From the NCBI GenBank assembly GCA_951828515.1, contig OX639992.1, positions 248,001 to 312,000 of the forward strand: 64,000 nt of DNA, in the 5' to 3' direction. The notes beneath the pieces are model-generated. The model did no database searches. It was given only the letters and a program-made list of their open reading frames with translations, and was not told where the DNA came from. Of the stretch, positions 1-64,000 are shown one piece after another. The first letter of the stretch is position 1. Each line of letters begins with the position of its first letter. The stretch comes from an uncultured Poribacteria bacterium. GTDB taxonomy: Bacteria; Poribacteria; WGA-4E; WGA-3G. The position numbers were made by a program, and so were the translations under genes.

Positions 1-708
1 GCTGAAGTCGCAGAACAAGACGGCCTCAATCTACCTGAAGAAACTTCAATTCGGGTGACGATTCACGCCGGTGAACCGGGAGCGAGTCTACCCGCTACGA
101 AACACCGCATTGAAAGCCGTTGGGGGGCGCGTGCCTACGATCATGCGGGTGCAACGGAAGTCGGGGCATGGGGTGTTATGTGCGAACCACAGGCAGGTGT
201 CCACCTCAACGAAGATGAATTTATCTGTGAAGTCCTCGATCCAGAAACTGGAAATCTGGCAGACGAAGGCGAGTTAGTCATCACGAATTTAGGACGCGTC
301 GGCATGCCCGTTATCCGCTACCGGACGGGAGATTACGTCAGGCTCAAATCAGCGGCGTGCGAATGCGGTTGGGGAAGCCGTGTCCTTGATGGCGGCGTTA
401 TTGGACGATTAGACAAAGCCGTTATCATCCGCGGTCTGAACGTGTATCCTGCTACGCTCGAAAACATTGTCCTCAAATTTCCAGATGTCCGCGAGTTCTC
501 GGCACGTGTCTATGGAACAGGCACGCTCGACGAATTGGAAATCCAGGTTGAATCTACGCACCCAAATCCCGCTGAAACTGCTACCGCCGTCGCTGCTGCG
601 ATCCGAGACGAGTTAGGTTTACGTGCCATAGTCAAAGCAGTCCCACTTGAAACGTTACCGAGGTCTGAGCTTAAGTCAAACCGATTCACCGATGAACGGC
701 ACCCATAG
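1..708 (+). CDS. Phenylacetate-CoA ligase-like AMP-forming enzyme, C-terminal part
   Basis: The reading frame is open from the first base, so the gene starts outside the window and only the last ~235 residues are seen. The visible part has the adenylate-forming features of the PaaK family: DHAGATEVGAW (substrate-binding region), GELVITNLGRVGMPVIRYRTGD (with the conserved Y-R-T-G-D), and the hinge plus mobile C-terminal domain (GRLDKAVIIRGLNVYPATLE). Family members activate an aryl or related carboxylic acid with ATP and load it on CoA in the cytoplasm. The actual acid cannot be told from this part. A cysteine pair (ACECGWG) near the hinge is common in this family. Confidence is high for the family and low for the substrate. 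Confidence 0.85.
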   Translation, partial: AEVAEQDGLNLPEETSIRVTIHAGEPGASLPATKHRIESRWGARAYDHAGATEVGAWGVMCEPQAGVHLNEDEFICEVLDPETGNLADEGELVITNLGRVGMPVIRYRTGDYVRLKSAACECGWGSRVLDGGVIGRLDKAVIIRGLNVYPATLENIVLKFPDVREFSARVYGTGTLDELEIQVESTHPNPAETATAVAAAIRDELGLRAIVKAVPLETLPRSELKSNRFTDERHP

Positions 709-756
709 CGAAAAATAGGATGAACCCTTTGTCAATTGATGCTAAAGTAGTTTGCC

Positions 757-785
757 TTGACATCTAAATCTTTGGAGTTTATAAT
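757..785 (+). promoter_or_regulatory. Perfect sigma70-type promoter overlapping the PIN gene start
   Basis: TTGACA at 757-762 and TATAAT at 780-785 are separated by exactly 17 bases, so both hexamers match consensus. The -10 box shares its last base with the TTG used as start codon of the PIN gene, and would place the transcript start near 792, inside the coding region. Either this promoter serves something other than full-length translation, or translation starts in a way that is not obvious. Confidence 0.55.
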
Positions 786-1276
786 TGTTGAATAACCAAA
801 CACAACATCGGGTCTACATTGAAACGACAATTCCGAGTTTCTATTATACACTACGGACGGATATTGAATCGCTTGCTAAGCAGAGTTGGACTCGGAAATG
901 GTGGAAGGAATACGCGGATCAATTTACTCTTCTGTCAAGTACTGCTGTTATTGACGAACTCCGCCGCGGCACAAGTGAAAAAACGCAAGCGCGGATTGAC
1001 TTAATTAAAGATATTGAAATGCTACCAGCCCCTTCAAAGATCAATCAAATCGCGCAAACTTATATTGATAAATCAATAATGCCTCAAGATTTGTTTGGCG
1101 ACGCACATCATTTAGCACTTGCCTCGTTTTACAATGCTGACGTACTTCTAACCTGGAATTGTAAACATCTTGCGAACCTTAACAAAATTTATCTCATCCG
1201 GCAGATAAACCAAGAACTTGGCTTACCAACACCGGAGTTGGCAACGCCTCTTAATTACTTAGGAGCTGATGACTAA
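785..1276 (+). CDS. PIN-domain protein, VapC-like toxin candidate
   Basis: A 163-residue protein beginning (after a few residues) RVYIETTIPSFYYT, the typical first strand and loop of PIN-domain ribonucleases, with the first acidic residue of the site. Other acidic positions expected in the fold follow: AVIDELRRG, then DLFGDAHHLALASFYNADVLLTWNCKHLAN, which matches the C-terminal D-x-x-H-x-A-x-A and L-L-T-W-N motif. PIN toxins cut RNA using Mg2+. The start is a TTG at 785 (a second TTG is at 788), with GGAG at 774-777 as ribosome site; there is no in-frame ATG before residue ~79. It overlaps the next small gene by 8 bases, as toxin and antitoxin genes often do. The toxin role is inferred from fold and layout. 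Confidence 0.75.
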   Translation: MLNNQTQHRVYIETTIPSFYYTLRTDIESLAKQSWTRKWWKEYADQFTLLSSTAVIDELRRGTSEKTQARIDLIKDIEMLPAPSKINQIAQTYIDKSIMPQDLFGDAHHLALASFYNADVLLTWNCKHLANLNKIYLIRQINQELGLPTPELATPLNYLGADD

Positions 1277-1475
1277 AATGGCAGACTACGAACTTGACGA
1301 AATTCACAGAATTCGCAGGGAAATTTCAGAGCGGTTTAACCACGACCCCGAAAAATTGGGAGCTTACTACCGAGCATTGGATCAAGAATTCCGGAAGGCG
1401 GGGTACAAATTTGCAGATTTACCGCCAGAGAAGCCCGAAACCCCGAAACAGAACAACAAAGAAGCTGCCGATTGA
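1269..1475 (+). CDS. Small charged protein, probable antitoxin partner of the PIN gene
   Basis: A 68-residue, strongly charged protein (E-L-D-E-I-H-R-I-R-R-E-I-S-E-R) that overlaps the end of the PIN gene. It may start at ATG 1269 or ATG 1278. Short proteins of this style, with ...EIHRIRREI...LGAYYRALDQEF, are often found directly after PIN genes of this kind. No DNA-binding motif is obvious; the C-terminus is rich in Pro, Glu and Lys and looks disordered. The proposed antitoxin role rests on gene order (toxin first, antitoxin second) and translational overlap only. Confidence 0.6.
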   Translation: MTKMADYELDEIHRIRREISERFNHDPEKLGAYYRALDQEFRKAGYKFADLPPEKPETPKQNNKEAAD

Positions 1476-1602
1476 CTTTGAATCCTTGGAAGGATATGTA
1501 CTTCGCAAAGCGTTCAGTGCCCACACGCTAATCGCTACAGGGACAGCGGTTATTAGTCGCGCAATTAATGACACATCGCGTCTGTGAAGATGTCAACACC
1601 CT

Positions 1603-1839
1603 ATGATGAAACTCCCAAAAATACGGCTTTCCGAGATTGGTAGCCTTCCTGAGGACGCGATTGATACATCAGAGATTCCCGAACTTGATGATAATTTTTG
1701 GGAAAATGCTCAGCGAATTGTTCCTGAAAATTATCTTCAGATTGAACATGAAATCTTGGAATGGTTCAAGGGACAAGAACAAGATTACCACGAGCGGATA
1801 AATACAGTGCTTCGAGCGTATATGGACGCACATAGATAA
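1603..1839 (+). CDS. BrnA-like antitoxin, apparently orphan
   Basis: A 78-residue protein with the BrnA-type pattern: an acidic N-terminus, IPELDDNFWENAQRIVPEN, then HEILEWFKGQEQDYHERIN and VLRAYMDAHR, the ribbon-helix-helix-like C-terminal half. BrnA normally follows the RelE-fold toxin gene brnT and represses the pair. Here the 127 bases upstream (1476-1602) hold no BrnT-like frame, so it is an orphan, unless it now works with the PIN pair just upstream. Two ATGs (1603, 1606) are possible starts. It ends 8 bases before the next gene. Confidence 0.65.
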   Translation: MMKLPKIRLSEIGSLPEDAIDTSEIPELDDNFWENAQRIVPENYLQIEHEILEWFKGQEQDYHERINTVLRAYMDAHR

Positions 1840-1847
1840 ATCAACGA

Positions 1848-3110
1848 ATGAACACATACCACAACTACGACATTATTGTTATCGGGGGCGGACCCGCGGG
1901 GAGTACTGTGGCAACGCTTGTCGCGGAACAAGGGCACCGCGTCCTGCTCCTTGAACGGGAAGCCGAACCGCAATTCAAAATCGGAGAATCGTTGATTCCC
2001 GCGACGTACTGGACTTTCAAACGACTTGGCATGCTCGAAAAACTGCGGGTAAGCCATTTCCCACAGAAATACAGTGTGCAGTTCTATTCTCGCACGGGTA
2101 AAGCCTCCACTCCCTTCTACTTCTTTCAAACCAATCCCCATGATAGTGCTGTCACGTGGCAGGTCCTACGGAGTGAGTTCGACGAAATGCTCCTGGACAA
2201 TGCGAAAGAAAAAGGGGTAGAGATCCGTAGAGGGATAGGCGTGCGAGAAGTCCTTTTTGAAGGGGAGACGGCAACCGGTGTTGTGACGCAAAATGTAGAC
2301 GGTACCCGTGAAACTCTCCATGCAACCGTCATTGTGGATTCCACTGGGCAGCGATCTCTCATCGGAAAGCAACTGAACCTGAATACGATAGAACCGAACC
2401 TTAAAATGGCATCGCTCTTCACGCACTATGAAGGCGGACAGAGAGACGAAGGCATTGACGAAGGCGCGACACTCATCCTACACACCGAAGAGAAAGATTC
2501 TTGGTTCTGGTCGATCCCACTCCCCTATAACCGCACGAGTATCGGGGTTGTCGGTGAATTAGACTATCTCCTCCAGAATCGAAGAGATGCCGATGGCAAA
2601 CTCAATGCCCAAAAAATCTTCAACGAAGAACTCGCGAAGTGTGCACCATTGCAGCAACGGCTCGAAGGCGCGAAGCAACTCCTCCCCATCCAGACCACAA
2701 AAGACTTCTCCTATCGCGCCAGTCGTATCGCAGGTAATAACTGGGTGTTGGTAGGCGATGCATTCGGATTCTTGGATCCCGTCTATTCAACTGGACTGTT
2801 TCTGGCACTCAAATCTGGAGAGATGGCAGCGGATGTCATCATCGAAGCGTTCGATAAGAATGACTTCTCCGAAGCACAACTCGGAAGTTTCGGACCTGCG
2901 TTTGTAAAGGGGATGGAGGCATTTCGGAAACTCGTCTACGCTTTCTACACTAAGGAATTTAGTTTTGCACGGTTCCTATCAGAATACCCAGAGTATCAGG
3001 GCGGCATCGTTGATATTTTGAGTGGAGATGTGTTCAGAAAAGATGTAACGCACATCTTCCCGGCGATGGCAGAAATGTGTCCATTCCCACCTGAAGTGCC
3101 GCTGAATTGA
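1848..3110 (+). CDS. FAD-dependent oxidoreductase, flavin halogenase-like
   Basis: A 420-residue single-component flavoprotein. The FAD dinucleotide-binding motif GGGPAG is at residues 13-18, followed by an E at the end of the second strand (LLEREAEPQFKIGES). The second FAD motif VLVGDAFGFLDP has its Asp at ~304. Two features are characteristic of flavin-dependent halogenases within this superfamily: FKIGES near residue 45, and W-F-W-S-I-P at 219-224, matching the W-x-W-x-I-P signature. Related families are geranylgeranyl reductases and other PHBH-fold oxidoreductases, and many halogenase-like proteins have unknown activity. No ribosome site is obvious; it begins 8 bases after the BrnA-like gene, so it may be co-transcribed. 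Confidence 0.75.
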   Translation: MNTYHNYDIIVIGGGPAGSTVATLVAEQGHRVLLLEREAEPQFKIGESLIPATYWTFKRLGMLEKLRVSHFPQKYSVQFYSRTGKASTPFYFFQTNPHDSAVTWQVLRSEFDEMLLDNAKEKGVEIRRGIGVREVLFEGETATGVVTQNVDGTRETLHATVIVDSTGQRSLIGKQLNLNTIEPNLKMASLFTHYEGGQRDEGIDEGATLILHTEEKDSWFWSIPLPYNRTSIGVVGELDYLLQNRRDADGKLNAQKIFNEELAKCAPLQQRLEGAKQLLPIQTTKDFSYRASRIAGNNWVLVGDAFGFLDPVYSTGLFLALKSGEMAADVIIEAFDKNDFSEAQLGSFGPAFVKGMEAFRKLVYAFYTKEFSFARFLSEYPEYQGGIVDILSGDVFRKDVTHIFPAMAEMCPFPPEVPLN

Positions 3111-3168
3111 TACGGGATGGGAGGGAACCTTGTCAGTCCGAAATAACCGTAACCTATAGGAGACTCTC

Positions 3169-4194
3169 ATGAAATCAATCTTGTCCTATCTATCGATTCT
3201 CTGCGTTATACTCGCAATTGGGTGCGATAATGCTTCAAAACGCGACACCGCCCAAAACGAGAAGGGTGATACACCCACCGAGTTAGTGAACGATAATTCC
3301 AGAAAACGTCGCTATATCAGCATTGGCACTGCCCCTGCTGGTGGCGCGTTCTTCGTCGTCGGTTCCGCAATCGCCGAGGTCGTCGACGGGAACATCCAAG
3401 ACGCAAACTGGGAAGTGACTGCTGAAGCCACTAAAGGCACACAGGAAAACATCCGGCGCGTCGTGAATGGTGAACTGGAATTTGCACTCGCTAACGCCGC
3501 AATCTCCTATTTTGCTGTGCGCGGTGAAGGGGCGTGGGCAACCGAACACGCTATCCGTAACGTCATGACGCTTGCTCCGAATGTTGGTCTATTCCTCACA
3601 TCCCAGTCTTCCGATATCCGTAGCATCCGCGACTTCGCTGGTAAACGGATTGTTGTCGGACCGGCGGGTGCAGGCTTTGAGTATTTCCTTAAACCGATAC
3701 TGGCGGCACACGGTATCACCTACGAGGATTTCACGCCGATCAATAGCACTTATATCGGGGCAGTAGATTTGTTAGCGGACGGCTCTGCCGCCGCTGCATT
3801 CGTCGGTGGTGCGATCCCAACACCAGCCGCCACCCAAGCCAGTACCTCTCAAAACATCTTTTTCATTCCGTTCGACGATGCGGCGAAACAGTCTCTCTTT
3901 GCAGATTATCCTTTCTTTAATGCCGTAACGATCCCTGCCAATACCTACAAAGGACAGATGGAGCCGTTCGCGAGCATGAACGTGGGCGCGATGCACCTGA
4001 TTAGTGCTGAGAATGCAGATGAAAATACGGTTTACGAATTCGTAAAGACTTTGTATACGCATCGCGCGGAAGTCGTGAAACGGCACGGTGCGGGCAAAGC
4101 CATCAATCCGAAAAATGTCGTCAAGGATATAGGCACCCCTTTTCATCCGGGTGCAGTCCGTTTTTACCGCGACATCGGCATTTGGCAGGAATAA
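3169..4194 (+). CDS. TAXI-family TRAP transporter solute-binding lipoprotein
   Basis: A 341-residue protein with a lipoprotein signal (hydrophobic stretch ending LAIG-C, lipid Cys at ~19) followed by a Ser/Asn/Thr linker. The mature part starts YISIGTAPAGGAFFVVGSAIAEVV, the typical N-terminal segment of TAXI binding proteins, and continues with ATKGTQENIRRVVNGELEFALANA. Such proteins bring a small carboxylate or amino acid to a TRAP membrane subunit in the inner membrane. No TRAP permease gene is nearby, so the partner must be elsewhere. AGGAG six bases before the ATG supports the start. Confidence 0.85.
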   Translation: MKSILSYLSILCVILAIGCDNASKRDTAQNEKGDTPTELVNDNSRKRRYISIGTAPAGGAFFVVGSAIAEVVDGNIQDANWEVTAEATKGTQENIRRVVNGELEFALANAAISYFAVRGEGAWATEHAIRNVMTLAPNVGLFLTSQSSDIRSIRDFAGKRIVVGPAGAGFEYFLKPILAAHGITYEDFTPINSTYIGAVDLLADGSAAAAFVGGAIPTPAATQASTSQNIFFIPFDDAAKQSLFADYPFFNAVTIPANTYKGQMEPFASMNVGAMHLISAENADENTVYEFVKTLYTHRAEVVKRHGAGKAINPKNVVKDIGTPFHPGAVRFYRDIGIWQE

Positions 4195-4408
4195 AAACAC
4201 TATCTTCCATTTTTTGCGATTTTTTACAAAATCATGCACCCTTTTCGTCTCCAAACCGCGTCATTAACAAGAAAGAAAATGGGAATGTGCAACCTTTTAG
4301 CGACTCGTTTGTAGTAACAATACGCGCATAGAGGGACCGGGAATAGGGTCTTTTCAGTCAAGAAATATGCTTGGCTGAGATGCCACTGTTTTCGGTCGGC
4401 TTCGGTCT

Positions 4409-6205
4409 GTGGGAAATTTTTCTCCTTTCAGACCGAAGTCTTATTCGCGTCCCAGAAAGAGAAAACGCGATATGAAAGATGTCCTACGGCTTCTGTCATA
4501 CATAAGACCGTATTGGCATTTCCAAGGGCTTTACATTCTTTGCCAGCTCGGCTACTTTGGTGGTTTTATCGTTCTCCCGTGGATCGAAAAGATTCTGATT
4601 GACGATGTCTTTATCGCAAAAAACGCCGATAAACTGTTACCCACTTGTGGACTCTGGATGCTGGTAGCCTTCGGCATGTACCTTTTTTCACTTGGGTTCG
4701 CTTATTTCCCCATAAAGGCTTCACAAAATGCCGCGAAAGACATCCAACTCGCCACCTACCATCATCTCCGTAGATTAGGATTCAAGTTCTATGACACGCA
4801 GCAGACGGGCAGAGTCATGGCACTGTTCACGTCAGACACACCAAAGGCGATAGAGGGGTTCCAGATATTTGCCAGCGACTATCCGACAAACACCATCCTA
4901 CTCATTGTTACCATCCCTGTCGTCATGAGTGTTAGTTGGCAGTTATGCCTTCTCTCACTGATCCTCGTCGGTGTGACTGTCTCAATGCCAATCCTTTTAA
5001 ACAAATCCCTCAATCGAATCGGGGAAGAAGTTCAAGAACAGAACGCTGTGCTGTCAAGCAACCTACAGGAAAGTATCGCCGGTTCCCGCGAACTCAAAGG
5101 ATTGGGAAAAGAACTCTACGATTTAAAAAACATCCATCACTTCCTGAAGCAGCTTGTGGCAATCCGTATCAAACAGGTAAAGATTCAAAAGGTGGGGGAT
5201 ATCTTAGGCATCTGGTGGCTCAGCGATGCGCTGGTACTTCTGGTGGGAGGTGGGTATGTCCTACGAGACGCTATGACCGTGGGAGAACTCTTTGCAGTAG
5301 TCATGTGGTTCAATGCGATGCAACGTCCTGTGCACTTTCTCGTAAGCCTGCATCTCAGCATTCCATCCGTCATGGCGGCGGCTCGTCGGATCTTCGTGTT
5401 CTTTGATGAACACGAGCAAGAACCTCAAGATGGTACACCTATCACGCAAATTGAGGGAAGCATTCAATTTTCTGATGTCTCCTTTGAATACAGCGAAGCA
5501 CAACCCGTTTTGAAACAGGTCAATTTTCAAGCGGAACCCGGCGAAACAATTGCGATCGTTGGACCCAGCGGTGCCGGTAAGAGCACTTTAGTGAGCCTAA
5601 TTCCGCGCTTTTATGAACCCCAACACGGTAATATCCTTATCGACACGACACCGATCAATACAATCCAAATCCAATCGTTGCGATCGCATATCGGCACTGT
5701 TTTTCAAGACCCATATCTATTCGCCGAGAGCATTGCCTATAACATCCGTCTGGGTGCGGAAGACCCAGACGCAGTAACACACGAAGAGGTAGTCGCGGCA
5801 GCCAAGTTAGCAAACGCACACGACTTCATCGTGAAATTTCCTGAACAATATGAGAGTGAAATCGGCGAACGTGGGGTTCAGTTATCCGGCGGCGAACAGC
5901 AACGGATCGCTATCGCACGGGTATTGATTAGAGACCCTAAAATCCTAATTCTCGATGAAGCGACATCATCCTTAGATGCAGAATCCGAGGCACTCGTCCA
6001 AGACGCACTCACACGCCTCATGAGAGGACGCACCAGTTTCGTCATCGCACACCGACTCTCAACCATTTTAGATGCCGACAAAATCCTTGTCCTCAAAGAA
6101 GGTAGGCTCGTTGAAACCGGTACACATGCCGAACTGCTTCAACGGGGTGGTGTATATCACGACCTATTCCAGAAACAGTTTGCAGGCATACATGCTGGCA
6201 ATTAA
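4409..6205 (+). CDS. ABC transporter, fused permease and ATPase (exporter type)
   Basis: A 598-residue half-transporter with six predicted membrane segments in the first ~320 residues and a C-terminal ATPase. Walker A GPSGAGKST is at ~385-393, signature LSGGEQQR at ~492-499, and Walker B ILILDE at ~512-517, with the H-loop AHRLST after it. Such proteins act as homo- or heterodimers exporting lipids, peptides or drugs. The GTG start at 4409 adds a basic N-terminus (SRPRKRKRD); an ATG at 4472 (MKDVLRLLSY) is a plausible alternative, and neither has a strong ribosome site. A second, different exporter lies at 25920. Confidence 0.88.
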   Translation: MGNFSPFRPKSYSRPRKRKRDMKDVLRLLSYIRPYWHFQGLYILCQLGYFGGFIVLPWIEKILIDDVFIAKNADKLLPTCGLWMLVAFGMYLFSLGFAYFPIKASQNAAKDIQLATYHHLRRLGFKFYDTQQTGRVMALFTSDTPKAIEGFQIFASDYPTNTILLIVTIPVVMSVSWQLCLLSLILVGVTVSMPILLNKSLNRIGEEVQEQNAVLSSNLQESIAGSRELKGLGKELYDLKNIHHFLKQLVAIRIKQVKIQKVGDILGIWWLSDALVLLVGGGYVLRDAMTVGELFAVVMWFNAMQRPVHFLVSLHLSIPSVMAAARRIFVFFDEHEQEPQDGTPITQIEGSIQFSDVSFEYSEAQPVLKQVNFQAEPGETIAIVGPSGAGKSTLVSLIPRFYEPQHGNILIDTTPINTIQIQSLRSHIGTVFQDPYLFAESIAYNIRLGAEDPDAVTHEEVVAAAKLANAHDFIVKFPEQYESEIGERGVQLSGGEQQRIAIARVLIRDPKILILDEATSSLDAESEALVQDALTRLMRGRTSFVIAHRLSTILDADKILVLKEGRLVETGTHAELLQRGGVYHDLFQKQFAGIHAGN

Positions 6206-6303
6206 GTCAACTGTCGGTCAAACGCATCCAACATCGCCTGCGGGCATTGATTAGCATGCAAATATAACAACCAAGCCTAACGACAGCCAATGGACGCGCG
6301 TAA

Positions 6304-7068
6304 ATGAACATTATATCAATTGATCCGGATAAACGACGTGTGCTTATTCCGCTCTTTGCCGATTATCTTCCGCAGCGTATCTTTATTCACAGCGTTCTTG
6401 AGGGGCATAGTGGCATCGCGCTTGTAGATTCAAAGACAAATCCACGGGTTGCCCAATTAACGCATCCCGGTTGGGCGATAATCGGCGGTGATGTAACGCA
6501 TCCCGTCGCGCATAAATTGGTCGAGCAATTATCAGACATGTGGATTATTCCTATCTCAGAGGCATGGCGCGAGTTAATATTCCAAGTCCATGGTCATCAC
6601 CTGAAACAAATGCCAGGTATTACATTTTCACCGAAGTCACTCAATCTCAAACATCTGCGGAGCCTCCAAAAACGAATCCCTTTTGCGTGCGACATTGAAC
6701 ACATTGACATTTCCTTGGCGAGCCAACTTAAAAATGAGGGGCTTTCGAGTTTACCCGGTTTCAGTTCACTCGCTGATTTTGCTGAACGGGGAATCGGTTT
6801 CTGTGCCAGAATTGAGGGTCGCATTATTAGTCATGCGGTCTCACTGATGCAATGTCGTGAAGGGATTCATATTGGGATTGAAACCCATCCTGACTTTCGC
6901 AACAAAGGACTCGCGACAGCTATCGCTGCTAAACTGCTTGTACACTGCATTGAGCGAGGCGTTTATCCGCATTGGTCTGCCAGCTCTGAAAACGCGGCTT
7001 CTATTCATTTGGCTGAGAAACTCGGATATGTCCATGATACGGTGTACGAGACACTCCGTGTGCGATAA
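6304..7068 (+). CDS. GNAT-fold acetyltransferase
   Basis: A 254-residue protein with a GNAT acetyl-CoA-binding region in the C-terminal half: HIGIETHPDFRNKGLATAIAAKLL gives the Q/R-x-x-G-x/A pyrophosphate loop, followed by HWSASSENAASIHLAEKLGY, where N and the aromatic end are typical. The N-terminal half (THPGWAIIGGDV...) is a less conserved domain seen in the longer two-domain GNAT proteins. The acceptor substrate is unknown. It is convergent with the gene at 7082, only 13 bases away. The start lacks a clear ribosome site. Confidence 0.8.
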   Translation: MNIISIDPDKRRVLIPLFADYLPQRIFIHSVLEGHSGIALVDSKTNPRVAQLTHPGWAIIGGDVTHPVAHKLVEQLSDMWIIPISEAWRELIFQVHGHHLKQMPGITFSPKSLNLKHLRSLQKRIPFACDIEHIDISLASQLKNEGLSSLPGFSSLADFAERGIGFCARIEGRIISHAVSLMQCREGIHIGIETHPDFRNKGLATAIAAKLLVHCIERGVYPHWSASSENAASIHLAEKLGYVHDTVYETLRVR

Positions 7069-7081
7069 AGCAAGGCTTTCA

Positions 7082-7633
7082 TCAAAAATAGGCATGTATA
7101 CCCATTCCTACAAAAACCCCCGCGAGACCTTTAGATTGTGCGTCGGTTTTTTCCCTGCCAACTCCTTGCCCGACTTCCACGTTCAAACCGAGCGGAATAC
7201 CTCCGAGTGAGAACACAAGTTCACCTCCAAAAGCGAGTCCACCGCCTAACGTCGTGGTAAGGACATCCCGTTCCTCTTTATATTGCCACCCGCCTTCTAA
7301 GGTGAAATAGAGTCGTGATGTGTGCCACCTGCCTTGGTGCTCAAATATAGCGTATGAGACGCCACCTCCGAACATGTGGTCGCTATCCTGATCCTTGAGA
7401 ATAAAACGTCCAACGGTTTGAAAGTATATGGGGGCGAGCCCGGTGTAGCGAAAACTAATTCCACCAAATTCAGAGGTAGCCCCCTGAAGTCCGATGCCAA
7501 ATGGCGAGTCACTCGTGAGGAATTTGCCTTGCTGCGCACCGTTTTGAGCAAGGTCGTTTTCTTGTGCTTGTGCTGAGAAACTGAAGGTTATCCCGATAAG
7601 GATATAGGTCAGACAGAAAATTGTGCGTGTCAT
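7082..7633 (-). CDS. Secreted or outer-membrane protein, unknown function
   Basis: A 183-residue protein with a cleavable signal peptide (hydrophobic ILIGITFSFS, then AQA-QE as cleavage site). The mature part is rich in Gly and aromatic residues in alternating patterns (RLYFTLEGGWQYKEE, TTTLGGGLAFGGELVFSLGG) and ends in Phe (MGIHAYF). This fits a small 8-stranded outer-membrane beta-barrel whose C-terminal Phe is read by the BAM machinery. No family was recognised. It sits just after the first VCBS-repeat gene on the same strand, 56 bases downstream. Confidence 0.6.
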   Translation of the reverse strand: MTRTIFCLTYILIGITFSFSAQAQENDLAQNGAQQGKFLTSDSPFGIGLQGATSEFGGISFRYTGLAPIYFQTVGRFILKDQDSDHMFGGGVSYAIFEHQGRWHTSRLYFTLEGGWQYKEERDVLTTTLGGGLAFGGELVFSLGGIPLGLNVEVGQGVGREKTDAQSKGLAGVFVGMGIHAYF

Positions 7634-7689
7634 TGTTTATCTCCTTTTTCGATAGAGTTACGGCACACGGCGTGTGCCTACTACTTTGT

Positions 7690-9372
7690 TTATTGGGCAA
7701 TTAGCAGTGTTATCCAATGTGACTTAGTAGTGGACGGGTGGTATATGAGAATGTCCTGTTTACCGTCCTTGTTGAGATCGGTCAATCGGGTATTCCGTTC
7801 GTCCATAGGCAAGGTGACCGCGACCTTTTTGGGTTGCTGCGCCAATAGGTCGGACCCAGGTACACCGATAAAGACTTGCAGCTCTTCCCGGCTCTTCCCC
7901 ACCAACAGATCCAAGCGTCTATCGCCGTTCACATCTCCCATCAGCACCGGCGATAAGAATATGTTTTGTCTGTCAAAGAGGTTGATGCGGGGTCTAATTT
8001 TATGCGTGGCAGTTGGTTTGTCGGGGTAGATACCGTCTTCGATGCGATAGAATTCAACATCTATCATGATGGAATTACCGAGGAGCGCACGCATCATCCC
8101 CCCGAGACCTATCTTTACGTCTCTGAACATAATGTCGATCTGACCATCGGCATCGAAATCCTGTAACCACACCGACGAATATCCGGAGTGCTGCAATCCA
8201 CCAGCGGTTCCTTGCGGTTGGATCACCGTGCTGACCTCCCGTACGAACAAGATGCCGTCGGGTGTTGGTGTGCCGAAATGCACCTCGTATAGGCTGCGCT
8301 GGTTCAGTAGACTTCGTCCCTCCAGCGAGAGGATCACCAAGTCGGCAACACTGTCGCCATTCACGTCGCGGAACGAGTGCAGCACCCTCATCTTCGTGTT
8401 TTCTCTGAATCCAAAGATGAGCGAAAACGAACTCTCGCCGCCGAATCCGAAGGCGATCGAGTAAGCACCGTCAGTGTCGAATGGCACTTCGGAAATCGTG
8501 AAGATCTCAGCGACAGGAGAAAACAGACCCTGCGCGTCTTGGTAATAAACATCGAAATGGTCCTTGTTCCAGAACACGAGATCGCTGCGCCCGTCCTGGT
8601 TGTAGTCCACCACGTGAACACGACTCAGATACCAAGGAACGGTCGAGGCAGTTATACCGACCTCGCCGTAGCTACGCGTATCATCTAAGGCAATCTCGCC
8701 GAGAAATGGTTCGGGAGGACCGAGTTTTACGGGATCAGTGAATGAACCGTTGCGCAATTGCGTGGATATCCAGAACCCATCGACATCGGGTATCACCAAG
8801 TCGTCGCAGCCATCACGGTTTACGTCTCGGGTGATATCGATATGCGGGATTCCGGCTTCGCCCGTCGCTTTATATTTCATAGTGACTTCCATCAGTGTGC
8901 GTTCCGTCGCCGATTCGGGATCGAACCAATTCAGTTTACCGTGCTCGTACGTAATCAAGCGGTCGTGTCCACCGATGTTGGCTACGTCAACAAACAACAC
9001 TTGCGGACGCAGCGTTACATCGAGTCTCGGTCCCCAAGTGCCGTCGCTGAATGCGTAGACGCGCAAGCAACGGTTGTGGTTCTCATCGACGCTCACCATG
9101 GCAAGATCCGCGATAGCACCCCCGAGCAAGAATCCTGTTAAAACGGTTTGGTGTTTCGCTGTGCTGGTGATAACCTCATACTGCTCAAAGGTCGGCTCAG
9201 CGGCGTGCGACATCGGAACAACATCCTTATCAAGCAAACCTGAACAACCCGACAGGAAGATCCCGAAAACCAGTATGGAAAATAGGCTTCGTTGAGAATG
9301 CCTTGTGCGTGGAGACAGAGAACTAAGTTCATCGGAAATCCAGTATTTGTGGAATGGGTTTCGTTTTTTCAT
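7690..9372 (-). CDS. VCBS/FG-GAP repeat lipoprotein, paralog of the next gene
   Basis: A 560-residue protein with a basic N-terminus, then a hydrophobic stretch ending FLSG-C, a lipobox with lipid Cys at ~43. The mature part has repeated Asp-rich Ca2+-type loops: DVNRDGCDDLVIPD, DYNQDGRSDLVFW, DVNGDSVADLVIL, DFDADGQIDIMF, DVNGDRRLDLLVG and DLNKDGKQDILI. These are FG-GAP/VCBS blades of an integrin-alpha-like propeller. It is probably surface exposed and may bind polysaccharide or protein; the ligand is unknown. GGAG lies 8 bases before the ATG. The promoter carries the 32-bp element at 9402-9433 that is shared with its paralog and the TetR gene. Confidence 0.8.
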   Translation of the reverse strand: MKKRNPFHKYWISDELSSLSPRTRHSQRSLFSILVFGIFLSGCSGLLDKDVVPMSHAAEPTFEQYEVITSTAKHQTVLTGFLLGGAIADLAMVSVDENHNRCLRVYAFSDGTWGPRLDVTLRPQVLFVDVANIGGHDRLITYEHGKLNWFDPESATERTLMEVTMKYKATGEAGIPHIDITRDVNRDGCDDLVIPDVDGFWISTQLRNGSFTDPVKLGPPEPFLGEIALDDTRSYGEVGITASTVPWYLSRVHVVDYNQDGRSDLVFWNKDHFDVYYQDAQGLFSPVAEIFTISEVPFDTDGAYSIAFGFGGESSFSLIFGFRENTKMRVLHSFRDVNGDSVADLVILSLEGRSLLNQRSLYEVHFGTPTPDGILFVREVSTVIQPQGTAGGLQHSGYSSVWLQDFDADGQIDIMFRDVKIGLGGMMRALLGNSIMIDVEFYRIEDGIYPDKPTATHKIRPRINLFDRQNIFLSPVLMGDVNGDRRLDLLVGKSREELQVFIGVPGSDLLAQQPKKVAVTLPMDERNTRLTDLNKDGKQDILIYHPSTTKSHWITLLIAQ

Positions 9373-9401
9373 TTTTGTTCTCCGTTCGGATTTTCAATAA
9401 A

Positions 9402-9433
9402 TTAACATAGGTAAATAAATCAACAGTGTTAAC
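9402..9433 (-). promoter_or_regulatory. TetR-type operator and promoter of the 560-aa VCBS gene
   Basis: A 32-bp element with two TTAACA-like half sites 18 bp apart and a partner half site. On the plus strand it reads TTAACATAG, nine bases, TCAACAGTG, TTAAC. The right part is close to the palindrome TTAACA-n-TGTTAA. Read on the minus strand it also gives TTAACA, 17 bases, TATGTT, a plausible -35/-10 pair, so binding would cover the -35 box. The same arrangement occurs at 11195-11226 and 11893-11924. Confidence 0.6.
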
Positions 9434-9460
9434 CTACAGACAAAAATATAACCGATGGAT

Positions 9461-11179
9461 TTATCGGGCAATCATCAACCTCACCCGATTCGGTTCAGTT
9501 CCCGCAGGCAGTTTCTGGGCCCCGTGAGCGTCTCGTAGCGTGAAAGGGTAATGCATAAGGATATCCTGTATCCCGTCCTTGTTGAGGTCAACGATCCACG
9601 TGTATTCCTCGTCGTTAGGAATAGCGACCTTCACTTCCTGAGATTGCCGGGCAAATATTTCTGGTCCCGGTACGCCGACGAAAACAACCATAATCCGTGG
9701 GTGATCGGCGATGAGGAGATCCGAGTAGCCATCGCCGGTAACATCCCCAATGCGCAAGGTTGCGTTGAACGCGCGTGGGTAACTCTGCTGAGCGTTCCGT
9801 CTCTCATGGGTTGCTCCTCGGAGCACAACATCCAATGGTACCCACCCTGGTTCGCGATGGCTGGGTACTCCGTCCAACGCGATGCTACGGGTGGTGTTGG
9901 GTGTATTTGGATAGCGACCTTCATCCCTTTGGTAGAACTCAAGTCCCAGCCCGATGTCATCTCCCATGAACCCCTTGATGCTCTTCCAAAGGCTGCCTTT
10001 GAGGCACTCGGTATGGATCGTCGTAATCATTAGGTCAACCTGACCATCGCAATTGAAGTCGTGCTGGTCCATCCCGAGTTGGATTTTCTCGTCCGACTGG
10101 AACGCGATGTCAGCATCTGGTGCGAAAGTGGTGCCGCCATCGGGTGTTGGCGCGCCGAAATGCACCTCGTAACTGGAATGCTTGCTGGAGATGTCTGTGC
10201 CTGAAAGCTTGAAAACCACCAAGTCAGCGGCTCCGTCGCCGTTCAGATCCGCCAACGAGTGCAGCACCTTTCCTACCATGTTCCCTGTAGTGAGTAAGGA
10301 AAGTCGGTCCGAGTCGAACGCCACATCTGTTGTGAAGGTCTTGGCATTTGGTGCAAACAATCCGCTCTCATCTTGGAGATGAACCTTGAAGTGATCTCCG
10401 TCCCAGAACACGAGGTCGGTGTGACCATCTCTGTTATAGTCGATTTCATGGATACGGCTCTGAGACCAAGGGTCGTATCGATATCCGTCTGCCCCGCGGA
10501 TTCTCTGCATCTCGGTTGGCGGACCGATCTTCACTTTCTCGGCGAACACACCGTCGCTCATCTGGATGAACACCGAGAAGCCATCGGAGTCAGGCACTAC
10601 CAAGTCATCGCGGTCGTCAGCGTTCACATCCCGAGTGACATCTACATGAGGGATTTCGTCTATACGGGGGGGCGTGAAACTGGAAGAGACCGCCACCAAC
10701 AAGTGTTCCGTCGCCGAGTCCGAATCGAACCAGTTCAGGTGCCCGTTTTCATACGTGATTAAGCGATCACGTCCCCCGATGTTTGCGACATCAACGAACA
10801 ATACTTCGGCGCGCAGGGTTGCGTCGAGTTTCGGTGCCCAGGTACCGTCGTCATAAGTGTAGATGCGTAGGTGTCGGTTGCCATTTTCATCGATGTACAC
10901 CACGACAACCTCCGCGATAGCACCACCGAGAAGAAACCCCGTCATAACAGTCTGCCGTTTCGCAATACCGGTGACGATTTCGTACTCATCGAAAGTGAAT
11001 TCCGTGTGGGTAGACACCGCCGGATCGGCTGCTACGCTGGGAAACCCCAAGTAATTTAACAGGAATACACCAAAAATTAGTACAGAGAACAGACTTCGTC
11101 GATGATTCCTTGTCCGTCCGGTTCCCGACTTCGGCACTGCAGCAGCTAAGCGTTTGCGGAATAGGTCTCGCTTTTTCAT
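9461..11179 (-). CDS. VCBS/FG-GAP repeat secreted protein
   Basis: A paralog of the gene at 7690 (similar N-terminal KKR-D/N-x-F-x-K, same blade order, similar end LMIAR versus LLIAQ). Asp-rich loops include DVNADDRDDLVVPD, DYNRDGHTDLVFW, DLNGDGAADLVVF, DFNCDGQVDLMI, DVTGDGYSDLLIA and DLNKDGIQDILM. The signal segment LFSVLIFGVFLLNYLG has lost the lipid Cys seen in the paralog, so this copy is probably secreted rather than lipid anchored. The start at 11179 (MKKRDLF, 572 aa) is chosen because the ATG four codons earlier overlaps the expected transcript start, and its GGAG serves as ribosome site for the second ATG. Confidence 0.8.
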   Translation of the reverse strand: MKKRDLFRKRLAAAVPKSGTGRTRNHRRSLFSVLIFGVFLLNYLGFPSVAADPAVSTHTEFTFDEYEIVTGIAKRQTVMTGFLLGGAIAEVVVVYIDENGNRHLRIYTYDDGTWAPKLDATLRAEVLFVDVANIGGRDRLITYENGHLNWFDSDSATEHLLVAVSSSFTPPRIDEIPHVDVTRDVNADDRDDLVVPDSDGFSVFIQMSDGVFAEKVKIGPPTEMQRIRGADGYRYDPWSQSRIHEIDYNRDGHTDLVFWDGDHFKVHLQDESGLFAPNAKTFTTDVAFDSDRLSLLTTGNMVGKVLHSLADLNGDGAADLVVFKLSGTDISSKHSSYEVHFGAPTPDGGTTFAPDADIAFQSDEKIQLGMDQHDFNCDGQVDLMITTIHTECLKGSLWKSIKGFMGDDIGLGLEFYQRDEGRYPNTPNTTRSIALDGVPSHREPGWVPLDVVLRGATHERRNAQQSYPRAFNATLRIGDVTGDGYSDLLIADHPRIMVVFVGVPGPEIFARQSQEVKVAIPNDEEYTWIVDLNKDGIQDILMHYPFTLRDAHGAQKLPAGTEPNRVRLMIAR

Positions 11180-11194
11180 TTTATTCTCCATATA

Positions 11195-11226
11195 TTAACA
11201 TAGATAAATAAGTTAACAGTGTAAAG
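11195..11226 (-). promoter_or_regulatory. TetR-type operator and promoter of the 572-aa VCBS gene
   Basis: The second copy of the shared element: TTAACATAG, nine bases, TTAACAGTG, TAAAG. Spacing is identical to the other two copies. On the minus strand it contains TTTACA, 17 bases, TATGTT. With that -10 box the transcript would start near 11190, which supports ATG 11179 as the real start of the gene. Confidence 0.6.
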
Positions 11227-11272
11227 TAATCAGCGAAAAAATATATTCGACTTTCGCCAAATAGTTTTGAAT

Positions 11273-11878
11273 TTATACTTTCAATCCTTCGATCGTTGTG
11301 TGAATTACTGTGTCAATCAATTTGTCCTTCTCAGTCCAAGGGAAGTCGGGAAAATCAATCAGGAGCAGTGTGACACCGTGAACCGCTGACCACATCACCT
11401 GACCGGTAGTTTCGATATCCACTTGCCGGAATATATTCTGTCGAACGCATTCAGAGACCATTTCACGCAAGTAGTTGAACACCTTTTCACCGACTGATCC
11501 CTCTTGGAGACCTAACCCCTTTTGGAACTCGGGTCGGATGACAAACGTCAGTTTGTAATCTTGTGGATATTTGAGACCGAACTCAACATAAGCTTGCCCA
11601 CTTTTTCTGAGGGTCTCAACGGGGTCGCTTTTATCATTTTTCAGCCGCTCAAGTGTCTTCAACAGGTTCAGGAGTGTGTCCTTGCAAACCGAGTCTAAAA
11701 GATCTGCCTTGTCCTTGAAATAGAGATAGATCGTCGTTGGTGAGTATTCGATCTTGTTGGCAATTTTTCGCATAGAGACGTTTTCATAACCGTCATTGAC
11801 AAACAACTCTCGTGCGGCGACGAGGATTTGCCGCCGTAACTGTTCTTTTTCTCTTGCCCTTCGTTCTTTGGTACCCAT
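11273..11878 (-). CDS. TetR/AcrR-family transcription regulator
   Basis: A 201-residue protein. Residues ~12-60 form the TetR helix-turn-helix domain: RRQILVAARELFVNDGYENV, SMRKIANKIEYSPTTIYLYF and KDKADLLDSV, with the typical TIYLYFKDK recognition end. The C-terminal ~140 residues form the variable ligand and dimer domain (similar to those with VWSAVHGVTLLLI). TetR proteins bind short palindromes and are released by a small ligand. The same palindrome lies in front of this gene and of both VCBS genes, so it most likely represses itself and them. AAGGG is 8 bases before the ATG. Confidence 0.88.
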   Translation of the reverse strand: MGTKERRAREKEQLRRQILVAARELFVNDGYENVSMRKIANKIEYSPTTIYLYFKDKADLLDSVCKDTLLNLLKTLERLKNDKSDPVETLRKSGQAYVEFGLKYPQDYKLTFVIRPEFQKGLGLQEGSVGEKVFNYLREMVSECVRQNIFRQVDIETTGQVMWSAVHGVTLLLIDFPDFPWTEKDKLIDTVIHTTIEGLKV

Positions 11879-11892
11879 AGCTGAAACCCTTG

Positions 11893-11924
11893 TTTACATA
11901 GTAATCTAACTTAACAGTGTTAAC
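11893..11924 (-). promoter_or_regulatory. TetR operator upstream of the tetR gene
   Basis: The third and best copy of the 32-bp element: TTTACATAG, nine bases, TTAACAGTG, TTAAC. The stretch 11911-11923 is a perfect odd palindrome TTAACA-G-TGTTAA. It begins immediately downstream of the -10 box of a consensus promoter (11925-11953), so a bound regulator would sit on the transcript start. Confidence 0.65.
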
Positions 11925-11953
11925 ATTATACCATATATTTTTCTCTTTGTCAA
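11925..11953 (-). promoter_or_regulatory. Consensus sigma70-type promoter of tetR
   Basis: On the minus strand TTGACA (plus 11948-11953), 17 bases, TATAAT (plus 11925-11930). Both hexamers are perfect. The transcript would start near 11918, inside the operator palindrome, giving a leader of about 40 bases. Confidence 0.7.
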
Positions 11954-12386
11954 ATTTTTTTATGAAGTTTAAATAAATATTTCGGTAATTTGATACATTC
12001 CCCAAACCCGGTAGGGTTTTTGCTGGGGTATTTCTTCACGGTTTGCAACCGCACCGGGCATCATCAGGAAATTATCGATTTAAATTCTGAATCTTCATAC
12101 AGTTTGCGCTACACAGACCTTTTATGCAACCTGAGACACCCATATTTCTGATGCGAAGAGCCCATGCGCTTAGAAACAGTAGTATCTGCCCCGTGACATA
12201 CCGAGAAGTTGCTCGAAAATAACAGCCCTCGGTTGTCAAGAACGAAAGAGAAGCGGGGCCATCCGAAGAAAATGTCAATGCCTTTGATACCGCTAAAGAT
12301 GTTCTCCTTTGTATGAAAAAAGTAAAGTGGCGCGGTGCGAAACCACGCCACTGAGAAATCGCTATTAGAAGATCGCTCATGCAGCG
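11954..12386. other. Intergenic stretch without a supported gene
   Basis: AT-rich at the left end. Near 12040-12055 there is a short hairpin-type repeat (CGGTTTGCAACCG) related in style to the hairpin family elsewhere in the window. Short minus-strand frames around 12072-12380 lack a convincing start, family or composition, so I call no gene. Confidence 0.4.
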
Positions 12387-14108
12387 TTACTGCAAGATGA
12401 CCATTTTGCGCAGGAGGGAGATATGATCCGCCTGCAGTTGATAGAAATAGATGCCACTCGCCACGCGTTCACCCCTATTATTTCTGCCGTCCCAATACGC
12501 CGCACGGCTACGACTCGTGTAGTAACCCGCACGTTGATGACCGAGATCCAACGCCCGAACGACCCGACCCTGCGCATCATAGATCGTAATCTTGACATCG
12601 CTCGTATTTGATAACTGATAGGGTATCCACGTCTCTGGGTTGAATGGGTTGGGATAGTTCGCCGAGAGCGCCGTTTCGCTGGGGACTGCGTCGGCAGGGA
12701 TCCTTCTCGGTGCCCCCTTTACCGCATCTATGACCGTCAGCGGTAAATTCGGGGATTTGACGTATTTATACCCTGCAAAACGAGAGACCTGCGGTAGCGT
12801 TTCGATATCGATCAAGACGGCATCCGTCGTGCCGGGCGTGCGTGTCACAGTGAAGGTCTCGCTTTCGATCTTGCCAACGGGTATCGTGATCCTATTGCTT
12901 CCACCATCGATGCTCCCGTTGACAACGCTGACCGTCAAGGTCATAGAAGGCGGCGCACCGGTATCTACTGTTGCCTTGAACTGAGGTGCCTCAATCTCAA
13001 TCCGTTTTAGTGACACCGTCAGCGATAGCGGGTCAACAGTATTGTTTCCCAGGTCGAACTGCTCTAGGGCGGTGAGACCCACAAAAATACCCGCTGGTAA
13101 ACTACTCAATTTGTTGTCGGACAGGTCGAGCTGCGTCAGGGCGGTGAGACCCTCAAAGACATCCGCCAGCAAATTATTCAAATCATTAAAGGACAGGTCG
13201 AGCTGCGTCAGGGCGGTGAGACCCTCAAAGACATCCGCCAGCAAATTATTCAAATCATTAAAGGACAGGTCGAGCTTCTTCAGGGCGGTGAGGTCATCAA
13301 AAATACCCGCTGGTAAACTGCTCAATTTGTTGTCGTACAGGTAGAGCTTCTCCAGGGCGGTGAGGTCATCAAAAATACCCGCTGGTAAACTGCTCAATTT
13401 GTTGTCCGCCAGCCAGAGCTGCGTCAGGGCGGTGTTTTTATCAAAAATACCCGCTGGTAAACTGCTCAAGTCGTTATCGTACAGATCGAGCTGCTCCAGG
13501 GCGGTGAGGTCATCAAAGATACCCGACGGCAAACTACTCAATTCGCTGTCGTACAGGTGGAGCTGCGTCAGGGCGGTGAGGTCATCAAAAATACCCGCTG
13601 GTAAACTGCTCAAGTCGTTATTGCTCAGCCAGAGCTTCTTCAGGGCGGTGTTTTTATCAAAAATATCCTCATCTAAACTGCTCAAGTCATTATTGCTCAG
13701 CCAGAGTTCCTCCAGGGCGCTGAGACCCTCAAAAATACCCGCTGGTAAACTGCTCAAGTCGTTCGCGTACAGATCGAGCTTCTCCAGGAGTTTGAGGTCA
13801 TCAAAGATACCCGCTGGTAAACTGCTCAAGTCGTTCGCGTACAGGTAGAGTTCCTCCAGGGCGGTGAGTCCGTTGAAGTCGCCCTCTTTTAGGGCAGTGA
13901 TGTTCTGGCTTTGAAGGTCAATCGATGTAATATCCACGAGGTCTGCCGCGGTTACATCGGCGCAAGCGTCTCTGTTTGGTAAGGCGTCAACGATCGCATC
14001 GCGGACCTGAAGCGTGCGATTACAGACCGGCACAAATTGCGAATATCCAACAGGACTAAATACGATCGCAGCAAAGAAAATAGATAAAAGTGTGGAAAAA
14101 CGTTTCAT
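12387..14108 (-). CDS. Secreted leucine-rich-repeat protein with C-terminal FlgD-like tail
   Basis: A 573-residue protein. A signal peptide (MKRFSTLLSIFFAAIVFSPVGYS) is followed by a short Cys-bearing cap and eleven 24-residue LRRs plus a partial one (~81-362), with consensus L-T-A-L-x-x-L-x-L-x-x-N-x-L-S-S-L-P-A-G-I-F-D-D. Then comes a ~100-residue beta-domain, and from ~484 the tail NYPNPFNPETWIPYQL...YDAQGRVVRALDLG...YWDGRNNRGERVASGIYFYQL. This tail is a FlgD/T9SS-type C-terminal domain that probably directs export or surface attachment. The start at 14108 is chosen because the signal peptide begins there and AAGGA precedes it; an upstream ATG at 14261 would place 51 odd residues before it. 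Probably a surface adhesin or ligand-binding protein. Confidence 0.85.
   Translation of the reverse strand: MKRFSTLLSIFFAAIVFSPVGYSQFVPVCNRTLQVRDAIVDALPNRDACADVTAADLVDITSIDLQSQNITALKEGDFNGLTALEELYLYANDLSSLPAGIFDDLKLLEKLDLYANDLSSLPAGIFEGLSALEELWLSNNDLSSLDEDIFDKNTALKKLWLSNNDLSSLPAGIFDDLTALTQLHLYDSELSSLPSGIFDDLTALEQLDLYDNDLSSLPAGIFDKNTALTQLWLADNKLSSLPAGIFDDLTALEKLYLYDNKLSSLPAGIFDDLTALKKLDLSFNDLNNLLADVFEGLTALTQLDLSFNDLNNLLADVFEGLTALTQLDLSDNKLSSLPAGIFVGLTALEQFDLGNNTVDPLSLTVSLKRIEIEAPQFKATVDTGAPPSMTLTVSVVNGSIDGGSNRITIPVGKIESETFTVTRTPGTTDAVLIDIETLPQVSRFAGYKYVKSPNLPLTVIDAVKGAPRRIPADAVPSETALSANYPNPFNPETWIPYQLSNTSDVKITIYDAQGRVVRALDLGHQRAGYYTSRSRAAYWDGRNNRGERVASGIYFYQLQADHISLLRKMVILQ
13119..13262 (-). 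repeat. Exact tandem duplication of a 72-bp LRR unit
   Basis: Bases 13119-13190 and 13191-13262 are identical, encoding the same 24-residue repeat twice (LTALTQLDLSFNDLNNLLAD...). Other repeats in the array differ by several bases each, so this duplication looks recent. Confidence 0.9.
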
Positions 14109-14672
14109 AGTTTCAGTTCCTTCCATTTTAGGGTAACGTTGGGCTTCGATTGTAGCGCAACCCAACCTATATTTGATTCCGTCAACCTCATCTGAAAAGG
14201 CGGACAACAGTGGAGATGATGTTTCAACATAAGATGTCGGTTTGTGAACAGAGACACTCAAACGTGTCTCTCACACAAATCTTCTTGTGAAATATAGCAG
14301 ACGTGCCAAGGTCTCTGTCTAAGCAAAAATATAAGTGTCCTGTTAAGTCTATTTTTAAATTATTCACAATTTTATTTTTATTGACCTATCAAGATAGTAA
14401 AATTATACTTTAATCCGACATAGAAGTCAAATTCAATTTGTATAACTTGCCCGAAGAAAGCACAATAACTAAAGCAGTGGGCTTTCATTCCGTCGATTCC
14501 CGTAAAATCAACGCTATCGCTGCTTTTTGTCTTGTCTATTTTGAGCGATTTTGCTACAATCCATTTTTTAGAAAACCATAGACTGATATACGCAAGCAAC
14601 TCTACATCCCACACTAAAATAATAGGGTTTAGGTCCGAAATCTGAATCGTATTTTTGACACAGGAGGAAAAT
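14109..14672. other. Intergenic region between divergent LRR and LamG genes
   Basis: About 560 bases, AT-rich towards the middle (14340-14410). It should hold the promoters of both divergent genes. No strong paired -35/-10 boxes or RNA structure could be named with confidence, and no coding frame is convincing. Confidence 0.4.
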
Positions 14673-15473
14673 ATGAAACTTGGAAGTCGAATCAGTTTTG
14701 CACTGCTTTGGTTGATTGTCATCACTTTCGGATTATTGGTTACGGGTAGCAGCCATACGGCTATACTTGATCCGAAGACGGTTGAGGTTGCATACCTCTT
14801 TGATGAAGGGAAAGGCAACGTTGCCAAGGATATTTCTGGAAACGATCGAGACGGGGAGATATCTGGGGCGAAATACACCAAGGGTGTGTTCGGACAGTGT
14901 CTGGACTATGATGGCAAAGATGACAATTTGATTGTTACCGGCTACGCTGGCATTGGTGGCACGGATCCGAGAACGACGGTCTTCTGGTTTAAAGCCGGGG
15001 ATACACGAGAGCATTCATGGGTGAAATGGGGACCAAACCTAACGGGCGAAAAATACTACGTCCGTGCGCATCTACGGGGTGCGGAGTGCAATTTAAGGAT
15101 TGAAGTTGCTGGCGGACAAAATTACGGAGAAGACAATGTGTGTGATAAGGAGTGGCATCACATGGCGGTGGTTTTTCCGAAAGGTTCAGACGCTGTGAAG
15201 GACCACGATCTCTACGTTGATGGTAAACTCCAATCAAAGGAAGGTACCGACCAAGCGATGGACACGAACGCTAAGGATCAGGAGGTTAACATGGGTGACT
15301 TCCTTGCACACCACCAGTTTATGTTTGGTCTTTTCGATGAGGTTGCTATTTTCAACGTGGATTTGACTGAAGATCAGATTAAGGCAATCATGGACAATGG
15401 ATTGCAAGCGGCACTCGGTGTCGACCCACAAGGGAAGTTAGCCACAAGGTGGGGGATGCTTAAGAAATATTAG
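14673..15473 (+). CDS. Secreted LamG-domain protein with GKLxTxWG tail
   Basis: A 266-residue protein with a signal peptide (FALLWLIVITFGLLVTGSSHTA). The body is one concanavalin-type LamG/laminin-G-like domain: VEVAYLFDEGKGNVAKDISGNDRDG, WHHMAVVFPKG, HDLYVDGKLQ, MFGLFDEVAIFNVDLTEDQIK. Such domains bind glycans or serve as structural modules. It ends DPQGKLATRWGMLKKY, a tail shared with the unrelated genes at 29880 and 39271. ATG 14673 is preceded by AGGAGG at 14662-14667. It converges with, and overlaps by 4 bases, the PhyH gene. Confidence 0.85.
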   Translation: MKLGSRISFALLWLIVITFGLLVTGSSHTAILDPKTVEVAYLFDEGKGNVAKDISGNDRDGEISGAKYTKGVFGQCLDYDGKDDNLIVTGYAGIGGTDPRTTVFWFKAGDTREHSWVKWGPNLTGEKYYVRAHLRGAECNLRIEVAGGQNYGEDNVCDKEWHHMAVVFPKGSDAVKDHDLYVDGKLQSKEGTDQAMDTNAKDQEVNMGDFLAHHQFMFGLFDEVAIFNVDLTEDQIKAIMDNGLQAALGVDPQGKLATRWGMLKKY

Positions 15474-16291
15474 TCCCACAAATCGAGTCCCAGCAGTTTT
15501 CGTCCCAAGGGTGTCAGTTCTGCGGGTCCATAATTTTTCGCTTCCCACCCTCGTGGGTCGCCTGGATAGGGACCTCGTCCCAATGCTCTTCGCTCGCGCC
15601 ACAAGGTGATGCGTTCTTGCCGTCGTTCCTCATCGATTGGGTCGGGGACTGGGTAGAAGTTCATGTATTGTGCGAGTCGCGGCTTGTTGGAAGTATTGCG
15701 ACCGTTGCCGTGCGGAAGTGCTTTATGCCATATAAGCAATGACCCCGTTTTCGCAGGCACTTGAATGAAGTGTTCTGGCGAGATTTCTGGCACCCACGGA
15801 TTTTCTTTGTCAATCAGCGATTTATGTGCTCCGGGCCAGCAAACAAAAGACCCCTGATTCTCGGTCGTGTCTGTCAGGAATAGAACACCTTGGGTACCGA
15901 AACCGACAGGGAGTTTGGAGGTATCTGCATCCCAGTGGTACATCCCCTTATGATCCCATTCAGGGTAGTCGGGATGTTTAGGCGGTTTCATGTTGACTCG
16001 GTCAGGGTGCACCCAAATCCTCTCAGTGCCGTAGACCTCTGTATAGATTTGATGGATCGGTGGATGCTGGTAGACGTTCCACATGGCTTGGTGTTGGTAC
16101 ATTTCCACCATGCCTGCACCGGGTTTATGAGGCGAACGATACCAGCCGTTTGGGTCTGAAGGATCCATTTCTAAGAACGCAAAGATTGCATCAACGACAA
16201 CTCTACAAAGTTCAGTTGGGACAGCATTTTCGATGACCATGTAGCCGTATTCATCAAAGTGTTCTCGGTGTGCTTGTGTCAGTATTGGCAT
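15470..16291 (-). CDS. Phytanoyl-CoA dioxygenase (PhyH) family protein
   Basis: A 273-residue Fe(II)/2-oxoglutarate oxygenase. The metal triad is visible: H119 and D121 in H-W-D-A-D, and H194 in PHGNGRN. R205 in P-R-L-A-Q-Y is a likely 2-oxoglutarate ligand. The N-terminus (HFDEYGYMVIENAVP) is the usual opening of the family. These enzymes hydroxylate small or lipid substrates in the cytoplasm; the substrate here is unknown. AGGA lies upstream of the ATG. Its 3' end overlaps the convergent LamG gene by 4 bases. Confidence 0.87.
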   Translation of the reverse strand: MPILTQAHREHFDEYGYMVIENAVPTELCRVVVDAIFAFLEMDPSDPNGWYRSPHKPGAGMVEMYQHQAMWNVYQHPPIHQIYTEVYGTERIWVHPDRVNMKPPKHPDYPEWDHKGMYHWDADTSKLPVGFGTQGVLFLTDTTENQGSFVCWPGAHKSLIDKENPWVPEISPEHFIQVPAKTGSLLIWHKALPHGNGRNTSNKPRLAQYMNFYPVPDPIDEERRQERITLWRERRALGRGPYPGDPRGWEAKNYGPAELTPLGRKLLGLDLWD

Positions 16292-16417
16292 TCGCCTTTC
16301 CTTTTTTTAATTTTACCTTGCGGGTAAGGAACGGTTAACGCTACTTGAAGGTTCTCGTGTTCGAGTCGCTCTCCATTTCATTACGAGCTTGGGTTTTGAT
16401 ACTATATCGAGCTTCCT

Positions 16418-17209
16418 TTAGTGTTGGTTACTGGTTTCGTCTAAGACTGTACGTGCTGCCTGATACAAGCGAAAAAGACTCTCATGTGTTTCTTGGGCGA
16501 GTATCTGTGGGTGCCATACCAATTCTGCTGCCAGGTCACTGATGACAAACCCTGATGCCATGTCCACGCCGCGCAGTGTACTGATAGCGAATAAGGCGGC
16601 GGCTTCCATTTCAACCGTAACAACCCCTTCCTGTTGATAGTGCTGAATTTCTCCAACCGTTTCACGGAAATAAGCATCGGTCGTCCATGTCGGTCCCTGC
16701 GTGTAATGTATACCTTCCCGTTCAAGCGTTTGCATAAGAGCATCTGTCAGGTTTTCGGACGGCAAAGCGGGTACCGACGGGTCTTTCAAGTAGTGGTATG
16801 AAACACCTTCATCGCGAACGGCACTCGTGCAAACAACGACATCGCCAATACGAGCGGTCTTTTGTAATCCACCGGCGATTCCGACGTTGATAAACCGTTT
16901 AACGCCCAGTTCTATCAGGATCTCAAGAACCATTGATACACCCGGCGCACCGATACCGTTATTGCCGCTAACTGCCACCCGATTATCGGTTTCGGTCAGC
17001 AGATAGAAGCCTCCGCCTACCCCATGAACCTGCTCCACACTTTCAATGCGGGTAATACGATCCAGAAGATTCCCTTCATAACAGAAAATGACACTCTCAG
17101 GAACCGGAAAATCGGGGATGAAGCCTCGTTGACGGAAGTACGCGACGTGCTGCTGTGGCGTGACGATAGGGCGAGATTTATGTTTGTCGGGGAAATTCGG
17201 TATTGGCAT
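16418..17209 (-). CDS. Nucleoside phosphorylase (PNP/UDP family)
   Basis: A 263-residue protein of the PNP_UDP_1 fold: VAVSGNNGIGAPGVSMVLEILIELGVKRFINVGIAGGLQ (phosphate and base pocket) and GVVTVEMEAAALFAIST (ribose-binding M-E). Closest in style to uridine phosphorylases. It splits a nucleoside with phosphate to base and ribose-1-phosphate. The exact base preference cannot be read. A truncated nucleoside hydrolase at 46732 and a DUF1593 protein at 48789 suggest nucleoside use in this organism, but they are not linked to this gene. Confidence 0.85.
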   Translation of the reverse strand: MPIPNFPDKHKSRPIVTPQQHVAYFRQRGFIPDFPVPESVIFCYEGNLLDRITRIESVEQVHGVGGGFYLLTETDNRVAVSGNNGIGAPGVSMVLEILIELGVKRFINVGIAGGLQKTARIGDVVVCTSAVRDEGVSYHYLKDPSVPALPSENLTDALMQTLEREGIHYTQGPTWTTDAYFRETVGEIQHYQQEGVVTVEMEAAALFAISTLRGVDMASGFVISDLAAELVWHPQILAQETHESLFRLYQAARTVLDETSNQH

Positions 17210-17334
17210 GGTTACCTTGAACGTTGAGGGGTTTATCTGTACAGGGTTATACCTTCTTGAATTTTTTATTGAGCATCACGAAAAAAGCATCAATCGTCAA
17301 TGGTTCACTATTCTTATCGCGTCTCTGTTTGTCC

Positions 17335-17733
17335 TCAGTCGGTAGCAATTTCAAGAGGGGGACGTTCGGACTCTCGGGCCGCAGCCGGATAATCCTTATC
17401 CTTAACTTGATGGCTCGGATTTCCAGCCTCCAGCGGTTCGATTGACAGCCGACCCCCCAGTGCGTTAGCAAGAATGTTGAGCGCATCAAGGCGAGGTGGC
17501 TCATCGCTGGAGAGTACTTCAAGGAGGTTTTCCGGCTCCGTACCCGTTTGTTTTGCAATTTCGGGGACACCACCGAGTGCCTCTATAATGTTGCGGAGTC
17601 CTTTGAGAAAGAAGGGTGTATCACCGTCAAGTTGGTATTCCTGCAGTGACAAGTCAAAATAGTCGATTGCTTCAGTTCGACTAGCAGCGAGATCTGCTAT
17701 TAAGACCTCGCGCCATGTTCTGAGTTCTGTCAT
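17335..17733 (-). CDS. HTH antitoxin, HigA-like
   Basis: A 132-residue protein. Residues ~38-100 contain a Cro/XRE-type helix-turn-helix as in putative addiction-module antidotes: FLKGLRNIIEALGGVPEIAKQTG, then PPRLDALNILANALGGRLSIEPL. The C-terminus is Pro/Glu-rich and likely disordered. Its ATG overlaps the stop of the toxin gene by 4 bases (ATGA type), so the two are translationally coupled with the toxin first, as in higBA. Expected to neutralise the toxin and repress the operon. Confidence 0.8.
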   Translation of the reverse strand: MTELRTWREVLIADLAASRTEAIDYFDLSLQEYQLDGDTPFFLKGLRNIIEALGGVPEIAKQTGTEPENLLEVLSSDEPPRLDALNILANALGGRLSIEPLEAGNPSHQVKDKDYPAAARESERPPLEIATD

Positions 17734-18068
17734 TGTTGTGCTTCCTTATATTGCAACCAATAGTTCTTTGCCCGCGCAATGTCTTGTTTCTGCGATGATT
17801 TGTCACCACCACAGAGCAAAAGAACGAGCGTGTTATCGCTTTGCGCAAAATAGATGCGATAGCCTGGACCAAAGTGGAGAAGTAGCTCAAAGACACCGTT
17901 ACCAACAGATTTGCAGTTGCCAAAATTCCCATCTTCAAGCCGGTCCAGTCGTTTGCGAATTCTCGTTCGAGTTTTTATATCTTGAATTGCATAAAACCAT
18001 TCTGTGAAGGGTTGTCGTCCGTTTTGGTCCCGATAAACTTGTAGTTTTCTGGGTGCTGTGTTCCGCAT
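17730..18068 (-). CDS. RelE/HigB-superfamily toxin (Gp49-like)
   Basis: A 112-residue protein of the phage Gp49/HigB-like group: LQVYRDQNGRQPFTEWFYAI, RTRIRKRLDRLEDGNFGNCK, GVFELLLHFGPGYRIYFAQ, VLLLCGGDKSSQKQDIARAKNYW. These are ribosome-dependent mRNA endonucleases. The conserved G-x-G-Y-R-I-Y-F and L-L-C-G-G-D-K-x-x-Q stretches are intact, so it is probably active. First gene of the pair with the antitoxin at 17335. Confidence 0.85.
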   Translation of the reverse strand: MRNTAPRKLQVYRDQNGRQPFTEWFYAIQDIKTRTRIRKRLDRLEDGNFGNCKSVGNGVFELLLHFGPGYRIYFAQSDNTLVLLLCGGDKSSQKQDIARAKNYWLQYKEAQQ

Positions 18069-18252
18069 TTCTAACCTTTTATGTGTTGAAACACATTATA
18101 CCGATATTACAAGACACACAGAAACCTTTTGAACCGCGCGTCGCGATCAATTTTAAGATAATAGCACATTTAGCAGGGAAAGTCAAATCAAGGAATGAAT
18201 GTTTGTAGTAGGTCGATCTATTAACTTTCAGTGGTATGAGGGTGTTTGAAAA

Positions 18253-19725
18253 TCACCCAATCTCCATGCGCAGAAAAGAGAGAAATGTGCTGACAAACAA
18301 CACCAACAGAAACATAATTAGCAACAGTAAGTCGATAATTGCGGCATTAAGATCTGTACCAAAGCGGTGTTGATCCTCAAATTTGGGGACGGCATCAAAG
18401 TTCACCGGTTTTTGGGATGTGCCTTCTGGAATACCAACGGCGTGTGGACTGTCTGGATCTGACCGATCGGTATCAATGAGGAATTGTCGAAACTGCTTCG
18501 CGTATTGACGTGTTTGGGAGATGAAGTCTAAATGGCGGGGCAAACCGGTGCCTGCAAGCCCTTCAAAAGCGTACTGCACAACCGCTGCTGGTGAAATACG
18601 GGTCAGGGAGCGAGCAATTTGGATTTGACGGAGTTCGGCGAAAAGGTAGCCGGCGCGCAAGCGATCGCGTAATTCTGCATCTTTATTAACATATTCCGCG
18701 CCCAACGCAGTAGCGATTGTCGCCGGGGATTCTTGTCGGGGAGGTTCTTTAATCCGGGCAAAATAACGTGTCTGCAAATCTTCGCGTGAATCTTGAACCT
18801 GAGCCATGAATTCTTTCGGGGTGGGACGGGACTGCAAACGGTTACCGAGCGAACCCAATGCGCTTGGCATCAGTACCACCCAGACTGTCCAAATCAACAA
18901 AAGAATGGCAAGGCTCGTTGAAGACTCTTTGACACGACTGGAAACGAGGAGTCCCAAGAAAATAAAAATTGAGGTGTAAATCAAGGCAACGCAGACAATA
19001 AAGCCCAACCTCATCCAATGGCTGCCCTTGAATTGGACGGCTTCGGAAAGGTATATGATGGAGGTACTAACGATCACGCCAATCAAAACGGGAATAGCAA
19101 TCGTAAAAAAAGCACTGAGAAATTTGCCGCAAATCACGGTGTTCCGTGAAATACTATTCGCCAGCATCAACCGCAGCGTGCCTCGTTCTTGTTCACCAGA
19201 GATCGCGTCGAACGTGAACAGAATGCCCGTGAAACTCAATAGAACAGCCGTCACAAATCCCCAATCGATTTTGATATACTCTGGCATAATGCTTCTTTCC
19301 CGTGGGATTGTCTCTGAGATGAACAGCAGATCGTAATTCGGTGGATACTTTAAATCCCAGATTTCTGTGAACTCGGAGGAAGCATCTCTATTGCTCCAGA
19401 AACGGGTTCGACCGGCGGTACTACCTTCTACTTCCCCAAATAAGAGTTTCTCTCCACCGTCTGTACAGAAGGACAAAGGACTCGGTTTTTTCTGAAGGTT
19501 GCCAGGTCCCCTTAGAACCAGATGGTACAAACTATCACACCGGGCTTTTAACCGATCTTGTGAGTCACGAGTCCGCTTCCGATATTGTCCGATTCGCTGC
19601 TTGTATTCTCCGAGATATGTGACAGCATTGACAATCATCAGTATTAGAATTAATAAGGTTGTCAGTGCGAAACGGAGGCTACTCAAATGATCGTAGAGTT
19701 CACGTTTAACGATATGAAAAATCAT
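18253..19725 (-). CDS. ABC-2 type permease, DUF3526-like
   Basis: A 490-residue membrane protein. There is one membrane segment at the N-terminus (FALTTLLILILMIVNAVTYL), a ~140-residue extracytoplasmic part, five more segments from ~155 to 290, a long soluble part, and a last segment near the C-terminus (LLLLIMFLLVLFVSTFLS). The motif FDAISGEQERGTLRLMLANSISR is the cytoplasmic coupling loop of ABC-2 permeases. It is the second gene of a pair with the one at 19759 (33-base gap). No ATPase gene is adjacent, which is odd for this class. GGAG precedes the ATG. Confidence 0.82.
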   Translation of the reverse strand: MIFHIVKRELYDHLSSLRFALTTLLILILMIVNAVTYLGEYKQRIGQYRKRTRDSQDRLKARCDSLYHLVLRGPGNLQKKPSPLSFCTDGGEKLLFGEVEGSTAGRTRFWSNRDASSEFTEIWDLKYPPNYDLLFISETIPRERSIMPEYIKIDWGFVTAVLLSFTGILFTFDAISGEQERGTLRLMLANSISRNTVICGKFLSAFFTIAIPVLIGVIVSTSIIYLSEAVQFKGSHWMRLGFIVCVALIYTSIFIFLGLLVSSRVKESSTSLAILLLIWTVWVVLMPSALGSLGNRLQSRPTPKEFMAQVQDSREDLQTRYFARIKEPPRQESPATIATALGAEYVNKDAELRDRLRAGYLFAELRQIQIARSLTRISPAAVVQYAFEGLAGTGLPRHLDFISQTRQYAKQFRQFLIDTDRSDPDSPHAVGIPEGTSQKPVNFDAVPKFEDQHRFGTDLNAAIIDLLLLIMFLLVLFVSTFLSFLRMEIG

Positions 19726-19758
19726 CTTCTATCTCCGTTGGAAGTCCGCGAGCAAAGT

Positions 19759-21264
19759 CTAAATCTCTTGTCTGACGAAGATTGCGAATGTTAACAGGAA
19801 CAACGCAACGTTGAGCAGTAGTAGTAGCTGCAGGTCGGGAAGTGCCCGTGAAGCGTTTGTCCAGAGATCGGCACGCTGGTAGACAAATCTTGGGAGATCG
19901 TCTAAATCAATTGCTCCCTTATCACTGGCAAACCATTGCCTGCTTGAAAAGGCATCTTTATCGTAGAAGTAATTGACCAGCGTCCGTCGATATTGGCGTA
20001 CTGTCTGAAAAAAATCCTCGACCCCATAGAGGTCCGTTCCTGCCCATGCCTGCGTTGCGAGGTTATACATTGCCGCGGGTGAGAGTCGAAGCAGGTTCCG
20101 AGCAATTCTGGCTCTCCGAAACCGAAGTTGCTCTAATGCCGGAAGTCGCAACAGTCCGATTTTCTCTGCCGCCTGAAATCGTAAAGGCGTTAAGAATTGA
20201 TGGTAACGGATAACGTGAGGAATAAATTTTTCAGATTCCGGGTGGATGGCGTACCAATCATAAGCTTTGAATTCTATACGCATTGCTATTCTTCCATCAC
20301 CGATACCAATGTGTAACTGCCAATTCTCCTCTGGGTTAAATTTACCACTCTCGTCTTCGATCCTATTGTTTTTAAGATATTCCTGTCCCTTTTTCGTGAC
20401 TGTGTTCAGGGTTTGTCTGATCGCCTTCTCAGCGGAAAATATTCTACTGTCTACCGGGCTTGTTAATTGATCGATCAAAGACACACTAAGGGAAGGATAA
20501 ACCAGCACCAGGACCACCCAGACAAATAGTGAGAGCATAAGTGCTGTAGCGGTGCGGCTAGCCCAAGCGGAGAAAAACAATCCGATCAAGTAGATAGCCG
20601 AAAGATAGATAATTGATGTTAGCAGGATGCCTGCAATTCGTAGAAAATCATTGCCACTGAAGACAATTGAGCCCGTTGACACTATCCATATCAAAGCGAT
20701 GATAAAACTCATGATAAGCGGCAGGATTAGACACGTCATCGCACCGAGGTACTTCGATGCCAAGATGCTTCCACGTCTTACGGAATTGCTCAGTGTCAAG
20801 CGCATTGTGCCGGTTTCACGTTCACCTGCAATCGCATCGTAGGCGAACAGCAGTGCCAGCAGTGAAAGCACGAACTGAAAAATGAAGATGAGATCAATTC
20901 GATAGAAGTGATCGATGAATGTATTGCCGGAACTGTGGGTTTGAGCGTCCCAGAGGACTGGGACATTCGTGTAATAGATTCGCAACGTATTACCGAGTCG
21001 GTTATCCATACCGGCGTTAAAAATACTGAGCGGATTGGGCGGTCGATCGACCTTCGGCATCAAAAAGGAATACGTTCGGGTGGACAGAAGTTCTTCACGA
21101 TTTGCATTTCTGGCGGTATTGTAACCCGCCAATCGTTTCTCGTAATCGTCAATTCTGATAAGCGTGGTTATGACAACGAGCAGCAGACAGGCAATCACCG
21201 TGACTGCAAAGCGAAATGTTATCAGATGGGCGAGAATCTCTCGTTTGAGGAGTACCAAGAACAT
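19759..21264 (-). CDS. ABC-2 type permease, paralog of the downstream gene
   Basis: A 501-residue membrane protein with the same topology as its neighbour: an N-terminal membrane segment (FAVTVIACLLLVVITTLI), a large outside loop, the coupling motif YDAIAGERETGTMRLTLSNSVRRG, five central membrane segments and a final C-terminal one. The pair probably forms a heterodimeric channel. The ATP-binding subunit is missing from the window; the sigma-factor gene lies upstream instead. AAAGGA precedes the ATG. Confidence 0.82.
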   Translation of the reverse strand: MFLVLLKREILAHLITFRFAVTVIACLLLVVITTLIRIDDYEKRLAGYNTARNANREELLSTRTYSFLMPKVDRPPNPLSIFNAGMDNRLGNTLRIYYTNVPVLWDAQTHSSGNTFIDHFYRIDLIFIFQFVLSLLALLFAYDAIAGERETGTMRLTLSNSVRRGSILASKYLGAMTCLILPLIMSFIIALIWIVSTGSIVFSGNDFLRIAGILLTSIIYLSAIYLIGLFFSAWASRTATALMLSLFVWVVLVLVYPSLSVSLIDQLTSPVDSRIFSAEKAIRQTLNTVTKKGQEYLKNNRIEDESGKFNPEENWQLHIGIGDGRIAMRIEFKAYDWYAIHPESEKFIPHVIRYHQFLTPLRFQAAEKIGLLRLPALEQLRFRRARIARNLLRLSPAAMYNLATQAWAGTDLYGVEDFFQTVRQYRRTLVNYFYDKDAFSSRQWFASDKGAIDLDDLPRFVYQRADLWTNASRALPDLQLLLLLNVALFLLTFAIFVRQEI

Positions 21265-21278
21265 TGAGCGATTCCTTT

Positions 21279-21406
21279 TATGGTAGATTTTAGAATTACT
21301 TAGACATTCTAAAGAGGCGATGGAAACACCCCAGCAAAAACACCTCGCCAGCGGAGAAGGGTCGTTGTTTCTTTAAGATGTCTATTTATTTTTAGGTTTC
21401 ACCATA
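21279..21406. repeat. MITE-like palindromic element with inner hairpin module
   Basis: Imperfect inverted ends (TATGGT at 21279, ACCATA at 21401-21406) enclose a second inverted pair (TAGACAT 21301-21307, ATGTCTA 21378-21384). Its centre is a module (GGCGA at 21316 to TCGCC at 21349) that shares CAAAAACACCTCGCCAGC with the element at 22717. It has no coding capacity. Confidence 0.5.
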
Positions 21407-21417
21407 GATAGAAGGAT

Positions 21418-21450
21418 GGAGGGCTGGAGGCAATACTGTTCCAGCCTTCC
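21418..21450. terminator. Hairpin downstream of the sigma-factor gene
   Basis: GGAGGGCTGGA (21418-21428) pairs with TCCAGCCTTCC (21440-21450), with one mismatch or wobble in 11. It lies 20 bases after the stop of the sigma-factor gene on the minus strand. There is no U-tract, so its role as terminator is uncertain. Confidence 0.35.
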
Positions 21451-21470
21451 CGCTTAGTACCAAAACTGGA

Positions 21471-22646
21471 TTAGTGGTCTTTTGGATCCAGATGGACCCT
21501 TGTCATACCTACGAAGTTCAGGAAATAGAACACGGCATCGTTTTGGGGTTCAATGAGATTATCTTCCGTGCGCTCCGCTAAATTTGCGTCTATTAACGAC
21601 TCCACGGCTTTCTCAATCTCATCTTCCGAGGTGTCGCATCCGTTTGCTAAATCTACGATCGATCTATTGCCTTCTACCAACTGTCTTAAAACAGCGACGA
21701 TAGTTGGATTTGTAAAGAGACTCGCGAGGTTCACAATCGCGGCATCCGGTGCTTGAGATATGAAGTCGTCAATACTTGTGCTCCAGAATGAGATACGTTT
21801 CGACATCTTTCCGGCACGTGTACGATAGCCACCCCCGTAACCCCATGTGATTGGCCTTTCAGCATTATGAGGTAACCGACATAATGTTGACATTGCTTCT
21901 CTTTTTTCGGCGTTAAGAAAAGCATCCGATTCATTTGCGATAACCTGAAGTTGTTCCTGCAAATCGGCAATCTGACGCTGCATTTCTTCAAGACCTGCCG
22001 TGAGTTTGTTTTCGTTTGCCATGCTGATTTCTCCTTTCAACTGGTTTTGGGAATGGTGTTTCCCTTCAGTTATAATGTCTAATGCTTCTTGAATCATGGA
22101 CTCATACTTCTTTAATCGCTGTCGCGCACGGTGAAGCCGACTCTTAATCGTATTTTCTGATACACCTAAATACGTCCCTATCTCTGAAGATGTCATCTCT
22201 TCAAAGTAGTGAAGTGTAATAACTTCACGGTCACTCTCCTTTAACTCCGCAAGCAGTTTTTTGACGAGGTCGCGCTGCGCTTCAGCAGATACTTTCTCGC
22301 GTTCCGATGCGACATACTGGGAATACGGTTCTGTTTCTATTTCTGAAATGTGGGTTTCTTCCAGCGGTTCGGTCTGTAGCCGATTTTTTCGGTGCCATGC
22401 GATACAGAGGTTATTCACAATCGCATAAATCCACCTTGAAAACTGCATCGGATCGTTCAGGGTTTCCAAGTGCTGGTAGACTTGTAGGAAGGTCTCCTGT
22501 GTAATGTCCTCAGCGATATGGAAGTCCCCTATTTTCCGCAATGCGTGCGTGTGAACCTGCCGTTCGTACTTTCTGATTAACTTGGCAAAGGCGGTTTCAT
22601 CACCGGCAAGGATGCGCTGGATCAACTCAACATCATCGATTTTCAT
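21471..22646 (-). CDS. ECF sigma factor with C-terminal coiled-coil and winged-helix extension
   Basis: A 391-residue protein. Residues ~1-95 are sigma region 2 (AFAKLIRKYERQVHTHALRK, AEDITQETFLQVYQ, FSRWIYAIVNNLCIAWHR) and ~125-185 are region 4 (LKESDREVITLHYFEEMTSSEIGTYLGVSENTIKSRLHRARQRLKKY). A normal ECF factor would end near residue 200. Here a further ~183 residues follow: a coiled coil (GLEEMQRQIADLQEQLQVI), a Gly/aromatic stretch and a winged-helix-like domain (NPTIVAVLRQLVEGNRSIVDLANGC...IEKAVESLIDANLAER). An in-frame ATG at 22022 (residue 209, MANENK) has AAAGGAG 8 bases upstream, so the C-terminal part may also be made alone. Its target genes are unknown. Confidence 0.85.
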   Translation of the reverse strand: MKIDDVELIQRILAGDETAFAKLIRKYERQVHTHALRKIGDFHIAEDITQETFLQVYQHLETLNDPMQFSRWIYAIVNNLCIAWHRKNRLQTEPLEETHISEIETEPYSQYVASEREKVSAEAQRDLVKKLLAELKESDREVITLHYFEEMTSSEIGTYLGVSENTIKSRLHRARQRLKKYESMIQEALDIITEGKHHSQNQLKGEISMANENKLTAGLEEMQRQIADLQEQLQVIANESDAFLNAEKREAMSTLCRLPHNAERPITWGYGGGYRTRAGKMSKRISFWSTSIDDFISQAPDAAIVNLASLFTNPTIVAVLRQLVEGNRSIVDLANGCDTSEDEIEKAVESLIDANLAERTEDNLIEPQNDAVFYFLNFVGMTRVHLDPKDH

Positions 22647-22716
22647 CAGACCTCTCCAGAAAGACTGTTTGTATCAAGGGACGTAACAATTTGGACGTTT
22701 CGTGGATAGGAACACT

Positions 22717-22852
22717 TATAGTAAAACCCATAATTAAGTTTACACTCTGTAATGCGGCGAGGTTAGGGGGAAACGCCCTATCAAAAACACCTCGCCAGCA
22801 ATGTGGGTTTTGTGTTTTCAAGAGCGTGCAAGTATTTTCGGGCTTTACTATA
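22717..22852. repeat. MITE-like element, copy 1
   Basis: A 136-bp element with inverted ends TATAGTAAAACCC and GGGCTTTACTATA. It matches the element at 52425-52542 closely along both arms and differs mainly in a longer central hairpin module (22756-22796). There is no reading frame of note. The IS982-family element begins 3 bases after its right end. Confidence 0.75.
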
Positions 22853-22855
22853 AAA

Positions 22856-23873
22856 ACGTGAGTTTGATAAATAATTTAAGAATTTTTTCTATAAAGAGAA
22901 CCCTTTTGGTATAATGAAGTTATCACATTTCTTTACCCAAAAGGAGTTCTCCAATGAGCATTATAGCACTTTTCTGTGCAATAGACGACTTTTTCGTTGC
23001 TTACGAGAAATGGATGGCAACATCTTGTTTACCAGAGGCGACACGCACAGAAACGCGCGGACGTCCGCGGCACCTTCATCCGAGCGAGGTGATGACGCTC
23101 CTGATCGCCTTCCATCAAAGCAACTATCGGACATTTAAGCACTTTTATCTCAAACATGCCTGCGTCTATTGGCGCGCTGAGTTTCCGCATCTGGTAAGTT
23201 ATACGCGCTTCGTGCAGTTAAAAAAAGAAGTCTTGACGCTTTTGAGACTTTATTTTGCCACGACCCTCGGGGACTGTAGCGGTGTGTCCTTCGTGGATTC
23301 GACACGCCTGCGGGTCTGCGATAACAGGCGGATTTCATCGCATCGCGTCTTCGCAGATGTCGCCGAATGCTCGAAAACTTCTATGGGATGGTTTTACGGG
23401 TTTAAACTTCACCTCGTTATCAATCACACAGGCGACCTCTTAGATGTTGCGTTGACCCCCGGGAATATAGATGATCGCAAACCGCTGCGAAAGTTCGCAG
23501 AGCGACTTCACGGGGGTCTCTACGCAGATAGAGGGTATATCTCCAAAGACATTCGCGAAGAACTCCGTGAGCAAGGTGTAAACTTGGTTTACAAAGTCCG
23601 TAAGAACATGGAACCCCTGGACTTATCGGTTTCAGATGAGGTGCTGCTGAAAAAGCGGGTGCTCATTGAATCGGTGATTCGGGAACTGAAAACACAGATG
23701 CAGGTGGAGCATAGTCGACATAGAAGTTTTGAAAACTTCCAAGTCAATGTTTTCTCTGCTTTGATCGCGTATCAGCTGTTGGAGAAAAAACCCTCGCTGA
23801 ACTTCGATGAACTTCAGCAAACCAGCGATTTACCTGTGCTTTTCTAAAGACTAAACTTTTTTCAAACTCACGT
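22856..23873 (+). mobile_element. IS982-family insertion sequence with target duplication
   Basis: A 1018-bp element with inverted ends ACGTGAGTTTGA (22856 onward) and its complement TCAAACTCACGT ending at 23873. It is flanked by a 7-bp direct repeat TATAAAA (22849-22855 and 23874-23880), a target duplication of a size known for IS982 elements. Size, single transposase gene and ends all look intact. The left copy of the target duplication is made from the right end of the MITE at 22717-22852, so the IS jumped into the MITE terminus. Confidence 0.9.
22954..23847 (+). CDS. IS982-family transposase
   Basis: A 297-residue DDE transposase. The N-terminal part has the family pattern (RGRPRHLHPSEVMTLLIAFHQSNYRTFKHFY). 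Catalytic residues are visible as D115 (FVDSTRLRV), D192 (GLYADRGYIS) and E239 (RVLIESVIRELK), followed by the typical VEHSRHRSFENFQVNVFSALIAYQ. AAGGAG lies 7 bases before the ATG. The frame is uninterrupted and the element has clean ends, so it is probably active or was recently. Confidence 0.92.
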   Translation: MSIIALFCAIDDFFVAYEKWMATSCLPEATRTETRGRPRHLHPSEVMTLLIAFHQSNYRTFKHFYLKHACVYWRAEFPHLVSYTRFVQLKKEVLTLLRLYFATTLGDCSGVSFVDSTRLRVCDNRRISSHRVFADVAECSKTSMGWFYGFKLHLVINHTGDLLDVALTPGNIDDRKPLRKFAERLHGGLYADRGYISKDIREELREQGVNLVYKVRKNMEPLDLSVSDEVLLKKRVLIESVIRELKTQMQVEHSRHRSFENFQVNVFSALIAYQLLEKKPSLNFDELQQTSDLPVLF

Positions 23874-24048
23874 TATAAAAGATTCAAGAAATACCCTATC
23901 CGTTCACTTCACTATATAATGACGCGAATTAGAGGGACATAGGTGCATAATTCCGAAAAAAATATGTCAAACAGAAAGTCAAGTCGCGATTAGGAGATCG
24001 TTCCTACAGAAGGGAGTGGCTTGAAAATTGGTGTGGTGAGATTCCGGT

Positions 24049-25545
24049 CTACTTAACGACCCTACCATCAATATAATGCCCTGCGACATTGTGTCCGCAC
24101 AGGCTTAGCACCGTTGGAAAGACATCAACAGACCGGATGAACTTCTCGGTGATCGGATAACTCGTCGCAAGTGGGATGTGCAGGTGTTCCGCAATCAAGG
24201 AACCGTGGGTCGCGTGATGCTTTGGTATTTCATAACGGGCGCGTAGGTCATAACCGCTCTCGGCACTGAGGACAAGGTCGCCGGTTCGCTCGCTTTTGAA
24301 AATCTGCCACAATTGCACGATTCCATCTGGATGCGGACTGTCGTAGGTCTCACGGAGTGTTTCCCGTGAAGACAAATTCTCATAGTGAACGCCGTAGCCG
24401 AGTGGATCGATTCCAGTAAACCGGTAGGAGAAGCGCAACGAGTCTGCGCTCTTAAAAGTGGCTGGCATATTCTGTAGGTTTCGGTGATCCGTATCCAGTG
24501 AGCGACAGGAGATTCTTCCTTGTCCAATACGGTTTTGGACGATGATGTCTCCAGTCTCGCTCTGTCCTGCGACGAGTCCTAATCCTTCCAATTCAATTAA
24601 AGCACTGATGACCCCCATTTGGTGGAGTTTCTCGAAAGGTGTCCGTTCGCCCCATCCCTTTCCATCCGAGTTATTTTTAAAATAGAGATGCGTCATCCCA
24701 TTTCCTGATACCATGCTGGCGGATGTGGTGCCGTGCCGCCAGACCTTTGGATAGTGCAAACATCGCCAACCGCCATCGTCTAAATGCTGTGGGACATCAA
24801 CATGTGTATGCGTGTCGGTCATTCCATGATCGCTGGTAATCAGAATGAGTGTTTCTTGGAGAGTGTTCGCCTTTTGCAAAGTATGCACGAGGTCTCCAAT
24901 GGCGATGTCTATCTCTCGGTAAGTCTGAAGTACTTGTGGGGATTGTATTTCTGTGAGGTGTGAAAAGGTATCTACTGCAGGAAAGAGACACATGATAAAC
25001 TTGTCCCCTGCTTCGACGGCTTTTTGTAATTGACGGACTGCAATCTGATTGACGAATCGCCAGCGGTGTGAAAAATGTGCGTAGGTATAAGCAAAGGGTT
25101 TAATCCGGCGCGTTAGGTTTTTGGCTGGTGGACACCCGCGAGCAAGGAGATTGTAGATGTTGCTTACGGGTGAGAAGAAGTTAAACAGCGTGGGAAAGTC
25201 TGGAGGCAGATCAGCTTCAAAATGCAACCCGTCAAGCCCCATATAACTACAGATGCCGGGACGTTTGAAACGGTGCAGCGTATGGAAGTTCGATTTGGAC
25301 AGCCACCGAATGCCGGGGATATTCGCTGTGCCGGGATACAATCCCATAAAAAATGGGATAAAGGCGGGTCCCGTCGTTGATGGGAAGACGGAGACCGCTT
25401 TATTCAAACTGCCGCGATCTACGACGTGTTTCTTGATGTTCGGGAGATCACCGTTTTCAATTAATGCTTTGAAAATTTCATAGGGTGCCCCATCAATTAT
25501 AATAAAAACAACACGTTTGAAGCACGGTTTGGTTGATACCATCAT
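24049..25545 (-). CDS. Alkaline-phosphatase-superfamily phosphodiesterase
   Basis: A 498-residue protein of the type I phosphodiesterase/nucleotide pyrophosphatase group. The opening VVFIIIDGAPYEIFKALIENGDLPNIKK holds the first metal-binding Asp, and SVFPSTTGPAFIPFFMG holds the nucleophile Thr and following motif. KFIMCLFPAVDTFSHLT and LILITSDHGMTDTHTH give the second set of metal ligands (D-x-x-x-H, D-H-G). No signal peptide is seen. The natural substrate (nucleotide, phospholipid or phosphonate diester) cannot be told. A 16-codon frame with a strong ribosome site ends 6 bases upstream. Confidence 0.85.
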   Translation of the reverse strand: MMVSTKPCFKRVVFIIIDGAPYEIFKALIENGDLPNIKKHVVDRGSLNKAVSVFPSTTGPAFIPFFMGLYPGTANIPGIRWLSKSNFHTLHRFKRPGICSYMGLDGLHFEADLPPDFPTLFNFFSPVSNIYNLLARGCPPAKNLTRRIKPFAYTYAHFSHRWRFVNQIAVRQLQKAVEAGDKFIMCLFPAVDTFSHLTEIQSPQVLQTYREIDIAIGDLVHTLQKANTLQETLILITSDHGMTDTHTHVDVPQHLDDGGWRCLHYPKVWRHGTTSASMVSGNGMTHLYFKNNSDGKGWGERTPFEKLHQMGVISALIELEGLGLVAGQSETGDIIVQNRIGQGRISCRSLDTDHRNLQNMPATFKSADSLRFSYRFTGIDPLGYGVHYENLSSRETLRETYDSPHPDGIVQLWQIFKSERTGDLVLSAESGYDLRARYEIPKHHATHGSLIAEHLHIPLATSYPITEKFIRSVDVFPTVLSLCGHNVAGHYIDGRVVK

Positions 25546-25551
25546 TCGTCC

Positions 25552-25602
25552 CTAAATATATAGACGTTTATTGGTGGGTGCCGTTTTTAACATTGTAGCC
25601 AT
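25552..25602 (-). CDS. Possible 16-aa leader peptide upstream of the phosphodiesterase
   Basis: A short frame (MATMLKTAPTNKRLYI) preceded by the strong ribosome site AAGGAGG, 9 bases before its ATG. Its stop lies 6 bases before the phosphodiesterase ATG at 25545, so translation could be coupled. It is too short for homology; coding is inferred from the ribosome site and the tight spacing. Confidence 0.35.
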   Translation of the reverse strand: MATMLKTAPTNKRLYI

Positions 25603-25919
25603 CCGGACGAACCTCCTTATTTCGATATTCTACTCTGGCAGGCTAACTTACACAAATTATTGTATCCGAAATTTCAACCGATGTCAATCTTCTGATGTCG
25701 AAATTATGAAATTGCAAATGAAAATTTAACTTGATAATCTATCGTGTAATATTGTATAATAATTACATGTAACTAAGTTATACTAAAGTTTATACCAATT
25801 CTGATTGATGATTCCTATTCAATCCAACAATCCAATCTATCACACGGAGATTCTTAAGAATTGTCCAAAGTTTACTAAGTATTTAGAAACTATACGTTTA
25901 ATCTGTGGAGGATTGATTT
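25603..25919. other. AT-rich divergent intergenic region
   Basis: Very AT-rich (especially 25670-25800). It should hold the promoters for the minus-strand phosphodiesterase transcript and the plus-strand exporter. TATAAT-like boxes occur near 25755, but no matching -35 box at proper distance was convincing. No gene seen. Confidence 0.4.
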
Positions 25920-28379
25920 ATGCACGGATCAATGCGAGGTTTTGACAGCGGAAGATCATCTCGGCGGAGGATGAGTTCTTATCACGGAAGATCACGCTCC
26001 CCGAAGCTGGTGCATGAACCCCTGTCAACAACAGAAGATGTACCTGAACTCCTGAAAGAGCAGGCAGAAGCATTACTTCAAACGGGGGAAGAGATCAAGG
26101 TTTCTGTTTCGACGGATCTGCGTTTTGATGGGACCTATGGCAAGGATTGGCTGTTAATTACGAATAGGCGGCTCATCGCCTTCAATCAGAATGGTGTTCT
26201 CGGACACCACATGCGCGAGGTGCCACTCTCATCCGTCGAAGATATCGAAATCCTGGAGATGTACGGGAATAACATTCTCAAAGTGAGTACGACGGACAAC
26301 GCCTTTGAGCTATCGCGCTACTCAAAACGGTTAACCCCGAAATTCAGTCATGCGGTCTCAGAGTTGGAAGGATTAATTCCACAAACGGAAGCGAATTCAG
26401 AGGATAGACCGCGCCGTAGACGTGGACAGGGACGAGGTGGAATGTCCTTTGGAGAGAATAAGGGACGCTGTGAGAAGTGTGGTCAGCTTATCCCGCGTCG
26501 GTCAGATGTCTGTATCAATTGCATTCAGAAGGGGAAACTCATCTTTCGACTCATGAAGTACGCCGTTCCGTTCTTGCATATCATCGTCCCGGCGTTCCTC
26601 ATAATGATGGTTATCCGTCTTGTCGGGCTTTACCCGCAGATACTCAGCAGGGATCTGATTGACAGGATTCTGACACCGGTCGGTCATGCCGTCACTACAG
26701 GATTGCCAATTCCGGAAACAGATTGGGGACACCTTCAAGGCGCGGTGAATTTCCTAAGCGGATGGTTCGACAGCATGCCAGTCGGTGGGAGTTTCGGGCA
26801 TCTGATAGGGATCGTTCTCCTCATGGCGAGTGTTCGCGTATTTTCGATGTTAGCCTCGGCAATACGGGGATATATGATGGCGTGGGTAGGGCAAAATGTC
26901 ACGAGACGGCTCCAAAACGAGACCTATGAACATCTAAACATGCTCTCTGTGGACTTTTTTCAGGAACGAGATACCGGAAACTTGATGTCGAGGATCACGC
27001 ACGATGTATCACGGCTCCGGGATTTCATCGCGAGTGGGATACAAGAAATTGCGGGTGATTCTCTCACAATCATCTATATGTGTGGGATCATGTTTTATTT
27101 TAATTGGAAACTTGCACTCTGGACGTTGATACCTATCCCGTGCCTTATTTTTTTCACGGTCTTTTTTGGAAAAAAGATGAGCAAGGTGTACCATGTTTTA
27201 TGGAAACGGTATGCGAACATTAGCACAATTCTCGCGAGCACGATTCCAGGGGTCCGCGTTGTCAAGGCATTCGCCCGCGAACGCTACGAGATAAACAGGT
27301 TTAGCGATATGACCCATCAGGTATTTGCGGGTGAGATGAATGCTGCGAAACTTGGGACGCTTTACCGCCCGATTATGGAGTTTATCACCTATTCCGGTTC
27401 TATTTTGATTTGGTTAATCGGGGGATGGCAGATCTTCCAAAACGAGATAACCCTTGGCACGTTATTCATGTTCCAAAGTTATATGATGCAGTTTTTTAGA
27501 CCTGTGTTTACCCTCTGTCAGATGAACGAAAGGTTTATCCGAGCAGGCACCTCCGCCGAGCGAGTGTTTGAAATTATGGATACACCTCCGAGCGTTGCCG
27601 ATAAAAGCGATGCGGTAGCCCTCAGAAATATCCGTGGTGCTGTTGAATTTAGGAATGTCTATTTCTCTTACGACGGCGAAAAAAATGCGCTCAATGGTGT
27701 CAATTTTACAGTGGAGCCGGGTGAAATGATAGGGTTGGTTGGGCATAGCGGTGCAGGGAAGAGCACGCTTATCAATCTGATTACGCGTTTCTATGACCCG
27801 AATGATGGGGAAATAATGATTGATGGTTACGACAATCGCGACATTCAGGTTAAGGCGTTACGGCAACAGGTCGGCGTTGTCTTACAAGATCCATTCCTGT
27901 TCCAAGGCACGATAGCGGAGAATATCGGTTACTCAAAACCGGGGGCATCTCGGATGGAGATTATTGCTGCTGCGAAGGCAGCAAATGCTCACGGTTTTAT
28001 CCTCAAATTCCCCGATGGTTACGACACAATGGTAGGTGAAAGAGGGGCACGGGTTTCTGGTGGTGAGCGGCAGCGTATTTCTATCGCACGCGCAATTTTA
28101 AAAAATCCGCGTATCCTTATCTTGGATGAAGCGACTTCCTCCGTTGATACCGAAACAGAGTCGAAGATCCAAGAGGCATTGGAACGGCTCATCCAAGGGA
28201 GAACAGTATTCGCTATCGCTCACAGATTGTCAACCCTTAAGTACGCCGACCGACTTGTTGTGCTGAAAGATGGCGAGGTTGACGAAATTGGGACACATGC
28301 GGAACTGATTGCTAAAGACGGGACCTATGCTGGTTTGTGTGAGAAGCAGACTGAATTGTCAAAAATTCGCGCATGGTAA
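25920..28379 (+). CDS. ABC exporter with N-terminal PH-like domain and zinc ribbon
   Basis: An 819-residue fusion. Residues ~45-155 resemble a bacterial PH domain (WLLITNRRLIAFNQNGVLG...VPLSSVEDIEILEMYGNNILKVST). Residues 184-201 form a zinc ribbon with Cys at 184, 187, 198 and 201. Then come six membrane segments (~210-530), and the ATPase with Walker A GHSGAGKST at ~608, signature VSGGERQR at ~712 and Walker B ILILDEATSSVD. It resembles MsbA-like lipid or peptide exporters, but the two N-terminal domains are not standard. GGAGG precedes the ATG. It is probably in an operon with the ribbon-helix-helix gene and esterase downstream. Confidence 0.88.
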   Translation: MHGSMRGFDSGRSSRRRMSSYHGRSRSPKLVHEPLSTTEDVPELLKEQAEALLQTGEEIKVSVSTDLRFDGTYGKDWLLITNRRLIAFNQNGVLGHHMREVPLSSVEDIEILEMYGNNILKVSTTDNAFELSRYSKRLTPKFSHAVSELEGLIPQTEANSEDRPRRRRGQGRGGMSFGENKGRCEKCGQLIPRRSDVCINCIQKGKLIFRLMKYAVPFLHIIVPAFLIMMVIRLVGLYPQILSRDLIDRILTPVGHAVTTGLPIPETDWGHLQGAVNFLSGWFDSMPVGGSFGHLIGIVLLMASVRVFSMLASAIRGYMMAWVGQNVTRRLQNETYEHLNMLSVDFFQERDTGNLMSRITHDVSRLRDFIASGIQEIAGDSLTIIYMCGIMFYFNWKLALWTLIPIPCLIFFTVFFGKKMSKVYHVLWKRYANISTILASTIPGVRVVKAFARERYEINRFSDMTHQVFAGEMNAAKLGTLYRPIMEFITYSGSILIWLIGGWQIFQNEITLGTLFMFQSYMMQFFRPVFTLCQMNERFIRAGTSAERVFEIMDTPPSVADKSDAVALRNIRGAVEFRNVYFSYDGEKNALNGVNFTVEPGEMIGLVGHSGAGKSTLINLITRFYDPNDGEIMIDGYDNRDIQVKALRQQVGVVLQDPFLFQGTIAENIGYSKPGASRMEIIAAAKAANAHGFILKFPDGYDTMVGERGARVSGGERQRISIARAILKNPRILILDEATSSVDTETESKIQEALERLIQGRTVFAIAHRLSTLKYADRLVVLKDGEVDEIGTHAELIAKDGTYAGLCEKQTELSKIRAW

Positions 28380-28405
28380 TCTGAGTCTAAAGGAAAGGTA
28401 TATTT

Positions 28406-28450
28406 ATGAAGGAAGCGATTAAGGTCAGTAATAAAACAGAGGAGATTTAA
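28406..28450 (+). CDS. Possible 14-aa frame between exporter and RHH genes
   Basis: ATG 28406 has AGGAAAGG about 7 bases upstream; the frame encodes MKEAIKVSNKTEEI and stops 2 bases before the next ATG. The ribosome site of the next gene (GGAG 28441-28444) lies inside it, so translation through it could affect that gene. Weak evidence for a real peptide. Confidence 0.25.
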   Translation: MKEAIKVSNKTEEI

Positions 28451-28452
28451 TA

Positions 28453-28833
28453 ATGTCAGAATTTGATGCGAAACAGCGAGGTAAAGGTCCTCGTGAAAGA
28501 CGAAGGAAACAGAAACACGGGAGAGAAGAACGGAAAAGGGATAATGTGGTGATGGTCAGAGTTGATGAGGGAGATCTCAATCGGATTGACGAACTCGTAG
28601 ACTCCGGGCAGTTTAACAGTCGTTCCGAAGCGACTGCGTTCCTCATCAGTGAAGGCATCAAAGCTAAACAGCAGATGTTCGAGAAGATGGCGGAAAAGAT
28701 TTCTCAAATCCAGAACCTGAGAACTGAACTTGGGGCAATGATTGCCGAAGACACAAAGTCCGTCGAATCAATCCAACAGGAAGTCGATGAACCCCCCGAT
28801 GATGGAGGAGAAAGTCAATGCGAAAGCCAATGA
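28453..28833 (+). CDS. Ribbon-helix-helix-type protein with basic N-terminus
   Basis: A 126-residue protein. The first ~33 residues are extremely basic (RGKGPRERRRKQKHGREERK). Residues ~35-75 look like a ribbon-helix-helix unit: VVMVRVDEGDLNRIDELVD, then SRSEATAFLISEGIKAK. A helical, possibly coiled, segment and an acidic tail follow. It could be a DNA-binding regulator of its operon. It lies 73 bases after the exporter gene and overlaps the esterase gene by 16 bases. Confidence 0.65.
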   Translation: MSEFDAKQRGKGPRERRRKQKHGREERKRDNVVMVRVDEGDLNRIDELVDSGQFNSRSEATAFLISEGIKAKQQMFEKMAEKISQIQNLRTELGAMIAEDTKSVESIQQEVDEPPDDGGESQCESQ

Positions 28834-29741
28834 TACAGATCATAGTCCCACTTATCCTGATTCTATTTCTCGTAGCCACGACTCTGGTCATGGCGCAACG
28901 TCGAGGTGCCGCTGAGACTCCGAAAGTTCCTGACGGTGTAACGGTGTATCGCGACGTGGCTTATGTTACGGATGGGCACGAACGACAGAAACTCGACCTG
29001 TATGTGCCGGATACGGGAGAAAACCTACCACTCCTTATCTGGGTACATGGCGGTGCTTGGCGCGGTGGAGACAAGACCCATTACAACCCAAAGGAATATC
29101 TCAAAGCCGGTTATGCCGGCGCGAGTATCAACTATCGGTTGAGCCAACACGCTGTGTTTCCTGCCCAAATCGAGGATGTGAAAGCCGCTGTGCGTTGGCT
29201 GCGTGCGAATGCAGAAACCTACCGCCTTGACCCGAACCGATTTGCGGCGTGGGGTTCATCCGCTGGTGGTCACCTCGTCGCCATGCTCGGCACGACGGGT
29301 GATGTAGCGGAATTTGAGGTAGGTAAAAATCTGGAGGTGTCCAGTCGGATACAAGCCGTGGTTGATTATTTCGGTCCCACAGACTTCCTTCAGATGGACG
29401 CGCACAGCCTTCCGGACGGATTGGTGCATGACGCGCCTGACTCCCCAGAATCACAATTGGTAGGGGGACCCATTCAGGAGCATAAGGACCGCGTCGCCAG
29501 AGCGAATCCAATCACCTATGTGTCCAAAGATGATCCACCTATTCTGATTATCCACGGGGATCAAGACAAACTTGTTCCGTATCATCAGAGCATATTGTTA
29601 CATGATGCGTTGGAAGAAGCGGGTGTCCCGGTTACGCTTTACAGGGTGGAAGGTGGCGGGCACGGCTGGTTTAGAGATCCGAAGGTTCCGGAGTTGACGA
29701 AGACGTTCCTTGAAAAACATTTGAAATCGACAAATGATTGA
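28818..29741 (+). CDS. Exported alpha/beta-hydrolase esterase
   Basis: A 307-residue protein with an N-terminal signal or anchor (IIVPLILILFLVATTLVMA). The fold and site match the BD-FAE/carboxylesterase group: oxyanion motif WVHGGAWRGGDK, nucleophile S148 in WGSSAGGH, D250 in HGDQD and H282 in GGGHGWF. It likely cleaves esters, perhaps acetyl or feruloyl groups on polysaccharides, in the periplasm. Start overlaps the previous gene by 16 bases, suggesting coupling. Confidence 0.85.
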   Translation: MRKPMIQIIVPLILILFLVATTLVMAQRRGAAETPKVPDGVTVYRDVAYVTDGHERQKLDLYVPDTGENLPLLIWVHGGAWRGGDKTHYNPKEYLKAGYAGASINYRLSQHAVFPAQIEDVKAAVRWLRANAETYRLDPNRFAAWGSSAGGHLVAMLGTTGDVAEFEVGKNLEVSSRIQAVVDYFGPTDFLQMDAHSLPDGLVHDAPDSPESQLVGGPIQEHKDRVARANPITYVSKDDPPILIIHGDQDKLVPYHQSILLHDALEEAGVPVTLYRVEGGGHGWFRDPKVPELTKTFLEKHLKSTND

Positions 29742-29813
29742 GCAATAAGAGGCACAGCACAGGAAAAAGTTGACGCGCCTTTATAGCAGAGACGCTTCTA
29801 CAGAGAAAAATGA

Positions 29814-29834
29814 GGGCGGAGCGTGTCTCCGCCC
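29814..29834. terminator. Strong hairpin between convergent genes
   Basis: GGGCGGAG (29814-29821) and CTCCGCCC (29827-29834) form a perfect 8-bp GC stem with a 5-base loop, between the convergent esterase and CBM9-like genes. It could stop transcripts from both sides; there is only a weak T-run. Confidence 0.5.
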
Positions 29835-29879
29835 ATCTAAGGAAAAATAGGAAGTCTCGCGGTTAAATGTCAGTGAAGC

Positions 29880-30899
29880 CTATTTGTAACCGTGTTTAAT
29901 CTTGCCCCATGTTGTTGACAGTTTGCCTGCGGGGTTGACAGGTGTTGTACTGCTGATCATTTCACTGGAGATGAAGAGATCACCAAACACACCGGGACTG
30001 TTGTCATTCTCAAAATCGCTCGACCAAGCAACAGCGCCACCAAGAGGCGCGGCATACGTACCAGGTGCGTCCCCATCAATGTCTGTGATTGTGATATCGA
30101 ACCCGATGACTAAGCCGTCTGTCGGTGTGAGAGCTTCGCCAAAAAACGGTTCAAAAATTGACCACGGCAGACGCATCTCAATGGAATAACCGCTACTTGT
30201 TTTTTGACTCACGACGTGTCCCTTAGCGAGGTCTCCTAACTCCGGATCAAGAGCAGCACCCAACGCTTGTGACCACACACCACTTCTATCTTCGGTTGTT
30301 AAGGGGCCAAAGATCCAATAATTATCGTCCGCCTCATATACGCTGTTATTGGCGACATGTTTCGTATCAAATTCATGGTGCGGAAACTCGAATACAGGTG
30401 CATCGTGTTTGGTGTCGAACATCAAAAATATCCCGTCAATCTCTCCAGCACGGGTTGCTATGTCATTGATGTACGGGTGTGTGGTATCATCGGTGACATC
30501 GAACCCAAAGTAGAGATAGTCGTCGTCCCATAGCGTTGCCCAGCGCGCCCGCATATCAGCGTCGTCATCGAATTTGCCGCGACTGACACGGAGTCCACCA
30601 TCGTTTGTGTCGCTACCTGCACCGCCGCCGGGAATAATTTGATACCACTCTTGGGCGTATTTAGGATCGCGTGGATCTGGGACAATATCTTGCAAGGGTG
30701 AAGATTCTTGAAATGTTGCGTCCCATTCCGCCTCATCCAATATTCCATCAATCGTGATAGGCGTTGCGGTTTTTTTAGATGTCACCTCGCCGCCTGAGTG
30801 TGCCATCACCGACAGTGTGGATAGGACGAAGAAAAGGCAGCAGAGAATAGAAAAGGCTGTAGTGGCTTTAATAGAGAACGATTTTTTTGGCAAAAACAT
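29880..30899 (-). CDS. Secreted CBM9/DOMON-like protein with GKLxTxWG tail
   Basis: A 339-residue protein with a signal peptide (FSILCCLFFVLSTLSVMAHS). The body resembles family 9 carbohydrate-binding modules and related DOMON-like folds: TPITIDGILDEAEW, WATLWDDDYLYFGFDVTDD, GYSIEMRLPWSIF and GFDITITDIDGD. These bind sugars or heme at the surface. It ends NPAGKLSTTWGKIKHGYK, the tail also seen at 14673 and 39271. Start 30899 is chosen over an ATG 34 codons upstream because GGAG is 7 bases before it and the signal peptide follows. Confidence 0.82.
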   Translation of the reverse strand: MFLPKKSFSIKATTAFSILCCLFFVLSTLSVMAHSGGEVTSKKTATPITIDGILDEAEWDATFQESSPLQDIVPDPRDPKYAQEWYQIIPGGGAGSDTNDGGLRVSRGKFDDDADMRARWATLWDDDYLYFGFDVTDDTTHPYINDIATRAGEIDGIFLMFDTKHDAPVFEFPHHEFDTKHVANNSVYEADDNYWIFGPLTTEDRSGVWSQALGAALDPELGDLAKGHVVSQKTSSGYSIEMRLPWSIFEPFFGEALTPTDGLVIGFDITITDIDGDAPGTYAAPLGGAVAWSSDFENDNSPGVFGDLFISSEMISSTTPVNPAGKLSTTWGKIKHGYK

Positions 30900-31063
30900 T
30901 GTGATTCTCCTATTGATACGCTTCGCTGTAAGAAGCAAGATGCGTTTGTTTTCTTGTAGAAATATGCTTAGGATATAGATTCCCAAGCAAAATAGGTACA
31001 TCGGTAAGATTCGTGGTCAGGGTAGTTCCATCGTTTGTAATGATGGGAGCTTAGGTTCTCGAT

Positions 31064-31237
31064 TCACTTAACGGATGGCTTTAAAGAGACGATACAGGAA
31101 GTAGGGGTAAAAGTCAAGTTTTTTCTAAAGAAGCCACCTTGAATAAATTCACCATCTATATCCGCGGCAATCTTTGTCCAGATTTCGTCTTTCGAGGGAC
31201 CGAAAATAGATTTGCGTTTAGTCTCTTTTTCTTTCAT
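31064..31237 (-). pseudogene. Short remnant of a FGPSKDEIW-type protein
   Basis: A 57-residue frame with a ribosome site (GGAA) that opens KSIFGPSKDEIWTKIAADIDGEFIQGGFF. It resembles the start of a family of larger uncharacterised bacterial proteins known to me by this N-terminal motif. After residue ~38 the similarity ends and the frame runs into AT-rich DNA before a stop. Probably a decayed 5' fragment; it could also be a small intact gene. Confidence 0.35.
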
Positions 31238-31290
31238 AGTGTAAATTCCTGCGAAGTTAGTCGGACAAAACTCACCGACAAAGATGTGAA

Positions 31291-31971
31291 TTAACGTTTC
31301 ACTGCAACAGAGACCCCATCGCGGAGGGGAATGATCGTCGTGAATACATCGGGTGAACTGTAGAGAAGCCGTGTCAACTCTCTGACTCCGATTGTCGCTG
31401 CATGGAACCACTGTTCCCGCTCATCAAGTCCTTCCGGCGGACTCCCTGGCTCTTGCGTGACGACGCGTCCACCCCAGATCATGTTGTCCGTAATAAACAA
31501 TCCACCGCTCCTGAGCCGTGGAATCGCCTTGCGGAAGGCTTCGGGATATCCATCTTTGTCGATGTCGTTATAGATGATGTCAAATTCACCTTCGGTTTCG
31601 TCAATGATTTCGAGTGCGTTGCCGACGCGATAGTCAATGCGATCTGCGATACCACCGCGAGCAAGATAACCCGCTGCGCGATCGGCGTTCTCTGGCGAAC
31701 CATCGGTACAGATGATAGACGCTTCCGGTTTTTGTAGTGCCTTCGCCATCCAATACGCCGAATAGCCAAAGCCTGAACCCATCTCGAAAATTCGTGTTGG
31801 ATTCGTCAGCAACACCAATTGGTGCAAAACTCGCCCAACGAGGGGTCCCACAATTGGAAATCGGTTCGTCCGAGCATGTGCCTCCATTTCTGTTAGCACC
31901 TCATCGCGTTCTGGAGTGATATCAAGTAGGTAGTCGTCAATTGAGGGATGAAGAATATCCAAACGTTGCAT
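31291..31971 (-). CDS. SAM-dependent O-methyltransferase (COMT-type, family 3)
   Basis: A 226-residue class I methyltransferase. The SAM motif IFEMGSGFGYSAYWMA is at ~69-84, the acidic residue ending strand 2 is in ICTDGSPE, and the metal and catalytic motif YNDIDKDGYPEAF follows with RSGGLFITDNMIWGG. These methylate catechol-like hydroxyl groups with Mg2+. AGGAG precedes the ATG. It starts 15 bases after the oxidoreductase gene at 31987 on the same strand, so they form an operon. Confidence 0.88.
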   Translation of the reverse strand: MQRLDILHPSIDDYLLDITPERDEVLTEMEAHARTNRFPIVGPLVGRVLHQLVLLTNPTRIFEMGSGFGYSAYWMAKALQKPEASIICTDGSPENADRAAGYLARGGIADRIDYRVGNALEIIDETEGEFDIIYNDIDKDGYPEAFRKAIPRLRSGGLFITDNMIWGGRVVTQEPGSPPEGLDEREQWFHAATIGVRELTRLLYSSPDVFTTIIPLRDGVSVAVKR

Positions 31972-31986
31972 AAATGTCTCCTATTT

Positions 31987-33114
31987 TCAAGCCCGTGCTT
32001 CTCTCTGCCATCGTTCGAGTGGGTGTTCACGTGGCGTAAGCGGCATATATACCCGAGCCTGCTGCCGATGCGATTCCCATGTCGCATGAATCATTTCAAG
32101 GCAGTCTCGACCATCCCTACCACTCGCGAATGGATCCCGATCCTCTTCAATGGCGGCGACGAGATCGCGTAGCATGAGACGTTGCAACAGCAACCGTATT
32201 GATCCCTTGTCTCGTGGGGTTCCTTGTTCGTCAAGGTCTTCGGCTGATAGATGTACCGGTTCCCACGTTTCTGCCGGGGTCTGGTGTTGCCCTTTGTGGA
32301 TAAACATTGTCGTGCCGACGCTCTCTCGGATGGCAATTCTGCCTTCGGTACCGATGATGTCGATGCCGTAGGCGTCATCGTTGGTTTCGGGTTGCGCGAG
32401 GAACTGCACATCGGCATGGATACCGTTCTTGAATCGGAAAGCGGCGTGTCCTCGCTCTCCGAGTACAAGACCTGCATCCCTGTCAAAGGGGTGAACTTCT
32501 TGGGTATGTTTGATGTCATCAACGGTTGACTCACGTCCATCCATTTGCACGAGGTGTGCGTGTGTCCATTCAACATCACCGGCGAAGAGCCGCAGCCAAT
32601 CGTAGAGATGGGTGCCCATTTCCATGAGCGAGTTGCCGACCTTGCGTCCGCCTTTGTCGGTTGCTTTCATCAACACAACATCGCCGATCTCACCTTTTTC
32701 GATCAGTGAAAGGACGTGTCGATTGTAAGGACTGGCGCGCTTGATGTGATTAATGGCGAACTTGACGTGATGCTGATCACAGGCTTCAACCATTTCGTCG
32801 GCTTCAATAAGATTGAGAGCAGTCGGTTTTTCACAGAAGACGTGGATCCCGCGCTGTGCCGCGGCGATTGTTGGTGCGTGGTGCATCGGTGCTTGCGTCG
32901 GAACGATAACGATATCGGGTTGTTCTTCGTCAAGCATCTTTTCGTAGTCGTCATAGATAGCTTTAACGCTGAATCGTTCGCTCCATGCTTTTGCGCGTTC
33001 TGGATTGATTTCTGCACCGGTGACGAGTTCACAGTTTGTCTCTAACTTCACTGCCTCGGCATGAGCACCACCCATGCCTCCTAAGCCGATAATTGCGATA
33101 CGGTAGTTGTTCAT
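31987..33114 (-). CDS. Gfo/Idh/MocA-family oxidoreductase
   Basis: A 375-residue NAD(P)-dependent oxidoreductase. The N-terminal Rossmann motif is IGLGGMGGAHAEAV. DIVIVPTQAPMHHAPTIAAAQRGIHVFCEKPTALNL carries the conserved E-K-P with the catalytic-region Lys, and the C-terminal domain includes MEMGTHLYDWLRLFAGDVEW. Family members oxidise or reduce sugars, inositols and related compounds; the substrate is unknown. GGAG is 6 bases before the ATG. First gene of an operon with the O-methyltransferase. Confidence 0.87.
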   Translation of the reverse strand: MNNYRIAIIGLGGMGGAHAEAVKLETNCELVTGAEINPERAKAWSERFSVKAIYDDYEKMLDEEQPDIVIVPTQAPMHHAPTIAAAQRGIHVFCEKPTALNLIEADEMVEACDQHHVKFAINHIKRASPYNRHVLSLIEKGEIGDVVLMKATDKGGRKVGNSLMEMGTHLYDWLRLFAGDVEWTHAHLVQMDGRESTVDDIKHTQEVHPFDRDAGLVLGERGHAAFRFKNGIHADVQFLAQPETNDDAYGIDIIGTEGRIAIRESVGTTMFIHKGQHQTPAETWEPVHLSAEDLDEQGTPRDKGSIRLLLQRLMLRDLVAAIEEDRDPFASGRDGRDCLEMIHATWESHRQQARVYMPLTPREHPLERWQREARA

Positions 33115-33259
33115 GCGTGTCTCCGAAGTTTGCCAAGAAAAATGTGTTGGTTTACACCTATCATAGCAATATCAGAGCTGGAGCGCAACAAAAAAGTTGA
33201 AGAAAATGCTGTAGATATAATCGAATAACGGCAACTGATGGCTGATAACCGATAGCCAT

Positions 33260-36200
33260 TTAGAAACCCATCATTGCTCGCACAAACGTTGTATTACTGG
33301 TCGTATGTTGAAACAAATGCGTGGTCCTGCGGTGTCCGGCAAGAATGACGATGTAGAAGCCGAGCCATTCGCCTCTGTTGATGGCTTGGATTTCAAAAAT
33401 ACGAGTTCGGACGTCAGAGCGGTATAGGTTTGGAACGTTAGTGTCAGATGAGAAAGTTTGCAGGTAGTTCTTGAAGTGTTTATCCCGATTCGTAAACTTC
33501 CGGTACTGGAATCCTCCAAGGATATTTAATTTCTGTGTAAACTGATAATCGAGACGGACACCGAGAATATCCTCTCGACTTCGACGATTGAATCGCAAAT
33601 ATTCAACAGGTTGAGCGTCGGTAGGGAGAAACAGGTCTGCGTTGAGCGTTTTTGGAATTTCCTCGGCACTTCGGTCAAAAGCACGGTCCCAGACGTATTT
33701 AACCATAGGTGTTAACGTTAAGTCTTCAAGAATTTTGTTGACCAAAGGGAGATCTGCAAGTGGAATCTCGTATTTCGCCTTCAGAATAGTGAGCTGATTA
33801 CGGATGTTCCGTTCAGGATAACGGCGTTTTTTCCAATTCGCGTCGTCATAGATTAAACCGGTATCAGTTGAGTCAAGCGCGTTAAGTCCATGATCAGGAT
33901 AGAACGGGTATGCACGCCCTCCTACGCCAAGCCGGACCTGCTTAATTGGCACCATAAAGTCAACGCGTTCATCGGGTTCAAAGTTCTCCGATATCGGGTC
34001 GTATTCAACATCCCTGAAAAGTGCCTTCTCCTTATCTTGTTCAAACTGTTTTTGCATGAGAATCAGGAATTTGGCTTCAATTGTCAAGTTTCGCACGGCG
34101 GTATAGAGGCATTGGAGCGTTGTTGTATTTGATCGTGCGTTGTAAAAATCGAGTTCGTCATTAATGTGAATCAGCTCCAATTCTCCAACGGGCAAGGCAA
34201 TTGCGTAATCCGGAATATCATCTTGCGCTCGGACGAATCGGTTTTGGAAGTGAAAACTTCCAAAATCAGGGATACTGCGTTTATAGGTGACATGTATGTA
34301 TTTCGAGTTATTTTTTCGTCGACTTGAAATTTCGCTCTCGTTTAACCAACCCACTTGAATAACGAGGTTATCAAGCAGTCTATATTCTGCTTTGAGGTGA
34401 TATCCTTGCCGGTCTATTCCGTATTCGTATTCTGGTTCAAAGTCATCCTCAATCGGATCGACAATACCGTTATTATTCAGATCGACAATATTGGTAAATA
34501 CAGGTGGATCGGCTTGAAAAATAAGAAAATCTTCTTGAAAGTCTAATATCCCATTCTGATCTCGATCATCAGCACGTGGAATTACGCCATCAAAGTCGGT
34601 GACATCGGGCCAGTCATCGCCATCATCGTCATCTTCAATCAGTGTATAATTGGTTGCGTCCCACGGAATTTGTTCCCCCGCAATCTGTTCTTCCAAGGGT
34701 CTATTGGGTCCACCGCGTTCAAGCGTGTAAATTTCACCTCGGTTCGGATGCGCGCCAAAATTCAGATAGTTGGTCGTGTAGCCTGGGTCAATATGAAACA
34801 AGACTGCCTCTAAGTGGAGTTTGCCAAAGCGAGACTTAAGTTGGACGAACCAAGCGGTTTCTCTACCGAGTTTTCCGTTGCCATTTTCATCTGTCCCGTC
34901 CCCTCCTAAAAAAGCCTCAAAACGTTCACCTTCGGTTTCCGAATATGTCGGGATGCCGTTTTTGTCTACTGGGAGTCGGCTCCTGAAATCAATAGCAACA
35001 CCAGTTTCTTCTTCGCCATCTGGACCTTGAATAATCGTTTTGATTCGACTAAACCCTATTTTATCTTTCGGAATGGTCGGATACTGTTTGTATTTACCAT
35101 TAATTGAATAGTGTGCCCTGATGAAAACATTGCTGATAGTTCCTTCAAGATCGAGTCCGTAAAGAGTTGCGGCGCGGGCGGCACCATAGCGGTATCGGAC
35201 TTTTCGAGGTCTCCCTTCACCTTTCCATTGCGTGGGGTTGTCTACAAGTTTTTTCCTGTTGTTAATGTAATCTGGAGATTGACCGTAATTTCCCGGTGCC
35301 TCAATTATGTCGCGATACGGCATCTGAATGCGACCATCCGTTGTTTTAATCCATTCTTGTAGGTCGGGGCTCTCCTCTGCCCTGTTTGCTTCACTAAAGC
35401 CGATAACCGCAATATTATAATCGCCGGCAACAACCATGTCAAATACGACGGATTTGACTGTTCGCGGGTCAATGTTAATCTTGTCATCCATGAGAATAAG
35501 ATCATATTTCATTTTATTGAAACCGGTGACAATTTTCCACTTCCCGTCAACGGAATCTCGGATTTCGGAGGGACCTCCGCTGTGATCAACCGGAATGAGT
35601 TCATCAGCGAAAATATGAAATTGGTACGTCATTTCGGGTAGCAGTTCGGGTTCAATGCCTTCCGCGATAGCGGCGGGAGGTAATTTTATAAGTGCCTGTG
35701 TCACGATCGTAATTTTCATTCTTTTGAAAGCGGCACCGACGCCCTCTTGGATATGATTGCTGTGTAATTCCGGATCATAGGAGCGAAAATCTGTGAATGC
35801 GCTCGTGTGATTATCCTCAGGCGAGTCATCACGGAAAACAACGGATATTGTTTCAGGGGGTGTATTGGCAACGGTTCCCATGAATGAGTTTACGAGGCGT
35901 TCGGGATGTTCTTTATGCAAATTTACGTAAGTAAATCCGATGCGGAAAAACTCTCCGAAAAGTCCCTGTCCTCGAAAACCGACGAGCCGTGCGTTTTCAA
36001 TGTTCCTGACCCCCGACGACGCGTTCAACCCGTTTCGACGCCCAAGATCCTGTGCGAGTGCTCCAGCATCTGCAGCGTCTGTTATTTTAATAGGATTAGA
36101 AATACGTGAGTGGATGAAGCTAAAAAGATGGTGCTCCTGTGCGAAAGAGATATCCCACCGAAGCCCATCAAACTCCGTTTTGTATAGAATATATCGGTTT

Positions 36201-36613
36201 GGAAACAAGGTAGCGGGTTTGAGTCGTAGGTGATCACCAATCATAAACTCGGTATGTCTACCGAGGAAGCTTTCTTCCGCTATGATTGTCCGATCGAGTT
36301 GCGATGTGAAGCGAAGGCTATCCAATTGACCACCCCAGCCAACAATTAATTTGCCGTTCTGATCAAATTCTTTCTGATCGGTGTATTTATTGAGTTCGCT
36401 GCCTTCCACGATTTCTGCGCCATAAAGATCATAGAAGACCTGCGGTTCTTCTTCCAATTGGAATCTGCTTGAGAATTTCGCTTCCCCACCAATTGCTGGT
36501 AGGAGCGGTTGATGTGGTCCGAGACTGTCCGCGCCACAACCATAGAACACAGACGTACTCAGGATGCAAGTCCCTACAAGCATAAAATTAATCGCTCGTT
36601 TTAACGTGTTCAT
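33260..36613 (-). CDS. Large probable outer-membrane protein with Ca2+-type loops
   Basis: A 1117-residue protein with a signal segment (FMLVGTCILSTSVFYGC; Cys at ~26 may be a lipid site). The N-terminal third is a globular region (FSSRFQLEEEPQVFYDLYGAEIV...). Around residue ~660 there are Asp/Asn-rich loops of Ca2+ type: DRDQNGILDFQED and DLNNNGIVDPIED. The rest alternates aromatic and polar residues as in beta-barrels (GYHLKAEYRLLDNLVIQVGWL, KYIHVTYKRSIPDFGSFHFQNRFV, VRLGVGGRAYPFYPD) and ends AMMGF, with the terminal Phe typical of barrels. No named family was recognised. It may be a porin- or transporter-like barrel. Confidence 0.65.
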   Translation of the reverse strand: MNTLKRAINFMLVGTCILSTSVFYGCGADSLGPHQPLLPAIGGEAKFSSRFQLEEEPQVFYDLYGAEIVEGSELNKYTDQKEFDQNGKLIVGWGGQLDSLRFTSQLDRTIIAEESFLGRHTEFMIGDHLRLKPATLFPNRYILYKTEFDGLRWDISFAQEHHLFSFIHSRISNPIKITDAADAGALAQDLGRRNGLNASSGVRNIENARLVGFRGQGLFGEFFRIGFTYVNLHKEHPERLVNSFMGTVANTPPETISVVFRDDSPEDNHTSAFTDFRSYDPELHSNHIQEGVGAAFKRMKITIVTQALIKLPPAAIAEGIEPELLPEMTYQFHIFADELIPVDHSGGPSEIRDSVDGKWKIVTGFNKMKYDLILMDDKINIDPRTVKSVVFDMVVAGDYNIAVIGFSEANRAEESPDLQEWIKTTDGRIQMPYRDIIEAPGNYGQSPDYINNRKKLVDNPTQWKGEGRPRKVRYRYGAARAATLYGLDLEGTISNVFIRAHYSINGKYKQYPTIPKDKIGFSRIKTIIQGPDGEEETGVAIDFRSRLPVDKNGIPTYSETEGERFEAFLGGDGTDENGNGKLGRETAWFVQLKSRFGKLHLEAVLFHIDPGYTTNYLNFGAHPNRGEIYTLERGGPNRPLEEQIAGEQIPWDATNYTLIEDDDDGDDWPDVTDFDGVIPRADDRDQNGILDFQEDFLIFQADPPVFTNIVDLNNNGIVDPIEDDFEPEYEYGIDRQGYHLKAEYRLLDNLVIQVGWLNESEISSRRKNNSKYIHVTYKRSIPDFGSFHFQNRFVRAQDDIPDYAIALPVGELELIHINDELDFYNARSNTTTLQCLYTAVRNLTIEAKFLILMQKQFEQDKEKALFRDVEYDPISENFEPDERVDFMVPIKQVRLGVGGRAYPFYPDHGLNALDSTDTGLIYDDANWKKRRYPERNIRNQLTILKAKYEIPLADLPLVNKILEDLTLTPMVKYVWDRAFDRSAEEIPKTLNADLFLPTDAQPVEYLRFNRRSREDILGVRLDYQFTQKLNILGGFQYRKFTNRDKHFKNYLQTFSSDTNVPNLYRSDVRTRIFEIQAINRGEWLGFYIVILAGHRRTTHLFQHTTSNTTFVRAMMGF

Positions 36614-36950
36614 TTGCTTGTGTTCCTCCTTACGGATAGATTAACTGAAAGTGTTCAAAATTGTGCGCTGAACACAATCGTTAATCTTCTACCAATCAAA
36701 CAAACGCAGTTGCGATCACGGTCTAACACAAATTCGGTGGAGGTTGCCGTAAGAAGTTGCAAATTCCGTGCCAATCTGAAGAATGCGACACTGGTGAGAT
36801 TCTTAGCGAAATGTCCAAAAGCACTGCACAAAATAGGGCATACCTTGGACCGAATAGCACAAAAATGGGCAGGGATGATGTTGAAGGGAACCTATTTGGA
36901 ACGCAATTTTTGCTTATGAGTCAAGAGGTTTGAGACACCATCAAATCGTC
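36614..36950. other. Intergenic region upstream of the 1117-aa gene
   Basis: Contains an inverted repeat GTGTTCA (36651-36657) and TGAACAC (36669-36675) with an 11-base gap, about 40 bases before the start codon, which could be an operator. Nothing else was recognised, and no gene is supported. Confidence 0.35.
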
Positions 36951-39143
36951 TCATTTCCGAATAAGCAGTTTACGGGTTGCGGAGAAGTCGCCAGCGTGAA
37001 TCGTGTAGAGATAGACACCGCTACTCACGGGTTCTCCTGTCTGGTTGCGTCCGTTCCAATAGACCGCCTGTGCCTGTGAGGAATAGTCGCCTGCGGGCAT
37101 GATCCCCGGCGATAAGCGGCGCACTAATTGACCTGTCGGACTATAAATCTGGATTGTGACGTGGCTTTCGGCTGCGAGCCGAAAAGGGATCCACGTTTCT
37201 GGGTTGAAAGGATTGGGAAAGTTTTGTAGCAGCGCGTTCCTTTTGATAGCACTCCATTGCGCCAACTGTCGCGCCTGCGGCTCAACAGCGGCGGATTTTG
37301 GAACGTTCACTATATCCCGGGTTCGGTAAATTTCCAATTGACCGCTATTTTCGTTGTGGAGGAGCAGAAATTCACCTTTCCCTGCAAATCGTAAATCTGA
37401 CCCTGGTATAACTGCTAAGAGTTGTCCTGTTTGGGTATCATAAAATCGTTGTTTATCAGGTGTTGTCTGCACAGGCCAACGAACGGCAACCATGCGACCA
37501 GTGGGATGAAATTGAATGTCGGAAAAGCGGCGTATCAATTGAAACGGTATCGGCTTCGGAATCTGGCTGAGTTCCCTGTCGCTCGCCATATCAAAAACCT
37601 CCAAAGCCTCTTGGCTGTCCCGTACTTGCAAGAAATTGTTTCGCCCGAACAGGAGTGGGCCGATCGAATTGACGCTGCGAACCCGCTTTCCTGTTTGAAT
37701 GTCCCAGAACCCGATGAAATCATCTGCGGGCGGGAGGTTTTCACGGTTGGGTGCGACCAATACAATCTGCCGTTCATCAGGCGTAAACAGCAAAAGCGAG
37801 AACCGCGACCAGCCGGTGTCAATCAAATTCACCTGTCTTCCGGTTTCCACCTCCCAGATAAACGTGCCGCGGTAGGTATTTGAGGCGAGAAATTTCCCAG
37901 AAGGCGAAAAATTCACAGCCTGTGTCCCTAAATAGCCCTGAATTTGAAAGACGTGGCGCGGCTCCATTAACGCCGCGTCCCAGATCTGATTTGTTGCCTC
38001 AACATCAATGGCAACCGACCGTCCATCTGGACTCGGGACGACTTCATAAAGCGGCGAATGAAACTCAACCGTTTTCAACAGGGCACCGGTGCGGGGGTCC
38101 CAGAAATGGAGTATGTTGGTACCGAAACCTGTCACCAAGCGATTTATCTTCGGTAGATAAGCCACCCGCGTGGATGTCTGTGCCCAGCCAAAAAGCGTCT
38201 TTAGGCGCGATAGCGTCTTAACGTCCCAGATGCTAATCCGGTAGCCATCGATCTGGCTTGCAAACTGATCACCATCGGGGTGAAAAGTCAGGCGTTCAAC
38301 CCATCCCATTCCATGGGACTCCGATGGCTTATCAGCAACGGACTGGCTATCCCACCACCCCGTCGGGATGTGGAGTCGCTGAAGCATAGCGCCGCTTGTG
38401 CCGAGGAAAAAGTAGGTGCTATCCGATGAGAAACCGAAGTCGAGAGCAGCATAGGAAGATTCCCGTAAGGCACCTGTGGCGGTTTCAAAGAGATAAACAT
38501 CTGCGTGTTCCAATAGAACACCGAGAAATGCACCATTAGGACTGAACCGGAGCTTTTTCGGATGTCGCAAAACCGTAGGGAATCGCCGTTGAATCTGCCC
38601 AGTGTCCACATCCCAGAATGTCACGGGGCCTTCTTGATGACCACTGACAAGAATCGGGAGATTTGGGTGAAACTCGATTGCTGTGATCGGCTCTCCATTG
38701 GTCAATTCCATAACTACTCGCTTTTCTCTGAGATGCCATAGGTAGACAGTATCACCAACGGCGTAGGCGAGATGCATGCCGTCGGGTGAAAATGTGACGT
38801 GCCCCGTTTTCACAGGAATCGTAGCCCGCAGTCGGGGAGGGGCAACGTCCCAGAGTTGAATATTTGTGCTACCTCCGAAAATTGCCAGTTTCGAGCTATC
38901 TGGTGAAAACCGGAGATGTGCTCCCTTAACCGTGTCGATGCGATGCACCGGAACGAAGGTCTCCGCATCTAACAATTCAACCCAATATGAAATGGACAAC
39001 GTTGCCAAAAAACGGCCATCGGGTGTATAGGCGATGTCATCCAGATACGGCTTTCCGATGGTCAGTATCGGTTCTGCGGCATTGAGTGGACTCACCGAAA
39101 GAGATAGAATCGTTAGTAAGAGTATGCTGGTGTGTCGGATCAT
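36951..39143 (-). CDS. Secreted WD40-repeat protein with C-terminal FlgD-like tail
   Basis: A 730-residue protein with a signal peptide (SILLLTILSLSVSPLNA). The body is a series of WD40/YVTN-like blades: YTPDGRFLATLS, FSPDSSKLAIFG, FSPDGMHLAYAV, FHPNLPILVSGHQEGPVTFWD, FSPSGKFLASNT and FHPTGRMVAVRW. The last ~90 residues form the tail NFPNPFNPETWIPFRL...YSPTGQLVRRLSPGIM...YWNGRNQTGEPVSSGVYLYTI, as in the LRR protein at 12387. The start at 39143 (MIRHTS) is chosen because the signal peptide begins there and GGAG is 8 bases upstream. Probably surface exposed; ligand unknown. Confidence 0.85.
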   Translation of the reverse strand: MIRHTSILLLTILSLSVSPLNAAEPILTIGKPYLDDIAYTPDGRFLATLSISYWVELLDAETFVPVHRIDTVKGAHLRFSPDSSKLAIFGGSTNIQLWDVAPPRLRATIPVKTGHVTFSPDGMHLAYAVGDTVYLWHLREKRVVMELTNGEPITAIEFHPNLPILVSGHQEGPVTFWDVDTGQIQRRFPTVLRHPKKLRFSPNGAFLGVLLEHADVYLFETATGALRESSYAALDFGFSSDSTYFFLGTSGAMLQRLHIPTGWWDSQSVADKPSESHGMGWVERLTFHPDGDQFASQIDGYRISIWDVKTLSRLKTLFGWAQTSTRVAYLPKINRLVTGFGTNILHFWDPRTGALLKTVEFHSPLYEVVPSPDGRSVAIDVEATNQIWDAALMEPRHVFQIQGYLGTQAVNFSPSGKFLASNTYRGTFIWEVETGRQVNLIDTGWSRFSLLLFTPDERQIVLVAPNRENLPPADDFIGFWDIQTGKRVRSVNSIGPLLFGRNNFLQVRDSQEALEVFDMASDRELSQIPKPIPFQLIRRFSDIQFHPTGRMVAVRWPVQTTPDKQRFYDTQTGQLLAVIPGSDLRFAGKGEFLLLHNENSGQLEIYRTRDIVNVPKSAAVEPQARQLAQWSAIKRNALLQNFPNPFNPETWIPFRLAAESHVTIQIYSPTGQLVRRLSPGIMPAGDYSSQAQAVYWNGRNQTGEPVSSGVYLYTIHAGDFSATRKLLIRK

Positions 39144-39270
39144 CAGAACGTCTCCATTCATGGTCACGCTTCGATTTTCAGCGTAGCGGTTCGCCGTCGC
39201 GCAATTCATTGGGTCTCAGAGGAAACCTGTCTCAATAACGGACACGCTTTCCAGTCCGAGGGATTGTAAT

Positions 39271-40062
39271 CTATGGGAGCGTCTGCTTCATTGCCCCCCA
39301 TGTGGTTGTGAGTTTTCCTTCTGCTTCAACTGCCCAAACACCGCTCCTCCAGAGGTCATATTCGTTTCCGGACGCATCTTTGAAAAAGTTGATACCCGGT
39401 GCTTCATCGAAATGCCACAGTGAAATGGTATGTTCATCGACCTTGAATTTTCCTTCTGGGACCTCCCATTTGGGTCCGACGTATCGCACGACATTGGAAA
39501 TTCGGACTTCATCGATATATCCACGTACTTTCACATTATCCCCGACGAAATGGCTCCGATCTGGATCTTGGGGGATGATACCACCAATACGAAGGGGCCT
39601 ATTTGATTTGATGAGGTGCCCTCGCGGACAGCACCAATTGCCGCCCTCACCGTTGAGTCCCATTCCTGCGGATGCATCGTAAATAGCTGTGATGTGTACC
39701 CACTTCTTTACAGGTAAATCGAAGCCTCCAATCGTCAATGACCCCGCTGCCCCCTCGGCATATCCCCATGCGCCCAATGAAGCATTAGAGCCGTGAACCA
39801 CCAAATTGAATCGTCCTTCCTGACCAATGATTGACCAGAAAGTACTGGGTGCAGGCAACTCTTCATAATAGACCCACGCTTCGGCAGTCAATCCCTCAAA
39901 CTGATCATCGGGAAACCACGCCTCGGTGGTTGCGACAAAATCGTGGGTTTCATCCAGTCTCAACATACCACCGCCTGCGGGTGAACGTGGCGGTAATGCT
40001 GTAGCAATCAGTGGAATTAATGTTATTAAAAAGAGAGATGTAAGGATGTGACGGTATATCAT
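39271..40062 (-). CDS. Secreted LamG-domain protein with GKLxTxWG tail
   Basis: A 263-residue protein with a signal peptide (ILTSLFLITLIPLIATA). One LamG-like domain is present: FEGLTAEAWVYYEELP, WSIIGQEGRFNLVVHG, PVKKWVHITAIYDAS, VRGYIDEVRISNVVRYVGP and HTISLWHFDEAPG. It ends EAEGKLTTTWGAMKQTLP, the recurring tail. AAAGGAG lies 7 bases before the ATG and overlaps the end of the lipoprotein gene, 2 bases away, so the two are co-transcribed and probably coupled. Confidence 0.85.
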   Translation of the reverse strand: MIYRHILTSLFLITLIPLIATALPPRSPAGGGMLRLDETHDFVATTEAWFPDDQFEGLTAEAWVYYEELPAPSTFWSIIGQEGRFNLVVHGSNASLGAWGYAEGAAGSLTIGGFDLPVKKWVHITAIYDASAGMGLNGEGGNWCCPRGHLIKSNRPLRIGGIIPQDPDRSHFVGDNVKVRGYIDEVRISNVVRYVGPKWEVPEGKFKVDEHTISLWHFDEAPGINFFKDASGNEYDLWRSGVWAVEAEGKLTTTWGAMKQTLP

Positions 40063-40064
40063 TT

Positions 40065-40457
40065 TTAATCTCCTTTATCAGCAACCGTGTAAAATTGAAC
40101 CTTCTCAATGCGACCGGCTCCGGTCATTGCGTGTTTTATAATTTTGACAGCATCTGTCTTGGCGATAAGTGGGACTTCAAAAGGGAACTGAATTCCGCCC
40201 GGTACTTTCTTAGCGGGTGCCCATCGATTTCTCTTATCACGCACGTGAATTTCGATGTTCCGGATTTTGCCAGAGCCAAGAAGCACAATTTTCCGAATGT
40301 TTGCTCTTTCTGGAAGCGAATAGATTTCTCCGTGGAAAGTCATCTTTTCTTCTACGTCGCGATCAATTAAAACATACTCCTGTTCCGTTAGAAGTGCGGC
40401 ACAACCCATCTGGGATAAACATGCCAGTATGAAAAGCGAGCATTTCCATTTCTTCAT
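40065..40457 (-). CDS. Small lipoprotein of unknown function
   Basis: A 130-residue protein with a lipobox (LACLSQMG-C, lipid Cys near 19). The mature part (DVEEKMTFHGEIYSLPERANIRKIVLLGSGKIRNIEIHVRDKRNRWAP) looks like a small beta-sandwich, similar in feel to discoidin-like domains. Start 40457 is favoured over an ATG 17 codons earlier because AAGGAG lies 7 bases upstream and the signal begins there. It is the first gene of an operon with the LamG protein at 39271; the two may work together at the surface. Confidence 0.7.
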   Translation of the reverse strand: MKKWKCSLFILACLSQMGCAALLTEQEYVLIDRDVEEKMTFHGEIYSLPERANIRKIVLLGSGKIRNIEIHVRDKRNRWAPAKKVPGGIQFPFEVPLIAKTDAVKIIKHAMTGAGRIEKVQFYTVADKGD

Positions 40458-40493
40458 GATCGTTCTCCTTACACACGGTTCGGATTGATAGGT

Positions 40494-40540
40494 GGAGCGA
40501 TGCAGCAATTGAGATATGGGAAAACCTATTGCATCGCTCC
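40494..40540. repeat. Long perfect inverted repeat upstream of the lipoprotein gene
   Basis: GGAGCGATGCA (40494-40504) and TGCATCGCTCC (40530-40540) are perfect 11-base inverted arms with a 25-base loop that contains GGGAAAACC. It lies ~37 bases before the lipoprotein start codon, so it may be in the leader or promoter. Confidence 0.6.
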
Positions 40541-40733
40541 GTATTTTCCAAGGAGGTAGGCTCTCCCGATTGGTTCACAGTATTAAAAGCATGAGCAATT
40601 CTCATGCCAAAGGAAATTCAGATGAAAAATCGGGTGAAAAGGTAGTTTTCTCGCCACGCTACCAGCAAGAATATATTTAAGTGTTCAATTTATGGACAGT
40701 TTTGTTCAAAACTGAGGAAGGTACTGCGGTGGG

Positions 40734-40757
40734 AAACCCAGTTAACATTCTGGGTTT
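40734..40757. terminator. Hairpin with T-rich flank
   Basis: AAACCCAG (40734-40741) and CTGGGTTT (40750-40757) form a perfect 8-bp stem with an 8-base loop, followed by a T on the plus strand. It lies in the ~475-base gap 40458-40933, between the end of the PD40 gene and the start of the lipoprotein gene, which holds no supported gene. On the minus strand it lies downstream of the PD40 gene and could end that transcript. Confidence 0.4.
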
Positions 40758-40933
40758 TATAAGGCTATTCGTAATAGGACTTACACATTTCCTCAAAGTC
40801 CCCTGATAAGAGCGGATATAGGGGTTGAGGATTGAGAGAGAAAAATAAAACGAAACACTCTCACCGTAAGGAATTTACAGCAAAGTATTTCGTTTCTCTG
40901 TTCAACCGCACAAACTGGGGCATTCTTTAGATT

Positions 40934-41893
40934 CTATTGCACGAAATGGGGCGTATTTCGCTTAAGCATTCCCCAGATTACCATCTGCGTGTTCTCGCTT
41001 GGTGAAACACCAAACGCTGAAGGTATCCATGCAGGGGAAAATTCCAGTCCAGGATCTTGTGTCAGTTTTCGGAGACCACCCCCGGCTGTGCGAATTAGAT
41101 AGATGTCTTTGTTTCCGTCTTGAACGGATACGTAGGCGATCCACTGACCGTCAGGCGATCCAGCGGGTTCTTCACAAATTTGTCCGGCATCCGTCAATTT
41201 TTTCGGATTTTCTCCATCAACATCCACGGCAAACAGTGTCGGCACTTTTACGCCGCCGAGCTTCTCGCTGGAAAAATAAATTTGTTTTCCGTTGGCAGCC
41301 CAAGTGGGACCTGTTGCTGAAACTTGTGTGAGTGCTCTCTGTTTTTCACCATCAGCGTTCATGACATGGATACCCCCAATGCCGTCCAGCGTGGAACGAA
41401 ACGCGATCCACTCCCCGTCTGGTGACCATGCAGGCGTTGAATTGTGTCCGCCTTTATTTGTGAGTCTCTGAACTTTCTTGCCGTTCACGTCCATTAGGTA
41501 GATGTCAGTGTCGGCGGCATGGTCGCGCGCTTGGTTGGATGCGAACGCGATCCATTTGCCATCCGGTGACCATGCCGGATTGATATCGGTAGCGCGATGG
41601 TTTGTCAGCCGCCGAGATTCCTTCGCATTTATATCCATGACGTAAATCTCTGGATTCCCATCCCTGTTTGAAACGTAGGCGAAAGCGCGACCGTCTGGAG
41701 CCCACGTCGGCGAGAAGTCGTCTGATGGATGATCGGTTAAGTTGGCGAGATTCTCACCGTTTATATCTATCATATAGATGTCAAGGTTTCCTGTCCTATT
41801 GGAGGTGAAAGAAACCCTACTGCTACCCCAAACGTTCATTATCAACAGACTGCTCTCAAACAGTAAAACTGACAAAATTAATATTCGTCTCAT
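40934..41893 (-). CDS. Secreted PD40/TolB-type beta-propeller with WG tail
   Basis: A 319-residue protein with a signal peptide (ILILSVLLFESSLLIMNVWGS). Six-bladed TolB/PD40 repeats are clear: FTSNRTGNLDIYMIDINGEN, WAPDGRAFAYVSNRDGNPEIYVMD, WSPDGKWIAFASNQ, WSPDGEWIAFRST and SPDGQWIAYVSVQDGNKDIYL. It ends MVIWGMLKRNTPHFVQ, a variant of the W-G tail found on LamG proteins. The start may be ATG 41893 or the TTG at 41896 (AGGAG fits the TTG slightly better). It lies 22 bases after the Ycf48-like gene on the same strand. Confidence 0.85.
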   Translation of the reverse strand: MRRILILSVLLFESSLLIMNVWGSSRVSFTSNRTGNLDIYMIDINGENLANLTDHPSDDFSPTWAPDGRAFAYVSNRDGNPEIYVMDINAKESRRLTNHRATDINPAWSPDGKWIAFASNQARDHAADTDIYLMDVNGKKVQRLTNKGGHNSTPAWSPDGEWIAFRSTLDGIGGIHVMNADGEKQRALTQVSATGPTWAANGKQIYFSSEKLGGVKVPTLFAVDVDGENPKKLTDAGQICEEPAGSPDGQWIAYVSVQDGNKDIYLIRTAGGGLRKLTQDPGLEFSPAWIPSAFGVSPSENTQMVIWGMLKRNTPHFVQ

Positions 41894-41918
41894 CAATAAA
41901 ACTTCTCCTGAATCGAAT

Positions 41919-44738
41919 CTAAGATTGCGTCCCTAATTTTCGCTTGAGAATAGTGCCGTGCGCACCGAGCACAACTATCCCAAGCCCTTCAACGTAGTCA
42001 ACATGGTATAAATCTTCGTCAGTGCCGGATACCTCAATTACCCATGTTACGCCGCGGTCCTTGGTATGCAGGATGAGTCCACCTTTCCCGACAATCCAGC
42101 CTTCCATTTCGTTGATGAAAGAGACTCCATAGAGATGTGTACTTATTCCGACATCGATTGCTGACCATGCCAAACCTCCGTCTGACGTGCGGAGGACGAT
42201 GCCATCTCTTCCGACAGTCCATCCTTTTAGGCGGTTCAGGAAGGACACGCCATACAGATCGTAGCCTGTGTTGGTTGTTTGAAGATGCCATGTATTTCCT
42301 TGATCGTTTGTCCAGAGCACCTTCCCCCATGATCCGACAGCCCACCCGTAATGCTCTCCGACCATCTGGATGTCCCGATAGGATGCGGAAGTTTCATTTT
42401 CTTGGTGTGTCCAGACTGTGTTCCCATCCTCATTGTGGAGGATAACGCCTTGCTGACCGGCAGCCCATCCTTCACCGAAACCTTGAAAATGTGCGGCATA
42501 AAGTTGACACGCTTCTTCTATGGATTGACTGTTTTGGTCGTAGCCACTCATAACGGGCTTCGTGATTTCGTTCAAAACCTGCCATGTCATGCCGCTGTCA
42601 GTCGTGGATAAGAAACTCCCATCTTCGGTAAATATCCAACCGATCTCTGAAGAGACAAAATGCACGGCAATCAGGGGCGTGTCCACAGGAGATTCAATAC
42701 TCTTCCAAGTGTTGCCTCCGTCTAAGGTGTGGAGCATCGTACTGGAATTACCGACTGCCCATCCTTCGATAGCATTGACAAAGGAGATATCGGCTGATTT
42801 CATGCCGGTATCGGCACTCATTATTCGGAACGGACCGTCGGTATGTGAGATGTCCCACCCGGCATCTATCTTCGGTAATTCAGGTTTGGTCTCCGTAAAG
42901 ACCGACTTGCGTGGTGTATATTTTGATATTGAGGGAATGGTATACGCGACAGCGATACCGTCTTCACCAACAGCGAACAATTTATCCTCTGTGACACTGA
43001 TGTCGCTAAGATTTTTGTCCGTTCCACTGTCTTGCCGTGTCCACGTTTTACCGCCATCCTGTGTGAGTAGAAGCGTTCCTTCATCTCCAACCGCTACTCC
43101 GACGGCAGGAGAAGCGAAAAAGATTTTGTTGAGATTTGCCTGCGTGCGGGTATACTGCGATTTCCATGTTTTCCCACTATCGCTGGTATGAAGGATCAGC
43201 CCGTATTGCCCAGACACCCAACCGAGGTTAGCGTCCACGAAGCAGACGGAGTAGAGTTCGTTAAATGTCCCACTTTCTTGAGGTTCCCATGTTTTCCCGC
43301 CATCGGTGGTGTGGAGGATTTTGCCGGGCCAACCGATTGTCCATCCTTCATTCGGTGAGATGAAACAGAGACCTTTTAGGAGTTCAAAGATATAACCGCG
43401 CTGCTCAATCCAGTTTTCGCCACCGTTGTTGGTATAGAAGATACCGCCCATATCACCAACTGCCCAACCGCGTTCACGATTTAAGAACTGGACATCGTGC
43501 AAACCGATCCAGTCGTATCCTTTTTGCACTTCCCATGTTTTTCCGTCCTTGGTATGCAGAATATAGCCGGAATCGCCGATTGCCCATGCCTCTTCCTCGT
43601 CCACAGCCGTCACTTTATTTAGACCGACAGAGAGTCCAGTTTCCTGTCGTTCCCAAGACCGTCCTTCATTCTCGGTCCGGTAGATTGCGCCACGACGCCC
43701 GACAGCCCAACCGCGTCCGCCTTCTGCCATGTCCACACCCGCTAAAGGTTCGGCACTGCTTTCGGCGTCGATTGTCCACGTTTTTCCACTGTCAGTAGAA
43801 TGGAGCATCGTCCCATAACTACCGACTGCCCAAATATGTTTAGCGTCAGGCGAATGTACAGCGAGCAAGTCGCTGCGTGTGCCTGTCTGCTGCACCGCCC
43901 ATGTTTTTCCGCCATCCTGTGTGTACAATACTTCTCCAGCCTGTGCTGCCAACCATCCTCTTTTAGCGTCTATAAAGCAAAGATCAAAGATTGCGTGTGT
44001 ATCCGCAATGTCAGGTTCGCCGCGGCGCCATGTTTTCCCACCGTCTGTCGTTGAGAGAACAGTCGCCCCAATTCCGACTGCCCAGCCTGTCTTTCGGTTG
44101 CGATCAAAGTGTATGTTGAGCAAACTATGCTCAGGTGCTACCGTCTCAACGTCCCATGTTTTCCCGCCATCCGTCGTGTGCAATGTGGTGCCGAGTTGTG
44201 CGATCAACCAACCTTCGTTTCTATTGACGAAGTGGACACCGACGAGTGCTTCACCGATACCGCTGGATCGGAACTTCCACGATTTTCCACCGTTTGCGGT
44301 ATAATAAAGCGCGCCGCCTTCTCCGGTTATCCATCCCCGTAGCCCGTCCAAGAAGTGAAGGCTGATGAGACTTCCATCTGTGATAATCCGCTGTCGCCAG
44401 TGTTCGCCCCCGTCTTCTGTCCGTAAAAAGATTCCTTCGTTTCCAACGATCCAGCCCCGTTTTTTGTCTATGAACTGCATCTGGTTCAGGCGTGCTTCGG
44501 TCCCACTGTTCTGTGTTTCCCAATTTTTGCCACCGTCTGGGGTGTAAAGGATTGTCCCTTTTTCACCGATGACCCAGCCGTGCTTTGCGTCGAAAAAGAA
44601 GACATCCCTGAATTCTACTTCCCAGTCAGCTTTTCTAACGATTTCCGCTTTAACAGGCGCGCGCTGTTGTAAGAGTGATTTCACGCTACACCCACTGAGT
44701 AGTACAAGAAAACATAAGGCTATTGTAATAATACGCAC
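41919..44738 (-). CDS. Very long Ycf48/BNR-repeat lipoprotein
   Basis: A 939-residue protein with lipobox FLVLLSG-C (lipid Cys near 17). The mature part has about 19 repeats of the Ycf48/BNR type, each with G-W-x-x-G-x-x-G-x-x-x-x-T-x-D-G-G-x-T-W (for example GWVIGEKGTILYTPDGGKNW). Ycf48 itself has seven blades and helps assemble photosystem II; here two or more propellers are likely, and no photosynthesis role is implied. A GTG at 44738 is chosen as start because AGGAG lies 6 bases upstream and the signal peptide follows directly; the ATG 12 codons earlier has no ribosome site. Confidence 0.85.
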   Translation of the reverse strand: MRIITIALCFLVLLSGCSVKSLLQQRAPVKAEIVRKADWEVEFRDVFFFDAKHGWVIGEKGTILYTPDGGKNWETQNSGTEARLNQMQFIDKKRGWIVGNEGIFLRTEDGGEHWRQRIITDGSLISLHFLDGLRGWITGEGGALYYTANGGKSWKFRSSGIGEALVGVHFVNRNEGWLIAQLGTTLHTTDGGKTWDVETVAPEHSLLNIHFDRNRKTGWAVGIGATVLSTTDGGKTWRRGEPDIADTHAIFDLCFIDAKRGWLAAQAGEVLYTQDGGKTWAVQQTGTRSDLLAVHSPDAKHIWAVGSYGTMLHSTDSGKTWTIDAESSAEPLAGVDMAEGGRGWAVGRRGAIYRTENEGRSWERQETGLSVGLNKVTAVDEEEAWAIGDSGYILHTKDGKTWEVQKGYDWIGLHDVQFLNRERGWAVGDMGGIFYTNNGGENWIEQRGYIFELLKGLCFISPNEGWTIGWPGKILHTTDGGKTWEPQESGTFNELYSVCFVDANLGWVSGQYGLILHTSDSGKTWKSQYTRTQANLNKIFFASPAVGVAVGDEGTLLLTQDGGKTWTRQDSGTDKNLSDISVTEDKLFAVGEDGIAVAYTIPSISKYTPRKSVFTETKPELPKIDAGWDISHTDGPFRIMSADTGMKSADISFVNAIEGWAVGNSSTMLHTLDGGNTWKSIESPVDTPLIAVHFVSSEIGWIFTEDGSFLSTTDSGMTWQVLNEITKPVMSGYDQNSQSIEEACQLYAAHFQGFGEGWAAGQQGVILHNEDGNTVWTHQENETSASYRDIQMVGEHYGWAVGSWGKVLWTNDQGNTWHLQTTNTGYDLYGVSFLNRLKGWTVGRDGIVLRTSDGGLAWSAIDVGISTHLYGVSFINEMEGWIVGKGGLILHTKDRGVTWVIEVSGTDEDLYHVDYVEGLGIVVLGAHGTILKRKLGTQS

Positions 44739-45069
44739 GGGTTTCTCCTGTTTCGCATTTGTAATATATCCCAATTAACGTGAATTAACTCAGGCATTTC
44801 ATGTGTGTCATAAGCCGCATTGCCACGCAGTACACAAGTACCGAAAGCATAGATGTATTGTATCACAAATTATAGTTTGGTGCTATGCTACTCTCACAAA
44901 CTCACTGTTTTGAAGCGTTCCAGTATTTTGAAGGAGAGACTCGCGCTTCGACTCGAACGGATCAGTGGTACACCCAACGATGTCGTTGCTGCAATGATAT
45001 ACATGTGTCCTCCTATCTTTGTATATGTTTTTTGCCCATACGTGCAAAATTTGTCTTTGCTTTACATTT

Positions 45070-45189
45070 AGGACTTACGCAAGACGCTCTTTTGTAGCAT
45101 AAACTTTTAGTTTGTGCCAAGGATATTGACGTTTTTTTTGAGAATTCCCAGCTAACAGAGCCTGCTAAAGTCAAAATTGCGTAAGTCCT
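45070..45189. repeat. MITE-like element with AGGACTTACGCAA ends
   Basis: A 120-bp stretch bounded by perfect inverted ends AGGACTTACGCAA (45070-45082) and TTGCGTAAGTCCT (45177-45189). It has no gene. A second element with the same ends is at 48457-48546. The interior of the two differs. Confidence 0.7.
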
Positions 45190-45301
45190 GACATTGTAAC
45201 ATTAACTCTCTCAAGGGAATTGTCGGTTTTGGAATCCCAATCCTTTAGGTTTGGGAGGAAAAACCGCCCTCTTGGAAAGGACCAAAGCGTTCATTTTTTC
45301 C

Positions 45302-45331
45302 TTGACACTTGGTCCGAAAGTGTGGTATAAT
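45302..45331 (+). promoter_or_regulatory. Strong promoter of tnpB
   Basis: TTGACA (45302-45307) and TATAAT (45326-45331) are both perfect, with an 18-base spacer. The transcript should start near 45338, right at the beginning of the structured leader. Confidence 0.7.
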
Positions 45332-45335
45332 GAGA

Positions 45336-45423
45336 GTATCAGGTTGGCAGACATGCTAAGCGTAGCTGCAAGGCTACGTGTCTGCCTCCCACTTAGCAGG
45401 GGATAAACGCCTGATACCTGATA
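45336..45423 (+). ncRNA. Highly structured leader RNA with pseudoknot potential
   Basis: Five pairings fit in 88 bases. P1: GTATCAGG (45336-45343) with CCTGATAC (45410-45417); a repeated CCTGATA (45417-45423) offers an alternative partner. P2: GGCAGACA (45346-45353) with TGTCTGCC (45379-45386). P3 inside it: CGTAGC (45361-45366) with GCTACG (45373-45378). P4: TCCC (45387-45390) with GGGA (45400-45403). The P4 loop CTTAGC (45392-45397) is complementary to the P2/P3 bulge GCTAAG (45355-45360). It lies between a consensus promoter and tnpB, whose ATG lacks a ribosome site. No known RNA family was recognised. Confidence 0.55.
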
Positions 45424-45427
45424 GACC

Positions 45428-46720
45428 ATGAGATTAACCTTTAAGTATCCTGTGTATCCGACACAGGAAGAAGAAAGAATATTAGAAAAGTGGTTTGTCC
45501 ATCTGTGTGACCTCCAGAACTCTGCCCGGCATGATCGACTGGTTGCGTCTGAGACGGAAGGTGCTTTTGTGTCGCTCTCTGACCAGCAGACCCTTCTCAC
45601 CGCAGCACGTGAGAAATATGATGACTTCCGCGAAGTTCCCCAAGATTTTCAGAACCATGCCCTCCGCAGAAACGATAAAGCGTTTACTGCCTTCCGTAAA
45701 CGTTGTAAAGAAAACGCTGAGAAAAAAGGGTATCCTCGCTATAAAAAGCGTGTGCGTTCTCTGACGTGGAGTCTTCGCAAATATACCAAAGTCGTTGGTA
45801 AAAAGACGAAAGACACTGACAAACAGACGATACGCGTCCGTGAGAATCCAATAATAGCAACCGATTTTAGGCACAATCGCTTGAAAGTGCCGAAGTTAGG
45901 TGAACTCAAGATACGCATGCACCGTCCCTTACAAGGCGACCCGAAAGAAGTCACGATCGTCAAGAAAGCCTCGGGGTGGTATGCACATATCACCTGTGAG
46001 TTGCCTGACGCGCCGAAAGTTGAACCGACGGATGCGATTGCGATTGACGTTGGCACGACACACTACCTGACGACTTCCGAAGGTGAAAAAGAGGACAACC
46101 CCCGCTGGTATCGTCAAGCAGAAGGCTTACTCCGAAAACATTCTAAAGACCTTTCCCGAAAGAAAAAAGGGAGCCAGCGTTGGCAGAAACAACAACACAA
46201 ACTCGCTTTACATCATGAGCGAACAACAAACAAACGCAAAGACTTTATCGGTAAACTCGTCTATAAACTCTACCACCATAAGGAAAACAATGTCTTAGTG
46301 GCAGAGGACTTACGCGTATCTAACATGGTAAAGAACAAACACCTCAGCAAGAGCATTTCGGATGCGTCTTGGGGTATCTTCTTTAAGTGGTGTGCAGACA
46401 TAGCCGAAAGAGACGGTCTGCACTTCCACAAAGTTGACCCCAAGAATACCTCGCAAACCTGCTCTGCTTGTGGTCAGAAGTCGCAAAAGAAACTTTCTCT
46501 TGCGATACGCACCTTTAATTGTCAGTTTTGTGGTACGTCTTTAGACCGAGACCATAACGCTGCATTAAACATACTTTTAAGGGCGGCTTGCGCCCTTCGT
46601 GGAGAGCGGTGGGTTACCACCCTCACTGAAACGAGAAACAAGAACGAAGCACGAGACGCGGGCTTTGGGAATGCTAAACAATTGTTGTTTAGCGATCTCT
46701 TAACAAGCCCAAGTCTTTAG
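45428..46720 (+). CDS. tnpB: TnpB, RNA-guided nuclease of the IS605 group
   Basis: A 430-residue TnpB. It opens MRLTFKYPVYPTQEE, the usual start. The split RuvC site is complete: D207 (AIAIDVGT), E293 (VLVAEDL) and D373/D375 (SLDRDHNAALNIL). The zinc finger has Cys at 345, 348, 365 and 368 (CSACG...CQFC). TnpB proteins are programmable DNA nucleases guided by an omega RNA from the element's right end and are ancestors of Cas12. The frame is intact, so activity is plausible. Its stop codon lies inside the right-end sequence. There is no ribosome site before the ATG; a structured leader precedes it. Confidence 0.93.
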   Translation: MRLTFKYPVYPTQEEERILEKWFVHLCDLQNSARHDRLVASETEGAFVSLSDQQTLLTAAREKYDDFREVPQDFQNHALRRNDKAFTAFRKRCKENAEKKGYPRYKKRVRSLTWSLRKYTKVVGKKTKDTDKQTIRVRENPIIATDFRHNRLKVPKLGELKIRMHRPLQGDPKEVTIVKKASGWYAHITCELPDAPKVEPTDAIAIDVGTTHYLTTSEGEKEDNPRWYRQAEGLLRKHSKDLSRKKKGSQRWQKQQHKLALHHERTTNKRKDFIGKLVYKLYHHKENNVLVAEDLRVSNMVKNKHLSKSISDASWGIFFKWCADIAERDGLHFHKVDPKNTSQTCSACGQKSQKKLSLAIRTFNCQFCGTSLDRDHNAALNILLRAACALRGERWVTTLTETRNKNEARDAGFGNAKQLLFSDLLTSPSL

Positions 46721-46731
46721 GCGTGGGTACA
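46579..46731 (+). ncRNA. Probable omega RNA (reRNA) scaffold at the tnpB 3' end
   Basis: Overlaps the end of tnpB as omega RNAs do. Visible stems: AAGGGCG (46579-46585) with CGCCCTT (46591-46597); GCTAAACAA (46673-46681) with TTGTTTAGC (46685-46693), 9 bp; and an outer stem GGGCTT (46660-46665) with AAGCCC (46705-46710) around it. The right-end motif CCCAAGTCTTTAGGCGTGGG follows. The guide would start just after ~46731 and so read the nucleoside hydrolase sequence. The 5' end of the RNA is not defined. Confidence 0.6.
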
Positions 46732-47220
46732 TTGACCAATCTCTACGATCTCCTGAAAGCGAATCCCGACCTTGTTGCTGAAAAGGTTGCCGAACTCGTG
46801 GTGATGGCGGAGGTAGTTGATGATCCTTACAATACGGTTCGCCATGATCAGGTGGATAAGTCGGAGTATGTGATCCGCAATTGGCCCACGTCCGTCATTA
46901 TCAGTCAGTATGGAGAGACTGTGCATACGGGTGTGAGGTTTGCCGAGACGGCTGCTGAGAATCCGGTACGGGAAGCGTTCTATCGGCGGTTCAACGGGCA
47001 ATATAAGGGACGCTCCAGTTGGGACCAGATCGCTGTTTTATACGGTGTGCGCGGTCTCAGCGACTATTTCACCGAAGTTACGGATGGTAAAGGGAGGTTA
47101 TCGAATGGGTATGAATGGGAGATGAAACCGGGTTTCCGTTCTTATCTGGAAGTTCGGTTGTCAGATAGCGAGTTCGTCCGTATCATTGAGAATCTGATGA
47201 TTAAACCACCGAAAAGATAA
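46732..47220 (+). pseudogene. Inosine-uridine-type nucleoside hydrolase, 5'-truncated by the TnpB element
   Basis: The frame from 46732 encodes ~162 residues matching the C-terminal half of nucleoside N-ribohydrolases: LTNLYDLLKANPDLVAEKVAELVVMAEV, then NTVRHDQVDKSEYVIRNWP, SQYGETVHTGVRFAETAAENPVREAFY and SSWDQIAVLYGVRG. The N-terminal D-x-D-x-x-x-D-D Ca2+ site is absent. Upstream comes the TnpB right end, and no N-terminal half was found left of the element, so the 5' part was lost rather than only interrupted. A GTG at 46723 could allow translation of the fragment. Confidence 0.8.
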
Positions 47221-47264
47221 CGCTCTCCGATTTTTTTACTGAACTCACGTTTTTATAGACGTTC

Positions 47265-48410
47265 TTATTTCAACCCTTTAGGTGCCAATTCTCCAATGGA
47301 ACTTTCCAGCACATCGGGTGCTTCGGTGGGTATATGCTGAGCCGTCGGTGGAAGTGGCGTATCAAAAAAGTAGTCGGGGTCGGTTTTCTGTCGTTGCCAC
47401 GTTTCTCGCATTTCTCGCCAAGCCCCGAAAAACGTTCGCAGTTCGGGCATATCTTCGGCAATCAGGCGATGCAATTTTTTCAAATTGTAGCAGGGCACTC
47501 CTGCAAACATGTGATGCTCGATGTGCCAATTCATACGCCAATACAAAAACTCCGCCAAAGGGTTGAGTTTGATTGACCGTGTGCATTTGCGGAAGTCAGG
47601 ATCATTTTCCTTTAAACCACAATGTTGGGGCAGAGAAACGGCGTAGGAGCCCCAGTTTGCAATAAATGCGCTGGCAGTGATAATGAGTGGGAAAACCCAA
47701 TAGCCTGTGACGAGCGAAACGACAAGCAGCGTGCCGTGAAAAAGGAGTAGAATCCGAGACCATCCCATCGAATTTTTATGTTCTTCGGGTTGGTCGACAT
47801 GTAATGATGCCAACCATTCCTGACTTGGAATTTCTGGTGGTCCTTCTTTGCCAAAGGCACTACGGATGGTGCAGATAACTGCAGCAATAAGACCGCCTTT
47901 GCTAAAGGTGCGACCGGGTTGTGTGAATAAGTTTACAGTAAACAGTTGAAGAGCGAATAGGGAACCCAATTTGGGTTCAAGTGGGAGCAGGTTTTCGCGA
48001 TCGCCTTCGGGATACAAGGTATAGCGGTGATGATAGGTATGGCTACTGGCGTAGTCAAAATGATCCCACCAACTTATGAGGCTGAATAGGTAAAGAAAAA
48101 ATTTGTTCAGCCACTTGGTCCGAAACACAGTGCCGTGTCCCAATTCGTGATTGGCTGTCCCCTTAAAAAAACTGGCGACCGTGCCATGCAGAAATAGGGT
48201 AATGAAAAAGCCGAGCCATATCGCTTGTGCCCAAAAGAGGTAGACGACACTACCTGTCAATAGCCAGAGGGCAAGATGTCCGCCTGCCTGAAACCAACCT
48301 TGCGCGTCGCTTCGTTTCGATAGATTTCGCAAGGTTGTGCGGTCTATTTTGCTTCGGTACCATTTTACAGAGAGTGTCTTTCGTACTTCAGAAAGGGATT
48401 GATATGTCAT
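47265..48410 (-). CDS. Membrane fatty acid desaturase
   Basis: A 381-residue membrane protein with the three histidine boxes of the di-iron desaturases: H-E-L-G-H (in TANHELGHGTVF), H-T-Y-H-H (SSHTYHHRY) and H-I-E-H-H (MNWHIEHHMFAG), plus four hydrophobic segments. It introduces a double bond into a lipid or sphingolipid acyl chain, or hydroxylates a related hydrophobic substrate. AGGG precedes the ATG by 7 bases. No reductase or ferredoxin gene is adjacent. Confidence 0.88.
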   Translation of the reverse strand: MTYQSLSEVRKTLSVKWYRSKIDRTTLRNLSKRSDAQGWFQAGGHLALWLLTGSVVYLFWAQAIWLGFFITLFLHGTVASFFKGTANHELGHGTVFRTKWLNKFFLYLFSLISWWDHFDYASSHTYHHRYTLYPEGDRENLLPLEPKLGSLFALQLFTVNLFTQPGRTFSKGGLIAAVICTIRSAFGKEGPPEIPSQEWLASLHVDQPEEHKNSMGWSRILLLFHGTLLVVSLVTGYWVFPLIITASAFIANWGSYAVSLPQHCGLKENDPDFRKCTRSIKLNPLAEFLYWRMNWHIEHHMFAGVPCYNLKKLHRLIAEDMPELRTFFGAWREMRETWQRQKTDPDYFFDTPLPPTAQHIPTEAPDVLESSIGELAPKGLK

Positions 48411-48456
48411 TTGAATACCCTCTCAAATCTGATTTCATGTGGGAGGTAATTTAAAC

Positions 48457-48546
48457 AGGACTTACGCAAAATCAGTAAATTTCATCTATTTGGACGCATT
48501 CGGTGCGGTTGGGAAACCGCACCTACCAGGGAAGTGCGTAAGTCCC
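48457..48546. repeat. MITE-like element with AGGACTTACGCA ends, carrying a hairpin module
   Basis: Ends AGGACTTACGCA (48457-48468) and TGCGTAAGTCC (48535-48545) match the element at 45070. The centre is a perfect hairpin, arms GGTGCGGTT and AACCGCACC (48502-48523), a member of the covarying hairpin family. TTAAAC is present just outside on both sides (48451-48456, 48548-48553) and may be a target duplication. The rest of 48547-48788 holds no supported gene. Confidence 0.65.
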
Positions 48547-48788
48547 ATTAAACATAAAAATCAAAGTCACAGAACCTAAAAATGTCTTTGACGTTATCAA
48601 GCAAATTTTTAGTGAAGCGTAAGCGCAATTTTCCTGTCCATGCATATTCACGTAGGCCATACAATAACACAAACGTCCTGCATTGTCAAGCATACCGACA
48701 ATAGACGGGTTCAGAGAAGTGATTGGCAAAATCTACTATGTGCCTCTAAAAGAGCACTTCTCAAACATCGCATTAAGGAGATCAACCG

Positions 48789-49865
48789 ATGTTGAGAGAA
48801 ATGAAGAATTTCAAATTCTATTTCACAGTAATAATCCTGCTACTATTTACTGCCATCCCTTTCGCACAGGAGACGAATATGGAACGCAAAGAAAGTGAGA
48901 ACCAGTCAACGAATAGACTGCGTGTCATCATGATTTCGGATTTTCCACCGATTGGTGTCGTCAAGGGTGGAAATGTGCCCAACGATCAAAAGAGTGATCC
49001 AGATGATATGCAGTCGATAGTTCGATTCCTATTGTATGCCAATGAGTTTGACATCGAAGCACTGGTAGCTTCGGCGGGCACCTTTGCCAACATAGCTAAG
49101 AAACAGAACATACTGGATGTGATTGATCGCTATGAGATGGTATATGAGAATCTAAAAAAACATGATACCTTGTATCCGACCTCGGACGCTCTGCGTTCGG
49201 TTACTTTTCAGGGGCGTAGCGGCACCTGGGGCAAAAAGGGCACTGTCAATATTGGCGAAGGCAAAGACAGTGAGGCTTCGGAAGCAATCATCAGCATCGT
49301 GGACAAGCCCGATCCTCGTCCGATCTATATTGGCATCTGGGGCGATTGCAGCGTTGTAGCGCAAGCGGTGTGGAAGGTCCAGAATACGCGCAGTGCTGCC
49401 GATCTGGAAGCGTTTTTAAGCAAATTGCGTATCCATCAAATTGCGACCCAAGACGGCACGATTGGTTGGTTACGCGATAATTTTCCAAAGTTGTTCATCA
49501 TTCACTCGCAAAAGACTTACCAAGGCATGTTCGGCGGACGTGATCCGATTTCAGACCTCGCCTGGGTCAATGAGCACATTCGCAATAACCACGGACCGCT
49601 CTGCGATGTGTATCCGCACGAAGGGATGGGATGCACCGGCGTCTGTGAAGGGGATTCGCCTTCATTTCTGTGGCTGGTGAGTGCCAACCGCGGGTTGAAC
49701 GATCCCGATGACCCCACCCAAGAAAGTTGGGGCGGACAATTCAAACGAGTCAAGAACACCAATCACTATGTTGATGGACCCGGTGGGTCGAGTATCTCCA
49801 AGTGGCGTTCCCACTATCAGGCGGAGTTCAAGGAACGGGCAGACTGGTGTATAAGTCCTCCATAG
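48789..49865 (+). CDS. DUF1593 nucleoside-hydrolase-like secreted protein
   Basis: A 358-residue protein with a signal peptide (FYFTVIILLLFTAIPFAQ). The body has the nucleoside-hydrolase-like fold of the DUF1593/Sde182 N-terminal group: RVIMISDFPPIGVV, SDPDDMQSIVRFLLYANEFDIEALVAS (Asp pair as Ca2+ ligands), PDPRPIYIGIWGDCSVVAQAVWKV, and a typical end SWGGQFKRV...W. Members of this group occur with polysaccharide-degrading enzymes, often with cellulose-binding domains. AAGGAG is 8 bases before the ATG. It is 33 bases upstream of a glycoside hydrolase gene, so they form an operon. Confidence 0.82.
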   Translation: MLREMKNFKFYFTVIILLLFTAIPFAQETNMERKESENQSTNRLRVIMISDFPPIGVVKGGNVPNDQKSDPDDMQSIVRFLLYANEFDIEALVASAGTFANIAKKQNILDVIDRYEMVYENLKKHDTLYPTSDALRSVTFQGRSGTWGKKGTVNIGEGKDSEASEAIISIVDKPDPRPIYIGIWGDCSVVAQAVWKVQNTRSAADLEAFLSKLRIHQIATQDGTIGWLRDNFPKLFIIHSQKTYQGMFGGRDPISDLAWVNEHIRNNHGPLCDVYPHEGMGCTGVCEGDSPSFLWLVSANRGLNDPDDPTQESWGGQFKRVKNTNHYVDGPGGSSISKWRSHYQAEFKERADWCISPP

Positions 49866-49898
49866 CCACACCAAAGTTTTCATTTATGGAGATTTTTA

Positions 49899-52358
49899 AT
49901 GATAAGAAAAATTTTGACAATAGTGGTTTTTACGGTTGCGTTTTCGCTCGTAAATACACACTTTTTAACAACAAGTTTTGGAAACCCTCAAGATACACCA
50001 AAATCGGAGGTGAATATGGTTGAACGTTGGGGAGTATATGAAGTAACTCTGAGTGGACCGGACACAGGAAATCCGTTCACTGAGGTTGAATTAACAGCAG
50101 AATTTAAACACCGTGATACAAACAAAGGGCAGACGTTTGAGCCGCAGGGTTTCTACGACGGAGACGGCGTTTACAAAATCCGATTCATGCCCGATGCAGT
50201 CGGCGAGTGGACGTACACGACAAATAGTAACACCGCTGAACTTAACGGCATAACGGGACAGTTTACGTGCGTTGCGCCATCAGAGGGAAACCACGGACCT
50301 GTCCGCGTCTATAAAGATTTCTATCTCCGCTATGCCGATGACACACCCTACCATCAATTCGGAACGACGTGTTATGCCTGGGCACATCAAGGGGAAGCGA
50401 TGGAAAAACAGACGCTCGAAACCCTTGCTGAAGCACCGTTCAACAAGATGCGGATGTGTATTTTTCCAAAAGACTATTCCTATAACAAAAACGAACCCGT
50501 CTACTATCCGTATGAAGGGGAACCGCTGAAGGATTGGGATTTCACCAGATTCAATCCCGAATTCTGGCATCATTTCGAGCGGCGGGTGCAAGACCTCTTG
50601 GACCTCGGTATTGAGGCGGACATCATCCTATTTCATACCTATGACCGATGGGACTTTGAGAATATGGATGCTGAAAGCGATGATCGCTATATCCGTTACG
50701 CCGTTGCGCGACTGGCGGCGTTCCGAAACGTCTGGTGGTCCCTCGCAAATGAATACGACTTCATGCCCATGAAAGAGGAATCAGATTGGGATCGGTTCTT
50801 CCAGATTATTCGCGATCATGATCCGTATCAGCGACTCCGCGGGATTCACAACGGTAGACGTTGGTATGACCACAATAAGCCGTGGGTGACACATACCAGT
50901 ATCCAAACCTCCAACATGGCACAAGGGATCCGCTACCGCACGGACTACGGAAAACCTGTTATCTATGATGAGTGTCGCTATGAGGGCAATATTCCGCAAG
51001 GATGGGGAAATATCACAGCCGAAGAGATGGTGCAACGTTTTTGGGCAGGGACGGTCTCTGGATGCTATGTCGGACATGGAGAAACTTACAAACACCCCGA
51101 AGACCTGCTTTGGTGGGCAAAAGGTGGTGTGCTGCGGGGTGAGAGTCCACCACGGATCGCGTTTCTCAAAGATTTCATGACAAACGCACCAGCCTTTGAA
51201 ACACTTGAGCCGATCGGCGATGACAGGGGACGCTATATCCTCGCGCGACACGGAGAATACTATCTTACCTACACAGACGACCCCCAAACGATAACACTGG
51301 ATTTGAAAGGGGAACAGCCCTATAAAGTCGATCGCGTGGATACGTGGAACATGAAGATTGTCCCTGTTGGCACGGCACACCCCGGAGAATATACGTTCGC
51401 TTCGCCGTATAACGGGGTTGCGTATCGCTTTACGCCGTATTCACTGGGCGAGAAACTCCGTCCGGAGGCGAGAGCGTCTGCCGATGTCCTTGAAGGCAGT
51501 GCTCCGCTCACAGTGAATTTCTCAGCGGCAGGGGACCTGTCACACCACTGGAATTTTGGAGACGGTGCGACGAGCACTGCGTCGAACCCGACGCACATCT
51601 ACGAGAGCCTCGGACAGTATGTCGCAACGCTCACGGTGATGGACCCGGAGGGTGACACGTCAACGACATCCCTTGCGATCCATGTATCACCGGCGGCACC
51701 GGCTGATATCGGGACGCATACGGAATTCCCTGGGTCGCGCGATGGGCTTGTTTTTCTCTGGCACGGCGCGCTTGAGGATAGTGGGGAGATTGAACCTCGC
51801 GGCGATGCGAAAATCGGTGAAGATGGACAGATGGATCTCACTGGTGGTGCGTTCCTTACAAAAGATGTTAACGACACACTTCTTGCAGCATGTCAGGCAA
51901 GCAACCAATTAACGCTTGAGTGTCTCGTTACGACGGATAACTTGGATCAGGACGGTCCGGCGCGGATTATCTCATTCTCGAACGACATCACGCATCGCAA
52001 CTTCACCTTCGGACAGACTGGAAATCGCTTTTCTGTCCGAATCCGCACGCCTCGGACTGGGACGAATGCAATGGGCGGCGAGTTTTCTTTCAGTGAGATT
52101 GAATCTGGGAGATCAACGCATATTATCGTCAGTTATTTTCCGGGAAATGTCTACTGCTACGTTGACGGCGAACTCGTCTACGTGAGCAATGGCATCCAAG
52201 GGGATTTCAGCAATTGGGAAGGTTATCCGTTGCTTTTCGGCGATGAAGCGAGTGGTGGTCGGAATTGGGAAGGTAAGTTGAGCAGCGTGGCGATTTACAG
52301 CCGATTCGTCGGGCAGGAAGAAGCGGCACATAAATTTAAGCTGATTCAAGGTGAATGA
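49899..52358 (+). CDS. DUF5060/DUF4038 glycoside hydrolase-like protein with PKD and LamG domains
   Basis: An 819-residue secreted protein with a signal peptide. Residues ~40-125 match DUF5060 (RWGVYEVTLSGPDTGNPFTEVELTAEF, VGEWTYTTNSN). Residues ~145-445 match the DUF4038-type TIM barrel (FLRYADDTPYHQFGTTCYAWAH, NVWWSLANEYDFM with the likely acid/base Glu, and VIYDECRYEG). A PKD domain follows (~525-600, NFSAAGDLSHHWNFGDGATS) and a C-terminal LamG-like domain (~610-815). It probably cleaves a plant- or algae-type polysaccharide. GGAG is 7 bases before the ATG. Operon partner of the DUF1593 gene. Confidence 0.85.
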   Translation: MIRKILTIVVFTVAFSLVNTHFLTTSFGNPQDTPKSEVNMVERWGVYEVTLSGPDTGNPFTEVELTAEFKHRDTNKGQTFEPQGFYDGDGVYKIRFMPDAVGEWTYTTNSNTAELNGITGQFTCVAPSEGNHGPVRVYKDFYLRYADDTPYHQFGTTCYAWAHQGEAMEKQTLETLAEAPFNKMRMCIFPKDYSYNKNEPVYYPYEGEPLKDWDFTRFNPEFWHHFERRVQDLLDLGIEADIILFHTYDRWDFENMDAESDDRYIRYAVARLAAFRNVWWSLANEYDFMPMKEESDWDRFFQIIRDHDPYQRLRGIHNGRRWYDHNKPWVTHTSIQTSNMAQGIRYRTDYGKPVIYDECRYEGNIPQGWGNITAEEMVQRFWAGTVSGCYVGHGETYKHPEDLLWWAKGGVLRGESPPRIAFLKDFMTNAPAFETLEPIGDDRGRYILARHGEYYLTYTDDPQTITLDLKGEQPYKVDRVDTWNMKIVPVGTAHPGEYTFASPYNGVAYRFTPYSLGEKLRPEARASADVLEGSAPLTVNFSAAGDLSHHWNFGDGATSTASNPTHIYESLGQYVATLTVMDPEGDTSTTSLAIHVSPAAPADIGTHTEFPGSRDGLVFLWHGALEDSGEIEPRGDAKIGEDGQMDLTGGAFLTKDVNDTLLAACQASNQLTLECLVTTDNLDQDGPARIISFSNDITHRNFTFGQTGNRFSVRIRTPRTGTNAMGGEFSFSEIESGRSTHIIVSYFPGNVYCYVDGELVYVSNGIQGDFSNWEGYPLLFGDEASGGRNWEGKLSSVAIYSRFVGQEEAAHKFKLIQGE

Positions 52359-52424
52359 AGATCCCTTTCTATAGGCATAGCACCGCTACCGGAGCAGCGA
52401 CTCGCATACAGGATTTTCTACGCT

Positions 52425-52542
52425 TATAGTAAAACCCATAATTAAGTTTACACTCTGTAATGCGGCGAGGTTAGGAAACCTCGCCAGCATTGTGGGGTTT
52501 TGTGTTTTCGAGAGTGTGCAAGTATTTTCGGGCTTTACTATA
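52425..52542. repeat. MITE-like element, copy 2
   Basis: A 118-bp element with ends TATAGTAAAACCC and GGGCTTTACTATA, nearly identical to 22717-22852 along both arms. The centre (52464-52485) is a perfect hairpin with arms GGCGAGGTT and AACCTCGCC. It is followed almost directly by the terminator at 52552. Confidence 0.75.
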
Positions 52543-52551
52543 AACAAATTG

Positions 52552-52580
52552 AAAAGGCGCGGTTGGAAACCGCGCCTTTT
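52552..52580. terminator. Bidirectional terminator between convergent genes
   Basis: A 13-bp perfect stem, AAAAGGCGCGGTT (52552-52564) with AACCGCGCCTTTT (52568-52580), a 3-base loop, and a run of four A or T on each side. It sits between the convergent glycoside hydrolase and TonB receptor genes. Its core also belongs to the hairpin family with GGTT-n-GGAAACC. Confidence 0.8.
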
Positions 52581-52616
52581 ACGAAAAGCATATTCAGCAC
52601 TTTTCATGAGATAGGT

Positions 52617-55319
52617 TTAGAAACTGTATCCGACTTTGGCATACCAATACGCACCGTCAAACCCAAACGGACTGAACTGTCCGTATTTGTTACCGACAGA
52701 ATCAGCACCATTCGGATTTTCATCAGGAAAGGTATTAAGGATATTTCTTCCACCGAGCGTGAGAGCGATTCCCGACCCGACGGCGTAAGAGGTTTCTAAG
52801 TCGAAAATAACCCTTCCAGTGTATTCTCCAGTGCCTAGCACATCTGGATTCTGTAAGAAATCTTCAGAATCGAACCAACCACTGAAATAACTGGCGCGCC
52901 CGAGCACTCCCCACACATCCGTTATGGATTGAGCGACAGTCAGGCTGGCGCGGTGTGCGGGTAAATTCTCTTGCAGTTCCCTGATTCGATGATCGTCCAG
53001 CGTGTCCGGATTGTGATCGGTAACTGTGGTGTTCGTGAAGTTATACACGGCGATGAGGTTTCCGTTGGGTATTGGTGCTGTAACGACAAAGTCAATACCA
53101 TTGGTTGTAGTAGCGAAGTCATTGATAAAGAACTGGAATGTTTCCAGATTCGCTGCACTGGTTACACCTGCGGCGATGAGCTGCGTCTTCTGCGCGGCAG
53201 TCAATGTAAAGTGTTGTGACACCGATAACCGGTTTTTCAGCCGAACATCAAAAAAGTCCATCGTGAAATTTACGCCCAAAATATCAACGGTAAATCCACC
53301 TGAGAAGTTATTTGATGTTTCCGGGTCAAGCGAGTTATCTTCCTTGCCTGTCACAACCCCGACAGCCTCGTTGGTGGAAGGAATTGTTCCTTTATTCACG
53401 AGATCACCCTTCGCGAAATCGTATTCAGTGGTAATGTTGAACGTATTTTGCTGCCCGGGTGTGGGAGCGCGGAACCCGGTACTATAACTTCCCCGCAACC
53501 GCATCGTTTCCGTAACCTTGTAGTTTGCAGCGACTTTGTAGTTCAGGGCGCCACCGAAAAGCTCAAATTGTTCACCGCGCACAGCCAGTGCGATCAGGAG
53601 CGGATCAATCGGTCTGATTTCAGTCTCCAGATAGGCGGCAACGTTGTAACGGTGCCACTTGCCTGCCGCGACTGGGCTGAACCCCGAAAATCCGTTGGAG
53701 GCAGCCGTGAAGCCTTGCGCTGCGAGGGGTCCGATCTGATGCGACTCGCGTTCGCCCTCTATGATTTCAAATCCTTCGTCCCGATATTCCAAACCAGAAG
53801 CGAGGAACACCATGTCGCTGAGGGGATAGGTTACATCGAAGTTGAGGTTATAATCCGTCTGGATATAGTCGCCCGGATCAAAATATGTCGGTGTGTCTGG
53901 TCCGAGCGAAGCATTAACGGTGTTGAAGATAAAGAAATCAGCATGGTTGCGTCCAAAAGAACCGCTCAGATCCCACGTTAAGTCCTTACCCAATGTATCT
54001 TTGAGCGCGGTGCCTTTAACACCAACGACGACGGAACTATCCCACATGAATGCACCAAATCTGGGTGTGAATCCGCCTGGGAACATCTCTTGGAATGTGA
54101 ATAGATTCGGGTCACTCTTGACCGCTTGCAAACGTTCGGGATCAGGGACGTGATTGGTTATCGGAATATCGTCAGCATCGTGAGGCGATAGTTCGGTAAA
54201 CTCCGCTCCGGCAGCCTCTGCTGCCGCTTTTCGGGTTTCCCAATCATTCATTTCTGCTGTCAAACCCCGCATATCCCCGACGAGCAACGTCTTGCCACCC
54301 GTCGTACTAAACACACCGCCGCGGGTATTCGGGTTACGGAAATAGAATCCGCCTTCAACCCGCTTTCGGGCGTAGTTGGCATGTCCATAGAAATTGATGG
54401 TATCTGTGAGGGTGGCACCGTAGTTGGCAAACAATTTGATGTCATTCTCTATAATCGGTTGTCCCCAAATTTGCGCCGGGTCTTTCACACTAAAATTGCC
54501 TGCGTTAATCATGGCTATGGCATCATTACGTTGGACAGACCGGATGGTCGGATCTGCGCCACCGTATTCAAAGCTGAGGCTACTCCACGCGTCTGGATTC
54601 CCTAAACCGATATTCCCTGCGACAGCAAACTGTCGACCATCGCCATATTGGTAGATACCAGGTTTGAATTCAAACGAACCGCCTTCGTGGTTGTCTTTCA
54701 GCTGAAAATTCATCACGCCGGCAATGGCATCAGAACCGTATTGTGCGGATGCGCCATCACGGAGGATCTCTACCTGTTGCAGCGCAATTGCGGGAATAGG
54801 TGCCAAGTCAGGTCCCTGTGAGCCATCAGACAGACCGTTCCCGAGCCAGTGAATCACTGCGGCACGGTGTCGCCGCTTGTTGTTCACCAACACCAATGTA
54901 TGGTCTGGGGCAAGTCCCCGTAAATTCGCCGGACGGACCACTGTTGACGCATCGCTAATCGGCTGTGTATTGATGTTATAAGACGGCACCAAAGATCTCA
55001 GCAAATCTGGTAGATCTGCGCCGCCCTGTTTCGCGAAGGATTCGTTTGACACAATATCAATCGGTACTGCCGAATCCAAGACGGAGCGCGGTTGGGAACG
55101 TGATCCCACCACGACAAGACTCTCAAGTCTCACAGGAGTACTCGCTTCAGCAGCTTCTTCAGCAGCTTCTTCAGTTGCTTCCGCCTCGTCCGTGACCTCC
55201 GCTTCTTCTGCCGTTTCGGCGTGTTGGTCCGCCATAACCGTCGTAAATGTGCACATTAAAATACCCATAAGGATACTGAGTGCGAAGATGATCGGTTTGA
55301 GATATTTGCTGTAATACAT
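52617..55319 (-). CDS. TonB-dependent outer-membrane receptor
   Basis: A 900-residue protein with a signal peptide (IIFALSILMGILMCTFTTVMA). A low-complexity Glu/Ala segment follows (~30-60), then a TonB-box-like VRLESLVVVGSR and the plug domain (AVPIDIVSNESFAKQGGADLPDLLRSLVPSYNI...VVRPANLRGLAPDHTLVLVNNKR...GSDAIAGVMNFQL). The 22-stranded barrel ends WYAKVGYSF with the terminal Phe. It resembles CirA/BtuB-type receptors; the ligand is unknown. The start at 55319 is chosen because the signal peptide begins there and GAGGGA is upstream. Confidence 0.9.
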   Translation of the reverse strand: MYYSKYLKPIIFALSILMGILMCTFTTVMADQHAETAEEAEVTDEAEATEEAAEEAAEASTPVRLESLVVVGSRSQPRSVLDSAVPIDIVSNESFAKQGGADLPDLLRSLVPSYNINTQPISDASTVVRPANLRGLAPDHTLVLVNNKRRHRAAVIHWLGNGLSDGSQGPDLAPIPAIALQQVEILRDGASAQYGSDAIAGVMNFQLKDNHEGGSFEFKPGIYQYGDGRQFAVAGNIGLGNPDAWSSLSFEYGGADPTIRSVQRNDAIAMINAGNFSVKDPAQIWGQPIIENDIKLFANYGATLTDTINFYGHANYARKRVEGGFYFRNPNTRGGVFSTTGGKTLLVGDMRGLTAEMNDWETRKAAAEAAGAEFTELSPHDADDIPITNHVPDPERLQAVKSDPNLFTFQEMFPGGFTPRFGAFMWDSSVVVGVKGTALKDTLGKDLTWDLSGSFGRNHADFFIFNTVNASLGPDTPTYFDPGDYIQTDYNLNFDVTYPLSDMVFLASGLEYRDEGFEIIEGERESHQIGPLAAQGFTAASNGFSGFSPVAAGKWHRYNVAAYLETEIRPIDPLLIALAVRGEQFELFGGALNYKVAANYKVTETMRLRGSYSTGFRAPTPGQQNTFNITTEYDFAKGDLVNKGTIPSTNEAVGVVTGKEDNSLDPETSNNFSGGFTVDILGVNFTMDFFDVRLKNRLSVSQHFTLTAAQKTQLIAAGVTSAANLETFQFFINDFATTTNGIDFVVTAPIPNGNLIAVYNFTNTTVTDHNPDTLDDHRIRELQENLPAHRASLTVAQSITDVWGVLGRASYFSGWFDSEDFLQNPDVLGTGEYTGRVIFDLETSYAVGSGIALTLGGRNILNTFPDENPNGADSVGNKYGQFSPFGFDGAYWYAKVGYSF

Positions 55320-55948
55320 ATAATTTTCCCTCTTCAATTTCGACGTAAACGTCAAATTTTGAAAACTGCTATTAAAAAAATAAAACACAAAAACGAAGTT
55401 AGCAACCCCCGCTTTCCCTCATAAGATTACTACAATCAAGGCGTATCCAAATTAAGAATTTAGCAACTCAATTAGGATAGTTAGGTTGCGCCCTCTTACA
55501 CAGAGCGTGTTCTAACAACAAAATTCGCTCTATTTTCCACATCGAATTCACGCTGAATGTAGCATTACAATCTTCATAATATATAATAACACAAATTTTG
55601 TCATTCGTCAAGTCTCTAAAAAGATAGAAAAGTTAGCGTTAACAAGAAGAGAAAAGATTGCCATAATCGGCAATTAGTGCCAAGCAACTGATCCATAAAT
55701 CCAATTTGACTTGATATACATTTTTATGGGGCAATATTAACCGCGTTTTTCATCCGTTTCCCTTCTACGAAAGAACGGAGAGCCCCACCTAAAACACCAT
55801 ATTCCTCTAAAAAATTTAAACTTGACAATAAATTCGCAATGCTATATACTTAATAGCACGCTGAACTTGATGTTATGCTACGTTTGGAATTAAAAACACC
55901 CTGAAAAAAAGTTCATCCAATAGCTACTCCAATAGTGAAAATACTACC
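55320..55948. other. AT-rich divergent intergenic region
   Basis: About 630 bases between the TonB receptor and the 419-aa gene. A consensus promoter for the latter is at 55822-55850. The minus-strand promoter was not located with confidence. No gene seen. Confidence 0.5.
55822..55850 (+). promoter_or_regulatory. Promoter of the 419-aa gene
   Basis: TTGACA (55822-55827), 17 bases, TATACT (55845-55850). The transcript should start near 55857, leaving a leader of about 90 bases. Confidence 0.6.
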
Positions 55949-57208
55949 ATGGCAAAGAAAAAAGGACGCCGCTCCGTAAATGTGGCTCGGAAGCGCGAGA
56001 AACGAAACCGCGACCGGAAATTTAGACAAAAACAGCTTGCTATCGAAAAGCAACGTAGACTCCCTTATGAAAAGTCAGAAGAAGAGCATTTACACGCCTG
56101 TATCTCCCAGAGTCGAAAACTCCTTGACGAACCTGAACTTGAAGGTATTCTTTTCGATGCTGAACTGATGTATGCCCGGGTGACGGAAGTACTTGACAAT
56201 TACCCAGCAGACGAGACGGATATCCGGACAGATGAATCTGAAGAAGACTCCACCTATTTAATAAATGTAACAGAAGAAACCACCGGTGAAGAGGAACTAA
56301 ATCCGTTACCGGAAGCGGAACATGCCTGCGAACATTTTCGGTTAGAAGTACTCCCACATCTTATTACGCCAGGCTTTATGCAACAATTAGTGCAAGCACT
56401 CATGGCCTGTGAAAAACGTCTCAAATTCACAGGCAACCGAGAATTTGCAGAGGTCGCTTTTGTTACCCGCTCACTTTTTGAAGCCGCTCCACCGGAAATA
56501 TTGACGTTCCATCCAATGATCCAAACCATCGGTATCGAAACCCTACGGATACTTGTGGAAGCACCGGATATGATTATCGACAGACATGAAGAAGTCAAAG
56601 AAATTTTTTCTAACGTTCTGGAATACGAAGACGCAGAAACGTATAAATCCCAACCGATTTCCGTCTTTTCAGACACCGGACAAAACCCAGCACGCCACGG
56701 AGCAGAGGGATCCGAATCTACCGCAACAGCCCCGGTTTCACCGGATTTGGACCCGGTAAATGCTCAGTTAACCGATATCGAACGGGTTTTGCCTTCCCCT
56801 GCAGAGGATTCCACACTGCTTCCAGAGCCAGTCGATGTCCCTGCCCCACCTACCTCACAGGTAGCAACACCGAGAGTGAATCCCGATGAACTTCCTGCTC
56901 GGGCCCTTTATAAAAACTTCTACGGCTTGGCAATCAAGCAGAGCTTTGAGGAGCGGACAAACGACACGTCCTTACAAAAGGGACTCACCAATTACGCGTT
57001 GGTGAATGAAAGCGCGGAACAGGTTGAATTTGTTGATGTGGAAAACGAACGCTACATCACGGTTACTGAAGAGCGGTTGCAGTTACACGCACGCTCAAAA
57101 GCAGAACTTACCATTGCAATGGCAGAGGTAGAAGCACAGTGTACATCAGCAGTCATGTACCTCGCCCAAACAATCGAAGAAAGGGGGGAACATTATGCCA
57201 CGGAGTAA
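55949..57208 (+). CDS. Unknown protein with very basic N-terminus and acidic middle
   Basis: A 419-residue protein that I do not recognise. The first ~37 residues are almost all Lys/Arg/Gln (MAKKKGRRSVNVARKREKR...), as in RNA- or DNA-binding tails. Residues ~90-115 are acidic. ~120-220 are helical (HFRLEVLPHLITPGFMQQLVQALMACEKRLKF), a Pro/Ser/Thr-rich linker covers ~240-310, and the C-terminus is mixed alpha/beta. It has no signal peptide or membrane segment. It overlaps a 39-codon, very basic gene by 14 bases, so the two are probably coupled. A promoter is at 55822-55850. Confidence 0.6.
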   Translation: MAKKKGRRSVNVARKREKRNRDRKFRQKQLAIEKQRRLPYEKSEEEHLHACISQSRKLLDEPELEGILFDAELMYARVTEVLDNYPADETDIRTDESEEDSTYLINVTEETTGEEELNPLPEAEHACEHFRLEVLPHLITPGFMQQLVQALMACEKRLKFTGNREFAEVAFVTRSLFEAAPPEILTFHPMIQTIGIETLRILVEAPDMIIDRHEEVKEIFSNVLEYEDAETYKSQPISVFSDTGQNPARHGAEGSESTATAPVSPDLDPVNAQLTDIERVLPSPAEDSTLLPEPVDVPAPPTSQVATPRVNPDELPARALYKNFYGLAIKQSFEERTNDTSLQKGLTNYALVNESAEQVEFVDVENERYITVTEERLQLHARSKAELTIAMAEVEAQCTSAVMYLAQTIEERGEHYATE

Positions 57209-57314
57209 AAGCGGACAGGTCCGACGTAGGACACAAATCCGCCAACGCCAACAACGTCGACTGAAAAGAAAGAAAGCAGCATTGAAAGAACTATTACAGA
57301 ACAGCGGCACTTAA
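57195..57314 (+). CDS. 39-aa extremely basic protein
   Basis: A short frame with a near-perfect ribosome site (AGGGGGGAA, 4 bases before the ATG) that overlaps the 419-aa gene by 14 bases in another frame. The product is about half Arg/Lys/Gln (SGQVRRRTQIRQRQQRRLKR, then KKAALKELL), like a nucleic-acid-binding peptide, and resembles the basic N-terminus of the upstream protein. No family was recognised. Coding is inferred from the ribosome site, overlap and composition. Confidence 0.55.
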   Translation: MPRSKSGQVRRRTQIRQRQQRRLKRKKAALKELLQNSGT

Positions 57315-57330
57315 TATACCACATCTCGAT

Positions 57331-57512
57331 AGCGGCGGGTCGCTGTGCCCGCCTACACTCATGTGAGTTTGGAACCGACGAGGTTGGGAAACCTCGTCAG
57401 CAGGGCAGCGGCGGGTCGCTGTGCCCGCCTACACTCATGTGAGTTTGGAACCGACGAGGTTGGGAAACCTCGTCAGCAGGGCAGCGGCGGGTCGCTGTGC
57501 CCGCCTACACTC
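57331..57512. repeat. 76-bp tandem repeats with hairpin module, 2.4 copies
   Basis: Units start at 57331, 57407 and 57483 (the last is ~30 bases). The two full copies are identical. Each contains a perfect hairpin with arms GACGAGGTT and AACCTCGTC (57377-57398 and 57453-57474), and GGCGGGT/GCCCGCC-type arms near the start. The partial third copy runs into the last codons of the nitroreductase gene. Confidence 0.85.
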
Positions 57513-58275
57513 TCTTTTCAAAGTGAACAAACTCTGATGGCTGTAACCGAACAGAGTCCCCATGACGCTCCTCCACATATCCCATCCTCAGCAGCGTGAT
57601 CACTTCATGAGCAGTAGGGATATTGAAAAGTTGACGCACCCGTTCACGATCTGCGGGGTGTTCCAGAGGTGCACTGACAAATTGCACACCGATGTCTAAA
57701 GCAGTTGCAGCGAGGAGTACATTCTGAATTAGCATCCCCATACTCAACCACATCCATCGCGTTCCGCCGTCCCCAGGTGGATATCTCTTGCAATTCATCG
57801 TAACCAAGATGAGTAGTGGTGCTTCACGAACCTGTGCCGCGATCTCTTTAGCGGGTATCTTCCCTGCCCCTAAATGCCCCAATAGTGTGAAAGACTTCGC
57901 GTTTTTCAACACCCCCTCCAATAACGCGTCTGGTGCGTCCTGAAGCAATTTCGGCAGCGTAACGTGGTCAGTAAGTAGTACGCCATCACCACTCTCCTCC
58001 AAGTCCGCCTCTGTAAGACGCATCCAACGGCTATTGTCATCAAGAAACTTAGCATCTTTGAATTGTTCAACGATAGCACGCTCGGTTACATCGGCGAGTG
58101 CCGTCTTGCCGTCTGCCTCCTGAACGAGCACAAGTTCCCAAGGTTGAACATTGAACGGTGATGGTGTCCATCGCGCGGCTTCAATGAGTTTTTCAAGGTC
58201 TGCGGCATCAATTGCGCGGTTCTGAAACGTGCCGCGATGGCTGCGTCGCTGTGCGATTGCGTCAAAAACATTCAT
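57505..58275 (-). CDS. Nitroreductase-family flavoprotein
   Basis: A 256-residue FMN-dependent protein of the nitroreductase fold: AIAQRRSHRGTFQNRAIDAADLEKLIEAARWTPSPFNVQPWELVLV (FMN-binding R-R-S and the P-S-x-x-N-x-Q-P-W motif) and WMWLSMGMLIQNVLLAATALDIGVQFVSA. These reduce nitro compounds, quinones or other substrates with NAD(P)H. Its 3' end overlaps the tandem repeat at 57331-57512, so its last codons are part of that repeat. Its start overlaps the PfkB kinase gene by 4 bases, a coupled operon. Confidence 0.87.
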   Translation of the reverse strand: MNVFDAIAQRRSHRGTFQNRAIDAADLEKLIEAARWTPSPFNVQPWELVLVQEADGKTALADVTERAIVEQFKDAKFLDDNSRWMRLTEADLEESGDGVLLTDHVTLPKLLQDAPDALLEGVLKNAKSFTLLGHLGAGKIPAKEIAAQVREAPLLILVTMNCKRYPPGDGGTRWMWLSMGMLIQNVLLAATALDIGVQFVSAPLEHPADRERVRQLFNIPTAHEVITLLRMGYVEERHGDSVRLQPSEFVHFEKRV

Positions 58276-59324
58276 AGATCCACGTGGTCCCGATGGCGTT
58301 GTAGAATTTCTGTTGGTGATGCGGTACCGGTGGTCCCGATCTTGGTAACGGTAATTGAAGCCACCAAATTGCCGACATAAGCCGCTTCAACAGTTGCCTC
58401 CGCTTGTGAAGCGTGTAGGCTACAGAGCGTTGCGACAAGCCCCGCCGAAACACTGTCACCCGCTCCAACAGGATCGATCTCATCATTGATCGAAACACCG
58501 GGGATATGTGTAAACTCACCGGTATCGTAGACGAGAATCCCATTTTCACCGAGGGTGGTGTATACCGTCCGTTGGGTTTGTCCTGCGAGTGCCACAGCGC
58601 ACTGTCTCGCCTCTTCGATGCTAACGTGCTGTCCATCCCACTCTGGCTGAACAGCACGTTTCGCCTCAAACCGGTTCGGTTTAATGACAACGTTTCGATA
58701 CTTACCAATCCGCGTGCGAGCATCAGCGAAAAAGATTTTGTCAGGAAACGCCGCTCCCAACTCGCATAGTTCGTCTCTCACCCGGTTGGTGACAACGCCT
58801 AAGTTCTCAATAGGCATCTGATCACCGACAATGATACCGTCAACAAGCGGCATACAATTTCGAAGGGCATCAATAACATCAGTTTCAATTGCCTCATCCA
58901 TCGCTGACTGGTTCTCAATATCGAACCGCGGTCCCTCGGTCTCCACGCCCTCATATCCACGATGCATCGGTTTAAGATACGTAGGGGTTACCCACTCGGG
59001 CACCTGTATCATAAAATCCGTCAGGCACCCGTTCGTCTGCAGACAATCCAGCAACGTTCCACCAAATCCGTCTTCACCGATAACCCCTAACGTGTAGACC
59101 GTACCTACGCCTAACGCCTTCAGGTTATTTGTGACAGTTCCAGCGGCACCCGGGCTATAGTGCTGCGCAACGACGGGATTGGTATGCCACGGTGTTTCCA
59201 ACGATAGTGTCGAACGGGTTTTGTCTATGTACCAGTAGGCATCAAGGTAAAAATCGCCAACAACGAGGATACGTTGATTTTGAAATTGATTGAGAATTGT
59301 CTTCAGGCGCGCTTCGCTAATCAA
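58272..59324 (-). CDS. PfkB-family carbohydrate kinase, RfaE/HldE-like
   Basis: A 350-residue sugar kinase: ILVVGDFYLDAYWYID, PGAAGTVTNNLKALGVGTVYTLGVIGEDGFG (substrate region), and the ATP/anion-hole motif DPVGAGDSVSAGL with the catalytic Asp. The opening resembles the kinase half of heptose-7-phosphate kinases, but no nucleotidyltransferase half is fused. A TTG at 59324 is chosen as start because GGAGG is 6 bases upstream; an ATG 15 codons earlier (59369) has no ribosome site. It is the first gene of an operon with the nitroreductase. Confidence 0.85.
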   Translation of the reverse strand: MISEARLKTILNQFQNQRILVVGDFYLDAYWYIDKTRSTLSLETPWHTNPVVAQHYSPGAAGTVTNNLKALGVGTVYTLGVIGEDGFGGTLLDCLQTNGCLTDFMIQVPEWVTPTYLKPMHRGYEGVETEGPRFDIENQSAMDEAIETDVIDALRNCMPLVDGIIVGDQMPIENLGVVTNRVRDELCELGAAFPDKIFFADARTRIGKYRNVVIKPNRFEAKRAVQPEWDGQHVSIEEARQCAVALAGQTQRTVYTTLGENGILVYDTGEFTHIPGVSINDEIDPVGAGDSVSAGLVATLCSLHASQAEATVEAAYVGNLVASITVTKIGTTGTASPTEILQRHRDHVDL

Positions 59325-59611
59325 GGTGTTCCTCCAGTGCTTCACATACACTGCAATGTGGATAACCATTATAGCACATCCGTATTTTTTGCGGAAACAC
59401 CAAATCCTCTCACCTCAGGGTCATTCAGTAAACCCTCTAATTTTTTCTTGACTATTTTCTTACGCTTGTTATACTTTTGAAGAGTGAACAATGATACGAC
59501 AGCAGTATTAGGATAGATTATCGAACCATCATTATTTAACCGAAAACCCTCAAACAGAATATTAGACTATCCTGCACTGGGTGCGTTGGTCTAAAAACAT
59601 AGGAGCAGTTT

Positions 59612-60760
59612 ATGAATCCGAAAATTTTTAGGTTAACACTATGCGCATTACTCGTACTCTCAGTCACTTACCTTTCTGACGGAGCGAGAACAGAAGATGC
59701 CGGAATAACTGAAGAACCAATGCCCACACTCAAAGTGGGTTTGATTCATCCGTTGCTAAATTACGCCACTTTTGGCGACGGTGCCAAACTCGCCTTAGCC
59801 GAAATCAACAAGGCAGGCGGTGTTCTTGGGAGACAGGTAGAACTTGTCTACAAAGTGGAAACAGGAACCATTGCTGATTCTGCAACAGAATTAGCTGAAA
59901 TGGAAAACGTTGTCGCTATATTAGGTCCGATGTTTTCAAGTAGTGCTGTTAAAGTTGGACCGATCATCAATATCCCTGTCATTGTGGGTGCAACAGGTGC
60001 TGACGTGACGAATACTGGGAATGATCCGAGAGATTTTCTTTTTCTCGTGGCGAATTCAAATGCCTTGCAAGCAAAAGTCATGGCAGGTTTTGTGGTGAAC
60101 GACCTCGGCAAGAAAACTGCAGCGATGATTTGGCAGAACGGGGATGTCTACTCTAAAGGTTTCGTTAACGCATTTGATGCGAATTTCAAGGAACTTGGCG
60201 GTCGCATTGTTGCCAATCAAATCTATGAACAAGGCGATACAATGTTTGATGGACAACTTGGGATCATCAAAGATGTCAACCCTGATGTCCTGCTTCTCGC
60301 AAGTTTTCCGCCAGAGAACCCGATCATAGTGAAACAGGCACGGGAGATGGGCATTAAGTCCATCTTTATCGGCAGCGATGGTTGGGATGATTCGCTGATG
60401 TTAGACATTTTAGAGGATAACACCCCTCTCGAAAATTCCTACTATTGTAGTATCTCAGATGAACTTGCTGCAGATTTTACGGACGCTTATGAAACAATGT
60501 TTAAAAATCAGGCTATTGGTATCGCGCCATTAGGTTACGATGCCATGCAGTTATTGGCAATAGCGATTAAAAACGTGCAATCAACAGACCCTGTTATGAT
60601 TCGGGATGCAGTTGCTGCTATCACTGACTACCAAGGGGCGACAACTATTTCCGGATTTGATGGGAACCGTCATCCTATCAAACCTGCTGCCGGTATCCGC
60701 GTGTTGAAAATTGTTGATGGTCAACCGCAGCAACACGCTGTTGTGAAAGTATACGAGTAA
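59612..60760 (+). CDS. Branched-chain amino acid-type ABC substrate-binding protein
   Basis: A 382-residue exported protein with a signal peptide (LTLCALLVLSVTYLSDGA) and a LivK-like type I binding fold: TLKVGLIHPLLNYATFGDGAKLALAEINKAGGVLGRQVELVY, NVVAILGPMFSSSAVKVGPII, KTAAMIWQNGDVYSKGF and PIIVKQAREMGIKSIFIGSDGWD. Such proteins deliver amino acids, amides or other small molecules to an ABC importer. No membrane or ATPase genes are adjacent, so it is an orphan here. AGGAG lies upstream of the ATG. Confidence 0.87.
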   Translation: MNPKIFRLTLCALLVLSVTYLSDGARTEDAGITEEPMPTLKVGLIHPLLNYATFGDGAKLALAEINKAGGVLGRQVELVYKVETGTIADSATELAEMENVVAILGPMFSSSAVKVGPIINIPVIVGATGADVTNTGNDPRDFLFLVANSNALQAKVMAGFVVNDLGKKTAAMIWQNGDVYSKGFVNAFDANFKELGGRIVANQIYEQGDTMFDGQLGIIKDVNPDVLLLASFPPENPIIVKQAREMGIKSIFIGSDGWDDSLMLDILEDNTPLENSYYCSISDELAADFTDAYETMFKNQAIGIAPLGYDAMQLLAIAIKNVQSTDPVMIRDAVAAITDYQGATTISGFDGNRHPIKPAAGIRVLKIVDGQPQQHAVVKVYE

Positions 60761-61050
60761 ATCTAATAGGACTTATGGAAATCCCCGTACTCCCTGGCGA
60801 GGTTTCATGAGGATTAAGAATTTAATTCGGTTCGGGCTATAACTCACTGAAGGGTCTATTTATAGGCTTCAGCAAGCATAAGTAACTCTGCCTCAGACCC
60901 AATTTGCAATATCGCCTCAGATGTAGTAAAATATAAAGAGCCTACTTTTCTAAAGCAAGCTTAACCCCTTCCGAGTATCCCTTTCCAGTAACGAGCGGAA
61001 CCCTTGGATGGGACCCCGGCGTTGCAAACCATAACATTTGGAGAAAATCT

Positions 61051-62103
61051 ATGTATAAAATTGGCCTCATCCCTGGCGATGGAATCGGCCCCGAAGTGAC
61101 GCGTGAAGCAATGAAAGTCTTCGGGGCTGCAGCCGAACAAGCAGGAATTCAATACGAGACAGTCGAATATGATGTCGGCGGTGACCGGTATCTGGCAACC
61201 GGTGAAGTGTTACCGGATTCAGTTTTAGAGGAGCTGCGAGGATTAGATGCTATCTACCTCGGCGCAATCGGGCACCCCGATGTCAAACCCGGTATTTTAG
61301 AGAAAGGTATCCTGCTGAAAGTCCGGTTTGAACTCGATCTCTATATTAACCTCCGCCCTGTCAAACTCTACCCCGGTGTCCCAACCCCTCTGAAAGACAA
61401 GGGACCTGAAGAAATCGATTTCATCATCGTTCGCGAGAATACCGAAGGCTTATACGCTGGCATCGGTGGTTTTCTGAAACGCGGCACCCGTGATGAAGTT
61501 GCGATTCAGGAAATGATTAATACTTATAAAGGCGTAGAACGCTGCATCCGCTATGCGTTTGAGCTCACCAAAAAGCGTAATAAGGAAAATACGCTGACGC
61601 TCTGCGACAAAGCAAACGTCCTCACCTATGCACACGATCTGTGGCGCCGCGTCTTTGACGAGGTAGGCGAAGATTATCCCGATATCAAGAAGGAATATGC
61701 CATTGTTGATGCGACAACAATGTGGATGGTAAAAAACCCGGAGTGGTTCGATGTCATTGTGACCTGTAACATGTTTGGAGACATTATTACTGATCTCGGT
61801 GCGATGATTCAGGGAGGTATGGGGGTCGCGGCTTCTGGTAACCTGAACCCAGAAAGCGTCGCTATGTTTGAACCGATTCACGGCTCCGCGCCGCGTTATA
61901 CCGGCAAAAATCAGATTAATCCCATCGCGGCGATAGGCGCGGCTGGCATGATGCTTGACCATCTTGGGCATGCAGAAGCGGCGACAAAAGTAGAGACATC
62001 TATCAGTGACCTGCTTGCAAGCGGAAAAATTAAAGACCTGGGTGCCGGACGCATGGGCTACACGACTGAGGAAGTTGGCGATCTTGTTGCGGAAGGGTTG
62101 TAA
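61051..62103 (+). CDS. leuB: 3-isopropylmalate / tartrate-type dehydrogenase
   Basis: A 350-residue beta-decarboxylating dehydrogenase: [19 protein letters not shown] at the start, [14 protein letters not shown], the signature [30 protein letters not shown] (catalytic Lys region), [36 protein letters not shown] (metal Asp residues) and [20 protein letters not shown] (NAD-binding G-S-A-P). 3-Isopropylmalate dehydrogenase (leucine synthesis) is most likely; tartrate/malate dehydrogenases are close relatives and cannot be excluded, so the symbol is tentative. GGAG is 7 bases before the ATG. The 290 bases upstream hold no recognised leader peptide or attenuator. Confidence 0.85.
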
Positions 62104-62114
62104 TCATTCACAGC

Positions 62115-62249
62115 GGGCAGGCACAAGACCTGCCCCTACATGCGTTTTCTCATATTCGGTAATATCCGGGCAGGCACAAGACCTGCCCCTACATGCGTTT
62201 TCTCATATTCGGCGGGCAGGTACGAGACCTGCCCCTACATGCGTTTCTT
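62115..62249. repeat. Three direct copies of a GGGCAGG hairpin repeat
   Basis: Units start at 62115, 62168 and 62214. Each has a 7-bp perfect stem GGGCAGG/CCTGCCC with a 7-base loop, followed by CCTACATGCGTTT. Spacing is 53 then 46 bases. It lies after the leuB stop and may end that transcript or be a REP-like element. Confidence 0.8.
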
Positions 62250-62271
62250 CATTTTTGGATACCACTCATGT

Positions 62272-63030
62272 TCAGAGCAAACGTGCTGTAAAATTAATCC
62301 GATCTGAATAGCGGTTCCAACGATTGAAGGTGTACATGTCGTAAGCACTCAATGGTTTGTAGCCGGAACTCTTGAGCAAGTCATTAACAGTGCTAACTTC
62401 AAAGATTCGTTGCTGGTGAACCTCCTCATAACGACGAAACAGATCGCCTTCTCGGATGAAGAAGGTTAGGACGGTTCGACACATCTTGGAATGATGGAGG
62501 TAGTTGTTTTTCCAGATGTAGGTATAATCATCATGATTTGACGCGAACGTTTTGTTGTGGAAATGCTCAACGATATTCCGTTCCGTTGTCACGTCAAAGA
62601 TAAATAAGCCGTCCGGTTCGAGATGCTCAGCGACACGCTGAAAGACGTTGCTTAATTCGGTTTCATCGTAAGCATAATTAATGCTATCGTAGGTGCAGAG
62701 GACGGCATCAAACCGTTGGTTGAGTTGGAATTCGCGCATGTCGCCGTCATGGAGTTCAATGTCTATATCGTGTGCCTCGGCTTTTTCCTTCGCAATGTCC
62801 AGCATGCCAACTGCCCGGTCTACCCCAGTCATCTCATAGCCTTTTAATGCGAGTTCTATCGTCAAAGCACAGGTGCCACATGCCAAATCCAGAACCGTGT
62901 GTGGCTTGCAATCATATTTGTCGAAAAGCGATTCAATGTAATGGGTCCAACGCGTGTAGTTGACGTTTGTCATCATCCTGTCGTAGGCGTAGGCGAATTT
63001 CTCATAAGGGGGAGTTAGTTGTGTCCGCAT
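62272..63030 (-). CDS. SAM-dependent class I methyltransferase
   Basis: A 252-residue protein with SAM motif I TVLDLACGTCALTIELA, the acidic residue of motif II region in GVDRAVGMLDIA, ELHDGDMREFQ, and DAVLCTYDSINYAYDETELSNVF with LFIFDVTTERN after it. It belongs to the Methyltransf_25/31-like group; the substrate is unknown. It is followed on the plus side by hairpin repeats and sits 34 bases after the small membrane protein gene on the same strand, so it may be co-transcribed with it. Confidence 0.86.
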   Translation of the reverse strand: MRTQLTPPYEKFAYAYDRMMTNVNYTRWTHYIESLFDKYDCKPHTVLDLACGTCALTIELALKGYEMTGVDRAVGMLDIAKEKAEAHDIDIELHDGDMREFQLNQRFDAVLCTYDSINYAYDETELSNVFQRVAEHLEPDGLFIFDVTTERNIVEHFHNKTFASNHDDYTYIWKNNYLHHSKMCRTVLTFFIREGDLFRRYEEVHQQRIFEVSTVNDLLKSSGYKPLSAYDMYTFNRWNRYSDRINFTARLL

Positions 63031-63064
63031 CGTTTAAGTGCCGCTTGCAAGTTAGTAGTGCAAG

Positions 63065-63454
63065 TTACTCGGTTCCTCCTTTAACTCCGACAGAAGCGTC
63101 CATCATCCTCAGGAGCGTGTTAATCTCATCGGCGTCCCAAGATTCATCAGCGTTTGCTTCTATCGCATATCTACCAACGGCTCTGATTTTACGGAGACTG
63201 ATTCTTCCGGTAAGGAAACTGAATGGCAACTGCATCCCGGCTGATTTGACCCGATCAAAGGTCGCCTCAATGTCATAGCGGTCGACTCCCTCAGGGGCTT
63301 GTCGAATTAACGCGTCTTTCACCATATCCGCGCCGAAACTAAATAATTCTTTGATGATGAACCATTGCAAAACGGCGAGGCATATCGTGAGGATTAAGAG
63401 AACCGTCAAGACCTTAACGATGTGCCGCTTCCTCGTTCCGCTCTCAGCTGCCAT
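63065..63454 (-). CDS. Small membrane-anchored protein, unknown
   Basis: A 129-residue protein with one membrane segment (VLTVLLILTICLAVLQWFII) after a basic N-terminus, and a soluble part of ~90 residues (VDRYDIEATFDRVKSAGMQLPFSFLTGRISLRKIRAVGRYAIEANADESW...EINTLLRMM). No family was recognised. The start at 63454 is chosen because GAGGAGG is 7 bases upstream; the frame extends a further 16 codons into the repeat region, which is less likely to be translated. Confidence 0.65.
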   Translation of the reverse strand: MAAESGTRKRHIVKVLTVLLILTICLAVLQWFIIKELFSFGADMVKDALIRQAPEGVDRYDIEATFDRVKSAGMQLPFSFLTGRISLRKIRAVGRYAIEANADESWDADEINTLLRMMDASVGVKGGTE

Positions 63455-63476
63455 GTTTGATCCTCCTCTGGGCTTT

Positions 63477-63735
63477 TTTATTATACCTTGCGGAGAAAGC
63501 ACGTCCGTTATGTCTATCGCGTGCGCCCCTCATATCCGCCTGCGCCGTTGTTGCAGGCTTTCTAATTATACCTTGCGGAGAAAGCACGTCCGTTATGTCT
63601 ATCGCGTGCGCCCCTCGTATCCGCCTGCGCCGTTGTTGCAGGCTTTCTAATTATACCTTGCGGAGAAAGCACGTCCGTTATGTCTATCGCGTGCGCCCCT
63701 CGTATCCGCCTGCGCCGTTGTTGCAGGCTACTGTT
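63477..63735. repeat. Three 85-bp tandem repeats
   Basis: Units beginning TTATACCTTGCGGAG start at 63481, 63566 and 63651, almost identical (one C/T-type difference in ATATCC/GTATCC). Each holds GCACG and CGTGC in inverted order and ends CTGCGCCGTTGTTGCAGGC, itself an imperfect hairpin. The region 63455-63844 contains no other supported feature. Confidence 0.85.
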
Positions 63736-63844
63736 TGGCTTTTTATTTAACACTTAATCTTAATACTTAAGGCGGATCTTGTCAACAGATTTTCTGGAGT
63801 ATCAAGGTAGTTAGAACCTTACTCACGAAACAAACAGGAAAAAA

Positions 63845-64000
63845 ATGAAAATAGGAATTGTAGGCAGACCACAGGTCGGAAAAACAACGGTATTTAATAC
63901 CTTAGCCCAATCCAATGCAGAAGTTGGGGGTTACACCAGTCGCGGGCAAATAAACCTGAGTACTGCCAACATCCCAGACGAACGCCTGGAACAGATCGCA
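63845..64000 (+). CDS. YchF/OBG-like P-loop GTPase or ATPase, N-terminal part
   Basis: The first 52 residues of a gene that runs off the window. MKIGIVGRPQVGKTTVFNTL gives an OBG-type P-loop (G-x-x-x-x-G-K-T), and NIPDERLEQIA matches the P-D-x-R-L-x-x-L region of YchF. Such proteins are ribosome-associated nucleotide hydrolases. The usual switch sequence differs (VGGYTSRGQINLSTA), so it may be a divergent relative. AGGA precedes the ATG. Confidence 0.7.
   Translation, partial: MKIGIVGRPQVGKTTVFNTLAQSNAEVGGYTSRGQINLSTANIPDERLEQIA

Follow-up and report, generated by a model that had tools for sequence, protein, structure and literature searches.

The 31-bp elements that precede a tetR gene and two genes coding FG-GAP/VCBS propeller proteins (V2 and V1) in an uncultured poribacterium are very likely the operators of the TetR-family regulator encoded at 11273–11878. 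This protein would repress its own gene and control the propeller proteins as well as, in part of the species, a glycan deacetylase. About 40 genomes of Candidatus Poribacteria have kept the tetR-VCBS locus together with its elements.

Organization of the locus

The source genome is a single contig of 5.85 Mb, from which a stretch of 64,000 nucleotides (the window) was analysed. Its near relatives are metagenome-assembled genomes of Candidatus Poribacteria, a phylum known from marine sponges in which the FG-GAP/VCBS domain was noted as abundant (PMC3909097). The genes of the locus are transcribed from the minus strand in the order tetR, V2, V1 and a gene coding a 183-residue protein (Table 1). 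The sizes of the first three are confirmed, as is the position of one element in front of each given in the initial annotation. Upstream of tetR, a gene at 12387–14261 (minus strand) codes a protein of near-identical leucine-rich repeats that carries a secretion tail at its C-terminus (LRR_8, Por_Secre_tail); it lies outside the conserved unit. An ORF resembling, by eye, an insertion-sequence DDE transposase is found at 22954–23847 (plus strand).

Table 1. Features of the tetR-VCBS locus, with positions counted in the window
Feature	Position	Strand	Evidence
tetR, 201-residue TetR-family regulator (TetR_N + TetR_C_33)	11273..11878	-	Pfam; orthologs; fold model
V2, 572-residue FG-GAP/VCBS propeller protein	9461..11179	-	Pfam PF13517; model; orthologs always near tetR
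V1, 560-residue FG-GAP/VCBS paralog with lipobox LSGC	7690..9372	-	Pfam PF13517; alignment
183-residue protein with signal peptide, small outer-membrane beta-barrel predicted by eye	7082..7633	-	Homologues in relatives
Predicted operator of tetR, 31 bp, first base one past the -10 box	11893..11923	-	Profile and matrix scans; relatives
Predicted operator/promoter element of V2, 31 bp, TTTACA-17-TATGTT inside	11195..11225	-	Profile and matrix scans
Predicted operator/promoter element of V1, 31 bp, TTAACA-17-TATGTT inside	9402..9432	-	Profile and matrix scans
tetR promoter, TTGACA-17-TATAAT	11925..11953	-	Sequence scan; relatives
Weak hairpin resembling a terminator, with T tract, in the tetR–V2 interval	11235..11263	-	Sequence; hairpins in relatives
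Terminator-like hairpin with T tract, separating V2 from the V1 element	9442..9467	-	Scan, stem 9467–9452

The two VCBS proteins match PF13517 (FG-GAP_3) with 66.4 and 55.0 bits against a cut-off of 26.9. No published regulator or function of this propeller family was found in the literature searched. The V2 model is all-beta and propeller-like with moderate confidence (mean pLDDT 72). Its PDB fold matches, one of which is a GlcNAc-binding lectin from Agrocybe, reach a TM-score of at most 0.42 among the matches listed, and no ligand is claimed from them because these scores are low. The lipobox cysteine (LSGC) is found in V1 and in most relatives, while a tyrosine occupies its position in V2 of the source genome and in several other V2 proteins, so that perhaps one paralog is lipidated and the other may be released. 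The earlier designation of both as surface proteins is a prediction, with a lipoprotein signal in V1 and the tyrosine in V2 of the source genome.

The 31-bp element in the source genome

Read on the minus strand, positions 9402–9432, 11195–11225 and 11893–11923 are TTAACACTGTTGATTTATTTACCTATGTTAA, TTTACACTGTTAACTTATTTATCTATGTTAA and TTAACACTGTTAAGTTAGATTACTATGTAAA, respectively. The three common elements are found where the initial annotation had placed them, with the correction that the informative unit has 31 bp instead of 32 bp. The perfect palindrome TTAACA-G-TGTTAA that it had recognized in one of them is present as a single copy in the 5.85-Mb genome, at tetR. When one mismatch is tolerated, the 13-bp palindrome has 24 matches genome-wide against 26 for its reversed control. 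A scan for the bare palindrome, as had been proposed, is uninformative at this chance level: the palindrome proves nothing alone and the evidence is carried by the long element. For this reason a 31-position profile was used in its place. Across the whole genome this sequence-only profile, of whose 32 training rows three come from the source genome, gives E-values below 1e-4 only at these three sites and at one further site. A weight matrix for which only other genomes were used (54 distinct sites) likewise gives the three sites the top scores of the window (46.0, 42.8 and 40.6 bits). The best further, non-overlapping match in the window has 5.3 bits and the maximum in ten Markov sequences is 9.3 bits.

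Conservation in Poribacteria

A TetR ortholog (82–93% identity) is found in 39 of 59 relatives, with one to three VCBS genes behind it. Lack of conservation of the palindrome upstream of orthologs had been named beforehand as an outcome refuting the proposal, which withstood this check. The element precedes tetR in 35 of the 39 scored loci, the remaining four being cut contigs or mis-called starts, and it also precedes 51 VCBS genes. A few VCBS genes lack it, part of which sit behind another gene in an operon. The consensus is TTAACANTGTTAAGTTAAATNACTNTGTAAA for the tetR-type element and TTAACACTGTTAANTTATTTATCTATGTTAA for the VCBS-type element (51 VCBS genes), with an information content of 1.60–1.64 bits per position within the element compared to 0.2–0.5 in the outer upstream flank.

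Regulator and VCBS genes co-occur: among 50 genomes, including the source genome, 34 have both, 14 have neither and two, both fragmented drafts, have VCBS genes only. Sites are present in 42 of 60 genomes, which comprise all 40 that have a TetR ortholog, the fragmented genome G014, and G044, whose site precedes a truncated VCBS relic. Note that seven loci (L175, L179, L176, L177, L180, L075 and L089) are partial duplications with a truncated or absent tetR, whose operators are kept in front of VCBS or deacetylase genes.

The two element types differ in their relation to promoters. The perfect TTGACA-17-TATAAT sequence reported in front of tetR is confirmed (11953–11925, minus strand). At all 35 scored loci the tetR promoter (sigma-70) has 11–12 of the 12 consensus bases with a 17-base spacer, and the operator starts at just two positions, either sharing the final base of the -10 box or one past it (35/35). 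The -35 and -10 boxes proposed for the VCBS genes, TTAACA or TTTACA spaced by 17 bases from TATGTT, exist at both genes, but promoter-like pairs of this quality (9/12) are no commoner than by chance (6 found against 6.0 expected from shuffled sequence). For the relative L082 these boxes would put the expected VCBS transcript start downstream of the ribosome-binding site. An alternative -10 box TATAA[CG], located upstream in many relatives, is absent from the source genome and has no conserved -35 box; it was not preferred. Positions 25 and 29 of the element, which would belong to the -10 box TATGTT, are A and T, respectively, each in 47 of 51 VCBS-type elements, and are kept only in this type; the tetR-type element, which has a separate promoter, is variable at position 25 and has A at position 29. 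These class-specific bases fit a VCBS element that is promoter and operator at once and a tetR element that is operator only.

The same palindrome in distant TetR relatives

Homologues of the regulator from five other phyla (24–40% identity) carry TTAACANTGTTAA before their own tetR gene. They were retrieved with the seed peptide SMRKIA[NS]K, and the set is enriched for like binders because this peptide lies within the DNA-binding domain. With 0–2 mismatches, TTAACANTGTTAA is found at most 150 bp upstream of the homologue's own tetR in 18 of 25 cases (L144–L149, L152–L155, L157, L161, L163–L167 and L170). Ten are exact, four of them from closely related Pseudobutyrivibrio. This score is attained by only 0–4.5% of background windows taken from these loci. 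In the homologues devoid of the palindrome the recognition helix is mostly different. The set is independent of descent within Poribacteria. Its palindromes, each upstream of a related tetR, tie this sequence to the regulator. The genes next to these tetR homologues differ: Bacteroidota and Balneolaceae have beta-oxidation enzymes there, Pseudobutyrivibrio and Butyrivibrio ABC exporters, Bacillus and Psychrobacillus DUF2306 membrane proteins, and Clostridium FMN-binding and MFS genes, which suggests an operator maintained across phyla while target genes were exchanged.

The 31-bp poribacterial element contains an inner dyad of 13 bp and, at a distance of 18 bp, a second, weaker one, an arrangement that suggests occupancy by two TetR dimers. 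Sites of 22–32 bp are used by TetR proteins of the dimer-of-dimers class and sites of 15–17 bp by single dimers (PMC4150764). The length of the element is within the range of the former, represented by QacR, CgmR, Ms6564 and CprB, from which the present system differs in operator sequence and targets; its two-dimer stoichiometry is a prediction from site length and the second dyad. It is possible, though rather unlikely, that the 13-bp palindrome alone is the operator of one dimer and that the right half is kept for another reason, for example promoter function. The recurrence in other phyla concerns the 13-bp part, and in VCBS-type elements the right half could serve as a -10 box, its key bases being maintained in this type only. 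This half (ACTNTGTAAA) is, however, conserved also in tetR-type elements, which have a full promoter of their own, and the homologues from Psychrobacillus and Bacillus feature two tandem copies of the dyad, 14 bp apart. These copies and the site-size classes count against the one-dimer reading.

Predicted mode of regulation

The TetR protein would shut the strong promoter of its own gene from a site immediately past the -10 box, and would repress V2 and V1, the latter with the barrel protein gene, by covering their promoter region. Binding of a ligand would relieve repression of the whole unit at once, comprising the regulator, the FG-GAP propeller (lipo)proteins with their barrel partner and, where several species have it, the NodB-type polysaccharide deacetylase. 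The hairpins found after tetR and after V2 point to separate transcription units. The former was not flagged by the terminator scan of the source genome's locus; hairpins at this position are kept in many relative loci and it was graded weak because they are degenerate in several others.

An operator through which TetR activates the VCBS promoters, or acts both ways, while repressing its own gene is improbable. The VCBS promoters are weak by consensus (9/12) and the element is placed differently at these genes than at tetR, features that can be reconciled with activation. Its palindrome, however, covers the putative -35 box and the element reaches the -10 box, a position expected to block the polymerase. 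The tetR element abuts the -10 box of an almost perfect promoter, and the majority of TetR proteins are repressors. Repression at all three genes is thus the preferred reading.

Probable extension of the regulon to a deacetylase and a predicted barrel protein

The fourth site of the source genome (C1:3663285–3663312) is found outside the window, 3.4 Mb away, so that the predicted regulon, whose conserved sites bear out the initial annotation, is not only local as proposed there. This site precedes a gene coding a NodB-type polysaccharide deacetylase, within a copy of the tetR promoter layout (L171, G000:C1:3655000–3672000). The protein matches PF01522 with 117.3 bits (cut-off 23.1) and has the motifs TFDDGPS and HSYSHP, features shared with PdaB, PgdA and NodB; unlike these it is under every NCBIfam equivalog cut-off and is predicted to be under TetR-type control. 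A small lipoprotein gene follows the deacetylase gene in the source genome and in G035 (L098).

Element-led deacetylase genes are present in six genomes (the source genome and five more). Two of their leaders retain an apparent start of tetR, from which it follows that control of the deacetylase was probably acquired by duplication of the tetR locus and subsequent deletion. Three other genomes (G021, G024 and G035) have the deacetylase gene directly behind an element-led V2 and without an element of its own; it would therefore be read from the V2 promoter. Paralogous deacetylases (69–75% identity), taken as negative control, have no element within 420 bp, and neither do three closer copies (G026, G034 and G028). 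The copying recorded in the leaders and the paralogy of the VCBS genes might also be taken to mean that the shared sequence is mere homology from promoter-region duplication, unbound by this TetR, which is very improbable considering that the flanks have diverged and the element has not, that tetR-type and VCBS-type elements have class-specific bases and that the palindrome also precedes related tetR genes of other phyla.

A homologue of the gene coding the predicted 183-residue barrel protein is found in 35 of 40 relative loci, nearly always just behind the last VCBS gene. The protein has no Pfam match and its gene, which has no element of its own, is probably in one operon with V1. The regulon very probably takes in this gene downstream of V1.

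Family and candidate ligand of the regulator

The regulator matches PF00440 (54.9 bits) and PF13305 (34.0 bits), both above cut-off, and its model has the all-helical TetR fold (pLDDT 90.5). By sequence and fold comparison the regulator is close to FadR, PvrA, FasR, Rv0078 and EthR2. Bacillus FadR, a TetR-type acyl-CoA-responsive repressor (PDB 3whb, 3whc, 5gpa), is among the best matches of both kinds, and several operator-sharing homologues of the poribacterial protein adjoin beta-oxidation genes. This FadR-type likeness and the fatty-acid gene neighbours make an acyl-CoA or a lipid no more than a candidate ligand. The regulator differs from FadR in its score of 47.6 bits, which is under the equivalog cut-off of 200 (NCBIfam NF053878), and in its predicted targets, which are surface proteins and a deacetylase.

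Significance

A TetR protein with a small autoregulated regulon is of a known kind. The literature searched (the motif; TetR or FG-GAP in Poribacteria; TetR with polysaccharide deacetylase) yielded nothing relevant, and no earlier description of this regulon, its operator or the TetR subfamily was found there.

Poribacteria are uncultured, dominant symbionts of sponges, and their surface repeat proteins have often been proposed to mediate host contact. A speculative and rather doubtful extension of the findings is that a lipid- or acyl-CoA-sensing TetR lineage, whose operator TTAACANTGTTAA is kept across several phyla, has been rewired in the sponge-symbiotic Poribacteria, where it switches a surface glycan interface. 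Propeller lipoproteins of a lectin-like kind would make up this interface together with an outer-membrane barrel and a polysaccharide deacetylase, and the signal would probably be a host or membrane-lipid cue. The predicted operator and its compact regulon, present in about 40 genomes, would give a handle on when these surface proteins are made that can be tested in vitro and in existing sponge metatranscriptomes. Occurrence of the palindrome beside beta-oxidation, ABC-exporter or MFS genes elsewhere suggests a DNA code that is kept while the genes placed under it change.
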